DNA from: Litoribacter populi
GTDB lineage: Bacteria > Bacteroidota > Bacteroidia > Cytophagales > Cyclobacteriaceae
Reading direction: 5' to 3'
Length of the DNA stretch: 64,000 bases
Assembly: GCF_007483685.1 (NCBI RefSeq)
Contig: NZ_VMKN01000001.1
Coordinates: forward strand, 1-64,000
The notes under the pieces are model-generated. The model was not told the origin of the DNA, did not search any database, and saw only the letters and a program-made list of their open reading frames with translations. Below are positions 1-64,000 of the stretch, piece after piece; the stretch's first letter is position 1; each line of letters opens with the position of its first letter. The translations under genes and the position numbers were made by a program.

Positions 1-1
1 G

Positions 2-545
2 GGTTATTTCCGATTGACGCTGCGCGTATCGGAGGTTTAGAGGTTTAGGTACTGAAGGCCTGCCGGTTGCTACACCCAAACGCCATCTCCAACATAACCA
101 CCCTCAGCCCTCCGCGTCGCCTCGCGCTTTCTAAACCCTTAAACCGTCCCGGAAGAGCGCAGCTCCAATCGGGACCTTAAACCCCTAGACCAAAATGGTT
201 TAGAAGGTTATTTCCGATTGACGCTGCGCGTATCGGAGGTTTAGAGGTTTAGGTACTGAAGGCCTGCCGGTTGCTACACCCAAACGCCATCTCCAACATA
301 ACCACCCTCAGCCCTCCGCGTCGCCTCGCGCTTTCTAAACCCTTAAACCGTCCCGGAAGAGCGCAGCTCCAATCGGGACCTTAAACCCCTAGACCAAAAT
401 GGTTTAGAAGGTTATTTCCGATTGACGCTGCGCGTATCGGAGGTTTAGAGGTTTAGGTACTGAAGGCCTGCCGGTTGCTACACCCAAACGCCATCTCCAA
501 CATAACCACCCTCAGCCCTCCGCGTCGCCTCGCGCTTTCTAAACC
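2..545. repeat. 204-bp tandem repeat, two full units and a partial third
   Basis: The sequence GGTTATTTCCGATTGACG recurs at 2, 206 and 410, an exact 204-bp period, with near-identical units until about 545 where the third unit diverges. Each unit starts with a GATTGACGCTGCGCGTATCGG block followed by TTTAGAGGTTTAG and ends with TAAACC, GTCCCGG...ATCGGGAC and TTAAACC, so its two ends are roughly inverted. No convincing reading frame runs through it. A diverged fourth unit lies at 1087-1318 beyond the IVP-like gene. Confidence 0.9.
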
Positions 546-574
546 CCTAAACATACCGCCGCGCGACAGCGCCG

Positions 575-1095
575 GGAAATAACCCCCTAAACCAAAAAAT
601 ATCTTGCTCAAATTCAAAACAATCGTTAAATTAAACGATACTTTTTTATCCACTCCCCTTATCTATTTTTATGAAACCATACCGCACCTATTCATTTGAA
701 AAGTTAGAAGCTTGGCAATTGGCACGTGAGATACGATTAGAGATATACTTGCATTCACAAAATTTCCCTAAAGAAGAAATATATGGACTAACCAGTCAGC
801 TAAGAAGAGCCATTCATAGTGTAAGCACAAATCTAGCGGAAGGTTCCGGTAGAATTTCGAATACCGACAAAGCCCATTTTACCAATATATCCTATTCAAG
901 TGCTCTTGAAGCTATCGAACTTTTGATAAGTGCCTTTGACTTAAGCTTTATTCAATATGAAACCTATCATCAAATCAGATTGAAATTGGATAGGCTTCTT
1001 GCAATGTTGAATAGCTTATACAGATACCAGCTCAATAGTGAGACCTCCTTGAAAACAAAGTATAAGGAATGAAGTGGGTTTAGGGGGTTATTTCC
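575..1095. mobile_element. Putative gene-bearing palindromic element enclosing the IVP-like gene
   Basis: A perfect 19-bp inverted repeat, GGAAATAACCCCCTAAACC at 575-593 and its reverse complement at 1077-1095, encloses a 521-bp segment whose only gene is the four-helix-bundle protein at 671-1072. The inverted ends belong to the same repeat family that forms the 204-bp tandem array on the left and the diverged unit on the right. No transposase is present. That the segment moves as a unit is inference from the symmetry. Confidence 0.45.
671..1072 (+). CDS. Four helix bundle protein (23S rRNA intervening-sequence-protein family)
   Basis: The 133-residue product matches the small four-helix-bundle family first seen in intervening sequences of 23S rRNA genes: F-x2-L-x-A-W-Q near residue 10, the block with GLTSQLRRA at about 39-48, and NLAEGSGR near 54-61. 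The molecular function of the family is unknown. There is no signal peptide or membrane segment. The gene is alone, outside any rRNA, and is enclosed by inverted copies of the surrounding repeat family. Base composition is clearly richer in A+T than the repeats around it. Family assignment is confident; a role in repeat propagation is only a hypothesis. Confidence 0.85.
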   Translation: MKPYRTYSFEKLEAWQLAREIRLEIYLHSQNFPKEEIYGLTSQLRRAIHSVSTNLAEGSGRISNTDKAHFTNISYSSALEAIELLISAFDLSFIQYETYHQIRLKLDRLLAMLNSLYRYQLNSETSLKTKYKE

Positions 1096-1318
1096 GATTG
1101 ACGCTGCGCGTATCGGAAGTTTAGAGGGTTAGTTACTGAAGGCCTGCCGGTTGCTACACCCAGACGCCCTCTCCAACATAGCCACCCTCAGCCCTCCGCG
1201 TGACCACATAGCCACCTTCATCCTCCGCGTCGCCTCGCGCTTTCTAAACCCCTAAACCGTCCCGGAAGAGCGCAGCTCCAATCGGGACATTAAACCCCTA
1301 AACCAAAAAAACTGGAAT
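1087..1318. repeat. Diverged fourth copy of the 204-bp unit
   Basis: This copy begins with the same GGTTATTTCCGATTGACG and ends with GTCCCGGAAGAGCGCAGC, ATCGGGAC and TTAAACC. It is longer than the left-hand units because a segment starting CCTCCGCGT and containing CATAGCCACC is duplicated inside it. Confidence 0.85.
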
Positions 1319-1360
1319 ACTTTTTGAAACCATCCTCCTTATTAATTTTTAACCCAAATC

Positions 1361-2056
1361 ATGAAAAAATTTTTATTGCTCTTTTCCGCAGTAGTATTAT
1401 CCGTATGTTCCACCGCCAATGCCCAGGATTATATCAGTAGGGATTATTTCTCCTTCGGAGCCGGGGGAGGAATGATGTACGGCGACAACACCGGCAACTT
1501 CGGCCAACTCCGCTTCAACGTCAGGCCCGCAGTCTCCATCGCATTCAACAAAGAACTAACCAGACATTTGGACCTTCGGGCAACCTTCGGTACCCAATGG
1601 CTCGACAGTGGTGACTTCACCGGGGAAAACAGGGAAACATGGGTTTCCTGGGGCGAACAAGGCCAGGCCTTCTTCTTTCGCGGCAACGCCTATTACGGTG
1701 ACATAACCCCAGTGATCCAGTTCAACCCCAACACCGAAGGCAGAGTCGGTAAGGTTGTCAACTATTACTTAGGTGTCGGTGTGGGTTACACCTACGTGGA
1801 ACGCCTGCAGCGCACCATGCGCCCCGACTACACCATCCGTGAGCGGGATGCAGATAACGGTTCAGTATATATCCCCGTAAGAGTTGGCTTCACCACCAAC
1901 CTGGAAAGCAAGTGGGACATCGCCTTCGAACTCTCCGCCCTCAACTCCCTTTCCAACGACCTCGACGGCCTCAACATCGAACGCAAAGCCATCCCCATAG
2001 ATGCCTTCGTCCAGTTCCAAATGATGATCATCAGATACATCGGACGAGGGTATTAA
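1361..2056 (+). CDS. Outer membrane beta-barrel family protein
   Basis: The 231-residue protein has a type I signal peptide (about residues 1-22, ending NAQ) and then a pattern shared by six other genes here (53470, 58870, 59818, 61325, 62435, 63142): a Gly-rich strand, Y-G-D-N near 40, R-P-A near 55, a T-x-G-x-Q-W strand near 78, a YY-G-D-I/F segment, and a final amphipathic strand ending with aromatic and basic residues. Alternating hydrophobic strands fit a small beta-barrel in the outer membrane. Specific function is unknown. This is the only member near the left end of the window; it is flanked by repeats on both sides and forms no operon. Confidence 0.75.
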   Translation: MKKFLLLFSAVVLSVCSTANAQDYISRDYFSFGAGGGMMYGDNTGNFGQLRFNVRPAVSIAFNKELTRHLDLRATFGTQWLDSGDFTGENRETWVSWGEQGQAFFFRGNAYYGDITPVIQFNPNTEGRVGKVVNYYLGVGVGYTYVERLQRTMRPDYTIRERDADNGSVYIPVRVGFTTNLESKWDIAFELSALNSLSNDLDGLNIERKAIPIDAFVQFQMMIIRYIGRGY

Positions 2057-2061
2057 CGAAT

Positions 2062-2130
2062 CAACTCCCCCTTCGAAAGCCTGTCCCGAGTAGCTTTTCG
2101 CGGATCGGGAGGGGCAGGGGGGATGTCAGT
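2062..2130. repeat. CCCCCTTTGAA-family repeat with TCCCGA hairpin
   Basis: The copy reads ACTCCCCCTTCGAAAG, then the stem-loop TCCCGA (2084-2089) to TCGGGA (2105-2110), then GGGGCAGGGGGGATGTC. Other copies of this family (for example 46999-47030 and 51333-51360) lack the internal hairpin, which shows the hairpin is a separable module. Confidence 0.8.
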
Positions 2131-2159
2131 ACGCTTTATCATCTCAACCAGTATGGGCT

Positions 2160-2834
2160 CGTTTAGAGGTTTATTTCCCGGCGCTGACGCGCTGCGGGAG
2201 GTTTAGAGGTTTAGTTTGCTGAAGGCTGCCGGTTGCTACTCTTGACGGTTCCACCAGCATCTCAACGCTGTATCCTACGCCGCGCATCGCGACTAAACCT
2301 CTAAACCGTCTCGCTTGGGGCGAAGTTTACCTCCCGCGGGAGGCCACGAGCGGACGATAAACCTCTACACCCACGCATCCACCCTCATCCCTAACCCTCG
2401 CCGCGGTGGCCTCGGCGTGGTCCCTGAGCCGGTCCGGTCCCTGAGCGAAGTCGAAGGGAAGCCGAAGGGAAGCAAGCCACCAAGCGGCGAATCTACTTTC
2501 TACCATCTACCCACATGTAGTAGATAGTAGATGTCCCGACGAGCGCCAATGAAAAAGCAGGAGGCGCTTCGGGACGGTAGATAGTAGAGGGATGAAGGTG
2601 GTTGGCGGGGAGTTTAAAGGTTGAACGGATTAACGGTTTAAGGAGCTGCGCCACGGGTGGAACTGTCCCAGTGCTCAGTGCTCAGTGCTCAGCGCTCAGT
2701 GCTCAGCACTCCACCCTCATCTATCCCGTAAGTATTCTCCTGCTGGGCGATTAAGTAGAACCATGACAACCATGACAACAGCCCGGGAGGCGCAGTTTAC
2801 CTCCCGCGGGAGGCCACGAGCGGACAATAAACCC
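2160..2834. repeat. Mosaic of repeat families between the OMP gene and the hipA remnant
   Basis: No gene is seen in this stretch. It holds a TTTAGAGGTTTA family unit with the hairpin CCCGGCGCTGACGCGCTGCGGG (2163-2220), a GTCTCGC...GAGCGGAC unit (2300-2370), a TAGTAGAT unit whose stem-loop is GTCCCGA 2533-2539 with TCGGGAC 2569-2575 (2500-2590), a TTGAACGGATTAACGG unit (2625-2660), a heptamer array (2670-2711), and a GACAACCATGACAAC unit (2755-2834). Confidence 0.75.
2670..2711. repeat. AGTGCTC heptamer array, six units
   Basis: Six consecutive 7-bp units of the type AGTGCTC, two of them with one or two substitutions. The same heptamer is repeated eleven times at 49476-49552 and appears in short form near 3536 and 3747. 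Confidence 0.85.
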
Positions 2835-3197
2835 CTAAACCAATTTTCTTAACTGTTTCATCCTGCTTTGATAGCTTTGCCAATAGCTCCTTTTGGTTGA
2901 ATCATCAAGAAAAGAGGAGGCAATCAATCTTTCCACCTGTGCCCCACCATCTAAAATCGACTCAAACAGCTCAGCATAAATATTTTCTCCAATTTCTGCC
3001 AGGCCTGCAAGTACTGCAAACTGTTTACTTATTTTTCCCTGTGCGAGGTTACGAGGCAAGAGACCATTGTCTAATGCAAAATCCCTATCATCAATATGGA
3101 TGCGGCTGTTAAAAAGATCATAAGCCGGGCTCAGGCGGTAATCTCCCCACTCCGTTTCCAGTAAAGAGAAGTTTTTGAAGTGAGCATCCCCATTAGA
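2835..3197 (-). pseudogene. C-terminal remnant of a HipA-family toxin kinase
   Basis: Reading the minus strand down from 3197 gives SNGDAHFKNFSLLETEWGDY, then RLSPAYDLFNSR, then a continuous frame to a stop at 2835, about 120 residues in all. N-G-D-A-H-F-K-N is the catalytic loop of HipA-type kinases and S-P-A-Y-D-L is the following metal-binding region. The whole N-terminal lobe is missing: homology stops abruptly at about 3200 and no start codon or hipB is present. Two palindromes that could be the original hipB operator survive just beyond the break (3225-3246 and 3286-3307), which suggests an internal deletion of hipB and 5' hipA. Confidence 0.75.
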
Positions 3198-3224
3198 AAA
3201 ACTTTATTTTTTAATACTCACTAA

Positions 3225-3246
3225 AAAGTGCATTAAAACACACTTT
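3225..3246. promoter_or_regulatory. Palindromic operator AAAGTG-N10-CACTTT, copy 1
   Basis: AAAGTG at 3225-3230 and CACTTT at 3241-3246 form a perfect inverted repeat with a 10-bp spacer. An identical architecture occurs 61 bp away at 3286-3307. Position upstream of the minus-strand hipA remnant fits a relic HipB operator. Confidence 0.55.
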
Positions 3247-3285
3247 CTTTTACTAAAACACTTATCAGGTTTACGTAAATCAGAT

Positions 3286-3307
3286 AAAGTGCACTATAAC
3301 GCACTTT
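3286..3307. promoter_or_regulatory. Palindromic operator AAAGTG-N10-CACTTT, copy 2
   Basis: AAAGTG at 3286-3291 and CACTTT at 3302-3307, extended to AAAGTGC/GCACTTT with an 8-bp spacer. Same half-sites and spacing as the copy at 3225-3246. Confidence 0.55.
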
Positions 3308-3321
3308 ATACAATCTATAAT

Positions 3322-3362
3322 AACCTTCCAGGTCTCGCGAAATTTGATAGACCTGGAAGGTT
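3322..3362. repeat. Perfect 14-bp inverted repeat (AACCTTCCAGGTCT)
   Basis: AACCTTCCAGGTCT at 3322-3335 and its exact reverse complement at 3349-3362 enclose a 13-nt loop. No T-tract follows on either strand, so a terminator is not the best reading; it looks like an isolated palindromic repeat unit. Confidence 0.8.
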
Positions 3363-4145
3363 TAAACCCGTCATAGCGAATGAGGCACGACTGAAGCAAT
3401 CCTTACCCGTCCAGAAATGTAACCGACCGGCCTCGGCTTCGCTCGGCCACCGGGGTTGGAGAGAGAAAAAAGAAAAGGCCCTCGGCTCCGCTCGGACCTT
3501 TTCAAATACGTAATTACTAAAGAAAAAACCTTCCCAGCGCTCAGTGCCAAGCGCTCCACCTTCATCCCTCCCCTGAGTAATCTCCTGCCGGGCGCCAAGG
3601 TAGAACCCTGACAACTCCGACAACCCAGCCGGGAGGCGCAGTTTACCTCACGTGGGAGGCCGACCCACGGGCGGACAACCATGACAACCACGAAATAGGT
3701 TGAACGGTTGAACGGATTAAGGAGCTGCGCCACGGGTGGAACTTCCCAGTGCCCAGTGCTCAGTGCTCCCGGTTGAGCGGAGTCGAAACCATTTCCCTCC
3801 TCTCCCACCACGGCCCCGGTCCCTGAGCGCAGCCGAAGGGCCACACTTACAAACCAGTACAAATAGGTTGAACGGTTGAACGGATTAACGGATTTAGGAG
3901 CTGCGCACTGTTATCCAAGCTTTCCTCCATAAACCTTAAACTTTAATCCTTAAACCACCTCCTCTGTGCCCTCTGGTCCTCAGCGGCTAATTAAAACCTT
4001 CATCCCCTTTGCGTTTCTTAAAAATCTTTGCCGTTATATTATTTGTGGTTAAGTTAATCCTTAAACCATTATTACCTTTAAACCCATTTCCTCAAATACC
4101 TCTTAACCTTCCCCTGAAACTGAAAAAAAATCCTGATAAGTCCTC
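3363..4145. repeat. Gene-free stretch made of repeat fragments
   Basis: No supported gene. It contains a GCGAATGAGGCACGACTGAA fragment, GGCCTCGGC...GCTCGGCC and GGCCCTCGGCTCCGCTCGG hairpins (3430-3505), heptamer AGTGCTC pieces (3536-3560, 3745-3770), a GACAAC family unit (3600-3690), and two copies of the GGTTGAACGGTTGAACGGAT plus GGAGCTGCGC unit (3697-3740 and 3866-3907). After 3910 only A+T-rich TTAAACC-type sequence is visible. Confidence 0.65.
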
Positions 4146-4334
4146 TTACTTTGATCCGTTACCCCACTGACAAATTCCACTCATCATTTCTGCAATAGAT
4201 ATTTGACCTCTAATATGCTGGTCATAAACCTGTTGCAACCTGCCACCATCCGGTGAATCTATTATCTTCTTATCTACCTCTGGACAGTGGAAATCAGAAT
4301 TATTCTTTAGCGCCAACAGCTCCCCTCTAAACAA
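4146..4334 (-). CDS. Small hypothetical protein (62 aa)
   Basis: This 62-residue minus-strand frame is not recognised. It is hydrophilic with mixed charge, two cysteines and no signal peptide or membrane segment. It starts three bases from a terminator-like hairpin (4337-4360) that would stop transcription coming from the right, so it would need its own promoter. It may be a remnant of a longer gene. Evidence for expression is weak. Confidence 0.3.
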   Translation of the reverse strand: MFRGELLALKNNSDFHCPEVDKKIIDSPDGGRLQQVYDQHIRGQISIAEMMSGICQWGNGSK

Positions 4335-4336
4335 AA

Positions 4337-4360
4337 AAGCCTCCGATCTATCGGAGGCTT
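4337..4360 (-). terminator. Rho-independent terminator for the minus-strand module
   Basis: AAGCCTCCGAT (4337-4347) pairs exactly with ATCGGAGGCTT (4350-4360). Read on the minus strand the stem is followed by a run of six T residues, so it fits termination of transcription arriving from the gene at 4757-5488. Confidence 0.7.
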
Positions 4361-4756
4361 ACTTACTACTCTTCTAGGGGTGGTAAACAACTATTCGCAA
4401 TTAATATTTCATTTCAAGATAATAAATAACCTAATCATTTCCCACAAAAATTGACTGGCCTTCCGTTTTGCAACTCCCATTAAAGTCATATCACTTTTCA
4501 TCAGCCTTCTTTAAATTAGGTACTAATAAGCTCTTAACATCGACTTTAAAAAATTTGCAATTGCATTTTGTCCTTGGAGCGAGGGCTGAGAGGTCCGGTA
4601 AAACTAATCTAGAGATAAAAAAAATCCTGAAAGGATTAAACAACAGTAACCCGGGGGGTTAGCCCCGGGCCCTGATCATACACTTCAACCGCCGAACCTG
4701 AAAGGGTCGAATAGCGGCCGTTAATCCCTAGCAATATAGATAAGTGAGTCCCACGC
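4361..4756. repeat. Gene-free stretch with a CCCGGG palindromic repeat
   Basis: Between the terminator and the gene at 4757 no gene is supported. At 4624-4725 there are three successive hairpins: ATCCTGAAAGGAT, CCCGGGG (4650-4656) with CCCCGGG (4663-4669), and a GCCG...CGGC stem around CCTGAAAGGGT. A related unit lies at 10541-10605. Confidence 0.6.
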
Positions 4757-5488
4757 TTACAATACTAGGATATTTCCGCAATTAAATTTTCCAGGAGCTA
4801 AGGGGAATTTGCTGGTGCCTTCTTGAATGTAGAACTCTATTCCTATAACATACAAGCAATGTCGCCCTTGCAACTTTGATCTGTCCAAGACTATAGTACT
4901 GTCCGAAGGGGAGTTCACAGATAGTAAATCTGAATATTCGGTTATACTCTTGAAAGAGTTTTCCTTAAATGAAATAGATGCACCTGCAACAACTAGCTTG
5001 TAATGCGTTGCACTGGGATGTTTGACATAATGGTTAAGATGAAAATCAGCTAGGGTCAGCGTAACGCTGTTGCTTTCAATAGCAAGATGCTTTGCCAATT
5101 CTGTAGCAATAGGAAATTCCCGAAATGCATTAATCTCAAAACCATCCAGTAGTTTCCATTCTCCATTGGCACCGACTCTCTCTCCACGTGGACTGACAGG
5201 GTCGGTCTTGGCCATTTTAAGAAATAGAGTAAAAAACCTACTGCTTATTTTCTTGTCTTTTATTCTGTCAATTGCCGGCTTTAATGCCCTTCTTACCAGT
5301 CCTGCATCTTGGGCTGCTGCCTTAAATTCCTGGTTGTTTTCCCTGACTCTTACAAAGCTGGGAGCTGTCTGTATTTTTGTTTTACTTACTCCCCCCCGCT
5401 TTCTGGCAAAGTACCCATTTGCGGTTTTGTAATAAGTTGTATCACCGATGCTTCCGGTGAGTTTCATTCCTTCTGCTTGACGTGCCAT
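4757..5488 (-). CDS. Conserved hypothetical protein, paralogue of the gene at 6948-7697
   Basis: The 243-residue protein and the 249-residue product of 6948-7697 share a distinctive N-terminus: T/L-K-G-x-I/V-G, a YYKT/FYKT-x-N-G segment, R-K/Q-x-G-G-V-S-K, then R-x-R-E-N-x-x-E-F and a Leu/Arg-rich helix ending R-R-A-x-x-P-A-I at about residue 74. Their C-terminal halves look beta-rich. There is no signal peptide or membrane segment, and the family's function is unknown to me. The gene is last in a minus-strand module with DUF5675 and small membrane proteins, and a terminator follows at 4337. A virion-like or secreted structural role is a guess from that context. Confidence 0.7.
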   Translation of the reverse strand: MARQAEGMKLTGSIGDTTYYKTANGYFARKRGGVSKTKIQTAPSFVRVRENNQEFKAAAQDAGLVRRALKPAIDRIKDKKISSRFFTLFLKMAKTDPVSPRGERVGANGEWKLLDGFEINAFREFPIATELAKHLAIESNSVTLTLADFHLNHYVKHPSATHYKLVVAGASISFKENSFKSITEYSDLLSVNSPSDSTIVLDRSKLQGRHCLYVIGIEFYIQEGTSKFPLAPGKFNCGNILVL

Positions 5489-5616
5489 AGCTTTTTTATT
5501 TAGATTAAAAGTTAAAATGTTTAGTGTTTAAAGGTTCAATTGTTCAGGTGTTCAAGGTTCATGGTGTAAGAAGTCAAGGTGTTGGTATTATCCTCCACCT
5601 TGACTCTTCTACTTAG

Positions 5617-5892
5617 TTACCATTTGGCTTTATTGCCTACATGGTGAGGCAAGTCGGGCCAATGGTCAATCGGAAAACCCTGTCCCGGCTGATCCACTGC
5701 TACCTGACTCAGGGTAGCCAGAACCGTCCCGGCCACTACGGCATAACCTGCCACCGTGATCACCATGGCCGGTAAAGCCACCGGCGCTGCCAGCAACGAT
5801 CCCCCCACTGCCCCGAGGATCATTCCTATATACTGCACCTTCTTGAAAAATGGCGGAGTAGGCGCATTCCACCTTTGTTGTAGTTCGTTCAT
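5617..5892 (-). CDS. Small two-helix membrane protein, holin-like
   Basis: The 91-residue product begins MNELQQRWNAPTPPFFKKVQ, then has two hydrophobic stretches (about residues 22-40 and 42-62, rich in Gly, Ala and Val) and a short polar tail. Size and topology resemble holins or small phage-type membrane proteins, but no specific family is recognised. It lies 128 bp upstream of the unknown gene at 4757-5488 on the same strand, and is separated from the DUF5675 group by a repeat-filled gap (5893-6277). Co-transcription is possible but not shown. Confidence 0.55.
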   Translation of the reverse strand: MNELQQRWNAPTPPFFKKVQYIGMILGAVGGSLLAAPVALPAMVITVAGYAVVAGTVLATLSQVAVDQPGQGFPIDHWPDLPHHVGNKAKW

Positions 5893-6277
5893 TTTGTTTA
5901 TTGTTTAAAGTTTAAAGATTAGGTTGTTGTCATGGTTGTCTGCTGTTCCGATGCTGCGCATCGAAAGGCGCTGTTGTCATGGTTGTCAGAGGGAGCATCA
6001 ATACCGGCCATTCTAGCCATTTGGTGCTTACCAGGTTTTTTAGCGCTCCATGTACGTCTGTGCCCGTTGTGCGAATGTCTCCGACTTCGCACCTTTAATT
6101 ATTCAGCCCCCAGCACTTTGAGACCTTCACAAGAGATCTCTCCCCACCCCGGCGGGCAGGCGCTCCGCTTCGCATAGTCCCGATTCGCTTTGCTGATCGG
6201 GACTATGCGAGTTGACGTGAGAAAAATGACGTGCCCAGCCATTTACGTAAATAGAACAATGACAACCCTGACAACTA
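5893..6277. repeat. GACAAC-family repeat unit and long hairpin
   Basis: No gene is supported here. The stretch contains GTTGTCATGGTTGTC motifs at 5928-5944 and 5972-5988 around a CGATGCTGCGCATCG hairpin, an unrelated middle part, and a GACAACCCTGACAAC end at 6258-6273. Within it, CGCATAGTCCCGAT (6171-6184) pairs exactly with ATCGGGACTATGCG (6196-6209), a 14-bp stem with an 11-nt loop. Confidence 0.7.
6171..6209. repeat. Perfect 14-bp stem-loop carrying the TCCCGA/TCGGGA core
   Basis: CGCATAGTCCCGAT at 6171-6184 and its exact reverse complement at 6196-6209 enclose an 11-nt loop. The inner TCCCGA/TCGGGA pair is the same core found in at least ten other intergenic elements of this window. Confidence 0.85.
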
Positions 6278-6493
6278 CTAATTCACTTTCTCCAACACCT
6301 GAATCCTCTTTCTCAGCATCGTTAGCTGCGTCTGCACCATGGATTTCAGTACCAATTGCTCGCCTTGTAAACTGGCCACTCCGACTTTAATTTCCACAAG
6401 TTCACTCTTCAATTCCCGCAGGTCTTGTACCACATACCTGAGCAGGAAACCGGAGATGGAAAGGAGGACTGTAATCAGTCCTCCAACTCCCAT
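6278..6493 (-). CDS. Small membrane-anchored coiled-coil protein
   Basis: Starting at the ATG at 6493, which overlaps the DUF5675 stop codon as TAATG, the product is 71 residues: an N-terminal membrane helix (about 3-24) and then a charged, Leu-heptad segment predicted to form a coiled coil. An in-frame ATG at 6514 would add seven residues inside the upstream gene; the overlapping start is preferred because it gives translational coupling. The topology resembles small phage lysis or spanin-like helper proteins, but no homologue is recognised. Its function probably depends on the DUF5675 protein. Confidence 0.55.
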   Translation of the reverse strand: MGVGGLITVLLSISGFLLRYVVQDLRELKSELVEIKVGVASLQGEQLVLKSMVQTQLTMLRKRIQVLEKVN

Positions 6494-6948
6494 TAAATAA
6501 ACTCCTCCGTACATAATGGCTCCGTAATGCTTAGATTCAAAGCTTCCTCAGGATCGCTAAGGATTTCCAGCTTCACTTCCTCGCCTTTTTCCAGAGCCTC
6601 GAAGACTAAATCTCGAAACCTGTTCGTAGCCAACACAGACTGGATTCCTCGGCCCTCTCCTGTATGGCTTAGCACCAAAGCAATACAGCCTCGTAGTTCC
6701 TTCTGCGCATCATTGGCGGAATGGAAGAGTATAAAAGACCGGTCTTTAACATTCCTTACCTTTACATGCCAGCCCCAGCGTTCGGAATAGCGTTGCGTGA
6801 GCTCATATACCCCTTCCGGAATACAGGAAAAGCTTCGCTTGTTGTTCCTCCACGGTAGCTCTATAGTCCTGACCACCTCCACCCCATTGAGGCGGATCAC
6901 TCCATTGGTCCCATTGGGCCAGTAGGCCCGGTTCAGCACCAGTTTCAT
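6493..6948 (-). CDS. DUF5675 family protein, endolysin/L,D-transpeptidase-like
   Basis: The 151-residue protein shows the family hallmarks: R-x-Y near residue 7, G-T-N-G, T-I-E-L-P-W at 28-33, S-C-I-P-E-G at 41-46, and the block F-H-S-A-N-D...L-R-G-C-I at 75-89. The arrangement of His76 and Cys88 in a G-C-I motif recalls the active site of YkuD-type L,D-transpeptidases, so a peptidoglycan-directed role is plausible; that comparison is inference. There is no signal peptide. The ATG overlaps the stop of the upstream paralogue gene (TGATG) and its stop overlaps the next ATG, so the three genes form one coupled unit. Confidence 0.8.
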   Translation of the reverse strand: MKLVLNRAYWPNGTNGVIRLNGVEVVRTIELPWRNNKRSFSCIPEGVYELTQRYSERWGWHVKVRNVKDRSFILFHSANDAQKELRGCIALVLSHTGEGRGIQSVLATNRFRDLVFEALEKGEEVKLEILSDPEEALNLSITEPLCTEEFI

Positions 6949-7697
6949 CAGTCCCTGTCAGTATAGAATACCAAACCTGAATTGAACTCCATGGTGTTCA
7001 ATGGATACTCCTCCTCATTGATGATTTGGGTGTACTCCATCCCGACAACAAATAGCCTCCTGGAACCTACCAAAGAGGTTTTGTCGATGCTCATTGATAC
7101 TTCAGGGGAATTGAGCCCTTTCGGGATCAATAAACTCGTCTCCCGCACCTTATTCTTAGTGGCATCCTCAAAATTGATGGCCGCACCAAGCAGATAAAGT
7201 CTGTAGTGGGAAGTCCCCGTGGGAAATTTTAGCACTTCTTCCTGCCGGAATTCCGGAATGGTCAATGTAATGGTGTCTCCAGCATCGGAGTAGGTAAAAT
7301 CCTCTCGCATGGATTTGCCAAACTCATTGGCCGCATTGAGTTCCATGCCTCGGATCAGATCCCATTCTCCTAACATTACCTTCCGCTCGCCTCTGATGCT
7401 GGAGGTATCGGACTGAACCACCTTCATAAGTGCAGAATGGAAACGGTGGTGCACCTTGGAATCCCCACTCCTGTGGATGGCCGGGGCAATAGCCCTCCTG
7501 ATGAGTTTGGCCGCTCCTGCAGCCTCTGCAAATTCCAGCAGGTTTTCGCGGGTTCGGGCATACTTAGGATCGGTCATGATCCTTTCCTTGCTGACTCCTC
7601 CTTTTTGACGGGCCTGATAGTCCCCGTTTTTGGTCTTGTAGAAGTTAACCCTTCCTACATTACCTTTTAGCGTAATAAAACTGGTTTGTTCTGCCAT
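6948..7697 (-). CDS. Conserved hypothetical protein, first gene of the DUF5675 module
   Basis: This 249-residue protein is the second member of the family described at 4757-5488: T-L-K-G-N-V-G, FYKTKNGDY, R-Q-K-G-G-V-S-K and R-T-R-E-N-L-x-E-F in the first 55 residues. The C-terminal half is beta-rich with alternating hydrophobics. There is no signal peptide. It leads a tightly overlapping minus-strand unit with DUF5675 (6493) and the membrane coiled coil (6278). An 8-bp inverted repeat, CCATGTTT and AAACATGG (7694-7701, 7717-7724), spans its start codon and could control translation or transcription. Function is unknown. Confidence 0.7.
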   Translation of the reverse strand: MAEQTSFITLKGNVGRVNFYKTKNGDYQARQKGGVSKERIMTDPKYARTRENLLEFAEAAGAAKLIRRAIAPAIHRSGDSKVHHRFHSALMKVVQSDTSSIRGERKVMLGEWDLIRGMELNAANEFGKSMREDFTYSDAGDTITLTIPEFRQEEVLKFPTGTSHYRLYLLGAAINFEDATKNKVRETSLLIPKGLNSPEVSMSIDKTSLVGSRRLFVVGMEYTQIINEEEYPLNTMEFNSGLVFYTDRD

Positions 7698-7724
7698 GTT
7701 TTTATGGTTTTAAGTTAAACATGG
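7694..7724. promoter_or_regulatory. Inverted repeat across the start codon of the 6948-7697 gene
   Basis: CCATGTTT (7694-7701) and AAACATGG (7717-7724) are exact reverse complements with a 15-nt spacer, and the left arm contains the start codon. It could be an operator or a translation-blocking hairpin. Confidence 0.4.
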
Positions 7725-8172
7725 TGCTAATATGGAAGTCAACAACTTGGTTTTCAAATGAATGTGCGCTTTTGGACGTATTGTTCGCAAACTGGTGTTT
7801 TATGCGCAAAAGGGAGGGAGAGGAAGAGTTTAATTGTTCAATGTTCAATGTTCAGAACACTGAACGGCGAAGCCTTGAACTTTTGAACGGAGAAGCCAAT
7901 AAACCTTAAACGGCGAAGCCTTGAACCCTGAACGGCGAAGCCTTTTTAAAATCCTATGGTTTCTTGGATTTACGCCAAATACTAACGAACCTATGGGACA
8001 CCCTAGGGAGACCTATTGGACATCTATTACACAGCTATGGGAAACATATGGAAGATGTATGACCGGGATATGGGAGACTTTGGGAGTACCATCCTCACAG
8101 ATCAAGCTGAACAGGTGCAAAAAATGGTTGGCATTTCCACCAACCATTTCCATAATAAGGTCCGGATAAGAA
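7725..8172. repeat. Gene-poor stretch with CGGCGAAGCC repeats
   Basis: Between 7820 and 7945 the unit TTGAAC or TGAAC followed by GGCGAAGCC or GGAGAAGCC occurs four times. From 7960 to 8160 there are three copies of TATGGGA followed by CAC/AAC/GAC and a stem-loop ATGGTTGG...CCAACCAT (about 8123-8148). A frame of 82 codons on the plus strand crosses this stretch but is composed of these repeats and is not called. Confidence 0.55.
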
Positions 8173-8367
8173 TCAATCCATGTATTCCATAATCAGGGGT
8201 ACAGGGATACGACTGAACTGGGAAAACTCATCAACCGTAACATACTCTTCCTTTGATTTTTGAAAAAAATCACGGGCTTTTCTCAGGACTAATTGGCCAT
8301 AACGGACACTTTTCCCAGTAATCCGGGATACATCCTTTGCGTAAACAACGCAGCGTTTGATCATCAT
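8173..8367 (-). CDS. Small helical DNA-binding-like hypothetical protein
   Basis: The 64-residue product contains V-S-R-I-T-G-K-S-x-R-Y-G-Q, a basic helix, and then F-V-T-V-D-E-F-type sequence (EEYVTVDEFSQFSRIP), a layout seen in short Bacteroidota proteins with a winged or Arc-like fold. It has no cysteine cluster or membrane segment. It is isolated between a repeat stretch and the Crp-type regulator, on the same strand as the DUF5675 module. It could regulate that module, but that is only positional inference. Confidence 0.5.
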   Translation of the reverse strand: MMIKRCVVYAKDVSRITGKSVRYGQLVLRKARDFFQKSKEEYVTVDEFSQFSRIPVPLIMEYMD

Positions 8368-8637
8368 AATTTTAAGGGATTAAAATTGAACATGAAAAAT
8401 GAATTTTTAAACCTGTCAAAAAATCCGACAGTACCTTCTTCCTGGCCTTTAGAGACAACCAGCCATTGAGCAGCTTCCAGACAAATCTGGCATCCGACCG
8501 CCTCAAAGTAAAATGAGTTCGGGATTGGCATTCAACTAAATAAACTGAAATCATGGAATAAAAATTGAAAGTGAAAAATTATTTCAATGTGTAGAAAAAT
8601 AACCTGTTGGTTTGACGTGTTGGGGAACACCGACTCC

Positions 8638-9252
8638 TTATTTAGGATCATCCTCCTTTCCTTTATGCCCCTTGTCATTTCGGACCCGGCTAAAATGCTC
8701 AGGAGATATATTAAAACATTGTGCAACATCCTTTACCGGAGCAACTTGATAGAGACTTCCCTTTTGTTCTTCCACCCAATCTGTTATTTCTTTGGTTGGC
8801 TTTCTTAAAAACTGGATTCGAAACGATAAATTCACTACCTCGATTTTAAAAAAGGCAGTGGACAATTCGCTAAACTCAGGTACTTCCTCCCTAATTACAT
8901 TCCGCATATCCCGGTTAAACTCTACTACTTTGCATGGGGTGTACGTCACTAGATAGGCAGTTGTCGGCTGTTTAAGTATATAGGATATCATGTCACTTGC
9001 TATCTGATCAGCCATAAAAATATTTCCACAGTACACTTTTTTGTCGTCTTTGTGAAATAATCCTACCTGGCCTTCTACCAAGAAGCGTATTACTTTCTCT
9101 TCTTTACCGGATGCTTTTAAAGTATGCCTGGCTGGATAGGATTTTACCTGAAAATAAGAGCTCATGTTTTGTAGCTGCTCTCTGGTAACTTGGCAGTAGG
9201 GATCAGTTACTTTTTTGATCCTGTCCAAAATTTTGTCATCAATCTGTTTCAT
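8638..9252 (-). CDS. Crp/Fnr family transcriptional regulator
   Basis: The 204-residue protein has a cyclic-nucleotide-binding-type beta roll (about residues 25-120), a long dimer helix (about 125-145) and a C-terminal helix-turn-helix (about 170-192). The recognition helix carries E185-x-x-S188-R189, the same E-x2-S-R set by which FNR reads TTGAT. There is no N-terminal iron-sulfur cysteine cluster, so it is not an oxygen sensor of the classical FNR kind. It is transcribed away from the MauE gene. The 720-bp gap between them holds three TTGATnnnnATCAA-like palindromes, which I infer to be its own binding sites. Confidence 0.85.
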   Translation of the reverse strand: MKQIDDKILDRIKKVTDPYCQVTREQLQNMSSYFQVKSYPARHTLKASGKEEKVIRFLVEGQVGLFHKDDKKVYCGNIFMADQIASDMISYILKQPTTAYLVTYTPCKVVEFNRDMRNVIREEVPEFSELSTAFFKIEVVNLSFRIQFLRKPTKEITDWVEEQKGSLYQVAPVKDVAQCFNISPEHFSRVRNDKGHKGKEDDPK

Positions 9253-9455
9253 AAGGTAGGTCGAACTATTTAAGATGTTTCACTGGATTCTGGTTGAAAA
9301 TAAAAAATTAAAAAGTACAGATCCAGACTTCATCTTTAAGAATCAGACATGGTAAATTTTAACAAAAAATTAATATTTACATAATAGTTACCCCAAAACT
9401 TTATAATACACCATGGGTAATCGGAAAAATTACGTAAATTAACTAATCGTTTTTA

Positions 9456-9469
9456 ATGATAAATATCAA
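9456..9469. promoter_or_regulatory. FNR-box-like site 1
   Basis: ATGATAAATATCAA, one mismatch from the perfect palindrome TTGAT-N4-ATCAA; the central AAAT is the same as in the other two sites. Confidence 0.6.
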
Positions 9470-9651
9470 TAACTTTTTTTAGGTATGGTATTAAAGGCTT
9501 GAGTTTTCCCCTTGAAATGGTAAAAAATGATATCTGAAAGCGGTGTTCAATTTATAGGCCAATTTCTCTCCTAAATAGAGATAGAAAAATAAATTGCAGC
9601 TTCATAACATTTTTTTAGAGCCAATAAAAGGTAAAAAGCAATGGTTAGGAC

Positions 9652-9665
9652 TTGATAAATATCAA
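9652..9665. promoter_or_regulatory. FNR-box-like site 2, perfect
   Basis: TTGATAAATATCAA matches TTGAT-N4-ATCAA exactly. It lies midway between the divergent genes and fits the E-x2-S-R recognition helix of the adjacent regulator. Confidence 0.7.
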
Positions 9666-9749
9666 TTCAAATTCCTCAAACTAACTAATGAAAGTAAATT
9701 CTGTAAGCAATGAATGACAAATATTAAGTCATGTATTACAAAAAATTTA

Positions 9750-9763
9750 ATGATAAATATCAA
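9750..9763. promoter_or_regulatory. FNR-box-like site 3
   Basis: ATGATAAATATCAA, identical to site 1. It is about 76 bp upstream of the promoter-like TACTTTTG for the MauE gene. Confidence 0.6.
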
Positions 9764-9825
9764 GCAGATTTTCTACTAAATTTTTTACGTTTTATTTTTA
9801 CCTAACATTCAGTCGCTTACACTTT

Positions 9826-9833
9826 TACTTTTG
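9826..9833 (+). promoter_or_regulatory. Promoter -7 element for the MauE gene
   Basis: TACTTTTG matches the Bacteroidota -7 consensus TAnnTTTG. Transcription from here would give a leader of about 130 nt containing the hairpin at 9922-9953. No clear -33 element was identified. Confidence 0.4.
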
Positions 9834-9921
9834 TCGGACCATCCTTTTCCAGGTCCATGGAACTGCATCCAGGCAGGTTTTACAACTAGATTTCAAGGCT
9901 ATAAAGTTGCCATCACCTCCT

Positions 9922-9953
9922 CTCCGTGCGGAGCCATAGGCTCCTGCACGGAG
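9922..9953 (+). promoter_or_regulatory. Leader hairpin upstream of the MauE gene
   Basis: CTCCGTGC-GGAGCC (9922-9935) pairs with GGCTCC-T-GCACGGAG (9939-9953), a 14-bp stem with one bulged base and a 3-nt loop, 20 bp before the start codon. No T-tract follows directly, so it is more likely a leader structure than a terminator. Confidence 0.5.
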
Positions 9954-9972
9954 AATTAAAACCTGCAAGCAT

Positions 9973-10419
9973 ATGAAAACACATAGGATCGTATCTGACA
10001 TAGCTTCTCTCCTTCTAGCCATGTTATTTGCTTACACGGCATTCACCAAGTGGGTCGACTGGCAAGGAACCAAGAGTGCCCTATACAACCAGGTGTTTCC
10101 TATCTGGATGGCAGAAGGAATTCTTTATGGCTTGCCCATTATAGAGCTGGCTGTAGCTGCTATGCTTCTGGTCAATAAGTGGAGAAGATGGGGCCTCTGG
10201 TGCAGCGCCATGTTGATGTGGTTATTCATCGGCTACGTTGCCCTCGTCATGACAGGCATCTTCGGCAGAATTCCATGCAGCTGCGGAGGCGTAATCGGGA
10301 GTTTGGGATGGGGAGAGCATTTGGCAGTTAATATTGGATTTCTAATGATAGCAATAATTGGTCTCCATTATCATAAGAAAATTGACAATGTTGAATTAGA
10401 CCTGCCATCCGGGAGGTAA
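9973..10419 (+). CDS. MauE/DoxX family redox-associated membrane protein
   Basis: The 148-residue protein has four membrane helices (about 10-28, 45-68, 73-95 and 115-131), as in MauE/DoxX-type proteins. The P-C-S-C-G-G motif (Cys102 and Cys104) sits in the loop before the last helix, with a further Cys77. MauE assists disulfide formation in methylamine dehydrogenase maturation, and relatives act with thioredoxin-like partners. Here the neighbours are a small exported protein with two cysteines (10798) and a TlpA-type thioredoxin (15855), so a thiol-redox role at the inner membrane is likely. The gene is preceded by FNR-box-like palindromes. Confidence 0.8.
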   Translation: MKTHRIVSDIASLLLAMLFAYTAFTKWVDWQGTKSALYNQVFPIWMAEGILYGLPIIELAVAAMLLVNKWRRWGLWCSAMLMWLFIGYVALVMTGIFGRIPCSCGGVIGSLGWGEHLAVNIGFLMIAIIGLHYHKKIDNVELDLPSGR

Positions 10420-10797
10420 TCCAGCAAAGAAGCCAGGAATGGGGAAGTAATAGATCGGTTCTCGCAGCGAACGCAGGAATAAAAACGCAACGGGCGTTAC
10501 GTGTTCCTGTACAAAGAAGTCTGAAGGACTTCAACTATCAGTAACCCCGGGTGCAACCCGGGGAAATAACGACAGAATAACCAACAACCCTGAAAGGGTT
10601 GAACTTTATACGTAATCTTATTTAAAGCCTATGAGTCCATAACAAAAAACTCCGCCCCTAACGCTGCCGGGCAGCTACCGGGCACCCGCAGGGGGCAGAA
10701 AAAAAATCCGGCCGCCCCTCTCGAAAGATTCCTCCTCCCCTGCACGGGAGGAAGATCGAAGCGACCGGAAATTGTAAATAACTATAACAACAAATTT
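10420..10797. repeat. Gap with CCCGGG palindromic repeat and stem-loop
   Basis: There is no gene. CCCCGGGT (10545-10552) pairs with ACCCGGGG (10556-10563), followed by AACCCTGAAAGGGTT (10586-10600); the unit resembles that at 4640-4725. At about 10707-10770 there is a longer imperfect stem-loop around CCTCCTCCC...GGGAGG, 30 bp before the DUF6520 start, possibly a leader structure. Confidence 0.6.
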
Positions 10798-11085
10798 ATG
10801 AAACTTTCAGTAAAACACCTCCTACGCGGAGGTGTATTTGCCCTAGCGGCAACATTCGCTTTTGCTTTTACGCAACCAAAAAATGAATTCAATGAATTAT
10901 GGGGCTTCCAAGGAGATGACGCCTATAATGTAACTGGTGTAACAATGGGCCCTGGTCCAAACCAGTATCAGTGCAATCAAGCCTCCGGAACTTGTTTGTA
11001 CGAGGATAGGGAGCAGACGATCCCTGTTTCTGGAGCTGAAGGGGTGTTTATTCCCGGTTCGGCTTTAGAACCAGAACATGATTAA
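10798..11085 (+). CDS. DUF6520-like small exported protein
   Basis: The 95-residue product has a basic N-terminus, a hydrophobic helix and a small-residue stretch typical of a Sec signal (cleavage around residues 24-26). The remaining 70 residues are acidic, with only two cysteines, Cys59 and Cys66, in C-x6-C spacing, as in the Bacteroidota DUF6520 family. A single intramolecular disulfide is likely, which fits the MauE-type protein encoded just upstream and the TlpA-like protein nearby. Function is unknown; it could be a secreted factor or a client of the redox system. A 22-bp perfect terminator stem begins at its stop codon. Confidence 0.7.
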   Translation: MKLSVKHLLRGGVFALAATFAFAFTQPKNEFNELWGFQGDDAYNVTGVTMGPGPNQYQCNQASGTCLYEDREQTIPVSGAEGVFIPGSALEPEHD

Positions 11086-11131
11086 TTGTATAAAAGCAGT
11101 TGGCTATTAAGCCAACTGCTTTTATACAATT
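11084..11131. terminator. Bidirectional terminator with 22-bp perfect stem
   Basis: Positions 11084-11105 and 11110-11131 are exact reverse complements (22 bp) with a 4-nt loop ATTA. The stem contains A-rich and T-rich ends, so it can stop transcription of the DUF6520 gene (plus) and of susD (minus), which converge here. Confidence 0.85.
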
Positions 11132-12503
11132 AAAGATTCTCATTTAACTGTTGTTCCGATTGAGGAATTTCCACTTTGAAATTATCGGGGAATATTTCAA
11201 AATTTAAAACTTCACCCCCAACCTCTCTGACCAACTGTCCTTCAAGCAAACCCTCATAACTTAGCCTTCGCAGGTCAGCCCATCTTAGATAACCTCTGAA
11301 TACCAGTTCTTTTCTCCTTTCCTTCAAAATAACTGAAAGAACATCAATATTCCCGACTTCATAAGCGGAAAAGGTACCGGGAACATATCTGGTAACCAAC
11401 AGATCATTCAAAGTTTGAATAGCCTCTTCCTCTTCCCCCATTCGGGCAAGAGACTCAGCTTTTATCAGGTAAAGCTCATCGGTGGCCAACCCCGAAAAAA
11501 ATTGAAAAGTCCCGGTATAACTTCCCCTAAAAAGGGCTTTTGCAGGTCCTTCCTCAAAAAAGAAATAATTTTTTCTCAAATCACCTTCCTCATAGCTATT
11601 GTAGAGCGTGGAATCCACAAAGGAAAAAGTTGAGGAGGTATAAGATTGTGCCCCCATCTGGCTATGGAATACCACTTCTTCATTGAATTGGGGAATAGGA
11701 TAAAGCCACTGCTCCAAAGGCAAATTATTGAATGCCGGCAAGGAGGAATAACTAAGCAAATTACCTTTTAAGGATAAAGACTGCTCAGCATAATCTAAAG
11801 CCGCCTCAAAATCTCCTAATATAAGGTAAACTCTAGCCAACAACCCATATGCAGCTGCTTTTGTTGGCTGGGTAGGGTAAGGCTGGGTAGGCGGTAACAA
11901 TTCGGCTGCCGCTTTCAAATCACTCACAATTCTCTGGTAAGTATTTCCAATTGAACCTCTACCTACTTTTTCATTAACATTACTGGTTAATTTTATGGGA
12001 ATACCTGGCTTTTGGAAATCAGCTGGACTATTTAAAGGCCCGGCAAAAAATTGGCTTAACTCCAAGAAAGCATTAGCCCTAAAAAATAATGCCGCCCCTT
12101 TAACCTTACCCAATTCTCCATCCATTGAAAGCGAGGAAGCGGTTAATTTAGCTTGGTTTTCTAAAATTACATTGCAATAAAATATGCAAGTATAAGGGAA
12201 ACTCCAGCTCGCAAGTTGGCCACGGACGTCTGACAAATCTTTCTTCCTGAGGTAAGCATCTCTTTCCCAATCCTGATGATATCCCAGCCAACCTTCTTCA
12301 GTGGTAAACATATCGTCGCCCATAACTATTCCAAGGGATATTCCATTGTTCATGTAAGAGGAGTTTTCCAACAGTGCCTGTAAATCCTCAATGGTATTGG
12401 GGACGACAATGCTTTTAGAAGGTCTTTCATCCAGGAATTCCCCGCATCCCATCAGTACACCGGCGGACAAGATAGTTAATATAAAATATATATGTTTTTT
12501 CAT
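11130..12503 (-). CDS. RagB/SusD family outer-membrane nutrient-uptake lipoprotein
   Basis: The 457-residue protein has a lipoprotein signal with lipobox L-M-G-C (Cys20), then E-F-L-D-E-R-P-S typical of SusD mature N-termini. TPR-like helices follow (for example PTKAAAYGLLARVYLILGDF, about 210-230), and the C-terminal region has R-R-K-E-L-V-F-R-G-x-R-W-A-D-L-R-R. SusD proteins form a lid over their SusC channel and capture the substrate at the cell surface. It lies downstream of the matching susC gene (15837-12662) and the TlpA gene on the same strand. Length is on the short side for the family, but both ends look complete. Confidence 0.9.
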   Translation of the reverse strand: MKKHIYFILTILSAGVLMGCGEFLDERPSKSIVVPNTIEDLQALLENSSYMNNGISLGIVMGDDMFTTEEGWLGYHQDWERDAYLRKKDLSDVRGQLASWSFPYTCIFYCNVILENQAKLTASSLSMDGELGKVKGAALFFRANAFLELSQFFAGPLNSPADFQKPGIPIKLTSNVNEKVGRGSIGNTYQRIVSDLKAAAELLPPTQPYPTQPTKAAAYGLLARVYLILGDFEAALDYAEQSLSLKGNLLSYSSLPAFNNLPLEQWLYPIPQFNEEVVFHSQMGAQSYTSSTFSFVDSTLYNSYEEGDLRKNYFFFEEGPAKALFRGSYTGTFQFFSGLATDELYLIKAESLARMGEEEEAIQTLNDLLVTRYVPGTFSAYEVGNIDVLSVILKERRKELVFRGYLRWADLRRLSYEGLLEGQLVREVGGEVLNFEIFPDNFKVEIPQSEQQLNENL

Positions 12504-12661
12504 GATAGTAGATATAAATCGTTAAGAGTTAACGGTTAACGGTTACCTCTTAACAGTTGAATATTTCGTTGAACTGTTAACTGTGAACCTAAATAATGCC
12601 CCGCCCGCCGGAACCGTACAACTAAACCTTATGAAGAAAGCGGCGGAACGGGACATGTTTA
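12504..12661. other. susC-susD intergenic gap
   Basis: The gap contains overlapping GTTAACGGTTAACGGTTA-like direct repeats and GAACTGTTAAC (12521-12585), then a G+C-rich GCCCGCCGGAACC segment. Nothing else is seen. Confidence 0.4.
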
Positions 12662-15600
12662 TTAGAAATCGAATCTAGCTCCTACCGCTATGCTTCTTGG
12701 TGGGCGGACGGTTCTAAAATCCGGGTCCAAAGGGTCATTGCTAGCTTGCCAAAGTATTCCAATGTTGTTTAGGTATGAATAAACTTCAATATTTCTGAAA
12801 GGAAGGCGGGGAATACTTCGCTGGCTGATACTATAGCTAAATCTAATATCCTGTAGCCTAACATGATCCCCCTTTTCAACTAATGCCGCCGAATACCTGT
12901 AAAAATTATTTCTATCCGCATTGGAATTCAACGGCATAGACGGCACATTGGTCAATAATTCATCCCCTGGATTTTCCCATCTCAGATGGTAATCACTATG
13001 GGTAACTCTTCCATTGAGCAGATCAAAATAATTTGCGGATTCACGACGGAAATAATATCCCAACCTGTAACTGATGTTGAAAGAAAGTCCAAATCCATTC
13101 CAGTGGAAATTATTCCGTAAAGCACCGAATGAGGTGGGTCTTCCGGATCCGTGAAATACCAGATCATGGGGAGTAGCAGAATTAATAATTTGCCGGTAGT
13201 CTGAGCTAATCTCCCATTTAAATATCCTCTGGGGTCCCCTGTATCAGGATCCAATCCTGCCCAAGGATAACTGTAAACGGAAAACAAGGGGTTGCCTTGA
13301 AGAGGCACATTCAGGTTTGAGGAGACAAAATCTATAGTTGGTGCTTCTACATTGTAATCCGTTACTTTTTCGCTTATTTGGCTATGTAACAAATTGACAG
13401 TCCATCGGAGACCTCTATTCAGAACCGTGGATTGGAGATTTAAATCCAGACCTCTGGATTCGGTTGAGGCAAAATTTCCCCTAAATTGGATCACACCGGA
13501 AGAAGGGTGCATGGGTGAATCCCCTATCAAATCTGTTCCCTGTTTATGATAAACTTCAAAAGAACCGTGTAAGATTTCATCCATCATTTCAAAATCTAGC
13601 CCTAAATTAAGTATTCCAATTTTTTCCCACCGCAACTCGGGATTCGGCGGGTTCATGATTTGGGCTATTCTGATTCCTGGGATCAGGTGAAACAGGCCGG
13701 AAATAAAGTAATTTGCAGTAGTATGGGCACTAAGGGATTTATCCACATTACCATTATACCCAAAGGTAGTGCGGACTTTCAAATATGGGATAAGCCTTGA
13801 GCTGTAAAAAGGTTCCTGGTTTACAATCCAACCAAGCCCTGCAGACCATAAAGGGACCGCCCGCTGATTGGTTTCTACGCCGAAAATATTGGATGCGTCT
13901 CTTCTAATGCTACCTGACATAAGGTACCTATTATTGTAGGTATACCCGACATTGGCAAAAGAAGAATAAAACCTGTCAACCAACCCCTCATGGTTTACTC
14001 CTGTCGGGATATTGGCCAAAGCATTATTTGGCTGCACTCTATATCGGGTCAAATAATCCACTGGTTGGCTAAGCCCAAAATCATCATCATATCCGTAAAA
14101 CCTCACAGCATTCATTTCCAAACTAAGGTCTTTCAACTCCATCCCCCCCAAAGCGGTTAATTGATGTTTTTCTCCCCAGGTTTTCTGATAATTAATTTGG
14201 GCACGGACACTATGGCTTTGAGATGTTGAATTCCTAAGGTCGAGAATACCGCCAACAGGAATTGCCGGTGAAAGGCTTCCATCAGGTCCCACCTGCATAA
14301 AACGGTTGATCTGGTTCCGTGTATCGTATGTGGTTATTGGCTGATGATTTCTGTCTTCAATCTTGTTCTGCCAAAATTGATACATTACGTTGAACTTAAG
14401 GTTAGGATGTAATTGATAACCCAGTGAAGTATTTATTCTATAATCTGTTTGTGAGTTTTTCCGGTCCAATGCCCCGATTTCCTCTACAGGAAAATATCTC
14501 CAATCCAGATATCCTAAGGAAGAAGTACTTTCTATATAGCGTGTGCTATAATCATTTACGACAGGTATTGGGTTGCCGACTTCATCAACTACCCGCTCAT
14601 ATGGATATAAAGAGGGAACTGAAGTGGAAGTGTTCTGAGTACCATTCACTAAATAAAACCCTGTTGAAAACTCGAGTTTATCTTTTAAAAATCTCCAGTT
14701 GTTTTGGCCATTCAAGGTAAATCTTGAATTATCATTGCCCACAACTTCCCCTAAATTGGTATCATACCCTGCCGAATAGCTATAATTACTGTTTAATCCG
14801 CCTCCATTTACATTTAGAGAATATTGTCGATTGACAGCCTTTCTGTAAAAATAATCCATTAGATCCTGACGTGAATCCTGCTCCGCAAAGCGTGAAAGCC
14901 TCTGATTTTTTTCAGTTTCACTGATGAGCCCCTGGGAATGGGCAACCATAGTCTCCACACCCGGCGATAGAGGAGGTCTTGCCGCTTGATTAAGTCTACT
15001 GTTATAAAAGCCCCGGTCAAATAACATCTTTTCAACTTCCAAAAAATCTCCCATTCCCATCTGTGGTCTGTAAAAAAGATCTCTTTTTTCAATGACATTC
15101 ACATTCGCGTTTAGGCTTACCTGCATGGGCTTTTGAAAACTACCTGATTTAGTGGTGATGACAATAACACCATTCCCCGCCCTTGCACCCCAAATCGAGG
15201 CTGCCGCAGCATCCCTTAGCACAGTTATGCTTTCCACATCATTTGGGTTGATGTTTTCAAGAGGCCCATCATAGGGGAAATTATCAATAATTATCAAAGG
15301 GCTGGTTTCTGCAAACAGGGTGTTTCTACCCCGTATACTAATGGGATCTGAAGATGATCCTGAGCCCCTGTTGAAAATCAGCCCTGATGTGACGTCCTCT
15401 AGCCTGTCCATTATGTTGGTGCTGACCCGGCGGTTTACAAGGGCCTCGTCCACCTGGACAAAAGAACCCGTAGCCCTTTCTTTTGGCAATTTTTGATAAC
15501 CTGTCGACACCACTTCCACAGCAGACAGGGACATTTCAGACTCATCCAAATAATAAATGTCCCTATCGAAAGATGGTAGCCAATCGAATGTACTAGTGGA

Positions 15601-15837
15601 ATAGCCCAAATATGAAATTTCAAGCTCCAGTGCCTCTCCGTTTCCGGTCAATGAAAACATTCCCTGGGAATCCGTTACTGTCCTAATTTCAGTATCCTTA
15701 ATTTCCACTATAGCACCGATTAAGGGAAGTTCATCCTTGGAAGACAAAACCTTTCCTTCAATTTTTTGAGGTTTTGTTTGGGCCAACAGCCAAACTGGCA
15801 ATGCCCATAATAGGTAAATCAGTAATATTTTTTTCAT
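12662..15837 (-). pseudogene. SusC/RagA family TonB-linked outer membrane protein, frameshifted
   Basis: The first frame (15837-12982) has a signal peptide (about 1-19), a carboxypeptidase-regulatory-like beta domain (about 23-100), a plug domain with S-I-R-G-R-N-T-L and the SusC signature V-L-R-D-A-A-A-A-S-I-W-G-A-R-A-G-N-G-V. Barrel strands continue to G-Y-L-N-G-R-L-A-Q near 13206. Homology then continues in another frame (D-Y-R-Q-I-I-N-S-A-T-P-H-D-L-V-F-H-G) down to the C-terminal F-D-F at 12662. One missing base at about 13200-13206, within minus-strand CTCAGACTAC, explains this. Corrected length is about 1058 residues, normal for SusC. It may be a true null allele or a sequencing error. 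Confidence 0.85.
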
Positions 15838-15854
15838 GTCAATTGGTGGGTTTG

Positions 15855-17468
15855 TTAATTTGATTTGTAGAATTCCAGCATATTTATAAGTTGGTCCAGA
15901 TCGGTTGGGAAATTACCCACACGGGCCACCTCTCCCCTTTTGTTGATCAGCATGTGTGTGGGGTATGCCTGAATGTTATAATATTGGATCAGGGGATGGT
16001 CAGCTCCTGGAGCATTTAGGTTTATTGCCTTGTCTGAAGTGAAATTTCCCGATGCAATGCTTTTTTTCCATAGCCGGGAATCTCTGTCCGAAGAGATGGA
16101 GACCACTGCAAACTCCTCATCACCTTCAAAATGCGCTTCAATCTGGGTAAGATAATTTTTATAGAATTTGATGCAGGCGCTGCAACCAGAAAACCAAAAG
16201 TCCACAAACAGCGTTTTACCCTGGTAATCCAACAGGCTCACTTCGTTTCCTTCCAAATCCCTCAAAGGGATATCCGTCACCTGCTCTCCGGTTTTCTGAG
16301 TTTTATACAGGGATGCAATACTTTCTGCAATCCATGGGGTTTCCACCACTTCCAGGGCTTTTTCAAATGATTTGTTGCTTTCTTTAAATTTCCGGTAATA
16401 CCTTACCATATACCTTCCATAGAGCAAGTCTCTAATTAAAGGTGAATAATGGGAATACAGCTCCACGGCCGGCTTCTTTTGAATGGCTGATATCAAAGTG
16501 TTTTTTTCAAAAATATAATCCAGGTAGGCAGGCGAATGGGCAATTGTTGATTCTTTAAAATGGGATTCGCTTAAAGGGAGCACATGGGTAGTTAACAACT
16601 CTGCAAACCGGGGATCATCATGGTATAACCTGCCAAAAATGCTTACCTTTCTATATAAATATGAGCCTATCAGTTGGGCTTCCATTAGTTGGAGAAATTC
16701 TTCTGGCAGATTTCTGTAATTTTCCAAGACTGAAAATCCGGGATGGCTGAATAAATCTTCCTCAAGAAGATCTTTCATAAATTCCAGTCTTTGATCATCG
16801 GGATACAAAAGGAGCATCTTCCTTTTTACAGAAGATCCATTGTTAATTAAAGACCAATATTCTAAGCTATCCTTTTCATCCTTCAGAATTACACTTGACT
16901 TTGTGACAGGCAGGAATGTATCTTTTCTGTAATTCCAATTTTCCAATGCCTGGTTAATTTCATACTGACATTGAAATTTTAAAGCATCAGGTCCAGCAAA
17001 AAGAATTTTTCCATCCACTAAATCATACCTGAACCTGACACTGTCGCCTGGATAGACCAGAAATTTATTAAAATAAGTAGCTCCCCAAGATTTTATAGAA
17101 ATCCATGCAGGAGCACTAATTTCCGGGCTGTGGTATTCAAAGGTGGCTGTTCCCGCAGAACCCGTGAAAACATTTCCTTTGGTTGTCGAAATTACTTCTT
17201 TGAAAGGGGCAGGGGTTTTGGCCAATTCGTCCAAATATTTTGGCCAAAATTCTATTTCCACCTTTTCTATAAATTCCGATTTTTTAAGTTCCCCATAAAT
17301 CACCACCGGAGCCGGCTCCCCGGAAGAACCGGGGTAGGCGGCATCAGGACCGGGCGGTCCCAACTGGTGGGAATCCGGGTGGGCAACTCTCTCGCCGTAT
17401 AAGTATATTCCGCTTCCAACAAGGCATAGCGATACCAGGAAGAAAAAGATTGTTCTTTTTTTCATCAA
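15855..17468 (-). CDS. TlpA family disulfide reductase with large N-terminal domain
   Basis: The 537-residue protein has an N-terminal hydrophobic signal or anchor (about 5-24) and a long helical and beta extension of about 370 residues. A C-terminal thioredoxin-like domain contains F-W-F-S-G-C429-S-A-C432 and the cis-proline at A-Y-P503-T. It therefore acts in the periplasm as a thiol:disulfide oxidoreductase. It is the promoter-proximal gene of the tlpA-susC-susD run (17 bp to susC). Together with MauE and the two-cysteine DUF6520 protein, it suggests that a thiol-containing substrate is handled. The large N-terminal part is typical of Bacteroidota TlpA proteins next to SusCD pairs. Confidence 0.85.
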   Translation of the reverse strand: MMKKRTIFFFLVSLCLVGSGIYLYGERVAHPDSHQLGPPGPDAAYPGSSGEPAPVVIYGELKKSEFIEKVEIEFWPKYLDELAKTPAPFKEVISTTKGNVFTGSAGTATFEYHSPEISAPAWISIKSWGATYFNKFLVYPGDSVRFRYDLVDGKILFAGPDALKFQCQYEINQALENWNYRKDTFLPVTKSSVILKDEKDSLEYWSLINNGSSVKRKMLLLYPDDQRLEFMKDLLEEDLFSHPGFSVLENYRNLPEEFLQLMEAQLIGSYLYRKVSIFGRLYHDDPRFAELLTTHVLPLSESHFKESTIAHSPAYLDYIFEKNTLISAIQKKPAVELYSHYSPLIRDLLYGRYMVRYYRKFKESNKSFEKALEVVETPWIAESIASLYKTQKTGEQVTDIPLRDLEGNEVSLLDYQGKTLFVDFWFSGCSACIKFYKNYLTQIEAHFEGDEEFAVVSISSDRDSRLWKKSIASGNFTSDKAINLNAPGADHPLIQYYNIQAYPTHMLINKRGEVARVGNFPTDLDQLINMLEFYKSN

Positions 17469-17652
17469 ATTATTAGTTAAAGGTTAATTGCTAATTGTTC
17501 AGAGTTCAAGGTTAAGAGTTCATGCAACTGTTAACCCTGAACCCTAATCCCCCTCTCCTTATCCTTCTCTTGCCGCGAATCTTGAGTTTAGCTAGGTTAG
17601 ACATAATGCAGCCTTCGGAAGACTTGGAGATTAGGGATATGGGTATTAGGAA

Positions 17653-17919
17653 TCAGGTAGTGTTAGGAGGCTTGTCGCTCATGGGACGGATGCTCAACTC
17701 CACCTTAAGTTTATTCTTTTCACCTTCCTCTTTGAGAATGACACCGATGGCTTTGCAGAGAAGGACCGCCTCCTGCTGTTCCCGGCTCATGGGCTTGGGT
17801 TTGGGATCGGGAACGTAAGTGAAGTTTTGGTTTTCTGTCTTTCGGAATTCTTCACTGAGCTGCCTATCACCTATGAGCAGCCAGATAATTCCGTCGAGTA
17901 GTTTTTTGAATGAGGTCAT
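17653..17919 (-). CDS. Small hypothetical protein (88 aa)
   Basis: The 88-residue product starts MTSFKKLLDGIIWLLIGDRQ, with a hydrophobic patch, then a Pro/Lys-rich linker (PDPKPKPMSREQQ) and an acidic/basic helix. No family is recognised. It is on the same strand as the tlpA-susC-susD genes but 184 bp away and separated by TTAACC-type repeat sequence. It resembles the small accessory proteins of the DUF5675 module in size and charge only; no sequence match was seen. Confidence 0.45.
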   Translation of the reverse strand: MTSFKKLLDGIIWLLIGDRQLSEEFRKTENQNFTYVPDPKPKPMSREQQEAVLLCKAIGVILKEEGEKNKLKVELSIRPMSDKPPNTT

Positions 17920-18253
17920 TTGTTTATGGGTTATTGTTCGCTATGCGGACGGTTATGGTTTAAAGCTTATTGTTTAGGCATAGGTGTTCCATTAAGAATT
18001 GGTGCATTCTTTTTTTTGATCAAAGCCGGATTGGTTTAAAGTTTACTTTTCCCCTGCGGGGAAAGGTTAAGGATTAAGGAGTTTTAAACTTTAACCCTTA
18101 ACCGGCGCAGCGAAGCGGAGCTTCAGTCCGGGGATTTGATCAGGTTTCTTTGTAATTGCTTAATGGTTTGTTGGAAATAGACAGCGCAGCAGTTGAGCAG
18201 GTTCAACAAAAACCTGTAACGCAGAGAAGGAAATATGATATGTTGCTGTCCCA

Positions 18254-18437
18254 TGGTACTCTATATATAATAGTGTCTTGAGAGGTTGAGTACCAGGCAT
18301 AAAAAGAGGCGTGGGACTCAACCTATCCGAAACCAGGTACCTAGGAAGAACCTTGAACACGAACAAGCGAGCCCACGCCAGTGGCGTGAGCATTTCCGCT
18401 TATTATCTCGTGTTCGGCGAAATTTCCTAGGTTTCGG
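18254..18437 (+). ncRNA. Candidate structured RNA with alternative pairings
   Basis: TGGTACTC (18254-18261) can pair with GAGTACCA (18288-18295), but GGTTGAGT (18284-18291), which overlaps that arm, can pair instead with ACTCAACC (18316-18323). These pairings exclude each other. Downstream, nested stems form a long hairpin: CCGAAA (18327-18332) with TTTCGG (18432-18437), CCTAGGAA (18340-18347) with TTCCTAGG (18424-18431), GAACACGA (18355-18362) with TCGTGTTC (18408-18415), and CACGCC/GGCGTG (18374-18388). A terminator-like stem follows at 18554. No protein frame fits and no known RNA family is recognised. Confidence 0.4.
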
Positions 18438-18553
18438 TTTCGAGATTTAAGCGCGAATGCTATAATAGAATTCGCAAATTAGCACTTTAAACAATTCGGC
18501 CGACAATTGCTTCAATGTTTTAATGCCTATTACAAATATAAGAAAGAATTCGA

Positions 18554-18583
18554 CACGGTCTAATTAGACCGTGAATTTTTTTT
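18554..18583 (+). terminator. Palindrome with T-tract: terminator or operator
   Basis: CACGGTCTAATTAGACCGTG (18554-18573) is a perfect 20-bp palindrome followed by AA and eight T residues. As RNA this is a terminator for plus-strand transcription from the structured region upstream. As DNA it could be the operator of the Xre regulator that starts 46 bp further on. Confidence 0.6.
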
Positions 18584-18618
18584 AAAATTTTCCCACTTTG
18601 ACTTTTTAACCGTCGCAA

Positions 18619-18873
18619 ATGGATCCTCAAGAAAAAGAAAAGATACTTAAGTTACTGGGCGAAAGGATTAAAGACCTGAGGAAAAAGAAGAACCAGTCAC
18701 TTCTAGAAGCCGAATATGGGTCCAATTTTGATAATAGCAATCTTTCTAAGTATGAACTTGGAAAGAGAGATCTCCAAGTCTCTACTCTTTTCAAAATTGC
18801 AAAACTTCTCGAGACCCACCCAAAGAACTTATTGGATTTGGGAATAGACTATTCATCTCCAGAAGAAAAGTAA
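18619..18873 (+). CDS. Xre-family helix-turn-helix regulator
   Basis: The 84-residue protein is a single HTH_XRE domain (about residues 12-75): L-G-E-R-I-K-D-L-R-K, a turn with N-L-S-K-Y-E-L-G-K-R-D-L as recognition region, and L-L-E-T-H-P-K-N-L-L-D-L, which recurs as H-P-K-E-L-L-D-F in the regulator at 22303. It precedes the ABC-three-component genes on the same strand and probably regulates them, as small Xre proteins often do in defence islands. A 20-bp palindrome lies upstream (18554). Confidence 0.8.
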   Translation: MDPQEKEKILKLLGERIKDLRKKKNQSLLEAEYGSNFDNSNLSKYELGKRDLQVSTLFKIAKLLETHPKNLLDLGIDYSSPEEK

Positions 18874-18927
18874 GATTTTAGTGAGTCCAAGTATCACTTT
18901 TCAAAACCATATATTTTAACGAAAAGG

Positions 18928-19119
18928 ATGGGGCTAAATGACACCAGAACCATAGGAAGGAAAATTCATGCAGAGACAAACTTCAACTCCAGTGAACTTG
19001 CTCGATTTTCTTTGGCATTAGGGGTACCACCGAAAGACCTATTAAATTTTGATTTCGATATTAATCCCGAATTAATCCCACCTTTGCCGAAAAAGGGAGG
19101 TAATGGGGGGAGTGATTAA
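18928..19119 (+). pseudogene. Truncated Xre-type regulator fragment
   Basis: The frame encodes about 60 residues, including I-H-A-E-T-N-F-N-S-S-E-L-A-R-F-S-L-A-L-G-V-P-P-K-D-L-L-N-F-D-F. This corresponds to the second half of an Xre domain: the part after the recognition helix, ending with the same P-K-x-L-L-x-F-D pattern as 22303-22530. The first HTH helices are missing, so DNA binding is unlikely. It lies 54 bp after the intact Xre gene, suggesting a decayed duplicate. It could alternatively be expressed as a short dimerisation peptide, but there is no evidence for that. Confidence 0.6.
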
Positions 19120-19254
19120 TCTATCTAGTAATCTTTTCGGATCTTACTCTTATTGTGTGCTGAATCCTCGCACTAAAAAATTCTTTGTTTCAGCTATTTT
19201 CTAGCTTTTATGTTAACTTTAGGTTAGTTTAGTACTTTAATAATGGATTTTACG

Positions 19255-19262
19255 TACTTTTG
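19255..19262 (+). promoter_or_regulatory. Promoter -7 element for the ABC-3C operon
   Basis: TACTTTTG matches TAnnTTTG and lies 20 bp upstream of the HNH gene start, so the leader would be very short. No convincing -33 box was identified. Confidence 0.45.
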
Positions 19263-19282
19263 ATCCTCAGTTTCTCTTTTTT

Positions 19283-20089
19283 ATGGTAAATAAGGCTAGA
19301 GATTATCTCCGGTCCACTATCCGAAGACTTGACACTTTATCCTCAAATGAGTGCGCTGCACCAAACTGTGGAAGACAGTTGGTTGCTAGAGACGGACTAT
19401 CAATAATAAGTAAAATATGTCATATTGAGGCCGCAAGCCCCGATGGCCCAAGGTTTAATCCTCATATGACTGATGATGAGCGAAGGCATTATAATAACCT
19501 TATACTTTTGTGTGATGAATGTCACACCGTAATAGATAACCCTTCTAATGAAGACCTTTACCCCGTTTCCATCTTAAAGGAGTGGAAACAAATTCATGAA
19601 ATAAAGGCGAAATCAAAAGTACTTAAGCAACCAAGGATTCTTAATCAAGCTATTAATTCGATAGCGGACTTGTCTTTTGGAGAGTATTATTCCGACAATT
19701 CCAGTTTTGATTCTTTGGATTTTCAAATTGATGATAAAATAGAGTATAATTTCCTCCACCGAAACAGAGAGGTAATAAAAGACCATGCAGTTTATTACCC
19801 TAGGATCAACCGCTTATATGAGGAGCTGGAATTCCAGGGATCATTTAAGAAACAAAAACTCTTAATGATCATTTATCAGATATATTTGAAGATTAAAGGG
19901 AGATACCCAGAAAATGGAAGGAGGGAAAAAGGAGATGACATTTTTGAAGCGATTGAAAATGAAATAATTACCAAAATAGAAGAGTCTGAATCTCATCCAG
20001 ATGATGTAGATTTAGCAATTCCAATCATTTTGGTGGATGCTTTTATGCGATGTAAAATTTTAGAAAAACCTCAGTATGATCTTAAGTAA
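19283..20089 (+). CDS. HNH endonuclease effector of an ABC-three-component system
   Basis: The 268-residue protein has an N-terminal HNH nuclease domain: zinc-type cysteines C24 and C29, C-H-I-E at 46-49 (catalytic His47), N71-N72 and C77-x2-C80-H81. A helical C-terminal domain of about 150 residues follows, as found in ABC-three-component effectors. It is the first gene of a three-gene operon; its last 14 bases overlap the middle-component gene. In such systems the effector nuclease is thought to be unleashed when the ATPase senses invading nucleoprotein. The assignment rests on the gene order HNH, small middle component and DUF2326 ATPase. Confidence 0.85.
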   Translation: MVNKARDYLRSTIRRLDTLSSNECAAPNCGRQLVARDGLSIISKICHIEAASPDGPRFNPHMTDDERRHYNNLILLCDECHTVIDNPSNEDLYPVSILKEWKQIHEIKAKSKVLKQPRILNQAINSIADLSFGEYYSDNSSFDSLDFQIDDKIEYNFLHRNREVIKDHAVYYPRINRLYEELEFQGSFKKQKLLMIIYQIYLKIKGRYPENGRREKGDDIFEAIENEIITKIEESESHPDDVDLAIPIILVDAFMRCKILEKPQYDLK

Positions 20090-20306
20090 AGAAGTTAAAC
20101 CGGATAGGAAACTGTATTTTACAGGAGCATTGGTTTTGGAAACCCTTAGAGAGGAAGTTGAGAATACGGTAGAATACTTAGATCTTTACCTTAAAGTGAA
20201 AGCAAGAAAAAATATGAGCCTTCAAAGCTTCATTCTCACTTTGGATTGGCTTTACATATTGGGTGCGGTGAAAAATGAAAATGGAAAATTGAAAAAATGT
20301 TTATAA
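20076..20306 (+). CDS. ABC-three-component system small middle component
   Basis: The 76-residue protein (MILSKEVKPDRKLYFTGALV...) has the size and the pattern of the short middle components: a K-P-D-R-x-L-Y-F-x-G-A start, a helix rich in Leu and Glu, and a winged-helix-like end with L-D-W-L-Y-I-L-G-A-V. It overlaps the HNH gene by 14 bp and the ATPase gene by 10 bp, so its translation is coupled to both. It probably bridges effector and ATPase. Confidence 0.75.
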   Translation: MILSKEVKPDRKLYFTGALVLETLREEVENTVEYLDLYLKVKARKNMSLQSFILTLDWLYILGAVKNENGKLKKCL

Positions 20307-22003
20307 AGAGCCTAGTTATACATAAAGCAGGTTCCATTTTGAGGGAAATCAATTTCCACAAAGGAATTAATTTAATCGTAGATGAAACTCAAACCCAGAC
20401 CTCAAAAGAGTCTGGAAATAATGTGGGGAAAACCACTGTCCTACGCCTTATCGATTTTTGTTTAGGCGGTAAGGGTGAAAATATTTTTAAAGACCCTGAA
20501 TTTAAGGGTAACAACCAGGTAATTAAGGAATTCTTAACTTCTGTTGCTAATGGCATTGTCGTGGAATTGATCCTTAAACCAGACCTAAATAGTGATAACA
20601 GTGAGGAAATTGTTATTCGGAGGAATTTTTTGAAATCAACAGAAAAGTTACTGGAAATCAACAAGGAACAATTCAAGGATATAAATTTATTTTCCAAGAG
20701 GTTAAAATATTTAATTTTCAAAGATTCTTCTGACAGGCCTACCTTTCGCCAAATAATTGCAAAAAACATTAGAGATGAAAAAAATAAGCTTCAAAATACT
20801 ATTCGAGTTTTACACCCAATTACTCGTCGGGCTGAATATGAAGCATTGTATTTCTTTTGGCTCGGAATAAGCTCAGATGAATTTTTAAGAAAGCAAAAAT
20901 TGTTAACTCAAATAAAGTTAGAAGAATCCCTGCAAGCGCGGTTAAAAGGCGAAACAGACCCTCATCAGATAGAGCAAGCCCTGATTGTTTTGGAGAATGA
21001 GATCAAAAAATTTGAAAGAAAGAAATCTTCCTTTTCAGTAAATCCACGTTTTGAAGATGACCTTAAGGAATTAAACATAGTAAAGCGATCAATTAATAAA
21101 ATATCTGGTGAAATAGGCCAACTTGAAATGAGAAGGGACCTGATATTGGAAAGTAAATCTTCCCTTGAAAAGGAAACTTCAAATATCGATACAGAACAAG
21201 TAAGAGCACTTTACGAAGAAGCAAAACTATTATTACCTTCCTTACAAAAATCTTTTGAGGAGACGCTTCTTTTCCATAATCAAATGGTAAAGGAAAAAAT
21301 TAAATTTATTGGACAAGAGTTGCCTGAGGTGGAGGTAAGGTTGAATTTCCTACTAGAGGAATTGGATATAGTCCTCAAAAGAGAAATGGAATTGAGCAGA
21401 ACACTTCAAAAAGGAAGGGCTTTAGATGAACTTCAAGGAGTGATTGACTCTTTGAACGATACTTATGAAAAGAAAGGAAGATTAGAAGAGCAAAAACGCT
21501 TATGGGATAAGACAGAAAGCGTTTTGACTAATCATAATGAAGCATTGCAGCGGATTAACGAATTAATAAAGTCAAAAGAAGAAATAATTAAAACGAGGCT
21601 GAAAGTATTTAACAAATATTTTTCTGATATATCTAACCGATTATATGGTGAATTTTTCATTTTGAGCCACTCTAAAAGTGACGGCATTTATGAACTCAAT
21701 ATTTCAAGTATAGGTGGAAACCTTGGTACCGGAAAAAAGAAAGGTCAAATCGCCGCATTTGATTTAGCCTATATTCAGTTTGCCGATGAATTAGGAATAA
21801 AGTGTCTCCATTTTATCCTTCATGATCAACTTGAAAATGTTCACCATAACCAAATTACAAGCTTGTTAAATGAAATAGTCACTGGAATAAATTGCCAGTA
21901 CATTTTGCCAATTTTGCGGGACAAATTACCCCCTGGCATAAAAGTTTCAGATTTTGAGGTTTTATCCCTCTCACAATCCAATAAACTCCTTAAGGTTGAT
22001 TAG
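20297..22003 (+). CDS. DUF2326-type ABC ATPase of the ABC-three-component system
   Basis: The 568-residue protein is an SMC/Rad50-like ATPase. The Walker A is G40-N-N-V-G-K45-T-T, a long coiled coil runs from about 215 to 435, and the C-terminal half-site has G-G-N-L-G-T-G-K-K-K-G-Q followed by L-H-F-I-L-H-D-Q-L-E, the Walker B/D-loop region. DUF2326 ATPases drive ABC-three-component conflict systems. The domain order and the upstream middle component and HNH effector make this a complete candidate operon. No terminator is seen; a decayed restriction-modification fragment follows directly. Confidence 0.85.
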   Translation: MFIKSLVIHKAGSILREINFHKGINLIVDETQTQTSKESGNNVGKTTVLRLIDFCLGGKGENIFKDPEFKGNNQVIKEFLTSVANGIVVELILKPDLNSDNSEEIVIRRNFLKSTEKLLEINKEQFKDINLFSKRLKYLIFKDSSDRPTFRQIIAKNIRDEKNKLQNTIRVLHPITRRAEYEALYFFWLGISSDEFLRKQKLLTQIKLEESLQARLKGETDPHQIEQALIVLENEIKKFERKKSSFSVNPRFEDDLKELNIVKRSINKISGEIGQLEMRRDLILESKSSLEKETSNIDTEQVRALYEEAKLLLPSLQKSFEETLLFHNQMVKEKIKFIGQELPEVEVRLNFLLEELDIVLKREMELSRTLQKGRALDELQGVIDSLNDTYEKKGRLEEQKRLWDKTESVLTNHNEALQRINELIKSKEEIIKTRLKVFNKYFSDISNRLYGEFFILSHSKSDGIYELNISSIGGNLGTGKKKGQIAAFDLAYIQFADELGIKCLHFILHDQLENVHHNQITSLLNEIVTGINCQYILPILRDKLPPGIKVSDFEVLSLSQSNKLLKVD

Positions 22004-22010
22004 GGGTTTA

Positions 22011-22165
22011 ACCCACTATCCAAAATATCAACAAGAGTCTCAATGGCACACAGCCATCGGGGATAACAACATTGCCGATGCGGATATTGATCGATTGGTT
22101 TACTCCTCACACAGATTGAAGTAGAAGGGGAATCCATGCCGAGGAAAAAGAAGTTGGACAATTAA
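22011..22165 (+). pseudogene. Decayed C-terminus of a type IIG/PglX-like restriction-modification protein
   Basis: One frame reads A-I-G-D-N-N-I-A-D-A-D-I-D-R-L-V-Y (about 22053-22103). After a shift within TTTACTCCTCAC, another frame reads L-T-Q-I-E-V-E-G-E-S and ends at TAA 22165. I-D-R-L-V-Y followed by L-Y-G-L-T-x-E-E-I-x-x-V-E-G-E is the usual C-terminus of Eco57I-type and PglX-type methylases. The remainder of the gene is absent. It sits between the ABC-3C operon and an Xre gene. Confidence 0.45.
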
Positions 22166-22302
22166 ATTTAATACCATAATTACATGTGGAGGGTGTGCCA
22201 AAGATTCCCGTAACCAGTGGCCCAGCTTGCTCCAGAATAGACACTAGAGAGGTTTAAGTCTTATTATAAAAATAACTCTGATATATAGATTTATCTTTTT
22301 TA

Positions 22303-22530
22303 ATGGCATATAGAGACCAGAAATTTATTGATCAAGTGGGAAGAAAGATTGCAGAATTAAGGAAATCCAAATCAATTTCCCAAGAAGATCTTGTTGACTT
22401 AACTGGTTTTACTTTAAGTCAGATAGGAAGAATTGAAAGAGGTGAAATCAATACCAGCCTTAGTCATCTCTCAAAAATTGCCTATGCCTTAAAAGTTCAT
22501 CCAAAAGAGTTGTTGGACTTTGATTTTTGA
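22303..22530 (+). CDS. Xre-family helix-turn-helix regulator
   Basis: This is a compact 75-residue HTH_XRE protein: V-G-R-K-I-A-E-L-R-K-S-K-x-I-S-Q-E-D-L-V-D-L-T-G-F-T-L-S-Q-I-G-R-I-E-R-G-E-I-N is a complete HTH, followed by L-S-K-I-A-Y-A-L-K-V-H-P-K-E-L-L-D-F-D-F. This C-terminal type is common for regulators of mobile and defence genes in Bacteroidota. It stands alone between the restriction-modification remnant and a repeat stretch. It may have belonged to the lost restriction-modification gene. Confidence 0.85.
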   Translation: MAYRDQKFIDQVGRKIAELRKSKSISQEDLVDLTGFTLSQIGRIERGEINTSLSHLSKIAYALKVHPKELLDFDF

Positions 22531-23061
22531 GGTACATACTGCTTTCACTTGAATCCAGCCGAACCATCTTTTTAAAACTATTATGGGTGTAACCCGAAAA
22601 AGTATTTAAAAATCCAGAATTTTTGGGGTAATACCCCAAAGAAATCTCTTCATTACCATTTCTAAACCTCTAAACCTCCCGCAGCGCGTCAGCTCCGGGA
22701 ATTAAACCTCTAAACCAACTAGGTAATGAGAAGTCCTTCCCGTTCCCTACCCTCATCCCTAACCCTCTCTACCGTCCCGATGCGACCCCGTGACTTTTGC
22801 TCGGCGCCAATCGGTACATCTACTTTCTACCCATTAATCCGTTCATCCATTAAACTACCCTCTACATGCATCCCTCCGCCACGCATCGCGACTAAACCCC
22901 TAAACCTCCCGCAGCGCGTCAGCGCCGGGAAATAAATCTCTACACCAAAATAGTTGGGTTGGAATTTAGGTAAATTACCGTGATAGGGGTATTGTAGGAA
23001 TTGAATTGACTGATTATTTTAGAGTTAAATAACTTTTATATAAATACACCAATTTTATCCA
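22531..23061. repeat. Repeat mosaic with TTTAGAGG and TAGTAGAT family units
   Basis: Two units of the form CTAAACCTCCCGCAGCGCGTCAG...CCGGGAA(A)TAAA (22668-22715, 22903-22937) flank a TCTACC-GTCCCGA (22769-22780)...TCGGTA (22811-22816)-CATCTACTTTCTACC unit. The TCGGGA arm has one substitution here. No gene is seen; 22945-23060 is plain A+T-rich sequence. Confidence 0.7.
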
Positions 23062-23238
23062 ATGGGAAAAATCACAAAAGCGGAATATTACGCCGCTCTT
23101 AAAGTGGTAGGAGCATACCACAGTCAACTTGCCACCGAAATCCAAAAAACACTGATTTCAGAACCCGTTACAGTCAAAGAATTTTTAGACTTTTTTCCAC
23201 AATATCCAAATGGAACCAGCCCTCTGGACGTCTTATGA
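23062..23238 (+). CDS. Small hypothetical protein (58 aa), overlapping pair, first gene
   Basis: ATG at 23062 opens a 58-codon frame (MGKITKAEYYAALKVVGAYH..., ending SPLDVL) closing at TGA 23236-23238. The product is a soluble, helical small protein without cysteine. It is not recognised. Its stop codon overlaps the next start as ATGA, the arrangement of toxin-antitoxin or small defence pairs. Composition differs clearly from the repeats on both sides, which supports a genuine gene. Confidence 0.45.
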   Translation: MGKITKAEYYAALKVVGAYHSQLATEIQKTLISEPVTVKEFLDFFPQYPNGTSPLDVL

Positions 23239-23402
23239 ATTTTTTGAAAAATCAAGACCCTTCCAAATCGATTTATGATATAGTGGAGCAAGACTTCAAA
23301 ATAACCAATGGTGTGAGCAAAAAAACATCCTTAGAGTTTACTGAACTTTTATCCTGGTACAAAAAAGAAAAGCAAAAAAAATATAACCCATACCCTAAAT
23401 AA
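23235..23402 (+). CDS. Small hypothetical protein (55 aa), overlapping pair, second gene
   Basis: ATG at 23235 overlaps the preceding TGA and opens a 55-codon frame (MNFLKNQDPSKSIYDIVEQD..., very Lys-rich C-terminus) ending at TAA 23400-23402. It is highly charged with a basic tail and no known domain. The four-base overlap suggests co-translation with the 58-residue protein. A toxin-antitoxin role is a guess from architecture only. Confidence 0.45.
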   Translation: MNFLKNQDPSKSIYDIVEQDFKITNGVSKKTSLEFTELLSWYKKEKQKKYNPYPK

Positions 23403-23937
23403 TACCCAATCACCCTGCTCAGTTAGCCACCCTACCATTAATGGTTTACGATGCACGGCTGAGGGATGAGGGTGGGTTGCCCTAACTTCTCTACCGTCCC
23501 GATTAGCCCCCATGACTTTTGCTCGGCGCCAATCGGGACATCTACTTTCTACTCCTTTATCCATTAATCCATTCAACCCTTAAACTCCATCTGGTTTAAA
23601 AGTTGAACGGATGAAGGGATTAACGACTAACCATCCTCAGCCCGCCTCCCTAAACCTCTACACCCTCCAGGTCAAGAGGATCAGAAGTTTAGAAGTGAGA
23701 AAAACCTTGAAACCGCCATCAAGCAATGAATCCCAAACCACGATTCTTTCCGTATCCTGCCGTCATCTCTAACCCCCTCTACCGTCCCGATGCGCCCCCG
23801 TGACTTTTTTGCTCGGCGCCAATCGGGACATCTACTTTCTACTTCGAAATCATCGGGTAGAGTAGATGGTAGAAAGTAGATTCGCCGCGTGGTGGCTGGC
23901 TTCGCCGTAGCCACCGCGGCGAGGGTTAGGGATGAAG
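23403..23937. repeat. Repeat mosaic, duplicated at 28950-29132
   Basis: Two TCTACC-GTCCCGAT...ATCGGGAC-ATCTACTTTCTAC units (about 23490-23550 and 23780-23880) are followed by the long hairpin formed by CATCTACTTTCTACTTCGAA and its near-complement ending GTAGATGGTAGAAAGTAGAT, then a GCCGCGTGGTGGCTGGC...GCCACCGCGGCG hairpin. The part from about 23770 on is almost identical to 28955-29132. No gene is seen. Confidence 0.75.
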
Positions 23938-24110
23938 GCAGATCCGTGTCTACCTGCCAAAGAAGTAATTCACTCCCAAGTTCACTTGCCCAAAACTGAT
24001 TCGAAAATTTTCTGTTTCTAAATAATAGTCAGTCCAGTTAGATTGGTAAAAGACTTCTCCGATGCTAGAATCGAAACCCCAATTGGGACCAATCTTCTTC
24101 TTAATTTTCA
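23938..24110 (-). pseudogene. C-terminal fragment of the outer membrane protein gene at 29133
   Basis: Bases 23938-24095 match 29133-29276, the last ~48 codons of the outer-membrane gene, at roughly 85% identity by eye, including TAATAGTCAGTCCAGTTAGA. Homology continues into the shared repeat on the left side of both copies. Upstream of about 24110 the coding part is gone. The fragment therefore results from duplication or exchange of a segment that includes the repeat and the gene's 3' end. Confidence 0.8.
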
Positions 24111-24507
24111 GATAACAGAAAATCTATAATTGGAGTAGGAATCAAGTTCCTACTCCATCAAAACTAACTAAAAGGAAAATAAATAATTGTTTTTCCTTTT
24201 CTTCCACGTCCACCTACCTTCACATAGATACCAGTTTTGCCAATCCAAATTCTTTCTTTCATAGTTTACTATATTTAATTTGCCTTTAAGGGATTCATGC
24301 AATAAAAAGGTCCTCCATATTAGAAACCCAGCCATTTGACCTAATTACCGTGCCCCTACATCTCACCTCGATCAGATGATTCTGATCACGCTTTTTTCCG
24401 AACCCATAAGGATATAGGAATTTAATACTTAGGTGGGAAGAAAACATTTAATTATTTCCTAAACGCTCTTATTTACAAATTTTTTAGTAAATAGAATTTG
24501 AAGTCAA
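24111..24507. other. A+T-rich gap with one hairpin
   Basis: Besides the 11-bp perfect stem TGGAGTAGGAA/TTCCTACTCCA (24131-24141, 24147-24157; loop TCAAG) and a short GATCAG...CTGATC hairpin near 24370, a possible 32-residue frame lies at 24164-24262. Nothing else is recognised. Confidence 0.5.
24164..24262 (-). CDS. Possible very small basic protein (32 aa)
   Basis: The minus-strand ATG at 24262 opens MKERIWIGKTGIYVKVGGRG followed by a short basic and hydrophobic end, 32 residues in all, stopping at 24164. The Gly/Lys/Arg-rich composition is protein-like, but the frame is too short to judge from sequence alone and no homologue is recalled. It sits just upstream of the decayed outer-membrane gene fragment. 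Confidence 0.25.
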   Translation of the reverse strand: MKERIWIGKTGIYVKVGGRGRKGKTIIYFPFS

Positions 24508-24537
24508 TTGAAGTACTCTCCTTACTTATTGAAATAC

Positions 24538-25425
24538 ATGTCTAACCATAAAATATACGTCCCTAATACAAACTGGGACCTCATAAAAATAGGTCCTCAA
24601 TTACTACACCTGCAGAAATCTATAAAAGCATGGTCCCCGGATATTGAGAAAATTAATTTTAAAGGCCTTAAATTTTCCCCGCCACTATTGGCTGTCTACT
24701 ATGCGTCACTTATCCAAGAGTCTACAATAAAAATCAATTTTGAGGGATTATCGGGTTACTTAGAAACTTTAAAATTTCCATACGGATTATTACCAGATGA
24801 TACCAACAATTGGAAGAATACTCTAAACGCTTTTTCTTCCAAGACATATCTTCCAATAATTAAATTCAGCAACAAGACCACCAAGGAAGAAACTATTTTA
24901 AGGGAAATGCTTTTATCACATGCATTAAAAATAATTGGCTCCATAACTCAAATCCCGTCCAACTATTATTCCGCAATAAATTATTTGCTTTCGGAACTGA
25001 CAGACAACATTGTTGAGCATTCGAGGCACGATTTTGGCTATTTTTCATTTCAGTATTATAGGGAAAATGGGCTAATGGATATCTGTATTGCCGATAAAGG
25101 GATCGGGCTTCTTGGCTCCTATCAAAAATATGAAGGAGAAAGGGATTTTTCTCAAATTTCAAACCATCTTTTGGCGGTAGACTCCGCTATCAAAGGAAAT
25201 TCAACCAAACCAATTCCTGAAAAAAGAGGTTATGGAATTGCAACTTCTAGACGAATGTTAATAGAAGGCCTAGGCGGGCATTTTGTTTATTTAACTGGCA
25301 ACGCCTTGTTAATCAATGAAGAAATGTCCAACTTTGGAGAATATTTCCAAGGCACAATAGCATTAATTAGAATTCCTGTAAAATCTTTTAGTAAAGATTT
25401 TAATTGGTATAAATTTGTGGAATAA
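24538..25425 (+). CDS. GHKL-fold ATP-binding protein, partner of a STAS-like protein
   Basis: From ATG 24538 the product is 295 residues. An upstream TTG at 24508 is possible, but the ATG matches the start of the truncated paralogue at 57565. The N-terminal ~125 residues form a domain shared with that paralogue (K-T/S-Y-L-P-I-I-K-F near 102-110). The C-terminal part is a histidine-kinase-like ATPase: N-box S-E-L-T-D-N (152-157), G1 D-K-G-I-G (186-190), G2 G-Y-G-I-A-T (231-236). There is no H-box, so it is not a histidine kinase but resembles anti-sigma-type or MORC-like ATPases. It lies 18 bp before the STAS-like gene. Confidence 0.8.
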   Translation: MSNHKIYVPNTNWDLIKIGPQLLHLQKSIKAWSPDIEKINFKGLKFSPPLLAVYYASLIQESTIKINFEGLSGYLETLKFPYGLLPDDTNNWKNTLNAFSSKTYLPIIKFSNKTTKEETILREMLLSHALKIIGSITQIPSNYYSAINYLLSELTDNIVEHSRHDFGYFSFQYYRENGLMDICIADKGIGLLGSYQKYEGERDFSQISNHLLAVDSAIKGNSTKPIPEKRGYGIATSRRMLIEGLGGHFVYLTGNALLINEEMSNFGEYFQGTIALIRIPVKSFSKDFNWYKFVE

Positions 25426-25443
25426 ACCCAAAATGTAAATCGT

Positions 25444-25794
25444 ATGAATAATGTAGCAACTATTTCCTTTCAGTGGCTTGACTCGCTCAAAGGCAGAAAT
25501 ACGATTAAATCCGCCTTTAACCAACCCTTCTCTTCCGAAGATAGGTTATTAGTGGACTTTGCTGGTGTGAAATTTATTTCTCGCGCAGCTGCTCATGAAT
25601 TGTTGTCACAAGTGGATAAACTCGCAAAGAAAGGTGTAGAATCTTCATTCATAAATTTAAATGAAGAGCTGGATAAAATGTTCGACCTAGTAGAAAATTC
25701 CATTGGGAAAGAAAAACAAGCCAGCTTCCGATTCGTTAAATGGCTTGAGTTCGAAAACGAGTCTAAATACCAAAAATATTTATTACAGTTTTGA
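25444..25794 (+). CDS. STAS-like (DUF4325-type) protein
   Basis: The 116-residue protein has the STAS-like core L-L-V-D-F-A-G-V-K-F-I-S-R-A-A-A-H-E-L at about 36-54. The paralogue at 58034 shares D-F-x2-V/I-x-F-I-S-R-A-A-A-H-E-L. The usual phospho-serine of RsbV-type antagonists is replaced at the equivalent position (F-I-S-R-A-A instead of F-I-D-S-S-G), so partner switching by phosphorylation is unlikely. It is co-transcribed with the GHKL ATPase, and a strong terminator follows at 25820. No sigma factor is encoded nearby. Confidence 0.75.
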   Translation: MNNVATISFQWLDSLKGRNTIKSAFNQPFSSEDRLLVDFAGVKFISRAAAHELLSQVDKLAKKGVESSFINLNEELDKMFDLVENSIGKEKQASFRFVKWLEFENESKYQKYLLQF

Positions 25795-25819
25795 AAAAAG
25801 CTGAAACACTATTCAATTT

Positions 25820-25850
25820 AAAACCTGCTCTATGCAGGTTTTATTTTTTT
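25820..25850 (+). terminator. Rho-independent terminator after the STAS-like gene
   Basis: AAAACCTG (25820-25827) pairs with CAGGTTTT (25835-25842) over a 7-nt loop, followed by A and seven T residues, 26 bp after the stop codon. Confidence 0.85.
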
Positions 25851-25887
25851 ATTTCATACTCCTTTCTGTCCTGTTTCCTTACGAAAA

Positions 25888-25985
25888 TAGAACCATGACA
25901 ACAATCGCCTACGAGGAGCCACAAACCGCCCGCAGGGCGTTTGTCTCCTCACGGCGGACAACTATGACAACCATCACAACCACCA
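25888..25985. repeat. GACAAC-family unit with variable hairpin
   Basis: ACCATGACAACAATCG begins the unit and GGACAACTATGACAACCATCAC closes it; between them lies a hairpin GAGGAGCCACAAACCGCC...GGGCGTTTGTCTCCTC. The outer motifs are direct repeats and only the hairpin differs from other units of this family. Confidence 0.75.
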
Positions 25986-26044
25986 AAACAAAAAGCCCGA
26001 AGCCATCACTGACCCCGAGCCCTAAACTTTAAACCATTAATCCC

Positions 26045-28729
26045 TTATTCAATATACCCATACACTACAGGTCTATGTAAATACTCCTCCACCTTCCGAT
26101 ATATACAGTTCCATATCATCGGCTCCACCAACTGTGGTGATTCAGGAAATAACCTATTGATAAACATATGCAAATGGTTTTCAATCAGAGTATGTACCTT
26201 ATCCTCCTGCTCCCAATATTCGTGATAGGAAAGTTCCTCACAATAGGCCTCCAATATTTGATCAAATCGCGGATCCATTTCCTTACCATCAATATAAGCT
26301 AAATGAAACTTGCTGAAGGCCCTCCGCTCAGCACGATTATAACTTGTGACGATATCCTTTTTATACCGGTTCTTCCATGAAGTTGCTTTTTTACTTCCGA
26401 TGATCAATTTTTCACCCAATGCCACTAGCATCAAATACAACTGTTCGTGGTCTACATTCAACAATGGTCCCTCCATATCTACAGCCAATTCGGATTCCAT
26501 TTGGAAAATCCTCTCCGAGATGGAGATGCTTTTGAATCCGTATTTTGCCGTTTCAGGATAATAGTCATTGCATATTACGGATTGAATTATAGGGTTCTTT
26601 GCCAAAAGAAAAAACAATGTTTTCTGTACATCTTCTTTTTGACTTTCTCTTATTTTCAATCTTAACTTCAAATGAAAGTCTCCATCATCATAGGCCAAAT
26701 AGTACCACCTCACCTGATTCTTTTTTACTAGCTCATTATCTAATACAGATTTGACTTGTGTTTGTAGAAACCCCACTGCATCAGCTGGGGAAAGGTAGAT
26801 TTTAAAGGAAAGCCAGAGGGGATCCGGCTTTACCTTGGGGTTAAAAAACAACTTTTTGTCGCTAAATCTATATTCTTTTTGGGGTAGGCTTACGGAAAAC
26901 TGCGGATACAGAGTTTTGCCCTCCTCAGTTTTGAAAGATTCATTTTGTATCCATAGGCATTCCTTCAAAACCAGCTTTTTATTCTTAGTAAGTTCACTCA
27001 TGAAAATTTCCACAGATAGTCGGCATTCCAAATCGATCAATAGCTCCTGATCCAGATTACCTATCAAAACGTGTCTAGGTACTTTCATTTTTTCAACCCA
27101 AGCACGCAGCTCTCCTATACTCAATGCTTCATTCTCCTGAATCAACCACGCAGCAGGTTTCACTACCAATTCCCCCCAATTAAGCTGGGGAACATGTGGC
27201 ACCAGTTCAGATGGATTATAGTGATCAGTGACCGATTTGGCTCTGTTTTGATGAGCTACCTCCCAAAGTAATCTGGCCAAAGGATGGGTGATATGTTTTG
27301 GGTCTACAGAATGTTGAAAAACGGGAATGACACGTTTTTGATGAACCTTGCTGTATATGATCACTTCCCCATCATGAATACCTATCCATAATGAGCCAAA
27401 ATCCATCGTTTTTGGATTGTCTTTCCTGCCAAATAGAGTGATCGAATAGGACAGTAAATTCCGGTGTTGGCTCAACTGATTTACAAGGGGAGTTTCATCT
27501 AAATCAACATCGGCATAGATGACCGAAGGACTTTCATAATACGAGTTAGCCAGACTCTTAAAATAGTTTTCAATTTTAGCACTTAATGTAAATCTTCCGC
27601 TTAAGGCAAAAGTCCTTCTACAACTTATAGTGTCTAAAACAATCTTCCCATCATGACCTAGCCTATATAATATGGTTGTTTCTGGAGAGTTGTCCAATGG
27701 CATAGACTTCAAAGCCCCTTTTAGGTCAATAATTCCATTCCCAGACCGGATATAACTTGAAAGGTGGGCAAACCCTCTTGGCTTTAAAGATTGGTCATAG
27801 GACCATTTCTTGGATTTGAAGTGTGTATTAAGATTCGTATAGGGATGGATAATCTTGGACATGAGAACATATCTATCATCATGATCCTTTAAAAACGCCG
27901 TCTTAAAATTTTCAAGATACAATGATTTAGGCTGGTAGAATAAAGAACCCATTTCTTCATTGATATTCTCAAGCTGCCTTTTAATTTCGTAGGGTTGTGT
28001 GATATAATCAGAAAAGTACAAGTCCACCATTTCCTTGTATTCCAACAATTTCGTTGGACGGACATTAGCCATTTTTTTATTTATATCAATTCTGGTCACA
28101 CTCGAATTCCACCGCTTAGCTAGGACAAGCCCACTAAATATAAGTGCCATCCATACGCTCCGCACCGAATTTAATGGCACATTTGTAAACCATCTTCTAA
28201 ACTCAGTATAATTCAAGGTAGGATAGTGGTGAAGGTGATCTATCGCCTTTTCAAAAACTGGGTTATAATCCAGCATTTGTTCTTTCCACTTATAAGTTTT
28301 TTTATCCTTGTCCCAAAAATATACTTTGTCACCAATCAGAGAGGCTCCAGAGTTGATTACATAATCAGAATAATAAATTTTTTCCCTGATTTCCTTCTTA
28401 TTGGTGTACCGAATAACTATGTTTTTGTCATGTGCAATCAGGTAAGGTTGAGCGCATTCCTGATAGGAGAACTTTTCCCCAAAATTCCCAAGTCCCACTC
28501 CCGCCCAAAGCCCGAAAGGAGTAGGCCGGTACCTACCTCTAAGCAAGTATTTGAAAAGCGTAACTTTCTCTTTGGCTGACAAATCCTGGTAAGGCGTGTC
28601 CTTTATACTTGTAAAAAAGTCCGATGAAGACAACTGCACCATTTTGAGGATCTGTGCATAATTGTCCTCGATTTCCTGACCGCTGGAGGGGTCAAGGGTA
28701 AGCGAAGGTAATCTGTAAATAAACTCCAT
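26045..28729 (-). CDS. Class I lantibiotic dehydratase (LanB-like), orphan
   Basis: The 894-residue protein has an N-terminal lantibiotic dehydratase region. R-P-T-P-F-G-L-W-A-G-V is near residue 69, equivalent to the conserved R-x-T-P-F-G-L-F-A-G, with further blocks to about 600. From about 635 to the end it is a thiopeptide-type SpaB-C domain (L-W-L-S-F-K-I-Y, W-Y-Y-L-A-Y-D-D-G-D-F-H-L-K-L-R, and H-M-F-I-N-R-L-F near the C-terminus). Such enzymes glutamylate and dehydrate Ser/Thr of a precursor peptide. No LanC, transporter or precursor gene is seen on either side; a repeat unit and the STAS-like gene lie downstream, repeats and an outer-membrane gene upstream. Its substrate must be encoded elsewhere, or the cluster is decayed. 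Confidence 0.85.
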   Translation of the reverse strand: MEFIYRLPSLTLDPSSGQEIEDNYAQILKMVQLSSSDFFTSIKDTPYQDLSAKEKVTLFKYLLRGRYRPTPFGLWAGVGLGNFGEKFSYQECAQPYLIAHDKNIVIRYTNKKEIREKIYYSDYVINSGASLIGDKVYFWDKDKKTYKWKEQMLDYNPVFEKAIDHLHHYPTLNYTEFRRWFTNVPLNSVRSVWMALIFSGLVLAKRWNSSVTRIDINKKMANVRPTKLLEYKEMVDLYFSDYITQPYEIKRQLENINEEMGSLFYQPKSLYLENFKTAFLKDHDDRYVLMSKIIHPYTNLNTHFKSKKWSYDQSLKPRGFAHLSSYIRSGNGIIDLKGALKSMPLDNSPETTILYRLGHDGKIVLDTISCRRTFALSGRFTLSAKIENYFKSLANSYYESPSVIYADVDLDETPLVNQLSQHRNLLSYSITLFGRKDNPKTMDFGSLWIGIHDGEVIIYSKVHQKRVIPVFQHSVDPKHITHPLARLLWEVAHQNRAKSVTDHYNPSELVPHVPQLNWGELVVKPAAWLIQENEALSIGELRAWVEKMKVPRHVLIGNLDQELLIDLECRLSVEIFMSELTKNKKLVLKECLWIQNESFKTEEGKTLYPQFSVSLPQKEYRFSDKKLFFNPKVKPDPLWLSFKIYLSPADAVGFLQTQVKSVLDNELVKKNQVRWYYLAYDDGDFHLKLRLKIRESQKEDVQKTLFFLLAKNPIIQSVICNDYYPETAKYGFKSISISERIFQMESELAVDMEGPLLNVDHEQLYLMLVALGEKLIIGSKKATSWKNRYKKDIVTSYNRAERRAFSKFHLAYIDGKEMDPRFDQILEAYCEELSYHEYWEQEDKVHTLIENHLHMFINRLFPESPQLVEPMIWNCIYRKVEEYLHRPVVYGYIE

Positions 28730-29132
28730 AAGATTTTGGTTATTAGTAAAACATGACCAATTCTACCCCATAATCTCACTTCCTACAACACCCCATCCCA
28801 ATTCCCCCCTTAACCGACCTAATTTCTCCCTTGACCGTATTTTTTCACCCCGTGGCGTCCTACTCTACCTTCATCCCATTGGCAGCCATCAGCTGCCAAT
28901 CCACGTGCGCAGCTCCTTAATCTGTTAATCCATTCAACTTTTACACTACCCCTAACCATCTCTACCGTCCCGATGCGCCCCCGTGACTTTTTTGCTCGGC
29001 GCCAATCGGGACATCTACTTTCTACTTCGAAATCATCGGGTAGAGTAGATGGTAGAAAGTAGATTCGCCGCGTGTTGGCTGGCTTCGCCGTAGCCACCGC
29101 GGCGAGGGTTAGGGATGAAGGCAGATCCGTGT
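28730..29132. repeat. Repeat mosaic matching 23770-23937
   Basis: From about 28955 this matches the left-hand copy: GTCCCGATGCGCCCCCGTGA...GCGCCAATCGGGAC, the CATCTACTTTCTAC hairpin and GCCACCGCGGCGAGGGTTAG, running directly into the 3' end of the outer-membrane gene. 28730-28900 has no recognisable feature. Confidence 0.75.
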
Positions 29133-29729
29133 CTACCTGCCAAAGAAGTAATTCACTCCTAAATTCACATGTCCGAAACTGATCCGAAAATTTGTGGTTT
29201 CTAAATAATAGTCAGTCCAGTTAGATTGGTAAAAGATTTCTCCAATGCTAGCGTCAAAACCCCATTTTGGATTAGGCATGAAAGTAAAGGCAGGGCGAAG
29301 GGAGAGGTATACCCTTGTACTGCTTTCATTATATATATCCCTATTCACACCTCTGTTAATGTTTCCGGCCAAACCCTTTCCTTCTAAGCTGAAAAGGAAG
29401 TTGTCCGAGATAGTGAAGAACTTTCTTGCAAAAAGACCACCGGCAATACCAGTGACCCTTATATCTTCAAACAGGTTTGTCACCGGATTGATATTAGGGC
29501 GGTTATTTGTAATGTAATTCACCATAGGACCTACAGCCCAGGAGTCACTCAGAAAATATCCCACCTGCCCATTCAATGAAAACATCGTGCTCGTTGGTTC
29601 GCTGGAATAGCCATAGTTTACGGTGTGTGCCGAATACACCATGTCTCCCCCAACAAATTTTGTCCCTTTTGATAATTGTCCATAGGAAACCAGCGGTAAA
29701 AAGAATACCAGAAATAGAAGTTTTTTCAT
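29133..29729 (-). CDS. Outer membrane beta-barrel protein
   Basis: The 198-residue protein has a signal peptide (MKKLLFLVFFLPLVSYGQ, about 1-18) and a beta-barrel pattern: G-G-D-M-V-Y-S, S-L-N-G-Q-V-G-Y-F-L-S-D-S-W-A-V-G-P near 48-67, L-R-P-A-F-T-F-M-P-N near 146-155, and a C-terminal strand ending Y-F-F-G-R. It is similar to short OmpW/OmpA-like barrel proteins of Bacteroidota and distinct from the seven-member family elsewhere in the window. Its 3' end and the downstream repeat are duplicated at 23770-24110. Function is unknown. Confidence 0.75.
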   Translation of the reverse strand: MKKLLFLVFFLPLVSYGQLSKGTKFVGGDMVYSAHTVNYGYSSEPTSTMFSLNGQVGYFLSDSWAVGPMVNYITNNRPNINPVTNLFEDIRVTGIAGGLFARKFFTISDNFLFSLEGKGLAGNINRGVNRDIYNESSTRVYLSLRPAFTFMPNPKWGFDASIGEIFYQSNWTDYYLETTNFRISFGHVNLGVNYFFGR

Positions 29730-29794
29730 CTTTAGAAATTATAAAATTTTCGAAAGATAGTATTTAGTTTCAAATTTCAAACAACTTGTTATTG

Positions 29795-29890
29795 GTGTAC
29801 GTGGTTGTCATGGTTGTCCGCCTCGATGAGCAAATCTCGACCTGCGGTCGGATTGTGGCTCCTCGGGTTGGTCGACGAGCCAAACAGCTA
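29795..29890. repeat. GACAAC-family unit
   Basis: GGTTGTCATGGTTGTCCG opens the unit and CTCGATGAGC...GGTCGACGAG forms the variable hairpin around GACCTGCGGTC. The second GTTGTC boundary is degraded, giving only TTGTTGTG near 29891. Confidence 0.6.
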
Positions 29891-29933
29891 TTGTTGTGTA
29901 AAATCAATAACTGTTTAATCTGACTCATAAGTT

Positions 29934-30165
29934 ATGGTTTTCCGGCAATAGTGTTCTTGTCTCGGTGTAAAAATCACCGCTAAGAAACCAAAACCATCTA
30001 ATAGTGGGTCGACACCCGCCGGATGGCAGTCGTTTAAAGCCTGACATCGGATCAATTGATCCGGTTGTTTGGGGAAAGGTCAGTATGAAACGGATTATCA
30101 ACCCAATTTAAAAATTGGCTCAATTTAACCCCATACGGGTGGTATAATAAACGATAATATCCGTA
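29934..30165. other. Strongly structured gene-free segment downstream of the EPS operon
   Basis: ATGGTTTT (29934-29941) pairs with AAAACCAT (29990-29997) enclosing CGGTG/CACCG (29963-29979). CGGATCAATTGATCCG at 30048-30063 is a perfect 16-bp palindrome, and CCAATTT/AAATTGG lies near 30102-30118. No reading frame fits. It may be a non-coding RNA or a relic of a mobile element; no family is recognised. Confidence 0.4.
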
Positions 30166-30195
30166 AAAAAAAAGAGCCCATGGTGGTGGGCTCTT
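30165..30195 (-). terminator. Terminator of the exopolysaccharide operon
   Basis: AAGAGCCCA (30172-30180) pairs with TGGGCTCTT (30187-30195) over a 6-nt loop. On the minus strand the stem is followed by about nine T residues, making it a strong terminator for transcription leaving rfbC. Confidence 0.85.
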
Positions 30196-30259
30196 AAGAT
30201 ACTCTATGAAAGATATATGTTAGAATTGCAATTTTGTCTTAGTGTATGTATTAGCTATT

Positions 30260-30847
30260 CTACTCACTATATCCATAACTTAACTCCTCTTCATAAATAA
30301 ATGGAGATTCGAAATTTTCAAAACTGGGCAACAACCTATCTTTATCTGACACAATTATAGCAGTCTCCTCGATCATCCAATCAATATTTAGAGCCCTATC
30401 ATTATAATAAAGCCCTCCGTCTGATGGCTGATGGTATAGGTTATCGCATTTATATAAAAATTCTGCAGTTTCTGAAAGCACCACGAATCCATGAGCAACT
30501 CCTCTGGGTACAAAAAACTGCTTTTTATTTTCGTCACTTAAATAGACAGCATGGTGCTCCCCATATGTAGGAGATCCTCTTCGAATATCCACTGCCACAT
30601 CCAAGACTTTTCCACTTACCACTCTAACTAGCTTAGCCTGTGCATAGGGAGGCGACTGAAAGTGCAATCCTCTCAACACCCCTTTCTTAGATTTGGATTG
30701 GTTATCCTGAACAAAGTTTCTATTAAAACCCGTAAGTTTATTAAAGGTACTTTCATTGAAAGACTCGTAAAAGTATCCCCTATCATCTTCAAAGATTCTT
30801 GGTTCAATTTCGAAGCAACCTTCTAAATTAGTCTCTATAATATTCAT
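30260..30847 (-). CDS. rfbC: dTDP-4-dehydrorhamnose 3,5-epimerase
   Basis: The 195-residue cupin enzyme shows F-E-D-D-R-G-Y-F-Y-E-S-F near 19-30, V-L-R-G-L-H62-F-Q with the catalytic His, V-R-V-V-S-G-K-V-L-D-V-A-V-D-I-R near 74-89, and V-P-R-G-V-A-H-G-F. It converts dTDP-4-keto-6-deoxyglucose to the rhamnose-configured keto sugar. It is the last gene of the operon, 48 bp after rfbB, and followed by the terminator at 30165. rfbA and rfbD are not in the window, so complete dTDP-rhamnose synthesis needs genes elsewhere or the product is another deoxysugar. Confidence 0.93.
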   Translation of the reverse strand: MNIIETNLEGCFEIEPRIFEDDRGYFYESFNESTFNKLTGFNRNFVQDNQSKSKKGVLRGLHFQSPPYAQAKLVRVVSGKVLDVAVDIRRGSPTYGEHHAVYLSDENKKQFFVPRGVAHGFVVLSETAEFLYKCDNLYHQPSDGGLYYNDRALNIDWMIEETAIIVSDKDRLLPSFENFESPFIYEEELSYGYSE

Positions 30848-30895
30848 CGCTTTATTTAATTCAGAAGTTTTGAAATAATTTCAGGACTTCTCTGA

Positions 30896-31948
30896 TTACA
30901 AAATATTATTCAAAGAGAGTCTATCAAATTCAATTCCCTCTTTATATTTATTTAGGTACCAATTTATTGTCAGCTTAATGCCCGATTCAAAGTTTTCTTC
31001 TGCAAGCCAACCCAGTTTGGTTTCAATTTTGGAGGCATCAATGGCATACCTTCTATCATGTCCCGCACGGTCCTCTACATATTTAATTTGTGCATTATAG
31101 CTTCCGCTTTTCAAAGGAACGATTTCGTCAAGTAGAGTGCATATAGTATGGGCAATGTAGTTATTAGTCCTCTCATTTCTTCCACCAATATTGTAGGCCT
31201 CCCCACTAATACCATTATGAAATGCCAAATCTATTCCTTTGCAGTGGTCCAAAACAAATAACCAATCACGTACATTTTTTCCATCTCCGTAAATAGGGAT
31301 CGTTTCTCCACTCAGAGCTTTTCTGATTATTGTAGGGATCAGTTTCTCATCATGTTGTTTTGGCCCGTAATTGTTAGAACAATTTGTAATCACTGTATTC
31401 ATTCCGTAGGTATGGTGATAACTTCTTACCACCATATCTGAACCGGCCTTACTAGCACTATACGGGGAATTGGGCGCATATCGAGTCTCCTCGGTGAAAA
31501 GGCCTTCAGCCCCTAGTGTGCCATATACTTCATCAGTAGAAATGTGCAGAAATTTACATTCCTCATACCCAGCTTTGAACTGAAATGGTTGATTCATCCA
31601 GTATTTATAAGCCACATCTATCAAATTAAATGTGCCGTTAACATTGGTTTCAATAAAAACGGAGGGATTTTTGATTGAATTGTCTACATGAGATTCAGCC
31701 GCAAAATGAATTACACCACGAATATCATATTCCGAGAATAGATCCGCCACTAATTCCCTATTGCGTATATCCCCTTCAATAAATACATGTCTATTTTCAG
31801 AAGCTACCTCAGTTAAATTTTCCGGGTTACCTGCATAAGTAAGTAGATCAAGGTTGATTATACGGTAGTCCTGATATTTCTGTAAGAAATATGGAACAAA
31901 GTTAGAGCCTATAAACCCGGCACACCCAGTAACAAGAATAGATTTCAT
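30896..31948 (-). CDS. rfbB: dTDP-glucose 4,6-dehydratase
   Basis: This 350-residue extended SDR enzyme has the NAD-binding G-C-A-G-F-I-G at 8-14, catalytic S-T-D-E-V-Y-G near 136-142 and Y-S-A-S-K near 163-167. Length is normal. It makes dTDP-4-keto-6-deoxyglucose for the following epimerase. It is the penultimate gene of the operon. Its base composition is less A+T-rich than that of the glycosyltransferase genes upstream, as expected for a conserved cassette. Confidence 0.94.
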   Translation of the reverse strand: MKSILVTGCAGFIGSNFVPYFLQKYQDYRIINLDLLTYAGNPENLTEVASENRHVFIEGDIRNRELVADLFSEYDIRGVIHFAAESHVDNSIKNPSVFIETNVNGTFNLIDVAYKYWMNQPFQFKAGYEECKFLHISTDEVYGTLGAEGLFTEETRYAPNSPYSASKAGSDMVVRSYHHTYGMNTVITNCSNNYGPKQHDEKLIPTIIRKALSGETIPIYGDGKNVRDWLFVLDHCKGIDLAFHNGISGEAYNIGGRNERTNNYIAHTICTLLDEIVPLKSGSYNAQIKYVEDRAGHDRRYAIDASKIETKLGWLAEENFESGIKLTINWYLNKYKEGIEFDRLSLNNIL

Positions 31949-31990
31949 ATTTAGATAGAAATTAGAAATTTTCTATTGAATAAAACTAGA

Positions 31991-32746
31991 TTAAAATGGT
32001 TTAGTATTAATATTATCCACGAAAGATAATCTACAATAGTTATATCCTCTATTAACTATTTTAAGATCCATTCTTTTTACCAAATCACTAACAATTAAAT
32101 CTTCATCCTCTCTATGAGTATCATCGATATACATAATAGAATTTGGGTTCAGTCGATCCGATATAAAATTAACAATTCCATAACGTGCAAATTTACTTTC
32201 ATGACCTTTAGGGCCATCAACCAAAATTAAATCAAATTTCATTGATAAAAGTTCAGAGTTGGATGGAATGTCAAACCAAGTTCCAGTCCCATCAAAAGAA
32301 AAAGAATTAGAATTAATAAGATCAAAATGTTTAAATAGAACTAAATCACAGGTTTTACTTAAGGTTTTTTGCCAACCTAAATCTTGATCAACACTAAAAA
32401 ATTTAACATCATAATTTAATTCTTTCAATAAATTATTAATAATTATAGTTGATAGCCCAGAACCAATTTCCAAAATAGTTTTTGGACGATAAACGACGAT
32501 ATCATTAGCAAGGTGCTGTAAGGTTTGAAAGGAAATTGAGTAACTAGTCTCAAATAAATAACTATCTGGAAAATAAGGCTTTAAAACTTCCATGGCTTTT
32601 ATTTCCTTAATTCGGAAAGAAATTTCCTTGTCATTTTCCAAAGACTTATGAAGCAGAGTTTGATTTTTACTAACACCTAAGATTAGATCTCGCAATTTAA
32701 TAACAACATTTAATAGTGACATATATAATAGTTTATACCTTAACAA
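31991..32746 (-). CDS. Class I SAM-dependent methyltransferase
   Basis: The product (251 residues from 32746; an ATG at 32722 is an alternative start) has motif I I-L-E-I-G-S-G-L-S-T near 93-102, an acidic residue after strand 2 (S-V-D-Q-D), and L-I-L-V-D-G-P-K-G-H near 173-182, a pattern of small-molecule methyltransferases. Its place between glycosyltransferases and rfbB suggests O-methylation of a sugar in the repeat unit. Very A+T-rich sequence. Confidence 0.75.
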   Translation of the reverse strand: MLRYKLLYMSLLNVVIKLRDLILGVSKNQTLLHKSLENDKEISFRIKEIKAMEVLKPYFPDSYLFETSYSISFQTLQHLANDIVVYRPKTILEIGSGLSTIIINNLLKELNYDVKFFSVDQDLGWQKTLSKTCDLVLFKHFDLINSNSFSFDGTGTWFDIPSNSELLSMKFDLILVDGPKGHESKFARYGIVNFISDRLNPNSIMYIDDTHREDEDLIVSDLVKRMDLKIVNRGYNYCRLSFVDNINTKPF

Positions 32747-32795
32747 AATATAATCAATATAATACTTCTAATCAAAAAATCAAAAAAATTGAATA

Positions 32796-33605
32796 TTAAT
32801 TCCTTAACAATCTATTATAAAGTTTTACAAGAAGAAATTTAGGAACTAATCTTAATTGAGCCCTCATAACGAAATAAAAATAATTTCCCAGGCCTATTAA
32901 TCTCTCTCTATAGGCAATTGAAAAAAATTTCAGCTCTCTCTTATAATAAGTAAAACCATGTCTTCTCCCAATCATGTCATCCGAGCCTCTGACAAAGACC
33001 AAAACATCTTCAAGGTTATGAGTAATACAGCCAGATTTTAAAGCCCTAAACCATAAATAATAATCTTCAAAAGAAATCATAGATAAAAAGGACCCACATT
33101 TTAAAATAGAAGATTTCTTGAAACCAACCGTAACATGATTAAATGGGGATCGCCATTTCAAAAAATTATTGATTTCTTTATGAGATTTAGGAACCTTTCT
33201 AAAAACAGATAAATCACCAATATTATCTTTAAATTCTTCAATAGTTCCGCCCAAAATATCAACACTTGGGTTTCTTTTGAAAAATTCAATTTGTTTTAAA
33301 AACCTATTAGAAATAGATATATCATCGGCATCCATCCGGAAAACATATTCATAAGAACACTCTTTGAGTCCATAATGTAGAGCTGTTCCTAATCCGCTAT
33401 TTATTTTTAGTTTGACTATTTTTACAGGAGCTCTAGATTTAAATTCTAAAATTATATCTAAATTATCCTTATTAATATCCCCATCAATGACGATTACTAT
33501 TTCATTTGGCTTCAATATTTGTTGGTCATAAACAGATTCCAATGCCATTTTTAAAAACAAAGGATTATCATTTATATATACGGATATTAAAACTGAAAAT
33601 TGCAT
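32796..33605 (-). CDS. Glycosyltransferase family 2
   Basis: The 269-residue GT-A fold enzyme has S-V-L-I-S-V-Y-I-N-D near the N-terminus, E-I-V-I-V-I-D-G near 35-42, and the metal-binding D-A-D-D at about 95-98. Glycine-rich L-G-T-A-L-H-Y-G precedes it. No membrane helix is evident. It is separated from the next gene upstream by one base and is part of the glycosyltransferase block; acceptor and donor cannot be told from the sequence. Confidence 0.85.
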   Translation of the reverse strand: MQFSVLISVYINDNPLFLKMALESVYDQQILKPNEIVIVIDGDINKDNLDIILEFKSRAPVKIVKLKINSGLGTALHYGLKECSYEYVFRMDADDISISNRFLKQIEFFKRNPSVDILGGTIEEFKDNIGDLSVFRKVPKSHKEINNFLKWRSPFNHVTVGFKKSSILKCGSFLSMISFEDYYLWFRALKSGCITHNLEDVLVFVRGSDDMIGRRHGFTYYKRELKFFSIAYRERLIGLGNYFYFVMRAQLRLVPKFLLVKLYNRLLRN

Positions 33606-33606
33606 G

Positions 33607-34485
33607 TTAATTTATAACTCTAAATATTCTACGACAACCATCTATAAAACCCATACTCATATAGGAAAATCGCTCACGCCCATTTTTAAATGCAAACGGA
33701 TAAACCCCAATTTTAAAAACAATTTTTATTGCATTTGAAAGTTTCCAGTAAAAAGGGGCCTTTTCGTATAAAATTAAATAAACGGAGTTTCGGAATGCAT
33801 AATAATGTCTAAAAGGAGCTGTATTACCTACATGTAGAAAACCAAGAATTTTAACCCTACCATCACCAAGTTTATGAAAAAGTTTAGCTTTAAAATCGCG
33901 AATAATTAAATATCCTGATCTTTTAATCCTCCAACAGTATTCAAAATCTACAACATCTATAAACAAGTCTTCATTCAAACCTCCAACTTCATTATATATA
34001 TGAGAAGGAATAAGGCTCCCTGAACTTAATGTCTCAGAGACAGAAATAAGATCTTTTTCAATCATCTTTCCTTTGTTAAACTTAGGGATTGATGGTTTAA
34101 GCGAGTCAATATCATAATCCACAGGCCCAATTAAACCAATTAAATAACCTTTATTTTGAAGGAAAAAATACGATGATAACAATCGATTGATCATATTAGG
34201 GTCAATTAAACTATCTTGATCCATATGAAGAAAAAAATCAGCTCCTTCACTATACGCCATTTCCATTCCTATATTTTGAGCCTTTCCTATTCCCAAATTT
34301 TGCATTAGGTTTATAACCGTAATACTATCTTTCTTTAAATTAAGTGGATAGCTTGAATTATTTACAATAATGACTTTATAACACCCTGCAGAAATCAATC
34401 TCATAACACTATTATCCAACTTACTCAAATCGGGATTATATGTTACTATTATTGAATAAATTTTAACCTTACTTATTAATTGCAT
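33607..34485 (-). CDS. Glycosyltransferase family 2, rhamnosyltransferase type
   Basis: The 292-residue protein has I-I-V-T-Y-N-P-D at 12-19, N-L-G-I-G-K-A-Q-N near 63-71, and H-M-D-Q-D-S near 88-93. D-Q-D-S is the variant seen in rhamnosyltransferases of the RfbF/WbbL type. That would fit rfbB and rfbC in the operon, but donor identity remains inferred. Its start overlaps the end of the polymerase gene by 17 bp. Confidence 0.8.
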   Translation of the reverse strand: MQLISKVKIYSIIVTYNPDLSKLDNSVMRLISAGCYKVIIVNNSSYPLNLKKDSITVINLMQNLGIGKAQNIGMEMAYSEGADFFLHMDQDSLIDPNMINRLLSSYFFLQNKGYLIGLIGPVDYDIDSLKPSIPKFNKGKMIEKDLISVSETLSSGSLIPSHIYNEVGGLNEDLFIDVVDFEYCWRIKRSGYLIIRDFKAKLFHKLGDGRVKILGFLHVGNTAPFRHYYAFRNSVYLILYEKAPFYWKLSNAIKIVFKIGVYPFAFKNGRERFSYMSMGFIDGCRRIFRVIN

Positions 34486-35662
34486 TTTGACTAATACCTT
34501 TATTAATTTTCAAATATCGATTAAGGGAAATTAAAACAACAACCACAATTATATGAGAGGTGTCTAAAAAATAAGGATTGAAAGAGGAATAAAATAAATA
34601 TGATATATAAGTGGCTTTAACCAATGGATTAGAGAAAAATATAATAATTAACAAGATATTGAAAGAAACAAAAATTAAAAAAGGCAGGACCCCTAATTGA
34701 TTTAGAAAATAAAGTGATTGAAGTTCAAAATACACATTATCTTGATAATTTCTCCACTTTGTTTTTCTATCTACAGTATTTCCTAATCCTTTTCCAAAAA
34801 GAAAGGTGAAATTAGATTCCTTCAAATCATCTAATAAAACCTGTGCTTGATCAATCCTAACGGGGTTAGACTCTTCTGATTTTTTATCAAGTGTAGTCTC
34901 TATATAGTTCAATACAGGATTAAACATAGCTAGACTAATACAGAACAAAAAAGCAAAGGACAAAATCCAATTAATAAATTCAACTTTAACTTTTATAAAA
35001 ATAAATAAAACAAAAAAGATAAATACTCCTAAAAAAAAAGCAAAATTACCAGCAACCAGGACGCCTAATAAAGAAATAGAAGCCATTAAAAACCTTTTAA
35101 AACCCTTAAAAATAACAAGGCAGATAAAGAATGAAACTGGGAGTAAAGCATTTCCTAATAACTGAATATTATATAAATAACCATTATAAGTATATACATC
35201 ACCAAATCCATGCTCCTTAAACCAAAAGCGAACTATATTGTATGTGTCAATTGTAAAAAAATAATTTAAAATTAAATGAAATCCTATTAAAAATAAAGCT
35301 TGAAATATATTAAAAAAAAGAAACACAGATAAATACTTTTCATTAGGTTTAATAAAAAATCCTAGCATTAAAAATAATAAAATAAAGGAAAATCTAAAAA
35401 CTAAACCTAAATTATTCCCCATAAAAATAGAGTAGGGTATTAAAAATGCAATCGCTAATAAATAGAGTAAAAGTAATACTACATTATATTTATTGTTATT
35501 TTCAATAACCCATTTGAATTGAATTACAAAAAATGCAAATGTGCCCAAATTCATTATAAAAGAATACTCTTTAAAAGGAAATTGCCTAGTTAAAAAAAAG
35601 CAAATAATTACAAATAAACACAAAGAGACATTATCAATAGCCTTAGTTAAGGAAATATTCAT
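34469..35662 (-). CDS. Wzy-like O-antigen/exopolysaccharide polymerase
   Basis: From ATG 35662, one base past the stop of the upstream gene, the product is 397 residues with ten or more hydrophobic helices. A large external loop between about 250 and 320 contains the F-L-F-G-K-G-L-G motif (near 290), as in Wzy/O-antigen ligase-like proteins. A longer frame from 35686 would overlap the upstream gene. It would polymerise lipid-linked repeat units in the periplasm. No second polymerase is present in the operon. Confidence 0.75.
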   Translation of the reverse strand: MNISLTKAIDNVSLCLFVIICFFLTRQFPFKEYSFIMNLGTFAFFVIQFKWVIENNNKYNVVLLLLYLLAIAFLIPYSIFMGNNLGLVFRFSFILLFLMLGFFIKPNEKYLSVFLFFNIFQALFLIGFHLILNYFFTIDTYNIVRFWFKEHGFGDVYTYNGYLYNIQLLGNALLPVSFFICLVIFKGFKRFLMASISLLGVLVAGNFAFFLGVFIFFVLFIFIKVKVEFINWILSFAFLFCISLAMFNPVLNYIETTLDKKSEESNPVRIDQAQVLLDDLKESNFTFLFGKGLGNTVDRKTKWRNYQDNVYFELQSLYFLNQLGVLPFLIFVSFNILLIIIFFSNPLVKATYISYLFYSSFNPYFLDTSHIIVVVVLISLNRYLKINKGISQNAINK

Positions 35663-35663
35663 T

Positions 35664-36479
35664 TCAGCTATTAAAAAATCTCCCAACTATATTAACAACT
35701 GGGCGAAGCAATATTCTACCTATTTTTGAATCAATTCTATTATAAAGCTCTTTAATTCCTTGCAGTTCATGAATCAACAATAGAGGGTTTCCCAAATTTT
35801 CAATAATAAAATCTTTATGTTTTTCATAAATATAATCGAAAACTTCTTTTTTATATTTAATATTTGTTGTTCGAGCCATTGAATCCTCTCTCACTCTATA
35901 AAAAAAATGATAGCTATTTAATTGAAATACATTAGGATTATAATTCAATAGCTTCATCCAGAACTCCCAATCCTCAAAACCTTTACGCATGTTCTCATCA
36001 TACCCTCCAACTCGTTCCCAATCTTCTTTTTTGAAAAATGCAGAACAAAAAATAATATTACCACTTAAAAATCTTTTTAATGAAAACTGAGGCAAATTCC
36101 ATTTTTTATTTTGATATCCAAACAATTTTGCTTTACTATAAACAATACATGAATTTGGAATATTTTGAAAAACCTCTACAGCCTCCTTAATATAGTCTTT
36201 CGAAATCTTATCGTCGGAATCTAAAGGCAGGATCAACTCTCCGATTGAATTCATTATCCCAAAATTTCGAGCGGATGAAAGACCTCCATTTTCCTTGTGT
36301 AAAACGGTAAACCCTTCCGTTTCTAACTTAGCAAACTCTTTTAAAGTAAATAAATCATCAGAGCCATCGTTTACAATCACTATTTCAAAATTGGAATAAT
36401 TACTATTAATAACAGAGGAGATGGTTTCTTTTATATAATTTCCCTGGTTATAACATGGTATTATTACACTAACCTTCAT
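35664..36479 (-). CDS. Glycosyltransferase family 2
   Basis: From ATG 36479 the protein is 271 residues, starting MKVSVIIPCYNQGNYIKETI. E-I-V-I-V-N-D-G-S-D-D at 31-41 and L-P-L-D-S-D-D near 81-87 are the nucleotide- and metal-binding motifs. A longer upstream frame would overlap the previous gene by 65 bp and lacks the family's N-terminus, so the internal ATG is chosen (11-bp overlap). The acceptor is unknown. Confidence 0.85.
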   Translation of the reverse strand: MKVSVIIPCYNQGNYIKETISSVINSNYSNFEIVIVNDGSDDLFTLKEFAKLETEGFTVLHKENGGLSSARNFGIMNSIGELILPLDSDDKISKDYIKEAVEVFQNIPNSCIVYSKAKLFGYQNKKWNLPQFSLKRFLSGNIIFCSAFFKKEDWERVGGYDENMRKGFEDWEFWMKLLNYNPNVFQLNSYHFFYRVREDSMARTTNIKYKKEVFDYIYEKHKDFIIENLGNPLLLIHELQGIKELYNRIDSKIGRILLRPVVNIVGRFFNS

Positions 36480-37281
36480 AGAATTTACAAATAAAATAAC
36501 ATATGGAGTAACGAAATAAATTAAAAAAATCATTTTTAAGTTTCGCTAAAATTGCGAGACTTTTAAATTTCATTATTTTTTCACCTCTTCTATTGTAAGC
36601 ATTAATTTTTACTTTAAGATGCCAAATATATGCCTTTTTCTCATTTTGACCAGTTGATATGCCTTGTTCGTGAATTCTATAGTAGTATAACGGAATATTA
36701 ATAAATTTCACTGGGGCCACCTCTTCTAATTTATAATACAAATCTTGATCAACTGCTCGTATAAGGCTAGGATCAATCCCCTCAGTCATATTATAGTACT
36801 TCTTTTTAAAAGTTGCAAAATGAGATATACAGCCTTCTTTAAAAGTTAGCAAAGTCTGACCGACTGGAATCTCCTGTACATATGGAGATAAATATTTTGG
36901 TTGAAGCTGTGAATTACAATAGAATAATGTAGAATAAATAAGGGAATAATTAGGATATTCAATATGCGCTTCAAACATTTTTTGTAATGCATATTCACTT
37001 ATCGTATCATCAGGATCCACAAAGGCTAGTATTTCACCATTAGCTAATTCGCACAATCTTCTTTTTGTAAATCCACAACCTGAATTTATTTTATTTTGAT
37101 AAAGTCTTATATTAGGATAAAGATCTTTTAATTGAAGAATAATTTTTATTGAGTCATCCGTTGAACAATCATCAACAATAACAATTTCAAAATTTTGAAA
37201 CTTTTGAATAATAATGCTATTAACACATTCTTCTAAATACTTACCATTATTAAAATTTGCTATTAGTAAAGAGAACATCAT
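36469..37281 (-). CDS. Glycosyltransferase family 2
   Basis: The 270-residue protein has M-F-S-L-L-I-A-N-F-N-N-G at 2-13, E-I-V-I-V-D-D-C-S-T-D-D near 32-43, and F-V-D-P-D-D near 90-95 as metal-binding motif. It lies one base after the Wzz-like gene and overlaps the next glycosyltransferase. Very A+T-rich codon use, like its neighbours. Confidence 0.85.
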   Translation of the reverse strand: MMFSLLIANFNNGKYLEECVNSIIIQKFQNFEIVIVDDCSTDDSIKIILQLKDLYPNIRLYQNKINSGCGFTKRRLCELANGEILAFVDPDDTISEYALQKMFEAHIEYPNYSLIYSTLFYCNSQLQPKYLSPYVQEIPVGQTLLTFKEGCISHFATFKKKYYNMTEGIDPSLIRAVDQDLYYKLEEVAPVKFINIPLYYYRIHEQGISTGQNEKKAYIWHLKVKINAYNRRGEKIMKFKSLAILAKLKNDFFNLFRYSICYFICKFYEG

Positions 37282-37282
37282 A

Positions 37283-38389
37283 TTAATTTCGTATATAATC
37301 CACTATTAAACTGATTCCAATAACTAAGAAACCAATAAAAGAGCCAGCTATAAATGATAAAATTAATATCCTGAAGATGTTTGGATCAGAAGGAGAAGAA
37401 GGAATCAAAACAGGCTCAAATGCAGTAAAAACCGGTGTATCTTTCTTTAATTGAATTCGGGCTTGTTCTGCTTCCTGTTTCAAAGTATTGTAGACATTAA
37501 AAGCAATATTGAATTCAGCTTGCAATTGCTCTTCTTTAGTTCTTGCTCGTTGAGAAACAATTCCTTGATTTGCATCCCGAAAAGCAGCTAAAGTATTTTG
37601 GGCATTTTGAAAATTCAATTCAGCTTCATTAGCTCTTTCTTCAATAAACTCAACATTTCTCCGCTGTTTATTTATTTGGTACTCTGTAACATATTGTATG
37701 ATTCGTTCTTCGACTACAGTATTTAATTCTGCAGCAACCCGAGGATCAGAATTTTTAACCTTAAGAGTAATTTTCCTTTTATCAATATCAATATCAATCC
37801 GATCTTTTAAAAGACCTATCGCATATCCCTCTTCAGGCAAAAGAACGGAAATTGTATTGTTAGACTCAGATATAATTGGGGTCTCTAAAGAAGTTTTTAC
37901 TTCAGATTTAGACAAAGATTTTTTAATTACATTTGGAATTTTTCGGAAAAAATTAATGAATTTTTTAATGGCATGATCAGGCCTATCCTCCAAGTAAAAT
38001 TGTTGAATAGACATGGTTTTATCTTTTGTGCTAAAATAGAATTCCTCTTTGATCAATCCTAAAAGAAATGGTCTACTCTGAATTATTTCAGGATAAAATT
38101 CTGGAGTGAGTGATACTTGAGTTCCAGAACCTTGAAGATTCAAACCTGCTATTCCTGCTAAATTTCCTAATTGACCTATACCACCTAATTGATTATTTGG
38201 ACTGTACTCAGATAATATAACAGTAGTAGCTTCGTACTCGGTAGTAGATGTAAGCGAAATAATTAGTCCTCCAATAATGAAAACACAAACAGATATTACG
38301 AGAATGATCCACTTTTTAAATACCAAAAGTATAAGATCAACTAATTTAATTTTATCACCCGAAAACACTTGCCTTACTGACGTACCCAT
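37283..38389 (-). CDS. Wzz/GumC-type polysaccharide chain-length determinant
   Basis: The 368-residue protein has an N-terminal cytoplasmic stretch, a membrane helix (about 28-50), a periplasmic domain with a coiled-coil part (about 240-300) and a second membrane helix (about 340-362). That is the layout of Wzz and of polysaccharide co-polymerases without a tyrosine-kinase domain. It sets polymer length together with the Wzy-like protein. A Gly/Leu-rich insert (N-Q-L-G-G-I-G-Q-L-G-N-L-A-G) near 68-85 resembles the Bacteroidota subtype. Confidence 0.85.
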   Translation of the reverse strand: MGTSVRQVFSGDKIKLVDLILLVFKKWIILVISVCVFIIGGLIISLTSTTEYEATTVILSEYSPNNQLGGIGQLGNLAGIAGLNLQGSGTQVSLTPEFYPEIIQSRPFLLGLIKEEFYFSTKDKTMSIQQFYLEDRPDHAIKKFINFFRKIPNVIKKSLSKSEVKTSLETPIISESNNTISVLLPEEGYAIGLLKDRIDIDIDKRKITLKVKNSDPRVAAELNTVVEERIIQYVTEYQINKQRRNVEFIEERANEAELNFQNAQNTLAAFRDANQGIVSQRARTKEEQLQAEFNIAFNVYNTLKQEAEQARIQLKKDTPVFTAFEPVLIPSSPSDPNIFRILILSFIAGSFIGFLVIGISLIVDYIRN

Positions 38390-38414
38390 ATTAAATTTTA
38401 TTGAAACCTAATAA

Positions 38415-39305
38415 TTATATTGGATTTTTAACTGAATAGTAACCTTTTTTAATTTTTCTAATAGTTAAAAAGGTTTTAAAATAATAAACTGGAAATAATG
38501 GAAGATTCCTTAAATTTAAAGAATACAAATTCTTAGAAAACTCAATTGTAAAATTTTTCAGCATCTCAAATTTATTCACTTTCCCATACCTGAAAAATTC
38601 TAGCAAAGCAATTCGATACTGTGCTAGATAAGGTTTAAAATATTTATTATCAGCCCTATGTTGAGGCCTATCATGTATAATAAATAGATTTGGGTCAATA
38701 CATATCGAATAGCCTGCTTTTTTTAATCTAGATACATATTCATCATCTTCTCCATAATGAGGAAAAACAGGGTGAAAATAGCCAATTTTTTTAATAATTT
38801 CAGCTTTTATTAACCAAGCAGCTGCATTAACAAAATTAGTTGGGTAGTAATCCTCCAAATTTCCCGTAAAATAACTTCCTAACAAATCTGGCGTAAATTC
38901 GGGTCTAACATATTCATAAAAGGCAAAGTCAAAATCTTTTTTATTACCGGCTAAATGAATGGGAGATAATATACCGATTTTATTTCCTTTATTTAAAATT
39001 TTTATTGAATTATCTAAAGACCCTCTATATAAATACGCATCTTGATTTAATAAAAAAATAAATTCTGCATTATTATCTAAAGCTATCTTAATTCCAATAT
39101 TATTAGCTTTTCCAAAACCTAGATTTTTTTCGGACTTAATTAATAGAACCTCTTTAAATGAACGATCAAGTAACTCAATAGTTCCATCTTCAGAACCATT
39201 ATCTATGACAATAACTTTATAATTAAAATCAGACTTTTTTAAACTATTCAGACATTCAGAAATCCAATTATATCCATTAAACGTTACAATAATTACATAA
39301 AGCAT
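38415..39305 (-). CDS. Glycosyltransferase family 2, rhamnosyltransferase-like
   Basis: The 296-residue protein has V-I-I-V-T-F-N-G-Y-N at 4-13, V-I-D-N-G-S-E-D near 34-41, N-L-G-F-G-K-A-N-N and F-L-L-N-Q-D-A near 86-92, the N-Q-D variant of WbbL-type rhamnosyltransferases. A basic helix lies near the C-terminus. Located between the DUF616-type gene and the Wzz gene. Confidence 0.82.
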   Translation of the reverse strand: MLYVIIVTFNGYNWISECLNSLKKSDFNYKVIVIDNGSEDGTIELLDRSFKEVLLIKSEKNLGFGKANNIGIKIALDNNAEFIFLLNQDAYLYRGSLDNSIKILNKGNKIGILSPIHLAGNKKDFDFAFYEYVRPEFTPDLLGSYFTGNLEDYYPTNFVNAAAWLIKAEIIKKIGYFHPVFPHYGEDDEYVSRLKKAGYSICIDPNLFIIHDRPQHRADNKYFKPYLAQYRIALLEFFRYGKVNKFEMLKNFTIEFSKNLYSLNLRNLPLFPVYYFKTFLTIRKIKKGYYSVKNPI

Positions 39306-39326
39306 ATTAAAGTTATTATTCTTATG

Positions 39327-40136
39327 TTAAGTACCTTTCGTGAAATATAAATTTTTGTATAAAAAATTTATAACTCTAAATTTAAAAAAAATAACTTTCC
39401 AGAAAAAACCGTCTATTTGCCTATGGAAAACGTAATCTTTTAAATCATAAAATAGAGGTTGCTTTTTTCGATGACTAATCTTTTTAAAGTATTTATTATC
39501 TATTGAAGCTGCAAATGGAAAACGCTTAATCGACAAGCCCGACAACCAAATTAAGTATGGCAGACTTATCTGGTCCCTTTTACTATATTTTTCTAAATGC
39601 TCCCACCACAATTGCATTAAATTTTGAATCTGGATATTACCATGGCAACGAATCAAAATGTTATTTTCAGTCAAAGGAAAGTTTAATGGCATACCAGTCA
39701 AAATATAATCCTTATATTGATTCTCAATACACAACAAATCTTTTTCCGAGAATTTATTTAACTTTTTGCAGGCTACTATTTCCTCATGAATATTTTTTCT
39801 CTCGGGATGTAATGGACAGCCCATCAAATAATTATTTTTTTGTAAGGAACTGACTAGCTCCCTTAAGTCATTAAGAATCCTAATATTTCCATCTACATAT
39901 ATTGACCATTTATATTGGTCCATAAACTTATGGGGAAAAATCTTTAGGTATCTATTTATAAGATTGCCTGGCAAATTGGAAATAGATTTAGGTATAGGAC
40001 GTACTTCCCAATTATTATGAAAACCTTTATAGGAATCAGAAAAACAAATATAATCCACATTATCAGACAAGACTAAAGGGGGTAAAAGCCAATCGTAATT
40101 ATCAGTAATGCAAGTATAAACAACAAATTTATCCAA
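39327..40136 (-). CDS. DUF616-type glycosyltransferase (TOD1/MUCI70-like)
   Basis: The 269-residue protein starts VVYTCITDNYDWL, then shows Y-I-C-F-S-D near 29-34, R-Y-L-K-I-F-P-H near 63-70, S-I-Y-V-D-G-N near 78-84 (the D-x-D/N-type metal site) and C-P-L-H-P-E-R near 106-112, all typical of the DUF616 glycosyltransferase domain. Sugar specificity is unknown. It is one of two GT-A-like genes here that are not GT2. Confidence 0.75.
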   Translation of the reverse strand: MDKFVVYTCITDNYDWLLPPLVLSDNVDYICFSDSYKGFHNNWEVRPIPKSISNLPGNLINRYLKIFPHKFMDQYKWSIYVDGNIRILNDLRELVSSLQKNNYLMGCPLHPERKNIHEEIVACKKLNKFSEKDLLCIENQYKDYILTGMPLNFPLTENNILIRCHGNIQIQNLMQLWWEHLEKYSKRDQISLPYLIWLSGLSIKRFPFAASIDNKYFKKISHRKKQPLFYDLKDYVFHRQIDGFFWKVIFFKFRVINFLYKNLYFTKGT

Positions 40137-40151
40137 ACCAGATTTATTAAT

Positions 40152-41009
40152 TTAAAACTTTGAGATCAAATTATTAAACATATACTTAACCCAGCAGCTA
40201 AATTTTTCGGAAGAAAACCAAAAATTCTGATTAAACCTACCCAGTCCCCATCTTTCATCAATAATTCGATCAACTTCTTTTTCACTTAATTTTTCCAGTT
40301 TCCTCCATTCTTCTTTTAAAAAATTGTCATTTCTTGAAGTATATTTTATCACTTTACTAGAAAAGGCAAGTTCAGCCCCATATAAGGCTTCTTTCCTTCT
40401 TCTATCTCCACATAAATTAGATTGTAAATAGACTTGGTATAAAAGATCATAGTGAAATAAAGATCGAGATATGTTAATTACTTTTCGATCTTTTTGAAGA
40501 AATTTTAAAGCTCTATGAAAACCAAATTGAAATGCTTGTTCTGATGAAGGATTGGGTGAGTGTTTTGCTATCGGGCTAGGGTTATCCCAAACCAATTTCT
40601 TATTTCCTGGGAAGTTTGGTAATGGATCTGTAAATAAGGGATCATTTGTATTTGTCCAAGTGCACTTATTACTGTAGACATGTAAACCCATAATAGCCTT
40701 TTGAGAATACCAATCAAATACCGAAAATGTAGCATGATCCACATCTGTATGTTCTAGAAAAAAAGTTTGTATTTGCTTTAAACTATGATGGGAAAATAGA
40801 ATCATATCTGCATCTATTTTAACAAAAAGATCATAGTTCAGACTTTCAGATTGGATTTTTTCGTATAGTTGGTCGTGTGCTTCTTTTTTTGCTAAATCTT
40901 TAATGTGGAATATTTTATAATTTACATCCCTTTGAGAATTTACAACCCGCATGCACTCTTCTAACTCATTTTCACCAGAAGAAACAATTATTACCAAAAA
41001 TTTAAGCAT
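40152..41009 (-). CDS. Glycosyltransferase-like protein, GT-A fold
   Basis: The 285-residue protein has V-I-I-V-S-S-G-E-N near the N-terminus and D-L-F-V-K-I-D-A-D-M near 59-68, a D-x-D motif of GT-A enzymes, then a region rich in aromatic residues. Similarity to a defined GT family was not recognised. Its position right after the ABC flippase gene and before the other transferases makes a polysaccharide role likely. Confidence 0.6.
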   Translation of the reverse strand: MLKFLVIIVSSGENELEECMRVVNSQRDVNYKIFHIKDLAKKEAHDQLYEKIQSESLNYDLFVKIDADMILFSHHSLKQIQTFFLEHTDVDHATFSVFDWYSQKAIMGLHVYSNKCTWTNTNDPLFTDPLPNFPGNKKLVWDNPSPIAKHSPNPSSEQAFQFGFHRALKFLQKDRKVINISRSLFHYDLLYQVYLQSNLCGDRRRKEALYGAELAFSSKVIKYTSRNDNFLKEEWRKLEKLSEKEVDRIIDERWGLGRFNQNFWFSSEKFSCWVKYMFNNLISKF

Positions 41010-41025
41010 ACAATCAATAATTTAA

Positions 41026-42828
41026 TTAAACTTCCTGAAAATTAACCATTTGCTTAAATTTCAAAGAAGATTGAAGCAAGTAGTCAAAACTTCCAATTGC
41101 ATCAATAGATCCTTTATTTAAAACAACCACTTTGTCTGCACTTCTTATAGTTGATAACCTATGAGCCACAATAAGAATAGTAAATTTCCCGGTTAAAGCT
41201 TCAATATTATCTTGAATAGACCTTTCAGTTTCAGTATCTAAGGCAGATGTGGCTTCATCCATTATTAAGACATCTATATCTTTAAATAGTTCTCTAGCGA
41301 TAGAAATTCTTTGCTTTTGCCCTCCACTAACCATTATACCATTGTTTCCTAGGAGTTCATTTTCCTGCATAGGTAAAGATTTAATAAAATCAGCCAAAGC
41401 AGCTTTTTCTAAAGCATACCAAAATTTCTCAATATTTCTTTTGGATTTTTCCGCCCAATGCGTCACATTATTATATATCGTATCAGAATATACTACAGGT
41501 TCTTGAGTTATATAACCAATCCTTTTCTGAAAACTTTCAATATTCAAATTTTTATAAGAATTTTCACCTAAATACACTTCACCAATATCTGCAGGAAGCA
41601 ATCCCGCAATTAAATTTACTATAGTACTTTTTCCACTACCACTTTCTCCAACAAATGCATAAGTCTTATTTACAATAATATCTAAATTAATATTATTTAA
41701 AACTTTTTCTGTATTATAAGAGAATGAAACATTTCGTAGAGATATATTTTCTTTAATTTGATTTACACTGATGGAGCCTGTTACTTCTTCATTATTCTTT
41801 AAATTTTTCATGAATTTATTCATATTATCAAGAGCTCCTGACATATTTAAAAAATAATTCCAATGATTTTGAACCTCCACCAATGCATTTAATGCTCGGT
41901 AAAAAAACAAAAGGCTAAGTATTAGTACACTCAGATTTTCACCAAAATAACTGACTTGAATTAAAATCACTACTACAACTACAAACATTACTAATGGCTC
42001 TCTTGTAGATAAAAGAATTGAATTATACAAGCCAATTTTTCTATTTGCCTCTTCTATATAATCAATAGAGTGCTTTAATTTTAATCCAAAATTTTTGATA
42101 AATCCTGTAGCTTTAAGATATTTAAAGAAAGAAACCTTTTGAATGAGTAGTCCTTGAAATCCATGTCCACCTTTGGAAATCTTTTTTGACGTTTCTTTAG
42201 TTTTCTCAAATATTTTTTTATAAACAAAATTAGAACATCCTCCCCCTACTGCTACCAGGAGAGCAAATTGAGGATTGGTAACAAATGCTAATACAAAATA
42301 TACTAAAACTAAAATCCCAGCCTGAATAGATAAAAAATATCCTCTGTAAGCATTTGATACTCTTCCTACTTCTCCACCCAAAGTGTTTTGAATCTCTCCT
42401 GCATCTGATTTTACAAAACTTTTAAAGCTAAAATTTGAAAGTAAATCAACATTTTCATATCTAATTTTCTTTATAAAGTACTGTTGAGTATGAACGTTGT
42501 AATATGATTCAAGAAATTTAAACACCCCTTTCAATGTAAAAAAAACAAGAATAATGCTTAGTACCGAGACAAGAGATAAAGGTATACCTAAGGCTTCAAC
42601 ACCTGTTAAAATAAAGCCCATACCTCCCAAACCTGAGTCTGCATCACTGACGTTCCCATCAACAATATGTAATAATGGAAGAAACATAGCTAATCCAAAC
42701 CCATCTAAAACACCAACTAAAAGGCTTAAACCTAAAGTTATAAAAATCCTATATCTCAAATGATTATAGAAAAAAGTAAAATGAATTAAATTTTTTTTCA
42801 CGAAGGAATTTATCATTTTCATAATCAT
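41026..42828 (-). CDS. ABC transporter, fused permease and ATPase (PglK/MsbA-like flippase)
   Basis: The start is taken as ATG 42828, overlapping the SLBB gene stop as ATGA, giving 600 residues; a longer frame from 42900 would run inside the upstream gene. Six membrane helices (about 1-330) precede the ATPase domain: Walker A G-E-S-G-S-G-K-S-T, signature V-S-G-G-Q-K-Q-R, Walker B V-L-I-M-D-E-A-T-S. As no Wzx is encoded, this half-transporter is the likely flippase for the lipid-linked repeat unit. Confidence 0.88.
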   Translation of the reverse strand: MIMKMINSFVKKNLIHFTFFYNHLRYRIFITLGLSLLVGVLDGFGLAMFLPLLHIVDGNVSDADSGLGGMGFILTGVEALGIPLSLVSVLSIILVFFTLKGVFKFLESYYNVHTQQYFIKKIRYENVDLLSNFSFKSFVKSDAGEIQNTLGGEVGRVSNAYRGYFLSIQAGILVLVYFVLAFVTNPQFALLVAVGGGCSNFVYKKIFEKTKETSKKISKGGHGFQGLLIQKVSFFKYLKATGFIKNFGLKLKHSIDYIEEANRKIGLYNSILLSTREPLVMFVVVVVILIQVSYFGENLSVLILSLLFFYRALNALVEVQNHWNYFLNMSGALDNMNKFMKNLKNNEEVTGSISVNQIKENISLRNVSFSYNTEKVLNNINLDIIVNKTYAFVGESGSGKSTIVNLIAGLLPADIGEVYLGENSYKNLNIESFQKRIGYITQEPVVYSDTIYNNVTHWAEKSKRNIEKFWYALEKAALADFIKSLPMQENELLGNNGIMVSGGQKQRISIARELFKDIDVLIMDEATSALDTETERSIQDNIEALTGKFTILIVAHRLSTIRSADKVVVLNKGSIDAIGSFDYLLQSSLKFKQMVNFQEV

Positions 42829-45458
42829 TCTGAAATATTGTTTAAAACCTGCGTAATTACTAATGCCATAGTGGCAAGGCCAGACCCAATTGTAACCCAT
42901 GCTTGAGGTGGAATAGGAGCTCGATCAGGTTTTTCTGGAACAATGATCTCCGCCCCAGGCTCAATGCTTGGATAAAATTTTAATCCTAGGAAAGACCGTG
43001 TTCTTTGAACATCCCCATTTGCGTATACCACATAGGCCCGGGATCTCCTAGAGCTTTCTGTATACCCTCCAGCTCTTGAAATGTAATTCCTAAAGCTTCT
43101 GTTACTATCATACCGGGCAGTCGTTGGGTATAGCACTTCCCCTCTCATCCTGACGGTTTGAAGTTCCTTAGGTATACTTAATACGTCTCCTTCTTGTAAA
43201 ATCAAATCATACTTTGACCCAGGATTTTGGAGAATTTTCTCCAGCTCTATACCCACCAATTCAGTTTCTCTTATGGTAAGTTTGACAGAACTTGTGTCTG
43301 CACCATCTAGACCAGCATACCTATCTTCTATGAAGCCAAGATTTGCATCTGTATCCTCTTCCCTACGTTTATCTCTTTCTTCTCGGAGAACTTCTACCCT
43401 CCTCTCAAGTCTCTTTAGTAATTCCATTTCAGTTTCGGAATTGTCCACATTGTCTCCTCTATCAATATGATCCAATAAGGATTGAAGGTTTTTCAGTTTG
43501 CGTTCCTCTTCTTCCAACGTTTTATAAAATTCTGTCCTACGGATCAAAGTAGCTCCCTTTGGATAAGCAAACTGGTTCATTCCGCCTGCTCTCTTCAAAA
43601 CATCAGATATTCGCTCATCAATTTTCCCCAAAGCAAAATCACCGGGAAATAAAACTTCTCCCTCCACTTTAACCACTTTATCCCTTTGGAATCCAGGACT
43701 CTTTCTAATAAAGACATGATCAAAAGGCTGTAAAATAATACCAGCATCTTCTGGTCTCACATTCAAATCTCTATCGATTTCTATGGTGATGATTTCAGCA
43801 ATCTTTCCAGTACGGTCATTTTTCACCCTCCTAGCAATTTCAATGAAGGAATTGGATGCTGATTCTTTAAATCCTCTTGATTTCACCACCAAGTCACCCA
43901 CCGTCATATTATCCGCATACTGATAAACACCGGTTCTATTCACCTCTCCAGAAACCTGCACGTAGTATTCTTCCTTGATGTCGTAGATGGAAGCAATGTT
44001 CAATATATCCTCTCTTCTCAATGTAACATCACCAATCGAACCATCCATCACATGTTCCAAATCAATGGAGAGAATTTCCTGTTTGAAGTTTTCTTTGGTT
44101 CTATAAAGTGTGGCCCTGTTGGTAAATGCATCGCCTCTTAATCCTCCAGCTTTTTCTATTAAGTCTTTTAGGGTAAGACCTTCAGTCAATGCAAATTCCC
44201 CCGGACGGAACACTGCCCCAGAAACCTGAACCCTATTCTCAAACCTTTCCAAAATCTCACCCACTCTATATACATCTCCGTCACGGGGGGTGAAGGTGGC
44301 ATAAAAATCCGATCCTATATCGTCCACTTGCATTTCAGATCCGGTAGATCTTCTTACAGTCACTCTATTTTGAAACGCCCTATCTGAAAATCCTCCAGCA
44401 AATTCAATCAGGTCTTCTAGCGATTCATCAGGTTTAATTTCAAACAATCCAGGTCTGCGCACAGGTCCGTCAATTTCCACTCGTCTACGTACAGGTTGAA
44501 CAATCACCACATCATTATCGCGCAGCATGATATTGGAATCCTGTCCCCCTCTTACCAAAAAGTCGTAGATATCCACTTCTCCGATCATCTTGCTGTCTCT
44601 ATATACTTGCACATGTCTGAATGAACCATTCTCATTAGGTCCACCAGCCGCAAAAAGGCCATTAAACACGGATCCAAAAGAAGGCAAGTTATAAGTGCCA
44701 GGCTTTCTAAGTTCACCTACCATGGAAACTTTAATGGTACGGATGTTCCCCAACCTGATCTGCAGGAAAGTATTTGGATTTGAACCTCTAAGACCGCTAT
44801 AGATATTGGATAAAGAACTAGTCAGTCGAGATGTAGCCGCCTCCACAGAAAGTCCCCCAACTTGGACTGGCCCCACATTGGGAATAAAAACCCTGCCCTC
44901 AGGATTAACTGTCAGGTCATATTCCTGTTGGGATGCCCCGTACACATCTATTAAAAGTTGATCTCCCGCACCAATAGTATAGTTTTGAGGTGTGGGGATG
45001 TTCATGCTGGGATTAAAGGTTAATTCCCTGTTGTGGAACAGCGTGTAACCGAAAATCTTTTTCTGCTTTGGGGTAAGATCATAATAAGGGTCTGAGCGGC
45101 GAAGCGAATCAAATATGGCCTCCAACTCATCTACTTCCCCTTCAACCGTTCTGCTGTCTCTGCCTTGTATTCTCCTATCACCACGCTGTTGCTGACCTTG
45201 ATCCCCTCTCCTACCCGATCTCAATTCCTGAATTCTTTGGCGGAGTTTCCCCACTTCCTGGGGAGGCATTCCCCTCTCTTGCGCCATCTGGGGAATTTGC
45301 TGTTCGGTTATACCCTGTTGCTCCGCCCGTTTGATCAACTGCTCAATCTGCGCATCCGAAAGGTTATCGACTTTTACGTTTTGAATGTCCTGTAGGGACT
45401 GGGCATGCGCTATTACACTTACTAAAAAGAATAAGAGAAATAATGATAATTGTTTCAT
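42825..45458 (-). CDS. Polysaccharide export protein with multiple SLBB domains (Wza-like)
   Basis: The 877-residue protein has a signal peptide (about 1-20) and a Gln-rich helical stretch (25-110). A polysaccharide-export domain near 160-240 has Y-T-I-G-A-G-D-Q-L-L-I-D-V-Y-G, five or six SLBB repeats follow, and a single membrane helix near the C-terminus (about 852-872) precedes a short end. It is the outer-membrane conduit for the polymer and the first gene of the operon. It is less A+T-rich than the downstream genes. A 14-bp palindrome, CGTCAAGTTTGACG, lies 67 bp upstream and may be an operator. Confidence 0.9.
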   Translation of the reverse strand: MKQLSLFLLFFLVSVIAHAQSLQDIQNVKVDNLSDAQIEQLIKRAEQQGITEQQIPQMAQERGMPPQEVGKLRQRIQELRSGRRGDQGQQQRGDRRIQGRDSRTVEGEVDELEAIFDSLRRSDPYYDLTPKQKKIFGYTLFHNRELTFNPSMNIPTPQNYTIGAGDQLLIDVYGASQQEYDLTVNPEGRVFIPNVGPVQVGGLSVEAATSRLTSSLSNIYSGLRGSNPNTFLQIRLGNIRTIKVSMVGELRKPGTYNLPSFGSVFNGLFAAGGPNENGSFRHVQVYRDSKMIGEVDIYDFLVRGGQDSNIMLRDNDVVIVQPVRRRVEIDGPVRRPGLFEIKPDESLEDLIEFAGGFSDRAFQNRVTVRRSTGSEMQVDDIGSDFYATFTPRDGDVYRVGEILERFENRVQVSGAVFRPGEFALTEGLTLKDLIEKAGGLRGDAFTNRATLYRTKENFKQEILSIDLEHVMDGSIGDVTLRREDILNIASIYDIKEEYYVQVSGEVNRTGVYQYADNMTVGDLVVKSRGFKESASNSFIEIARRVKNDRTGKIAEIITIEIDRDLNVRPEDAGIILQPFDHVFIRKSPGFQRDKVVKVEGEVLFPGDFALGKIDERISDVLKRAGGMNQFAYPKGATLIRRTEFYKTLEEEERKLKNLQSLLDHIDRGDNVDNSETEMELLKRLERRVEVLREERDKRREEDTDANLGFIEDRYAGLDGADTSSVKLTIRETELVGIELEKILQNPGSKYDLILQEGDVLSIPKELQTVRMRGEVLYPTTARYDSNRSFRNYISRAGGYTESSRRSRAYVVYANGDVQRTRSFLGLKFYPSIEPGAEIIVPEKPDRAPIPPQAWVTIGSGLATMALVITQVLNNISE

Positions 45459-45524
45459 TTACTATTTATAGAGAAAACAGAAATGGATTTCTGTAGTTAT
45501 TTACTTGTTACTTAAAGCCTAACA

Positions 45525-45538
45525 CGTCAAGTTTGACG
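45525..45538. promoter_or_regulatory. Palindrome upstream of the exopolysaccharide operon
   Basis: CGTCAA-GT-TTGACG, perfect 6-bp arms, 67 bp upstream of the SLBB gene start. No promoter box could be fixed nearby. Confidence 0.35.
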
Positions 45539-46300
45539 ATTAAGTTACCTGCATTCACCAATAGGAAAACTAACCGCAAAGAAAAGAAAGAAATCCCAAA
45601 GTATGTTAAGCCTTTAGTTTTATTAACTTAATACGAATAGCCATCTCGGCTGTACTGCTCAGTTACTTCCAATTTTAACCGCGGAACTTGTCCTGCGATG
45701 CTTGCGGATCGGGAAGACGCAGACCCGCGAAGGCCTTTGTGCCCTTATTTTTTCTTTGTGGCCCTTGGTGCCTCTTTTATTGCCGCGATGAAGCCTTTGT
45801 GTAACTTCTTTTTAAACTTAGTGTCCTAGTGACCAATTTGTTTCCGTCCTGACATCCCCCCTACCCCCTTCGAAGGGGGAATTACTTAGAGTAGTGCCCT
45901 TAGTGCCCCATTTATCGCCGCGTCGGGGGAACTCTGCGAAACTCCATTTTGAACTCTGTGATACTCCGTGTCCCTTTTCACCAACATCGCACAGCTTCGC
46001 CCCGTCGGTCACAGCTTCAGCTGTCCTAGCAAGGTTAACGATTCAAGCAAAAATGTAGTATGGAGAATAGTTGCGCAGTAAAATTCCTGCAAATTTAACC
46101 ATAGTTATCCTAAATTGCAGGTTTGAAGCCGTTTATTTATATCCATGAGAAACTGACTCACAGCTAATTGCTTATCAGCTTTGCATTTAGCCTCTTCATA
46201 TACTGAAAAAAGCCGTTTGAAAGAAACCCACCCCAAATCACTTAAACTTTAAACCATAAGCCTTTAACCATTTTACTCGCACGTAATACCTAATTATTCC
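45539..46300. repeat. Repeat-rich gap upstream of the operon
   Basis: No gene is supported. It contains kindred fragments such as GTGCCCTTATTTTTTC, GTAACTTCTTTTTAAACTTA and GTGTCCTAGTGACC (45730-45835), a CCCCCT family unit (CATCCCCCCTACCCCCTTCG, 45851-45880), and TTAAACTTTAAACCATAAGC sequence toward 46260. Confidence 0.6.
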
Positions 46301-46308
46301 TATATTTG
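46301..46308 (+). promoter_or_regulatory. Promoter -7 element for the lipoprotein gene
   Basis: TATATTTG matches TAnnTTTG; the start codon is 33 bp downstream. A -33 TTTG box is not obvious. Confidence 0.5.
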
Positions 46309-46340
46309 TCGGTGTTATTTATCTAAGTACCTGAATCAAA

Positions 46341-46988
46341 ATGAAATCACTTAGTATTTTGGCCTTCGGCCTGGCTATAATGGCATTTTTCTCCTGCCAG
46401 CAAGAGTTATTAGAAGAACAGACCATTTACGTAAATGACTTTACCACCGGCAATCTTGAAGATTTTATTACCCAACGTGGTATAGACTTTTACAATGGGG
46501 ATTCGGTACTTGGGTTTTTCAACAACGAGGGTTTCAGCATGAAATTGAGAAATCTGCCCTCCCATAATATGGTAAGAGTTTCGATTGATTTATATTTACA
46601 CGATTCCTGGGATGGCAATTTCCAGGATCCGGGAGGACCGGATGTCTGGAAGATGTTTTTGGATGAGCAGGAGGTGTTGAACACCACCTTTTCCAATTCA
46701 CCTTGCGAAAGCGCTTATTGCCTTTATCAATCCTATCCTGAGAATTATGTGAGACAGTTTGTCCCCAAAACCGGGGTGGTAAGAGGCAATCTTCCGGGCA
46801 GGTGCCAATATGCGGGCATTCCCAACTGGACCAGCCATTACCGCATCAGCAAACTCATCTCCCACAACAACAGCACCCTCACCATCTCCTGCCTGGACGA
46901 ACTGGTCCAGTGGAATGCCGAGGACCAAAGATGTGATGAGAGCTGGTCAGTGAATAAAATTGAAGTGAGTGTGTTGAACGTAAGATAA
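46341..46988 (+). CDS. Hypothetical lipoprotein
   Basis: The 215-residue product has a lipoprotein signal (A-F-F-S-C19), then a mature domain with aromatic-rich strands and L-H-D-S-W-D-G-N and G-G-P-D-V-W-K-M-F motifs near 88-105, suggesting a beta-sandwich or lectin-like fold. Five further cysteines (C122, C127, C155, C194 and C208) may form disulfides. No defined family is recognised. It lies between the exopolysaccharide operon and the wzi genes, on the opposite strand to the operon. Confidence 0.6.
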   Translation: MKSLSILAFGLAIMAFFSCQQELLEEQTIYVNDFTTGNLEDFITQRGIDFYNGDSVLGFFNNEGFSMKLRNLPSHNMVRVSIDLYLHDSWDGNFQDPGGPDVWKMFLDEQEVLNTTFSNSPCESAYCLYQSYPENYVRQFVPKTGVVRGNLPGRCQYAGIPNWTSHYRISKLISHNNSTLTISCLDELVQWNAEDQRCDESWSVNKIEVSVLNVR

Positions 46989-47323
46989 CGATAACAATTC
47001 CCCCTTAGAAGGGGGGCAGGGGGGATGTCAAACGAAGATAATTGGTCACAAAGTCACACTAAGTTCGACACAAAGGAGTCGCACAAAGTAAAAGTAAATA
47101 GACCCGACAGTCACCAAGTAATCCCCCCGATGTTTAACTAGCCTCTTGGGAGGACACAAAAACGGAAAATTATAAACGAGGAATTAGGAATGTGATGAGA
47201 ATGAATTTTGAAAATTTAAACTTCGTGCGACTTCTTTAAAACTTCTTCGACTTAGTGACCTATTGAAAAATTTCGCTGCGGTCATTGCGTATTCTTTGCG
47301 CTCGCTGCGAGAAAACTTATAAT
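46989..47323. repeat. CCCCCTTAGAAG unit and kindred repeats
   Basis: The unit ATTCCCCCTTAGAAGGGGGGCAGGGGGGATGTC (46997-47029) is a hairpin-free copy of the family. After it come GTCACAAAGTCACACTAAGT and TCGCACAAAGT fragments and the TGCGACTTCTTTAAAACTTC unit (47225-47245). No gene is seen before 47324. Confidence 0.65.
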
Positions 47324-48952
47324 ATGAAACATTTACTAACAGGTTTCTTTATTTTTATCTGCATGGGCGCTTCGGCTCAAACCCTCCCCGTAGGCTTCCC
47401 CGTCCTGGAAGAGAGTCTACGCAGAGCGCAGCTATTAGGTGAACTGGATTCCACAGTTTCCTTTACCCTAAGACCCCTCAACCCACTGCAACTTACCTCC
47501 TACACTGATACCTACCAGGTCGGAAACTTAACCAGCAACGACTCCCTGTCTCAAAGCAAGCTCCAATACCGTTTTTGGAAAGAGCGCGGTCGCGTACAGC
47601 TTTTACCTTTTCAACTCCACACAGAATTCAATACCCACCACCCTTATCCTCAGGTGAATGGGCCAATGGTAGTAAACCGGGGAATTCAAACTTATACAAG
47701 CATTGGAGCTTATGCAGAAGTTGGACCATTAAGCATACAATTCCAGCCCGAACATATCTGGGCTCAAAACAGGCCATATGAAATAGGAAGATCAAAAAGC
47801 ATTTACACAGAATATTTGGAAAGATGGGGGGATAGCTCATATTCCACTGTTCTTTTGGGCCAGAGTAGCATACGCCTAAATGCAGGAGTCTTTTCCATAG
47901 GCGCTTCCAATGAAAACATCTGGTGGGGACCTGGCCAATTTAACAGCCTCATGTTTACCAACAACGCTTTCGGCTTCCAACATTTAACCTTAAACACAAG
48001 AAAGCCAGCCAAAACCTTCTTGGGGTCTTTTGAAGGACAATTATTAATTGGGCGGTTGGAAGGATCAGGAATTCCTCAAGCTAATATGCATAGGTTATTG
48101 GATGATTGGCGATACCTGAATGCCATCATGATTTCCTATCAACCCAAATGGATTCCGGGATTTACCATTGGTGGTACAAGAGTTTTTCAACAATATGATT
48201 CTTTTAGAGGTGATTCATTTGCAGACTATTTTCCAGTAATAAACCCATTTCAAAAAGTAGAAGCAGGTTTTGATATGGATGCTGAGGGAAGGGACCAGAA
48301 AGCTTCAGTTTTCTTGCGATATGCCATTCCTAAAGCTAAAACAGAAGTCTATTTTGAATATGGCCGTAGGGACCATGCTTATGACTGGAGGGAATTTGTC
48401 TCAAACCCAGAGCATGCAAGAGCCTATTTGATGGGTTTCACCAAGTTATTTAATCTTGAATCAGGAAACTTAATCCAAGTACGGGGTGAAATGCTTCAGC
48501 AGCAAGAATCTATTAATATTTTGGCTAGGTATCCAAATACAATTGGGGGTGGAAGTAATTGGGGAGGACACTGGCCAGTTTTTCATGGTATGACTAACCA
48601 AGGTCAATTAATCGGGCCAGGCATTGGTCCTAGCAGTAACATTCAAACTTTTGAAACCGCCTGGATTAGCGGAAATAAGAAGTTGGGTGTAAGATTGGAT
48701 AGGCTAAACAGGCATCAGGATATATATGTAAAGAACTTCAATGACGCCACCCAAAACGGTCGCTGGGTGGATTTGAACTTGGGGCTGTTGGCTGATTGGC
48801 AGTTTGGGAGGTTGTTTGTGAGTTCTCAATGGTTCTTCATCAACTCGCTGAATTACCAGTGGCGCCTGGATCCAAGCAGCACCCCCGAATTCCCGAAAGG
48901 AATGGATGTGTTCAACTTCCAAAGCACGATCCGGGCGGCTTACGTTTTCTAA
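47324..48952 (+). CDS. Capsule assembly Wzi family protein
   Basis: From ATG 47324 (MKHLLTGFFIFICMGASAQT, a signal peptide of about 19 residues) the protein is 542 residues and looks like an outer-membrane beta-barrel. Family marks are M-V-V-N-R-G-I-Q-T-Y near 109, L-G-Q-S-S-I-R-L, W-W-G-P-G, L-N-T-R-K-P and G-S-F-E-G-Q-L. Wzi binds capsular polysaccharide at the cell surface. A second homologue follows at 49632; the two share this motif set and about one-third of residues by eye. An ATG at 47285 would add 13 residues before the signal and is rejected. Confidence 0.88.
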   Translation: MKHLLTGFFIFICMGASAQTLPVGFPVLEESLRRAQLLGELDSTVSFTLRPLNPLQLTSYTDTYQVGNLTSNDSLSQSKLQYRFWKERGRVQLLPFQLHTEFNTHHPYPQVNGPMVVNRGIQTYTSIGAYAEVGPLSIQFQPEHIWAQNRPYEIGRSKSIYTEYLERWGDSSYSTVLLGQSSIRLNAGVFSIGASNENIWWGPGQFNSLMFTNNAFGFQHLTLNTRKPAKTFLGSFEGQLLIGRLEGSGIPQANMHRLLDDWRYLNAIMISYQPKWIPGFTIGGTRVFQQYDSFRGDSFADYFPVINPFQKVEAGFDMDAEGRDQKASVFLRYAIPKAKTEVYFEYGRRDHAYDWREFVSNPEHARAYLMGFTKLFNLESGNLIQVRGEMLQQQESINILARYPNTIGGGSNWGGHWPVFHGMTNQGQLIGPGIGPSSNIQTFETAWISGNKKLGVRLDRLNRHQDIYVKNFNDATQNGRWVDLNLGLLADWQFGRLFVSSQWFFINSLNYQWRLDPSSTPEFPKGMDVFNFQSTIRAAYVF

Positions 48953-49475
48953 AGAGGTCACTAAGTCGCACTAAGTTAAAAAGAAGTCGCAAAAAGAAAA
49001 GGACACTAAGGACACGAAGAAAAAATAAGGGCACGAAGGAAAACCTCGACACGGACCCAACGTCGTCACCTCGACTGGAGCTTGTGCGGAATGCTTGCCC
49101 GCCGGGGCGGGAAGAGGTCTAGAAGCTTCGCACACTTGTCCCGAGGAGCTTTTCGCGGATCGGGAAAGAAAAAGGGCACAATGGCCACGAAGAAAAAGAA
49201 GGACACAAAGAAAGGCACGGCCTCGATGCAGAAGTAAAGGGACACAGAGTAAATAAACTCACACAAATACCCACAGGTGGAATCTGTGTAAATCTGTGCA
49301 ATCCGTGGTGAGTTATAAAGACAAATGCGGGCACGAAGGGCACAATGGAAAAAGGTGTTGCAATGTCGCACTCTTCTCCTGAGTAGCGCAGCGGATCGGG
49401 AAAGTCCTAGACACGGCGAGATTATCTTTTTGGCAGGAAGGCTAAAAGAGACGATAAAATGAGAAATGGGCGCTC
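48953..49475. repeat. Repeat-rich gap between the two wzi genes
   Basis: No gene is supported. It contains several AAGTCGCAC, GGGCACGAAG and AAAAGGACAC stretches, and a TCCCGA (49139-49144) to TCGGGA (49160-49165) stem-loop in a GACACTTGTCCC...AAAGAAAAAGG context, a host sequence quite different from other copies. Confidence 0.6.
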
Positions 49476-49552
49476 AGTGCTCAGCGCTCCGTGCTCCGTG
49501 CTCAGTGCTCCGTGCTCAGTGCTCAGTGCTCCGTGCTCAGCGCCCAGTGCTT
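49476..49552. repeat. AGTGCTC/CGTGCTC heptamer array, eleven units
   Basis: Eleven consecutive 7-bp units, alternating AGTGCTC and CGTGCTC with few substitutions. Only the first base and a few others vary between units. Same heptamer as at 2670-2711. Confidence 0.88.
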
Positions 49553-49631
49553 CGTGAGACCACCGGCTGGCAACCTTCAGTTTTAAACCTTAACCCCTAA
49601 ACAATGCCGCAGGCATGATAACCAAATACGC
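49553..49631. repeat. Gap ending with ATGCCGCAGGCAT unit
   Basis: TTTTAAACCTTAACCCCTAAACAATGCCGCAGGCATGATAACC contains the ATGCCGCAGGCAT hairpin within the TTAAACC flanks; the same unit precedes the DegT gene at 51822-51865. No gene is seen. Confidence 0.6.
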
Positions 49632-51317
49632 ATGAAAAGATTACTACATATACTTTTAATTTCATTCGCACTGCTCCCCTTAACGGGATGGGGGCAGACG
49701 GTTCCGATGGGGACGCCGCTGATGGAGGAGTATCTGCGGAGACAGCAGCTGCTGGGCAAGCTGGATCCTAGCGTTTCCTTCAATATCCGCCCCCTCTCCC
49801 CTCGCGAAGCATTTGGGTTTGAAAGTGCGGTGGACCTGGACTCCACCTTTACGGCTGGGGAAGAATCGGAATACCACAAACCCCTTGGCACCAAAGGCAG
49901 GATGGTCATGATGCCGGCCGTGGTAAGAAGCCAGTTCAACTCCAATTATGCCTTTGGTAACAACGACGGCCCCATGATCCCCAACCGTGGACTTCAAACA
50001 CATATTAGTCTGGGTGTCTATGCCGAGTATGGAAGATTCAGCCTTCAGGTACAGCCCGACCTGATCCATGCCCAAAACCGAGATTATCAGGGCTTCCCGG
50101 AAGAACACTGGGGCAGCACCTGGCAGGAATACTACGATTTTCTCAACATGATCGACCAGCCCGAACGGTTTGGTAACGGTCCCTATACCATGTTCTTCCT
50201 GGGCCAATCCAGCTTAAGGTTCAACATGGAGCACCTATCTTTTGGTATCAGTTCCGAGAGTCTGTGGTGGGGCCCAAGCAAAAGGCACTCCCTGATGATG
50301 AGCAACAATGCCCCGGGATTTTTGCATTTGACTCTGAATACCAGGAAGCCCTTCCAAACTGCCATAGGTTCTTTCGAAGGACAGGTGATTGCAGGCCGAT
50401 TGGAGTCTTCGAACTTCTTGCCCCCAAACCATCAATTATCCGAGAGATACCAAATGCTTTACCATCCCAAGCGGGATGATGAGTGGCGTTACCTGGCCGG
50501 CATAATCGTGAGCTACCAACCCAAATGGGTTCCTGGTCTTTCTCTTGGTTACAGCTCTGTCTCCCAAATGTACTGGAACGACATGGACCGCTTCAGCGAT
50601 TTCCTCCCAATATTCAACGGAGACAAGCGGGCCAGATCTGTAAACAGTCCAGCCGTAGACCGCCGCCATCAGATGAGCAATGGCTTTTTCAGATGGATGA
50701 TGCCTGAGGGACATTTTGAATTCTACGGCGAGTACGGTAGCACCGGAAACAGTAAGCGTCTAAGGGAGTTTATTGTCAATCCGGACGAGGGAAGGGCGTT
50801 TACATTGGGCTTTGTCAACCTCCACCCACTGAGTAAAAAAGACCAGTTTCTACAGGTGCATATGGAAATGACCCTCACGGGGCAGACCGTCCGTCGTGGT
50901 ATCAGGGAGATGAACAGTTGGTACACCCACCCCCATGTGAGGCATGGCTATACCCACCACGGCCAAGTACTGGGCGCCGGAAATGGTACAGGCTCAAACA
51001 CCTTCTTCGGGGAACTTAGCTGGATCAAGAACTTCAACCGTATAGGTTTCCAACTCGAGCATATCACCTATAACAATGATTTCTATTACAAGCGTTTCGA
51101 AATCATCAAGGATTTCAGAAGAAAATACGTGGACATTGTTCCCTCCTTGGTTGCCGACTGGAGATTTGGAAATGTATTGCTATCCTCCCGCTTCCAATAC
51201 GTAAACACCCTCAACTACAAATGGTACCTAGAAAACGACCCCGACTTCTACATGACCCCGGGACTGGACAGAAAGAACTTTGTAGCGAATGTGGGAGTGG
51301 CGTATATATTTAAATAA
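49632..51317 (+). CDS. Capsule assembly Wzi family protein, second copy
   Basis: The 561-residue protein has a signal peptide (MKRLLHILLISFALLPLTGWGQ) and family marks as in the upstream gene: P-M-I-P-N-R-G-L-Q-T near 116, L-G-Q-S-S-L-R-F, W-W-G-P-S-K-R-H-S-L, L-N-T-R-K-P-F-Q, S-F-E-G-Q-V. It forms an outer-membrane barrel that holds capsular polymer. A copy of its last 42 codons is present at 61044-61168, far away, so its 3' end has been duplicated. It is more G+C-rich than its paralogue. Confidence 0.88.
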   Translation: MKRLLHILLISFALLPLTGWGQTVPMGTPLMEEYLRRQQLLGKLDPSVSFNIRPLSPREAFGFESAVDLDSTFTAGEESEYHKPLGTKGRMVMMPAVVRSQFNSNYAFGNNDGPMIPNRGLQTHISLGVYAEYGRFSLQVQPDLIHAQNRDYQGFPEEHWGSTWQEYYDFLNMIDQPERFGNGPYTMFFLGQSSLRFNMEHLSFGISSESLWWGPSKRHSLMMSNNAPGFLHLTLNTRKPFQTAIGSFEGQVIAGRLESSNFLPPNHQLSERYQMLYHPKRDDEWRYLAGIIVSYQPKWVPGLSLGYSSVSQMYWNDMDRFSDFLPIFNGDKRARSVNSPAVDRRHQMSNGFFRWMMPEGHFEFYGEYGSTGNSKRLREFIVNPDEGRAFTLGFVNLHPLSKKDQFLQVHMEMTLTGQTVRRGIREMNSWYTHPHVRHGYTHHGQVLGAGNGTGSNTFFGELSWIKNFNRIGFQLEHITYNNDFYYKRFEIIKDFRRKYVDIVPSLVADWRFGNVLLSSRFQYVNTLNYKWYLENDPDFYMTPGLDRKNFVANVGVAYIFK

Positions 51318-51909
51318 CCACGGAACCAAATCCCCCTTGGAAGGGGGCAGGGGGGATGTAGTCACGTACTAAAATAGTCACTAAGAAAAGGTCTATCCCT
51401 CATCTCCAAACGTAAGTAAGCCCCTGCTGGGCGACAAGGTAGAACCCTGACAACTATCGTCAAGAGGAGATACAAACCGACCGCAGGGAGTGTTTGTCTC
51501 CTCTTGACGAACAACAATGACAACACTGACAACCACGTAACCGACGTGGCAACAACGTTATGCCAAGTCTCTGACTTGCGCATCCTGAGTCGAGAGTCTC
51601 TGACTCGGGCAGATGAGAAAGTCATTTTTAAGCGCTATAACAGAACCCTGACAACTATCGTCAAGAGGAGATACAAACCGACCGCAGGGAGTGTTTGCCT
51701 CCTCTTGACGAACAACAATGACAACACTGACAACCACGTAACCGACGTGGCAAACAATTGGGTACAAGGGGGAGGTAAAAGGAACATGAAGAGCCCGAAG
51801 GGTGGCACCTGGCAACCTTCATTTTTAAACCTTAAACCTTAAACAATGCCGCAGGCATGATAACCATGGCGAAGCTCCTTAATCCGTTAATCCCATCAAC
51901 CATTAAACC
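51318..51909. repeat. Two copies of a GACAAC-family unit 201 bp apart
   Basis: Bases 51441-51552 and 51642-51753 are nearly identical. Each has AGAACCCTGACAACTA, a 13-bp stem CGTCAAGAGGAGA...TCTCCTCTTGACG, AACAACAATGACAACACTG, and a CCACGTAACCGACGTGG hairpin. Between them, 51556-51583 is the reverse complement of the GATGCGCAAGTCAGAGACTT sequence at 61013-61040. A CCCCCTTGGAAG unit (51332-51360) precedes. No gene is seen. Confidence 0.75.
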
Positions 51910-53013
51910 ATGATCAAATTCCTCGACCTCCAAAAACTCAACCAGCCCTACGCCAAGCAAATGGCAGATGTGGCTGCTCGAATAATTGAGTCAGGGAATT
52001 ATTTGAATGGGGAATTTACCCAGAAATTCGAAAGTGAACTTTCTACCTATATCGGTGTCCCCTCTACCATTAATGTTGGAAACGGGCTGGATGCGCTGAG
52101 GCTGATCTTGAAGGGATATATGGAACTTGGGCAGCTCCATGAAGGTGACGAGGTGATAGTACCAGCCAACACCTACATGGCTACTATCCTGGCTATCACG
52201 TCCAATAAATTAAATCCAGTTTTGGTGGAACCTGATCCGGTGACCTATAACTTAAACCTGAAAAAGGTAGAAGAGCACATCACTTCCCGTACAAAAGCCA
52301 TAATGGTGGTCCACCTTTACGGACAGGCCTGTTGGGGGGCGGAACTGGAGCGGCTAAAAGTTAAATATGGTTTAAAAATCATAGAGGACAACGCCCAGGC
52401 CTTAGGTGCTGAATGGGAAGGCAGGAAAACAGGGGCACTGGGAGACGCTGCGGCATTCAGTTTTTACCCCACCAAGAACTTAGGTGCCCTCGGGGATGCG
52501 GGGGCCGTATGTACCCATGATGAAAAGCTGGGCTCCACCATCAGGGCTTTAGCAAATTATGGGAGTTCTGAGAAAAACATTCATGATTATAAAGGCTACA
52601 ACAGTCGAATGGATGAGCTTCAGGCAGCCTTCCTCTCCATCAAGCATCCCCATCTAGACCGCCAAAATCAGAAAAGAAGGGAGCTGGCAAATCTCTATTT
52701 TGAAGGCTTATCAGGAAGTGGTCTTACGCTTCCCACAGTTTTTAACAATCCTGAATCGCATATTTGGCATCTATTTGTAATTCTCCATCCGGAAAGGGAC
52801 CGGATAAAAAAGGAGCTAATAGCCAAGGGCATCGAAACCGCCATCCACTACCCCACCCCACCGCATTGGCAGCCTGCATTAAGCGAATTTAAACACCTCA
52901 ATCTCCCCATCACCGAGAAGATCCACCGGGAAGCCTTGAGTTTACCGCTGAATACGGGATTGACGGATGATGATGTTGAAAGGGTGATAATTGGAATAAG
53001 GGATAGCTTGTAA
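51910..53013 (+). CDS. DegT/DnrJ/EryC1/StrS family sugar aminotransferase
   Basis: The 367-residue PLP enzyme has F-L-D-L near 4-7, G-N-G-L-D-A-L near 57-63, N-T-Y-M-A-T near 87-92, E-D-N-A-Q-A-L-G near 159-166 and the PLP lysine in S-F-Y-P-T-K189-N-L-G. It transaminates a nucleotide-linked keto sugar, most likely a dTDP-3- or 4-keto-6-deoxy sugar as made by rfbB; the regiochemistry cannot be read from sequence. No FdtA-type isomerase or acetyltransferase is adjacent. It stands alone between repeat stretches, yet probably feeds the polysaccharide operon. Confidence 0.9.
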   Translation: MIKFLDLQKLNQPYAKQMADVAARIIESGNYLNGEFTQKFESELSTYIGVPSTINVGNGLDALRLILKGYMELGQLHEGDEVIVPANTYMATILAITSNKLNPVLVEPDPVTYNLNLKKVEEHITSRTKAIMVVHLYGQACWGAELERLKVKYGLKIIEDNAQALGAEWEGRKTGALGDAAAFSFYPTKNLGALGDAGAVCTHDEKLGSTIRALANYGSSEKNIHDYKGYNSRMDELQAAFLSIKHPHLDRQNQKRRELANLYFEGLSGSGLTLPTVFNNPESHIWHLFVILHPERDRIKKELIAKGIETAIHYPTPPHWQPALSEFKHLNLPITEKIHREALSLPLNTGLTDDDVERVIIGIRDSL

Positions 53014-53469
53014 GACTCACCGCAAAGACACCAAGAAGCGCAAAGCAAGTTTGTTTTCTTTGCGATTCTTCAAAAACTTTGCGGTGAACCTTTTTTTCAA
53101 TCTGTACCTTTGTGTCCAATTTTTATTAAAGGGGGAATTAGCTTCGTTAGTGACCCATTTCTTCCTCGTCGAGGCTCTGTGTAATCCGAGTAATCTGTGT
53201 TTTTCCCTAAAAAAATCTAACCGCAAAGACGCCAAGGGACGCAAAGCAAATTTTTTCTTCGCGCTTCTTCAAAAACTTTGCGGTTGAAAATTGGTAATCA
53301 CTCTGTGCCTCTGGTGCTCTGTGGTTATTTTTTCTTTGCGCTCCTTCAAAAAACTTTGCGGTGAACTTTTTATTCTCTCTGTGCCTCTGAGTCTCTGCGG
53401 TTATTTTTTCTACATCAACCGCCTTTGGCTCAAATTTGGTGGTTTTCAATCCCAAAAACCAACTATATC
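53014..53469. repeat. CCGCAAAG/CTTTGCGG hairpin repeats, three copies
   Basis: CACCGCAAAG (53018-53027) pairs with CTTTGCGGTG (53077-53086). The second copy AACCGCAAAG (53219-53228) pairs with CTTTGCGGTT (about 53276-53285). A third half copy, TTTGCGCTCCTTCAAAAAAC with TTTGCGGTGAAC, lies near 53334-53369. Each has a shorter GCGCAAAG/CTTTGCG inside. No gene is seen. Confidence 0.75.
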
Positions 53470-54186
53470 ATGAAAAAGCTATTACTTTCTCTTAGCCTAC
53501 TTATCATCTTTAGCCTGCAGGCCAATGCCCAGTATTCAAGAAACTCGGTTACTCTTGGCGTCGGCCCGGCCTTCGTCTACGGCGACAACGCAGGGGATTT
53601 CAGCTCCCTGAATTTCCCCATCCGCCCCGCCTTTACGCTCGGTTATACCCAAGAATATAACGAGCGGTTTGACTGGAGGGTGAGTTTGGGAACCCAGTCG
53701 GTATCCGGCAGACTGGTGGATTACCCAGCCGATGACATTGCCCACTGGATAGAGGCCAGAAATGCGCTTGACTTCAGCGGCCAGGCTTATTACGCGGATT
53801 TTATGCCGGTTTACCACTTCACCCCTTATGAGGGGCAGTTCAACTTCTACGGCGGACTTGGACTTGGGCTGATGTTCGTCAACCGGACTGACCAGGTGCT
53901 TCCATTTGGCCTCACCACTGATATGTTGCGTGCCAATGACTACACACTGGAGTCTCAAAACCGCAACACTACTTCCCTATATTTTCCCATCAGACTTGGA
54001 GTGACCATGAATCTGGAAAACAACTGGGCTATAGGTCTGGAATTAGGTTCCCTCATCGCCACCAGCCCCCGAATAGACGGCAATGACCAGCAGTGGAACT
54101 CCATCCCGATCGACATGCTCCCGCAGGCGCAGCTTATCCTGAGAAAATACCTCCCTTGGACCCCCAGACAGCCGGTGATAGAGTAA
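53470..54186 (+). CDS. Outer membrane beta-barrel family protein
   Basis: The 238-residue product, from ATG 53470, has a signal peptide (about 1-19, ending A-N-A-Q) and the family pattern: L-G-V-G-P-A-F-V-Y-G-D-N-A-G near 30-43, R-P-A-F-T-L-G-Y, S-L-G-T-Q, Y-Y-A-D-F-M-P-V-Y, a Gly-rich Y-G-G-L-G-L-G-L-M strand and P-I-R-L-G-V-T. A small outer-membrane barrel is likely. It is member 2 of the paralogue family and stands apart from the array at 58.9-63.8 kb. A start at 53425 is rejected because it would place 15 residues before the signal peptide. Confidence 0.75.
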   Translation: MKKLLLSLSLLIIFSLQANAQYSRNSVTLGVGPAFVYGDNAGDFSSLNFPIRPAFTLGYTQEYNERFDWRVSLGTQSVSGRLVDYPADDIAHWIEARNALDFSGQAYYADFMPVYHFTPYEGQFNFYGGLGLGLMFVNRTDQVLPFGLTTDMLRANDYTLESQNRNTTSLYFPIRLGVTMNLENNWAIGLELGSLIATSPRIDGNDQQWNSIPIDMLPQAQLILRKYLPWTPRQPVIE

Positions 54187-54701
54187 CGTGGTTTTCAGGG
54201 TTGTCCGTCCCGTGGTCCTGCTGTGCAGGACCACGGGACTGTTGTCAGGGTTGTCACAGATCCATACTCCACCTGCATCCCTCTGCCGCGCATCGCGACT
54301 AACCTCTAAACCTCCCGCCGCGCGTCAGCGCCGGGAAATAAACCTCTAAACCTTCCCTAAACTCCTCTACCGTCCCGATGCGCCCCCGTGACTTTTGCTC
54401 GGCGCCAATCGGGACATCTACTTTCTACTTCGGAATCATCGGGTAGAGTAGATGGTAGAAAGTAGATTCGCCGCGTGGTGGCTGGCTTCCCTTCGACTAG
54501 GTCAGGAACCATGCCTTTACCACCGCGGCGAAGGTTAGAGATGAAGGCAGGTCCGTGAACGTAATTTTTAAACTTTAAACCTTAAACTTTAAACCAAAAG
54601 GCGCGTCAGCGCCGGGAATTAAACCTCTAAACTATTTCAATATTTATTTCGCTTTTTAAAACCATTAATCTATATTTAACCTTCAATTTTTTCAGTTTAA
54701 T
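54187..54701. repeat. Repeat mosaic between OMP gene and fcl
   Basis: It contains a GACAAC family unit with GTCCCGTGGTCCTG/CAGGACCACGGGAC stem (54204-54258), CTAAACCTCCCGCCGCGCGTCAGCGCCGGGAAATAAACC (54305-54345), a TAGTAGAT unit with the TCCCGA...TCGGGA stem-loop (54370-54416) and a hairpin GCCGCGTGGTGG (54470) interrupted by extra sequence before CCACCGCGGCG. No gene is seen. Confidence 0.75.
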
Positions 54702-55679
54702 ATGCTAATCACAAAACAAACATGCATTTTTTTAGCCGGACACAAGGGGATGGTCGGTTCAGCGGTTCATCGGGCTTTGAGGGCAGGTGGCTATGAAAAT
54801 ATTGTGGCTATCTCCAGCAGCGAACTCGACCTTCGCAACCAATCTCAAGTACAAAGCTTTTTCAATGAATATAGTCCTGAGGTAGTTATTGATGCCGCAG
54901 CAAGAGTAGGTGGCATTTTGGCGAACAGGGATTATCCGTACCAGTTTCTCATGGACAACATGATGATCCAAAACAACCTGATCGATGCCTCTCTGAAGTC
55001 AGGTGTTGAGAAATTCATCTTTCTCGGTTCATCCTGCATCTACCCCAAACACGCTCCCCAGCCCCTGAAGGAAGAATACCTCCTTTCCGGTTCACTGGAG
55101 GAAACTAATGAGTGGTATGCTCTGGCAAAGATCGCCGGGGTAAAAGCCTGTGAGGCTATAAGAAAGCAATATGGTAAGGAATACGTCAGCCTTATGCCGA
55201 CAAACCTTTACGGTCCCCACGACAATTTCGATCTCCAAACCTCCCACGTCCTCCCCGCCATGATCCGAAAGTTTCATGAAGCCAAGGTGAAAGGTGAGTT
55301 TGGCGAAATTAAGGTTAGTGAGCCTGTCGAACTATGGGGATCAGGAAACCCCCTACGGGAGTTTTTGCATGTGGATGACCTGGCGAGTGCAGTTGTCTTT
55401 GCCCTGGAAAACACCCTGCCCGAATCCCTATATAACGTAGGAACCGGCAAGGACCTATCCATAAAAGATTTAGCCCTAATGGTCCAGCGCCTCACCGCCC
55501 ACCAAGGCCCCATCCACTTTGACCCCACAAAGCCAGATGGTACGCCGAGGAAACTTCTTGATGTAAGCAGGTTGAGTAATGCTGGCTGGAAGGCGGAGAT
55601 TGAACTGGAGGAGGGAATTAGGAGGACATATGAGTGGTATGTGGAGAATATAGGAAGGGTAAAAGAAGTGAAGTTGTAG
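54702..55679 (+). CDS. fcl: GDP-L-fucose synthase
   Basis: The 325-residue extended SDR protein has G13-H-K-G-M-V-G19, L-G-S-S-C-I-Y-P near 108-115 and catalytic Y139-A-L-A-K143, with M-P-T-N-L-Y-G-P-H-D-N-F following as in fcl/wcaG products. It turns GDP-4-keto-6-deoxymannose into GDP-L-fucose with NADPH. The partner gmd gene is at 56374; a DUF559 element lies between them, apparently inserted in an original fcl-gmd pair. Confidence 0.93.
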   Translation: MLITKQTCIFLAGHKGMVGSAVHRALRAGGYENIVAISSSELDLRNQSQVQSFFNEYSPEVVIDAAARVGGILANRDYPYQFLMDNMMIQNNLIDASLKSGVEKFIFLGSSCIYPKHAPQPLKEEYLLSGSLEETNEWYALAKIAGVKACEAIRKQYGKEYVSLMPTNLYGPHDNFDLQTSHVLPAMIRKFHEAKVKGEFGEIKVSEPVELWGSGNPLREFLHVDDLASAVVFALENTLPESLYNVGTGKDLSIKDLALMVQRLTAHQGPIHFDPTKPDGTPRKLLDVSRLSNAGWKAEIELEEGIRRTYEWYVENIGRVKEVKL

Positions 55680-55696
55680 GTTTAAGGCCGCGTACA

Positions 55697-56320
55697 ATTC
55701 CCCCTTTGAAAGCCTGTCCCGAGGAGCTTTTCGCGGATCGGGAGGGGCAGGGGGATGTCAGGTAGAGATTAAAGGAAGTAATCAAACAACTTTTTATAAA
55801 CCATGCGAAAAAACTTTTTACCATATGACCCAAAATTGAAAGCCTTGGCTCGGGAACTTCGAAATAACAGCACTTTATCCGAAGTTTTACTCTGGATGCA
55901 AATCAAGAATAAAGCCTTTGGCGTCGAGTTTCATCGACAGGTGCCCATTAATAACTTTATAGTCGATTTTTATTGTCATGAGTTAATGTTGGCTATAGAA
56001 ATCGATGGCAATAGCCATGAATATGAAGATGTCGCTGTAAATGATATTCGCAGACAACGTATCCTCGAAAATTTAGGAGTCCGTTTTCTTAGATTAAGTG
56101 ACATAGCTGTGAAAAGAAACATGAATGATTGTCTGGATATAATTTGGGATAAGATTGAGGAGCTCAGACTCAACTCCCCCTTTGAAAGCCTGTCCCGAGT
56201 AGCGAGGCGGATCGGGAGGGACGGGGTCACCAGACTCAACTCCCCCTTTGAAGGGGGCGGGGGGGATGTAGCAACGTAATTAACCCCTACTCAACATCCC
56301 CCTACCTTCAAAGGGGGAAT
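55697..56320. mobile_element. Putative gene-bearing palindromic element enclosing the DUF559 gene
   Basis: ATTCCCCCTTTGAA at 55697-55710 and its exact reverse complement at 56307-56320 bracket the DUF559 gene. Inside the left arm are a TCCCGA/TCGGGA stem-loop (55717-55743) and GGGGCAGGGGGATGT; the right arm has ACATCCCCCTACC. Two further direct copies of CAACTCCCCCTTTGAA (56170 and 56240) lie in the 3' end of the gene. No transposase is present; mobility is inferred from the symmetry. Confidence 0.45.
55803..56279 (+). CDS. DUF559 family endonuclease-like protein with repeat-derived tail
   Basis: Residues 1-121 are a full DUF559 domain (Vsr/PD-(D/E)xK-like nuclease fold): A-R-E-L-R-x-N-x-T-x-x-E near 16-27, F-x-R-Q-x-P-I near 43-49, the likely active site D55-F...E66-I-D68-G, and V-R-F-L-R-L-S-D at 93-100. 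The final 37 residues (R-L-N-S-P-F-E-S-L-S-R... and N-S-P-F-E-G-G-G-G-D-V) are translated repeat: two CCCCCTTTGAA units and one TCCCGA hairpin. The family normally ends where the repeat begins. The gene is enclosed by inverted copies of the same repeat. Nuclease activity is predicted from family only. Confidence 0.82.
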   Translation: MRKNFLPYDPKLKALARELRNNSTLSEVLLWMQIKNKAFGVEFHRQVPINNFIVDFYCHELMLAIEIDGNSHEYEDVAVNDIRRQRILENLGVRFLRLSDIAVKRNMNDCLDIIWDKIEELRLNSPFESLSRVARRIGRDGVTRLNSPFEGGGGDVAT

Positions 56321-56373
56321 AGTTTACGTGAACGTCCGCGCAGCGGACAAATAAACCTTAAACTTTTTCAAAC

Positions 56374-57513
56374 ATGAAAACCGCATTAATAACAGGAATC
56401 ACCGGCCAAGACGGCGCTTATCTTGCCGAGCTACTTTTAGAAAAGGGCTATATGGTCCATGGGATAAAACGTAGGGCATCGCTGATCAATACCGACAGGA
56501 TTGATCACCTTTACCAGGACCCTCACGAACAGGATCCCAGACTCATACTCCACTATGGGGATATGACGGACTCGATGAACCTTACCAGGATCATTCAGGA
56601 AACCAAACCCGACGAAATCTACAACCTTGCCGCAATGAGCCATGTGAAGGTGAGCTTTGATATCCCGGAATACACAGCCAATGCTGACGGGATAGGGACC
56701 CTGCGGATATTGGAGGCTGTCAGACTCCTGGGTATGGAGAAGAAAACAAAAGTTTATCAGGCCTCTACCTCGGAACTCTATGGCCTGGTCCAAGCCGTTC
56801 CCCAAAGCGAAACCACGCCTTTCTACCCGCGTTCACCATACGCGGTTGCAAAACTTTACGCATACTGGATCACCGTAAACTATCGTGAGGCCTATGGGAT
56901 GTTTGCCTGCAACGGGATATTGTTCAACCATGAGTCTCCGCTGAGAGGCGAGACTTTTGTGACCAGAAAAATCACCCGGGCAGTCGCGCAGATTGCCTTA
57001 GGCCAACAGGAGACTTTATATATCGGAAACCTCGACGCCCAGCGTGATTGGGGGCATGCCAAGGACTATGTAGAGGCAATGTGGAGAATTCTGCAGCAGG
57101 ACGAACCCGAGGATTTTGTCATCGCTACCGGAATCACCACCAAGGTCCGAGACTTTATCAACATGGCTTTCGCCCATGTTGGCTTTACCCTGAGATGGGA
57201 AGGTGAAGGCGTAGAAGAGGTTGGAATTCTTGCAGCCATTGATGAAAAGAAGTTCGAAGAAGTCAGCGGCCTCCCCTTCGACCCCCTAAACCTTAAACTC
57301 TTAAACCTCAAACTCGTCCAAGTGGACCCCCGCTACTTCCGCCCCACCGAAGTCGACCTCCTCATCGGTGATCCCACCAAATCCCGCGACCGTCTCGGCT
57401 GGCAACCCAAATATGACCTCCCTACCCTGGTAGAAGAAATGGTCATTTCCGATTTGATCTGGTACCGGGATAATATGCACATGGTGAATCAAAAGCCGCA
57501 TTTTGAGGATTAA
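56374..57513 (+). CDS. gmd: GDP-mannose 4,6-dehydratase with repeat-like in-frame insertion
   Basis: The 379-residue enzyme has G8-I-T-G-Q-D-G14, catalytic S-T-S-E-L-Y-G near 131-137 and Y156-A-V-A-K160, and [12 protein letters not shown] near 317-328, as in gmd. It makes GDP-4-keto-6-deoxymannose for fcl. Residues 304-314 ([11 protein letters not shown]) come from bases 57283-57315, which read CCCTAAACCTTAAACTC plus a near repeat, the same words as the intergenic TTAAACC repeats. Homologues usually have a few residues there, so this looks like a repeat read in frame. The enzyme probably tolerates it. Confidence 0.93.
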
Positions 57514-57564
57514 TGGATTAAGGGGCTTCAGGAAGGTTCCAATTTTAGAGGAGGGAGTAAGGTT

Positions 57565-57975
57565 TTGAAAACAATAGTGATTAAATCTTTAGAATGGAAT
57601 TATCGACCAGGGTATCAATTATCCATAATAAGGGAGTTTTTGAAAAATAATTTGGAGGAGCAAGTAAAGCTTGATTTTTCAGAGTTTAATTTCTGCCCCC
57701 CATTATTGTCTATTTTCTTTTCTGCAATAGTCAATAATAGTCAAAGTCTAAAAGTTGAATTAGCACCTTCATCGAGCTATCCACGCACTATTCGTTTTTT
57801 AGAAGGGTTTAATCCTATATTTACCGAAAACTGGCAGAATTATCTTGAGGCCTTTTCCGGAAAGAGTTATTTGCCAATAATTAAATTTAACAATGGTAAA
57901 ACAGAAGTAGATACAACGGTGAGAAATAACATTCTCACTGGCATTTTTAAGAATACCGGTTTTGAACTTCAATAA
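57565..57975 (+). pseudogene. Truncated GHKL-type protein, N-terminal domain only
   Basis: This 136-residue product is homologous to the first ~130 residues of the protein at 24538: F-x-F-C/S-P-P-L-L-x-I/V, N-W-Q/K-N-Y/T-L-x-A-F-S, and K-S/T-Y-L-P-I-I-K-F. It stops before the N-box, so no ATP-binding domain remains. The start codon is TTG at 57565, with a purine-rich GAGGAGGGAG about ten bases upstream, unusual in this window. The STAS-like partner follows 58 bp later. It may be a decayed copy or a functional ATPase-free variant. Confidence 0.65.
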
Positions 57976-58018
57976 GACTTTTAACATTTATAGTTATACA
58001 GAATAAGTTTAATAGATT

Positions 58019-58026
58019 TAACTTTG
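58019..58026 (+). promoter_or_regulatory. Promoter -7 element for the second STAS-like gene
   Basis: TAACTTTG matches TAnnTTTG only 7 bp before the ATG, implying a nearly leaderless transcript independent of the truncated gene upstream. Confidence 0.4.
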
Positions 58027-58033
58027 CATTGTT

Positions 58034-58387
58034 ATGAAGAATTTATCAACAACCATCATGCTTTCCGAATATTATGCTGAAGCTGTCAGTAATAGAGAAT
58101 CTGTGAGGCTGATTTTTGATAAATTGCCTAATGTAGACTTTATTACTATCGACTTTTCTGACATAGTATTTATCTCTAGAGCTGCTGCGCATGAACTCAC
58201 CCTTTATTTAGAGAAATTTCAGAATAGGGGTAAATCCATTTCACTAGCCAATGTTTCTCAAAACGTAAATCAAATGATTGAAACAGTGGCCCAATCCAAA
58301 AAGGTGGATTATAAGAAGTCAACATTTGTAGAAAGAATAATTTTTAAGACCGACGAAGAGTTGGAGTCTTATCTATTTTCAGTTTAA
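58034..58387 (+). CDS. STAS-like (DUF4325-type) protein, second copy
   Basis: The 117-residue protein has I-D-F-S-D-I-V-F-I-S-R-A-A-A-H-E-L near 39-55, the same signature as at 25444, but the rest is diverged (roughly a quarter identical by eye). It is full length although the GHKL partner upstream is truncated, and it has its own promoter-like element. The partner ATPase may be supplied in trans from 24538. Confidence 0.72.
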   Translation: MKNLSTTIMLSEYYAEAVSNRESVRLIFDKLPNVDFITIDFSDIVFISRAAAHELTLYLEKFQNRGKSISLANVSQNVNQMIETVAQSKKVDYKKSTFVERIIFKTDEELESYLFSV

Positions 58388-58869
58388 TCACAGCTGTTAA
58401 GATGGAGCAAACATTTCCCTAGAAATCCATATTTTCATGGGAATAGGAAGCGAATATTTTTTCAATAAACTCGTCCAGACATCCCCAACCAGAATTACGA
58501 AATCCTCCGGACTCCTTCATCTTTAACTTAAATCCTGAAACCACCTTCTTTGCTTCATCTCCTTTGCGAACCTTATATTCTTTGCGGTTTTATTTTTTTT
58601 TGAAACCGTTACCACATTCCCCTACCCCCCCCCGATCCGTTTCACTTCTCGGGACTGACGCTTCAAAGGGGGAATTGCTCCCGTCAAGCACCTATCAAAA
58701 ATCAGGAGGCGCTTCGGGGTGGTAGAGCAACGGATCTGCCTTCATCTATAAACCCCTAAACCGTCTCGCTTGGGGCGCAGCCACGAGCGGACATAAACCT
58801 CTACACCTACCACTTGCTTTATACCCAAATATTATCTTACTTAATACCGCTATTTTATCAATTTGCAGT
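58388..58869. repeat. Repeat mosaic upstream of the OMP array
   Basis: Contains TTTGCGAACCTTATATTCTTTGCGGTTTTA (58560-58590), a CCCCCC family unit with CCCGATCC...TCGGGA stem (58627-58660), a GGAGGCGCTTCGGGGTGGTAGAG piece (58703-58725) and CTAAACCGTCTCGCTTGGGGCGCAGCCACGAGCGGACATAAACC (58755-58800). No gene is seen. Confidence 0.65.
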
Positions 58870-59556
58870 ATGAATAAGTTAATTTGTATTTTATTATTTG
58901 CAATTGTTTCGATCACCGAAACTAATGCCCAATTCTATCGGGACTATCTATCAATTTCTGTCGGCCCATCTATGATCTATGCGGATAATGGAGGCAACTA
59001 CGAAACCGGGGAATTCAAGATTCGCCCCAGTATGGCCCTCACTTACAGCAAGCATGTCGCCGACTATTGGGATTTCCGCGCCACCGTGGGCATGCAGTGG
59101 ATAAGTGCCAACCACCCGGATAACGAGGAAGTATTTAGCCAGCTCCGTGGACAGGCAGGCAACTTCCGAGGCCTGGTATATTACGCCGATGCCAGCCAGA
59201 TCTATTACATCAACCCCAACATTCCCGGAAGAAGACAGTATTGGGTGAATTATTATGTAGGCCTAGGCTTGGGCCTCATGCATGCTGTCCGGGAAGAAGA
59301 AAGACCCCAACAAGAAACCATCCCCGGCCACCAAGACCCCACCGTTGTTGAGCGCCGCATTAGCACCAATGCCTATATCCCAATTAGGCTGGGCATGACC
59401 ACCAACACGCAAGATCTCTGGGATTTCGGCTTTGAGCTCACCGCTCTCCCTGTCACCGGTTCGAATATCGATGGGAATATCACGAGAAATAAAAAGATTG
59501 GGATTGATGTGTTGCTGCAAGCGAATTTTGTAGTGAAAAGGTATATACGAAGGTAG
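58870..59556 (+). CDS. Outer membrane beta-barrel family protein, array member 1
   Basis: The 228-residue protein has a signal peptide (about 1-20, T-N-A-Q) and S-V-G-P-S-M-I-Y-A-D-N-G-G near 30-42, R-P-S-M-A-L-T-Y, F-R-A-T-V-G-M-Q-W-I, V-Y-Y-A-D-A, Y-Y-V-G-L-G-L-G-L-M and P-I-R-L-G-M-T-T; a basic C-terminus ends K-R-Y-I-R-R. It belongs to the seven-member family. A TAGTAGATAGTAGATG repeat abuts its stop codon. Function unknown. Confidence 0.75.
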   Translation: MNKLICILLFAIVSITETNAQFYRDYLSISVGPSMIYADNGGNYETGEFKIRPSMALTYSKHVADYWDFRATVGMQWISANHPDNEEVFSQLRGQAGNFRGLVYYADASQIYYINPNIPGRRQYWVNYYVGLGLGLMHAVREEERPQQETIPGHQDPTVVERRISTNAYIPIRLGMTTNTQDLWDFGFELTALPVTGSNIDGNITRNKKIGIDVLLQANFVVKRYIRR

Positions 59557-59817
59557 TAGATAGTAGATGTCCCGAGGAGCGCCTGTGAAATATTAGGAGC
59601 CGATTCGGGACGGTAGAGAAGGTTAGAGATGAGGCCAGTCCACGGGATCTGCCTTCATCCCTAAACCTCTAAACCGTCTCGCTTGGGGCGCAGCCACGAG
59701 CGGACATAAACCACTACACCAATCAAATCTATTTCATAAATACACTACTTTGGTCTTTTTTTTGTACTACTCCAATTTGCAATCCCTGCATTTATACAAA
59801 TTTTTAGACTTATACTT
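59557..59817. repeat. TAGTAGAT unit with TCCCGA hairpin, then GTCTCGC unit
   Basis: TAGTAGATAGTAGATG is followed by TCCCGA (59570-59575) and TCGGGA (59605-59610) and CGGTAGAGAAGGTTAGAG; then CTAAACCGTCTCGCTTGGGG...GAGCGGACATAAACC (59666-59710). The rest to 59817 is A+T-rich upstream sequence. Confidence 0.75.
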
Positions 59818-60558
59818 ATGAAATACCTAATAGCCATACTTTTTATGTTTGCTCTAAACGTCACGCCTGCATCGGCGCAACTCGATCTGCGGGATTATGT
59901 GGCATTGGGCATCGGCCCCTCCATGATCTATGGAGACAACACCGGTTCGCTTAGCAGCATGAACTACCGCTTCCGCCCTTCTGCTTCTCTGATGGTCAAT
60001 TATCAGCTAAGGAGAAGATGGGATGTGAGAGTTACCTCGGGGGTGCAGGTACTTGATGCGGGAGGACGAGTGGATGATATGGATGCCATTCTTCAATGGA
60101 GCTTAGATGATCAGGCTTATGATTTCAAGGGACAGGCATATTTTGCGGATATTATGCCCATGTATCAATTTAATCCGAACCGAGGTATGAAAGACATGTA
60201 CAATTACAAAGTCAATGTCTATGGAGGCATAGGTATAGGGGTCATGCATGTTAGAAGAGAAGACCGGTTGCTTTTAAATACCGTGATTATACCGGAAACC
60301 GGTGAAACTTTTATTGGCGCGGATGCCACAATCAATAGAAACACCACCACTGCCTATATTCCCCTTCGGATCGGTGCCTCAACAAACTTCCGCCGCAACT
60401 GGGATATCGGCGCTGAGATCACCCTGATGACAGCAATGAGTTCCGATGTGGATGGCAACAACATCCGTATTAAGGAACTGCATAATGATATGCTGTTTCA
60501 GTTTCAGATTATGGTTAGGAGATATATTGGACGGCATAATCCGTTTTATTGGGATTAA
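59818..60558 (+). CDS. Outer membrane beta-barrel family protein, array member 2
   Basis: The 246-residue protein has a signal peptide (about 1-21, A-S-A-Q) and G-I-G-P-S-M-I-Y-G-D-N-T-G near 33-45, R-P-S-A-S-L, V-R-V-T-S-G-V-Q-V-L, A-Y-F-A-D-I-M-P-M-Y, Y-G-G-I-G-I-G-V-M and P-L-R-I-G-A-S-T. The C-terminus M-V-R-R-Y-I-G-R-H is like that of the copy at 1361. It follows array member 1 on the same strand, with a repeat unit between. Confidence 0.75.
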   Translation: MKYLIAILFMFALNVTPASAQLDLRDYVALGIGPSMIYGDNTGSLSSMNYRFRPSASLMVNYQLRRRWDVRVTSGVQVLDAGGRVDDMDAILQWSLDDQAYDFKGQAYFADIMPMYQFNPNRGMKDMYNYKVNVYGGIGIGVMHVRREDRLLLNTVIIPETGETFIGADATINRNTTTAYIPLRIGASTNFRRNWDIGAEITLMTAMSSDVDGNNIRIKELHNDMLFQFQIMVRRYIGRHNPFYWD

Positions 60559-61043
60559 CGCCTCGGGTTGGTTTAAAGGTTTATCATGCCTGCGGCACCG
60601 GTTAAAGGTTTAAGGCTGATGGTTGCCATTCGCCACCCTTCAGTCCTTTCACGATACACTCTGCCGCTCGGAACAAGTCGTGCCCTTCTTTCTCTTTGAG
60701 CCCTTGGTGCCCCAATTTCTCCGCGAAGAGGCCTTTGTGTCCTTCTTTTAAACTTAGTGCGACTTGGTGTCCTTTTTTTCCTTGGTGCCCCATTTTACTT
60801 TCCCGATTCGCTCCGCTGCTCGGGACAAGTTGTGCGACTTGGTGACCCTATTGAATTAGGAATTAATAATTAGGAATTAATAATGAACTGCCGTGCTTCA
60901 AATTCCTAATTTTTAATTATTAATTATTAATTCTCACCCCTTCGTGCGACTTCTTTTTAACTTAGCGCGACTTGGTGACCCCATTGAATTAGGAATTAAT
61001 AACGACACAGGGATGCGCAAGTCAGAGACTTGGCATAACAGGT
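60559..61043. repeat. Repeat mosaic before the wzi fragment
   Basis: Contains GGTTTATCATGCCTGCGGCACCGG (60580-60603), GTGCGACTTGGTGTCC-type pieces (60755-60775), a TCCCGA (60801-60806) to TCGGGA (60820-60825) stem-loop, an AATTAGGAATTAATAATTAG block (60854-60890) with an inverted mate TTAATTATTAATTATTAATTC (60912-60932), and at 61013-61040 GATGCGCAAGTCAGAGACTT. No intact gene. Confidence 0.7.
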
Positions 61044-61168
61044 TCCAGTATGTAAACACGCTAAACTACAAATGGTACCTAGAAAACGACCCCGACTTCT
61101 ACATGACCCCTGGATCGGACAGAAAGAATTTTGTGGAGAATGTGGGGGTGGCGTATATATTTAAATAG
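61044..61168 (+). pseudogene. C-terminal fragment of the wzi gene at 49632
   Basis: Bases 61044-61168 encode F-Q-Y-V-N-T-L-N-Y-K-W-Y-L-E-N-D-P-D-F-Y and the rest of the C-terminus through V-A-Y-I-F-K, matching the last 42 codons of the second wzi gene at about 90% DNA identity, including the stop. Upstream it joins a repeat (61013-61040) whose inverted copy lies downstream of the wzi genes at 51556-51583. The fragment cannot make a functional protein. Confidence 0.85.
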
Positions 61169-61324
61169 GTGTAGAGGTGTATTTCCCGATTGGCGCTGCG
61201 CAAATCGGGAGGTTTAGGGGTTTATAGATGAGGGCAGAGAACGTATCTGCCTTCATTACTAAACCCCTAAACCTCCCGCCGTGCGTCAGCACCGGGAAAT
61301 AAACCTCTAGACCAATCTAATAAG
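61169..61324. repeat. TTTAGAGG-family pair facing each other
   Basis: GTGTATTTCCCGATTGGCGCTGCGCAAATCGGGAGGTTTAGG (61180-61225) is followed by a short spacer and CTAAACCTCCCGCCGTGCGTCAGCACCGGGAAATAAACC (61269-61310). Two different hairpins lie between the same outer words. Confidence 0.75.
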
Positions 61325-62023
61325 TTAATAATCAAACGAAAACATCTTCCTCACTTTAAACTGTACGTTCATAGGGTAATCATCAAAGCGGTTGTACCCT
61401 GTGTGCCCATCAATGTCATCCCTTAAAGTAATTAGGACAGTTCCTTCCAGGGCAAAGTCCAGCTGTGGACGGAAGCGGTAGGAGATTCCGGCACGGGCGG
61501 GGAAGGTGGCTATCACCATGTCGTTGTTGATGTTTTGGGACTCGCCATTCACCATGATGTCATAATCCCCCATGATTCCCAATACCCCGACTCCAACGCC
61601 TCCATAGATATTTACCTGGCTACGATTGACGTGGCGTGGTCCTCCTACAAAGTTGAACACGGGCATAAAGTCGAAATAAAAGATTTCACCTCCAAAGTGA
61701 TAGGCATTGCCTTGCTCTCCCATACGGATCTTACGGTCCAGGTCTGCATTAAAATTTCCCTCCATCTGCTGGAAACCAAAGGTACCCCGCAAAGATATGA
61801 CAGGCGAAATATTTCGGGCCAAGGAGACTGAAGCTGCAGGATGTAGAGAAAAACTTGCCCGCCGGAAGGCACTGGAATTGTCGGCATACGTCCAACCGAC
61901 TCCAATACCAGCCTCTACAGCCCAAGGCCGGTCTAGGCTTTGAAAATTAAAATTCTGGCCCATCACGACCTGAAATCCTCCCATAAAAAGTATGAGGAAT
62001 AGAGGTAAAAATTTTGTTTTCAT
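61325..62023 (-). CDS. Outer membrane beta-barrel family protein, array member 3
   Basis: The 232-residue product has a signal peptide (about 1-22, V-V-M-G-Q), then S-L-D-R-P-W-A-V-E-A-G-I-G near 30-42, W-T-Y-A-D-N-S, H-P-A-A-S-V, L-R-G-T-F-G-F-Q, Y-F-D-F-M-P-V, Y-G-G-V-G-V-G-V-L and P-A-R-A-G-I-S. It ends K-V-R-K-M-F-S-F-D-Y, the same end as array member 5 at 63142 (L-R-K-L-F-S-F-D-Y). It is divergent to member 4. Confidence 0.75.
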   Translation of the reverse strand: MKTKFLPLFLILFMGGFQVVMGQNFNFQSLDRPWAVEAGIGVGWTYADNSSAFRRASFSLHPAASVSLARNISPVISLRGTFGFQQMEGNFNADLDRKIRMGEQGNAYHFGGEIFYFDFMPVFNFVGGPRHVNRSQVNIYGGVGVGVLGIMGDYDIMVNGESQNINNDMVIATFPARAGISYRFRPQLDFALEGTVLITLRDDIDGHTGYNRFDDYPMNVQFKVRKMFSFDY

Positions 62024-62434
62024 ATGGTGATTGTCTAAAAGTAATCAAGATTGAGATTACAAAAAAAGAGCCAAATGGGAAGTGAGAAGGACGAAATACG
62101 AGGTACGAAGGGAAAAATTCCTGCTCTCAGGAGCACCCCGACTTGGTGACCATTTATTTTCGTCTCTCTCATCCCTTTCCCGATCCGCTGCGCTACTCGG
62201 GACAAGTGTGCTCCTTCTTTCCCTTCGTGCCCTTTGCGCCCCCTTTTCGTCACGTCGAGCCCACCTTCATTAAACTTTGTGCGACTTCTTTTCAAACTTC
62301 GAGCGACTTGGTGGCTATTTTAATCCGCGAAGGAGTTTATCTTCAACATCCCCCTGCCCCCCTTCTAAGGGGGAATCGTATGGTACAACAAAAAACTGGT
62401 CAAACCTTTGCTAATAAATAGAAAAGCTTATTTC
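62024..62434. repeat. Repeat mosaic between divergent OMP genes
   Basis: Contains a GAAGTGAGAAGGACGAAATACG fragment, TCCCGA (62178-62183) to TCGGGA (62197-62202) in a GTGTGCTCCTTCTTTCCC context, a GTGCGACTTCTTTTCAAACTTC unit and CATCCCCCTGCCCCCCTTCTAAGGGGGAAT (62347-62377). No gene is seen. Confidence 0.7.
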
Positions 62435-63115
62435 ATGAAAAAGCACTTTTTATCTACAATATTCTTTTTTGCTATCTGCTTCCAGGCGTTCTCGCAGAGT
62501 TTTGGACCGGGCATGAAACTGCCTAAACATACCATTATGCTGGGATTTGGCCCCGGATTTATGTATGCAGATAATGGGGGAAGACTGACTCAATTTGATT
62601 TCAAAACCAGGCCAGTATTTGACTTGGGATATGTTTATCACCTCAACCCAAAGGTTGGCATCAGAGCCACTCTAGGAACACAATGGCTGGAGAGCAACAC
62701 GCAGGTGCCGGATCGCACAATTGAAAAATGGGGGGAACAAAATCAGGCCTTCGCCTTTTCTGGAACAGCCTACTATTTCGATATCATGCCGGAAATAACT
62801 TTCGGGGATCCTTATAAAAGGTCCCCAAATAGGTTTTACGGAGGTATAGGACTAGGCATATTGCAAGTGTACAGAACACAGCAAACGCTTATTGCCGAAC
62901 GGGTGGTCACCAAGGATGCATTCACCCAAACCGCCTATTTTCCTTTTAGATTTGGCTATTCCAGACAATTGAACATAAACTGGTCGGCTGCCGCAGAAAC
63001 CTCTTTCTTCTTCACCCTATCGGATGACCTTGATGGCAATGTAGGTTACAACACTTTTGGAAATGATTACCTTTTCCAGTTCAAAGTGGCCATTCGCAGA
63101 AGTCTTTATAATTGA
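62435..63115 (+). CDS. Outer membrane beta-barrel family protein, array member 4
   Basis: From ATG 62435 the product is 226 residues, with a signal peptide (MKKHFLSTIFFFAICFQAFS) and G-F-G-P-G-F-M-Y-A-D-N-G-G near 39-51, R-P-V-F-D-L-G-Y, I-R-A-T-L-G-T-Q-W-L, Y-Y-F-D-I-M-P-E, Y-G-G-I-G-L-G-I-L and P-F-R-F-G-Y-S. It is convergent with member 5 and divergent from member 3. An upstream ATG at 62408 would add nine residues before the signal and is less likely. Confidence 0.75.
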   Translation: MKKHFLSTIFFFAICFQAFSQSFGPGMKLPKHTIMLGFGPGFMYADNGGRLTQFDFKTRPVFDLGYVYHLNPKVGIRATLGTQWLESNTQVPDRTIEKWGEQNQAFAFSGTAYYFDIMPEITFGDPYKRSPNRFYGGIGLGILQVYRTQQTLIAERVVTKDAFTQTAYFPFRFGYSRQLNINWSAAAETSFFFTLSDDLDGNVGYNTFGNDYLFQFKVAIRRSLYN

Positions 63116-63141
63116 GACCGAAGACCGAAGTCGGGAGAAAA

Positions 63142-63837
63142 TTAATAATCAAATGAGAACAGCTTTCTTAATTTGAACTTGAAACTCAAAATATGGTCGT
63201 CAATCCCATTGTTGTTGGTACGTCCATCAATGTTGTTGGAAAAAGTGAATAACAGGCCGGCTTCTAGGGAGGCTTCATAGAGAGGCAAAAATCTATAGGA
63301 TACGCCCGTGCGAAAGGGAATTATAGGGGTTAAGAAATTATTTTTTCGTTTTTCATTTCCCGAACCTGTCTGGATTTGATTATCCGTCAACACCATCAAT
63401 GCTCCTACCCCAAGGCTTGAATACATATTAATGTGTGAGCGGCTATTGATAAAAGTCTTGTTTAGGTATTTGATCTCAGGAGAGAAATCCGCAAAGATGG
63501 TATATCCATAAAATTGATAAGCATGCCCATCCATACCCATCGAAAGTCTCTCCTCCCGAGGTACAAGTGCCTCCCCCATTACTTTCTGATAACCCACTGT
63601 TCCCTTCAAACCAAAGTTATTTCTCACATTGCGGGTAAGGCCAAGTGATCCGCCAAAGGTAGGCCGAAAAGTTAATTGATCATCAAACGGAAAGGAATTG
63701 TCCGCTAGCACGAAAGAAGTCCCGCCCCCAATTTCGGCCGACCAAGGCCTGTCAGGGCTTTTATAGTTGAAGCTTTGAGCCTTTAAATTGGCAGAAAGCA
63801 AGCATACTAATAGTGTGAGAATTAAAAAACGATTCAT
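63142..63837 (-). CDS. Outer membrane beta-barrel family protein, array member 5
   Basis: The 231-residue protein has a signal peptide (about 1-20, L-K-A-Q) and S-P-D-R-P-W-S-A-E-I-G-G-G near 27-39, F-V-L-A-D-N-S, R-P-T-F-G-G-S-L, L-K-G-T-V-G-Y-Q, Y-S-S-L-G-V-G-A-L and P-F-R-T-G-V-S. Closest to member 3 (shared R-P-W-A/S-x-E and F-S-F-D-Y end). A 26-bp gap separates its stop from that of member 4. Confidence 0.75.
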   Translation of the reverse strand: MNRFLILTLLVCLLSANLKAQSFNYKSPDRPWSAEIGGGTSFVLADNSFPFDDQLTFRPTFGGSLGLTRNVRNNFGLKGTVGYQKVMGEALVPREERLSMGMDGHAYQFYGYTIFADFSPEIKYLNKTFINSRSHINMYSSLGVGALMVLTDNQIQTGSGNEKRKNNFLTPIIPFRTGVSYRFLPLYEASLEAGLLFTFSNNIDGRTNNNGIDDHILSFKFKLRKLFSFDY

Positions 63838-64000
63838 GGCAAAAATTAGCTGGGTAGAAAAACTAACGCCGAAAAAACAATTCGAGGCGCTACCTCAACT
63901 ATTGCAAAAAACCTTCCAACAATTGTTTTTTACCTTGGAACTTGCACAAAAAGTTAGGCTAGATCTGTTTGAAACACATATTCCTTTCGAGGCAAGGTTT
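63836..64000 (+). CDS. Possible partial CDS running off the window
   Basis: A plus-strand frame opens at ATG 63836 (MAKISWVEKLTPKKQFEALP...) and stays open for 55 codons to the end of the window. Its start overlaps the divergent start codon of the OMP gene at 63837, which is awkward; a later start may apply. The residues look protein-like (amphipathic, Leu/Phe/Gln-rich) but no family is recognised from this piece. Confidence 0.35.
   Translation, partial: MAKISWVEKLTPKKQFEALPQLLQKTFQQLFFTLELAQKVRLDLFETHIPFEARF

Follow-up and report, generated by a model that had tools for sequence, protein, structure and literature searches.

A DUF559 nuclease gene bracketed by palindromic repeats in Litoribacter populi points to a possible mobile DNA element of an undescribed kind

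The analysis of a 64,000-nucleotide stretch of the Litoribacter populi genome (contig NZ_VMKN01000001.1, positions 1-64,000, hereafter the window; genome size, 4.5 Mb) revealed, between fcl and gmd, an intact DUF559 gene around which a palindromic unit occurs four times. We propose, with a probability of about 0.6, that this locus is one case of a widespread gene-plus-palindrome unit, whose homing-like spread would be driven by the putative nuclease. Because many bacterial phyla show this same association of gene and palindrome, a type of mobile DNA not described so far may be involved. The locus comprises the following features.

54702..55679, + strand: flanking fcl-like epimerase gene
55689..56328, no strand: complete element, lying in the fcl-gmd gap and bounded by the CG tips of unit 1 and the inverted unit 4
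55689..55765, + strand: repeat unit 1, long form with an inserted TCCCGA hairpin (core 55699-55758; folds with z -3.25)
55803..56279, + strand: gene for a PD-(D/E)XK/Vsr-like nuclease of the DUF559 family (PF04480); 158 aa, with the domain spanning residues 11-118
56166..56276, + strand: C-terminal 37 codons made of repeat (residues 122-158), unconserved in the congener
56166..56229, + strand: repeat unit 2, long form without the GGGGGATGT end, within the reading frame
56231..56276, + strand: repeat unit 3, short form (core 56241-56269), an exact pattern match
56291..56328, - strand: repeat unit 4, degenerate inverted copy
56374..57513, + strand: flanking gmd (GDP-mannose 4,6-dehydratase) gene

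The bounds of the element were taken from the tips of 37 aligned unit copies, and homology to the congener (genome G273) ends with ...GGTTTAAGGC, directly before CGCGTACAATTCCCCC, to resume near position 56332. Three claims of the initial annotation of this DNA held at this locus: ATTCCCCCTTTGAA at 55697-55710 is exactly inverted on the other side of the gene as its reverse complement TTCAAAGGGGGAAT at 56307-56320, the predicted nuclease belongs to DUF559, and the last 37 codons consist of two further units, one of which holds a TCCCGA hairpin. Moreover, units 3 and 4 fold together into a single large hairpin (z -3.8).

The product of the open reading frame at 55803-56279 matches PF04480 with an E value of 6e-25 and 87.7 bits, against a curated cutoff of 20.6, and its other family matches are to related restriction-endonuclease-like families. 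Residues D55, E66, D68, and D81 are shared by all of 56 cross-phylum sequences and H72 by nearly all, and the window protein has every one of them. The AlphaFold (AF2) model has a mean pLDDT of 93; its nearest solved folds by Foldseek are the Neisseria endonuclease-like structure 3hrl, then the homing endonuclease I-Bth0305I (3r3p; E 3e-4, probability 1.00), and then, more weakly, Vsr (1vsr; E 0.025), so that the modeled fold is closest to Vsr/EDxHD-type nucleases. The genome has one true DUF559 gene; a second match (L002) was discarded, as it resembles a Vsr-type mismatch endonuclease and has no repeats. The translated repeat, which the initial annotation took as part of the architecture of the element, did not stand as such: the congener protein terminates with IEELHGR, ahead of the repeats, and a pyrimidine-purine palindrome lies within the coding tail at only 17 of 170 loci. 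The tail is thus not a design feature, and we no longer consider it a functional part of the protein; as judged from these sequences, it is a by-product of a unit sitting at the stop codon.

The repeat unit consists of TCCCCC-TTNGAA-GGGGG, a short spacer of n nucleotides, and then GGGGGATGT. Exact full units number 23 in the 4.5-Mb genome and 0 in a reversed control, and about 20 of the 23 lie far from any DUF559 gene; in many other genomes, too, the majority of units are distant from DUF559. Within the window, CCCCCTTTGAAGGGGG was matched 12 times with up to 3 mismatches versus 0.98 expected, a number never reached by shuffles. The tips are conserved among the 37 copies aligned from this genome and its congener, with CGNRNNCAAY before the C-run at the 5' end, ATGTNNNNACG after the second G-run, and GGGGGATGTNNNNACG as the 3' end. 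The window holds the following dispersed units.

2066..2126, + strand: long form, without a nuclease gene
45852..45880, - strand: short form, missing from the orthologous G273 gap
46999..47028, + strand: short form; G273 homology stops at the CG tip of the unit
51331..51359, + strand: short form; G273 homology stops beside the CG tip of the unit
62346..62374, - strand: short form, missing from the orthologous G273 gap

The long form carries a TCCCGA hairpin that also stands alone in the window, and since TCCCGA...TCGGGA is dispersed independently (6177-6202, 49138-49165, and 62178-62203), the long unit is a nested composite. In other Bacteroidota, the framework TCCCCCTTNGAAGGGGG ... GGGGGATGT encloses an inner hairpin whose sequence varies freely: no two of 47 such segments are identical, while their longest stems average 7.3 bp versus 4.3 bp when shuffled. 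The inner hairpin thus appears to be retained as a fold, with free sequence. Two further dispersed repeat families were seen in the window, namely, CGTCCCGATGCGCCCCCGTGACTTTTGCTCGGCGCCAATCGGGACATCTACTTTCTAC in intergenic gaps (22774, 23496, 23784, 28967, and 54372) and an intergenic stretch at 53017-53455 with in-frame repeat peptides, e.g., ITAETQRHRE and NRKDAKGRKANFFFALLQKLCG.

The comparison with the congener showed that DUF559 occupies different locations in the two genomes. In G273, the gene (77 to 79% nucleotide identity) is found on a different contig, flanked on either side by several units of its own, and the corresponding site of the window genome has neither DUF559 nor the C5/G5 unit. 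Conversely, the fcl-gmd gap of G273 contains a four-helix-bundle (23S IVP-like) gene and no DUF559, so that the congener offers another gene there rather than an empty site. At two solitary units and at fcl-gmd, the congener homology breaks at the CG tip of the unit or within 1 to 2 bases of it. In addition, four solitary units have no counterpart in the orthologous G273 gaps. No clean empty site with both boundaries was found in any genome pair compared, nor was any target duplication. Altogether, the different loci and the breaks at the tips fit mobility of the element, but ordinary recombination could also relocate the whole block. A pseudogene is not claimed for the G273 copy, as its break falls on an N and a local duplication of the contig sequence; the N lies inside DUF559 (L242:5889-5895), between two copies of a stretch of about 130 bases, and looks like an assembly join rather than a frameshift.

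The initial annotation also held that the element splits an fcl-gmd pair. The neighbors were confirmed as fcl-like and gmd, and the two genes abut directly in one relative (G049), so an uninterrupted state exists. The split is, however, not specific to the DUF559 element, because in this family the junction variously holds an IVP gene (G111 and G273), a glycosyltransferase gene (G076), or nothing; it looks like an insertion hotspot. The IVP-like gene in this gap was located at C18:5012-5556 in G273 (L252) and at L183:2567-2951 in another relative, and the copy of G111 is surrounded by CGAACTCCGAACCC-type repeats.

A DUF559-family match was found in 222 of 395 Bacteroidota genomes, and a survey of these genes for adjacent repeats uncovered an association far wider than a single repeat. 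It covered up to 4 kb on each side of 97 standalone Bacteroidota genes (the best-scoring genes rather than all of them), together with a cross-phylum sample gathered with a degenerate DNA pattern, which gave 63 standalone genes for the flank test; the genome samples are phylogenetically uneven. Around the 97 Bacteroidota genes, C4TT-n-AAG4 reached 1.18/kb in the 150 bp upstream and 1.04/kb in the 150 bp downstream; its density was 1.6/kb in the coding tail but only 0.003 to 0.006/kb at distances beyond 500 bp. In a sequence-agnostic test, asking whether the upstream and downstream flanks have a common 16-mer, this was the case for 47 of 94 Bacteroidota genes versus 3 of 506 control window pairs (Fisher p 1e-39) and for 27 of 63 cross-phylum genes versus 3 of 419 (Fisher p 1e-23). 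Because the windows of this first control were random and not intergenic, we added matched gene controls, and at 14 nt the flanks were shared at 54 of 94 DUF559 loci, 3 of 30 IVP loci, and 1 of 24 ParE loci. Pure pyrimidine-purine palindromes, with an all-pyrimidine left arm and an all-purine right arm, reached 1.67/kb near DUF559 versus 0.023/kb far from it. Most DUF559-linked palindromes are of this pyrimidine-first type, which was found at none of the 30 IVP and none of the 24 ParE genes; purine-first palindromes were absent near DUF559 in a set of 170 genes and occurred twice in a further set of 27. At 62 of 168 standalone loci (about 37%), no pure pyrimidine-purine palindrome was detected in 300 bp. 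The palindromes form multicopy arrays with both orientations and can extend into coding tails. The coupling of DUF559 with palindromes thus recurs across phyla. Genome-level co-occurrence (33 of 37 repeat-bearing genomes with a DUF559-family match) was set aside, being confounded by phylogeny.

These surveys also bear on the earlier proposal of two gene-bearing master elements, one DUF559 and one IVP-like, behind two families of nonautonomous repeats. Its DUF559 part was supported, the gene being tied to the repeat and most copies being gene free; the IVP twin found little support, with shared flanks at 3/30 loci and pyrimidine-purine palindromes at 0/30. As a separate observation, three species of one genus (L176, L177, and L178) carry DUF559 at one common site where flanking palindromes are almost lacking; this copy may have settled or become domesticated. 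Small standalone GIY-YIG genes were also surveyed in 16 genomes, mostly of Proteobacteria, and their flanks share 14-mers at 8 of 13 loci (L462, L464, L472, L473, L474, L477, L481, and L484, with L474 and L484 being near-copies from the same genome) versus 1 of 11 large UvrC-like genes. The repeats there include CTGAGCTTGTCGAAG-type sequences, and in this small sample GIY-YIG may represent a second small-nuclease family with its own palindromes.

One reading of the palindromes at DUF559 is that they are terminators, insulators, or autoregulatory sites of the nuclease, selected at the gene and not mobile. Their position on both sides of the gene, the stability of two of the four folded stretches, which far exceeds that of shuffles, and the way they follow the protein phylogeny (see below) are what such sites would show, but the location of about 20 of the 23 exact units of this genome, and of the majority in many others, away from DUF559 is not. 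Moreover, units enter coding tails, form multicopy arrays in both orientations, and are missing from orthologous gaps of the congener, and we regard this regulatory role as improbable.

The palindrome and the nuclease co-diversify. Among nonsyntenic pairs, i.e., loci from different genomes without a common neighborhood, a 12-mer common to the flanks was found in 46% of pairs at 60 to 75% protein identity versus 7% of controls and in 9% of pairs at 40 to 45% identity versus 6% of controls. In the DUF559 protein tree, a quick one with many open forks, the gene of the window falls into a clade of five members (SH-aLRT 98) that covers at least Marinifilaceae and Flavobacteriaceae besides the family of L. 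populi itself, and CCCCCTTNNAAGGGGG palindromes occur in all five; the palindromes of other clades are of different types, e.g., CCCTCTCC..GGAGAGGG. This dependence of flank sharing on protein identity and these clade-specific palindromes indicate, therefore, that gene and palindrome travel or evolve together.

This result weighs against a second reading, in which the palindromes would be ordinary REP-like elements moved by another transposase, e.g., RAYT, and would have accumulated around a dispensable DUF559 gene. REP families without a linked transposase are known (PMC3733652), and the genome has three Y1_Tnp genes. Nevertheless, the C5/G5 unit was found near none of these three genes, which led us to reject RAYT as the mover in this genome; ParE and IVP, small genes that are equally dispensable, are not surrounded by palindromes; and the palindrome type tracks DUF559 kinship across bacterial families. 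We consider this passenger role unlikely, if somewhat less so than a regulatory one.

Our best reading is a mobile unit, REPtron-like or homing-like, in which a hydrolytic nuclease, and not a tyrosine transposase, would act on the palindromes. In the model that we propose, the unit is a standalone DUF559 gene flanked on both sides by a lineage-specific palindromic repeat, of which solitary copies are scattered genome-wide; the repeat consists of a pyrimidine arm, a loop, and a purine arm, often followed by a second hairpin and a second G-run. The DUF559 protein would recognize its own palindrome, extruded as a hairpin or a cruciform, and cut there, and host repair of the break would then copy in DNA that bears the repeat and may or may not include the gene. 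PD-(D/E)XK enzymes hydrolyze DNA and do not join ends, and because of this we favor such a homing-like break-and-copy process over RAYT-type strand transfer. The sequences thus show that gene and repeat are coupled in many phyla, that they co-diversify, and that the gene lies at different places in two congeners, whereas catalysis and mobilization by the DUF559 nuclease are inferred.

The same fold could point to a function for the host, DUF559 being a hairpin-processing or mismatch-repair nuclease that limits or repairs palindromes and coexists with them without any transfer. Besides the Vsr-like fold, a Caulobacter study argues in this direction, as it describes VsrA with a DUF559 domain and proposes a mismatch-repair role for it (PMC12907096). 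Such a function leaves unexplained, however, why the repeat physically flanks the gene and why the gene has different locations in the two congeners, and we judge it very improbable, the least likely of the three alternatives to nuclease-driven spread.

Beyond this locus, it is about an even bet that standalone DUF559 genes encode the enzymes so far missing for a large class of palindromic repeats found across phyla, each clade spreading its own pyrimidine-purine palindrome through putative hairpin cutting and copying by host repair, and that they constitute an unrecognized selfish element beside REPtrons and homing endonucleases. According to a REP survey, no mobilizing enzyme is known for one of the two big REP superfamilies, the CGTC-tagged REPs have no dedicated transposase, and many untagged palindromes are unexplained (PMC3733652). 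A nuclease family that is tied to palindromes physically and phylogenetically offers a concrete candidate for a mobilizing enzyme and a reason for the existence of these palindromes; matched nuclease-palindrome pairs can be tested in vitro, and one of the commoner bacterial nuclease families of "unknown function" gains a working hypothesis. The open-access literature that we consulted contains no description of a link between DUF559 and repeats, and an account may exist elsewhere; independently, a Legionella study reports DUF559-bearing repeated segments as hot spots of intragenomic recombination (PMC12308824).

Several known systems share part of these features. The fold family is that of the very-short-patch-repair endonuclease Vsr, but no linked cytosine methyltransferase was seen at the DUF559 locus, and a separate Vsr-like gene lies at position 2629952 of the genome. 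The EDxHD homing endonuclease I-Bth0305I, the second-best match among solved folds, is encoded by a selfish nuclease gene, as the DUF559 protein would be, whereas the DUF559 gene lies outside any intron or intein and is flanked by palindromes that are also dispersed. Rickettsia palindromic elements resemble the unit in that they are translated in frame, either inside genes or at their ends (PMC3733652), but the translated tail described here is incidental and tied to a nuclease gene. CGTC-tagged REPs are also dispersed short palindromes with no linked tyrosine transposase, sometimes within genes and also in Bacteroidetes; by their published description, they have a CGTC end, an 8- to 9-bp stem starting with AT pairs, a 4- to 5-nt loop, and a CCA tail (PMC3733652). 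Compared with this description, the unit differs by its C5 stem, second G-run, and ATGT end, and its consensus has neither the CGTC end, the AT stem base, the 4- to 5-nt loop, nor the CCA tail. A further parallel is the REPtron (RAYT with GTAG-tagged REPs/REPINs), where palindromic units of both orientations likewise flank a small gene for a DNA-processing enzyme and many solitary unit copies lie elsewhere, intergenic and sometimes within genes. The enzyme here is a PD-(D/E)XK/Vsr-like hydrolase, whereas that of REPtrons is an HUH tyrosine enzyme, and the unit has pyrimidine-purine arms and two G-runs, to which many genera add a second, variable hairpin. The gene between the repeats has no Y1_Tnp match and the ends of the 37 aligned units have no GTAG, so that, with both the HUH enzyme and the GTAG tag absent, the DUF559 unit is not a REPtron by membership, but it may work like one.
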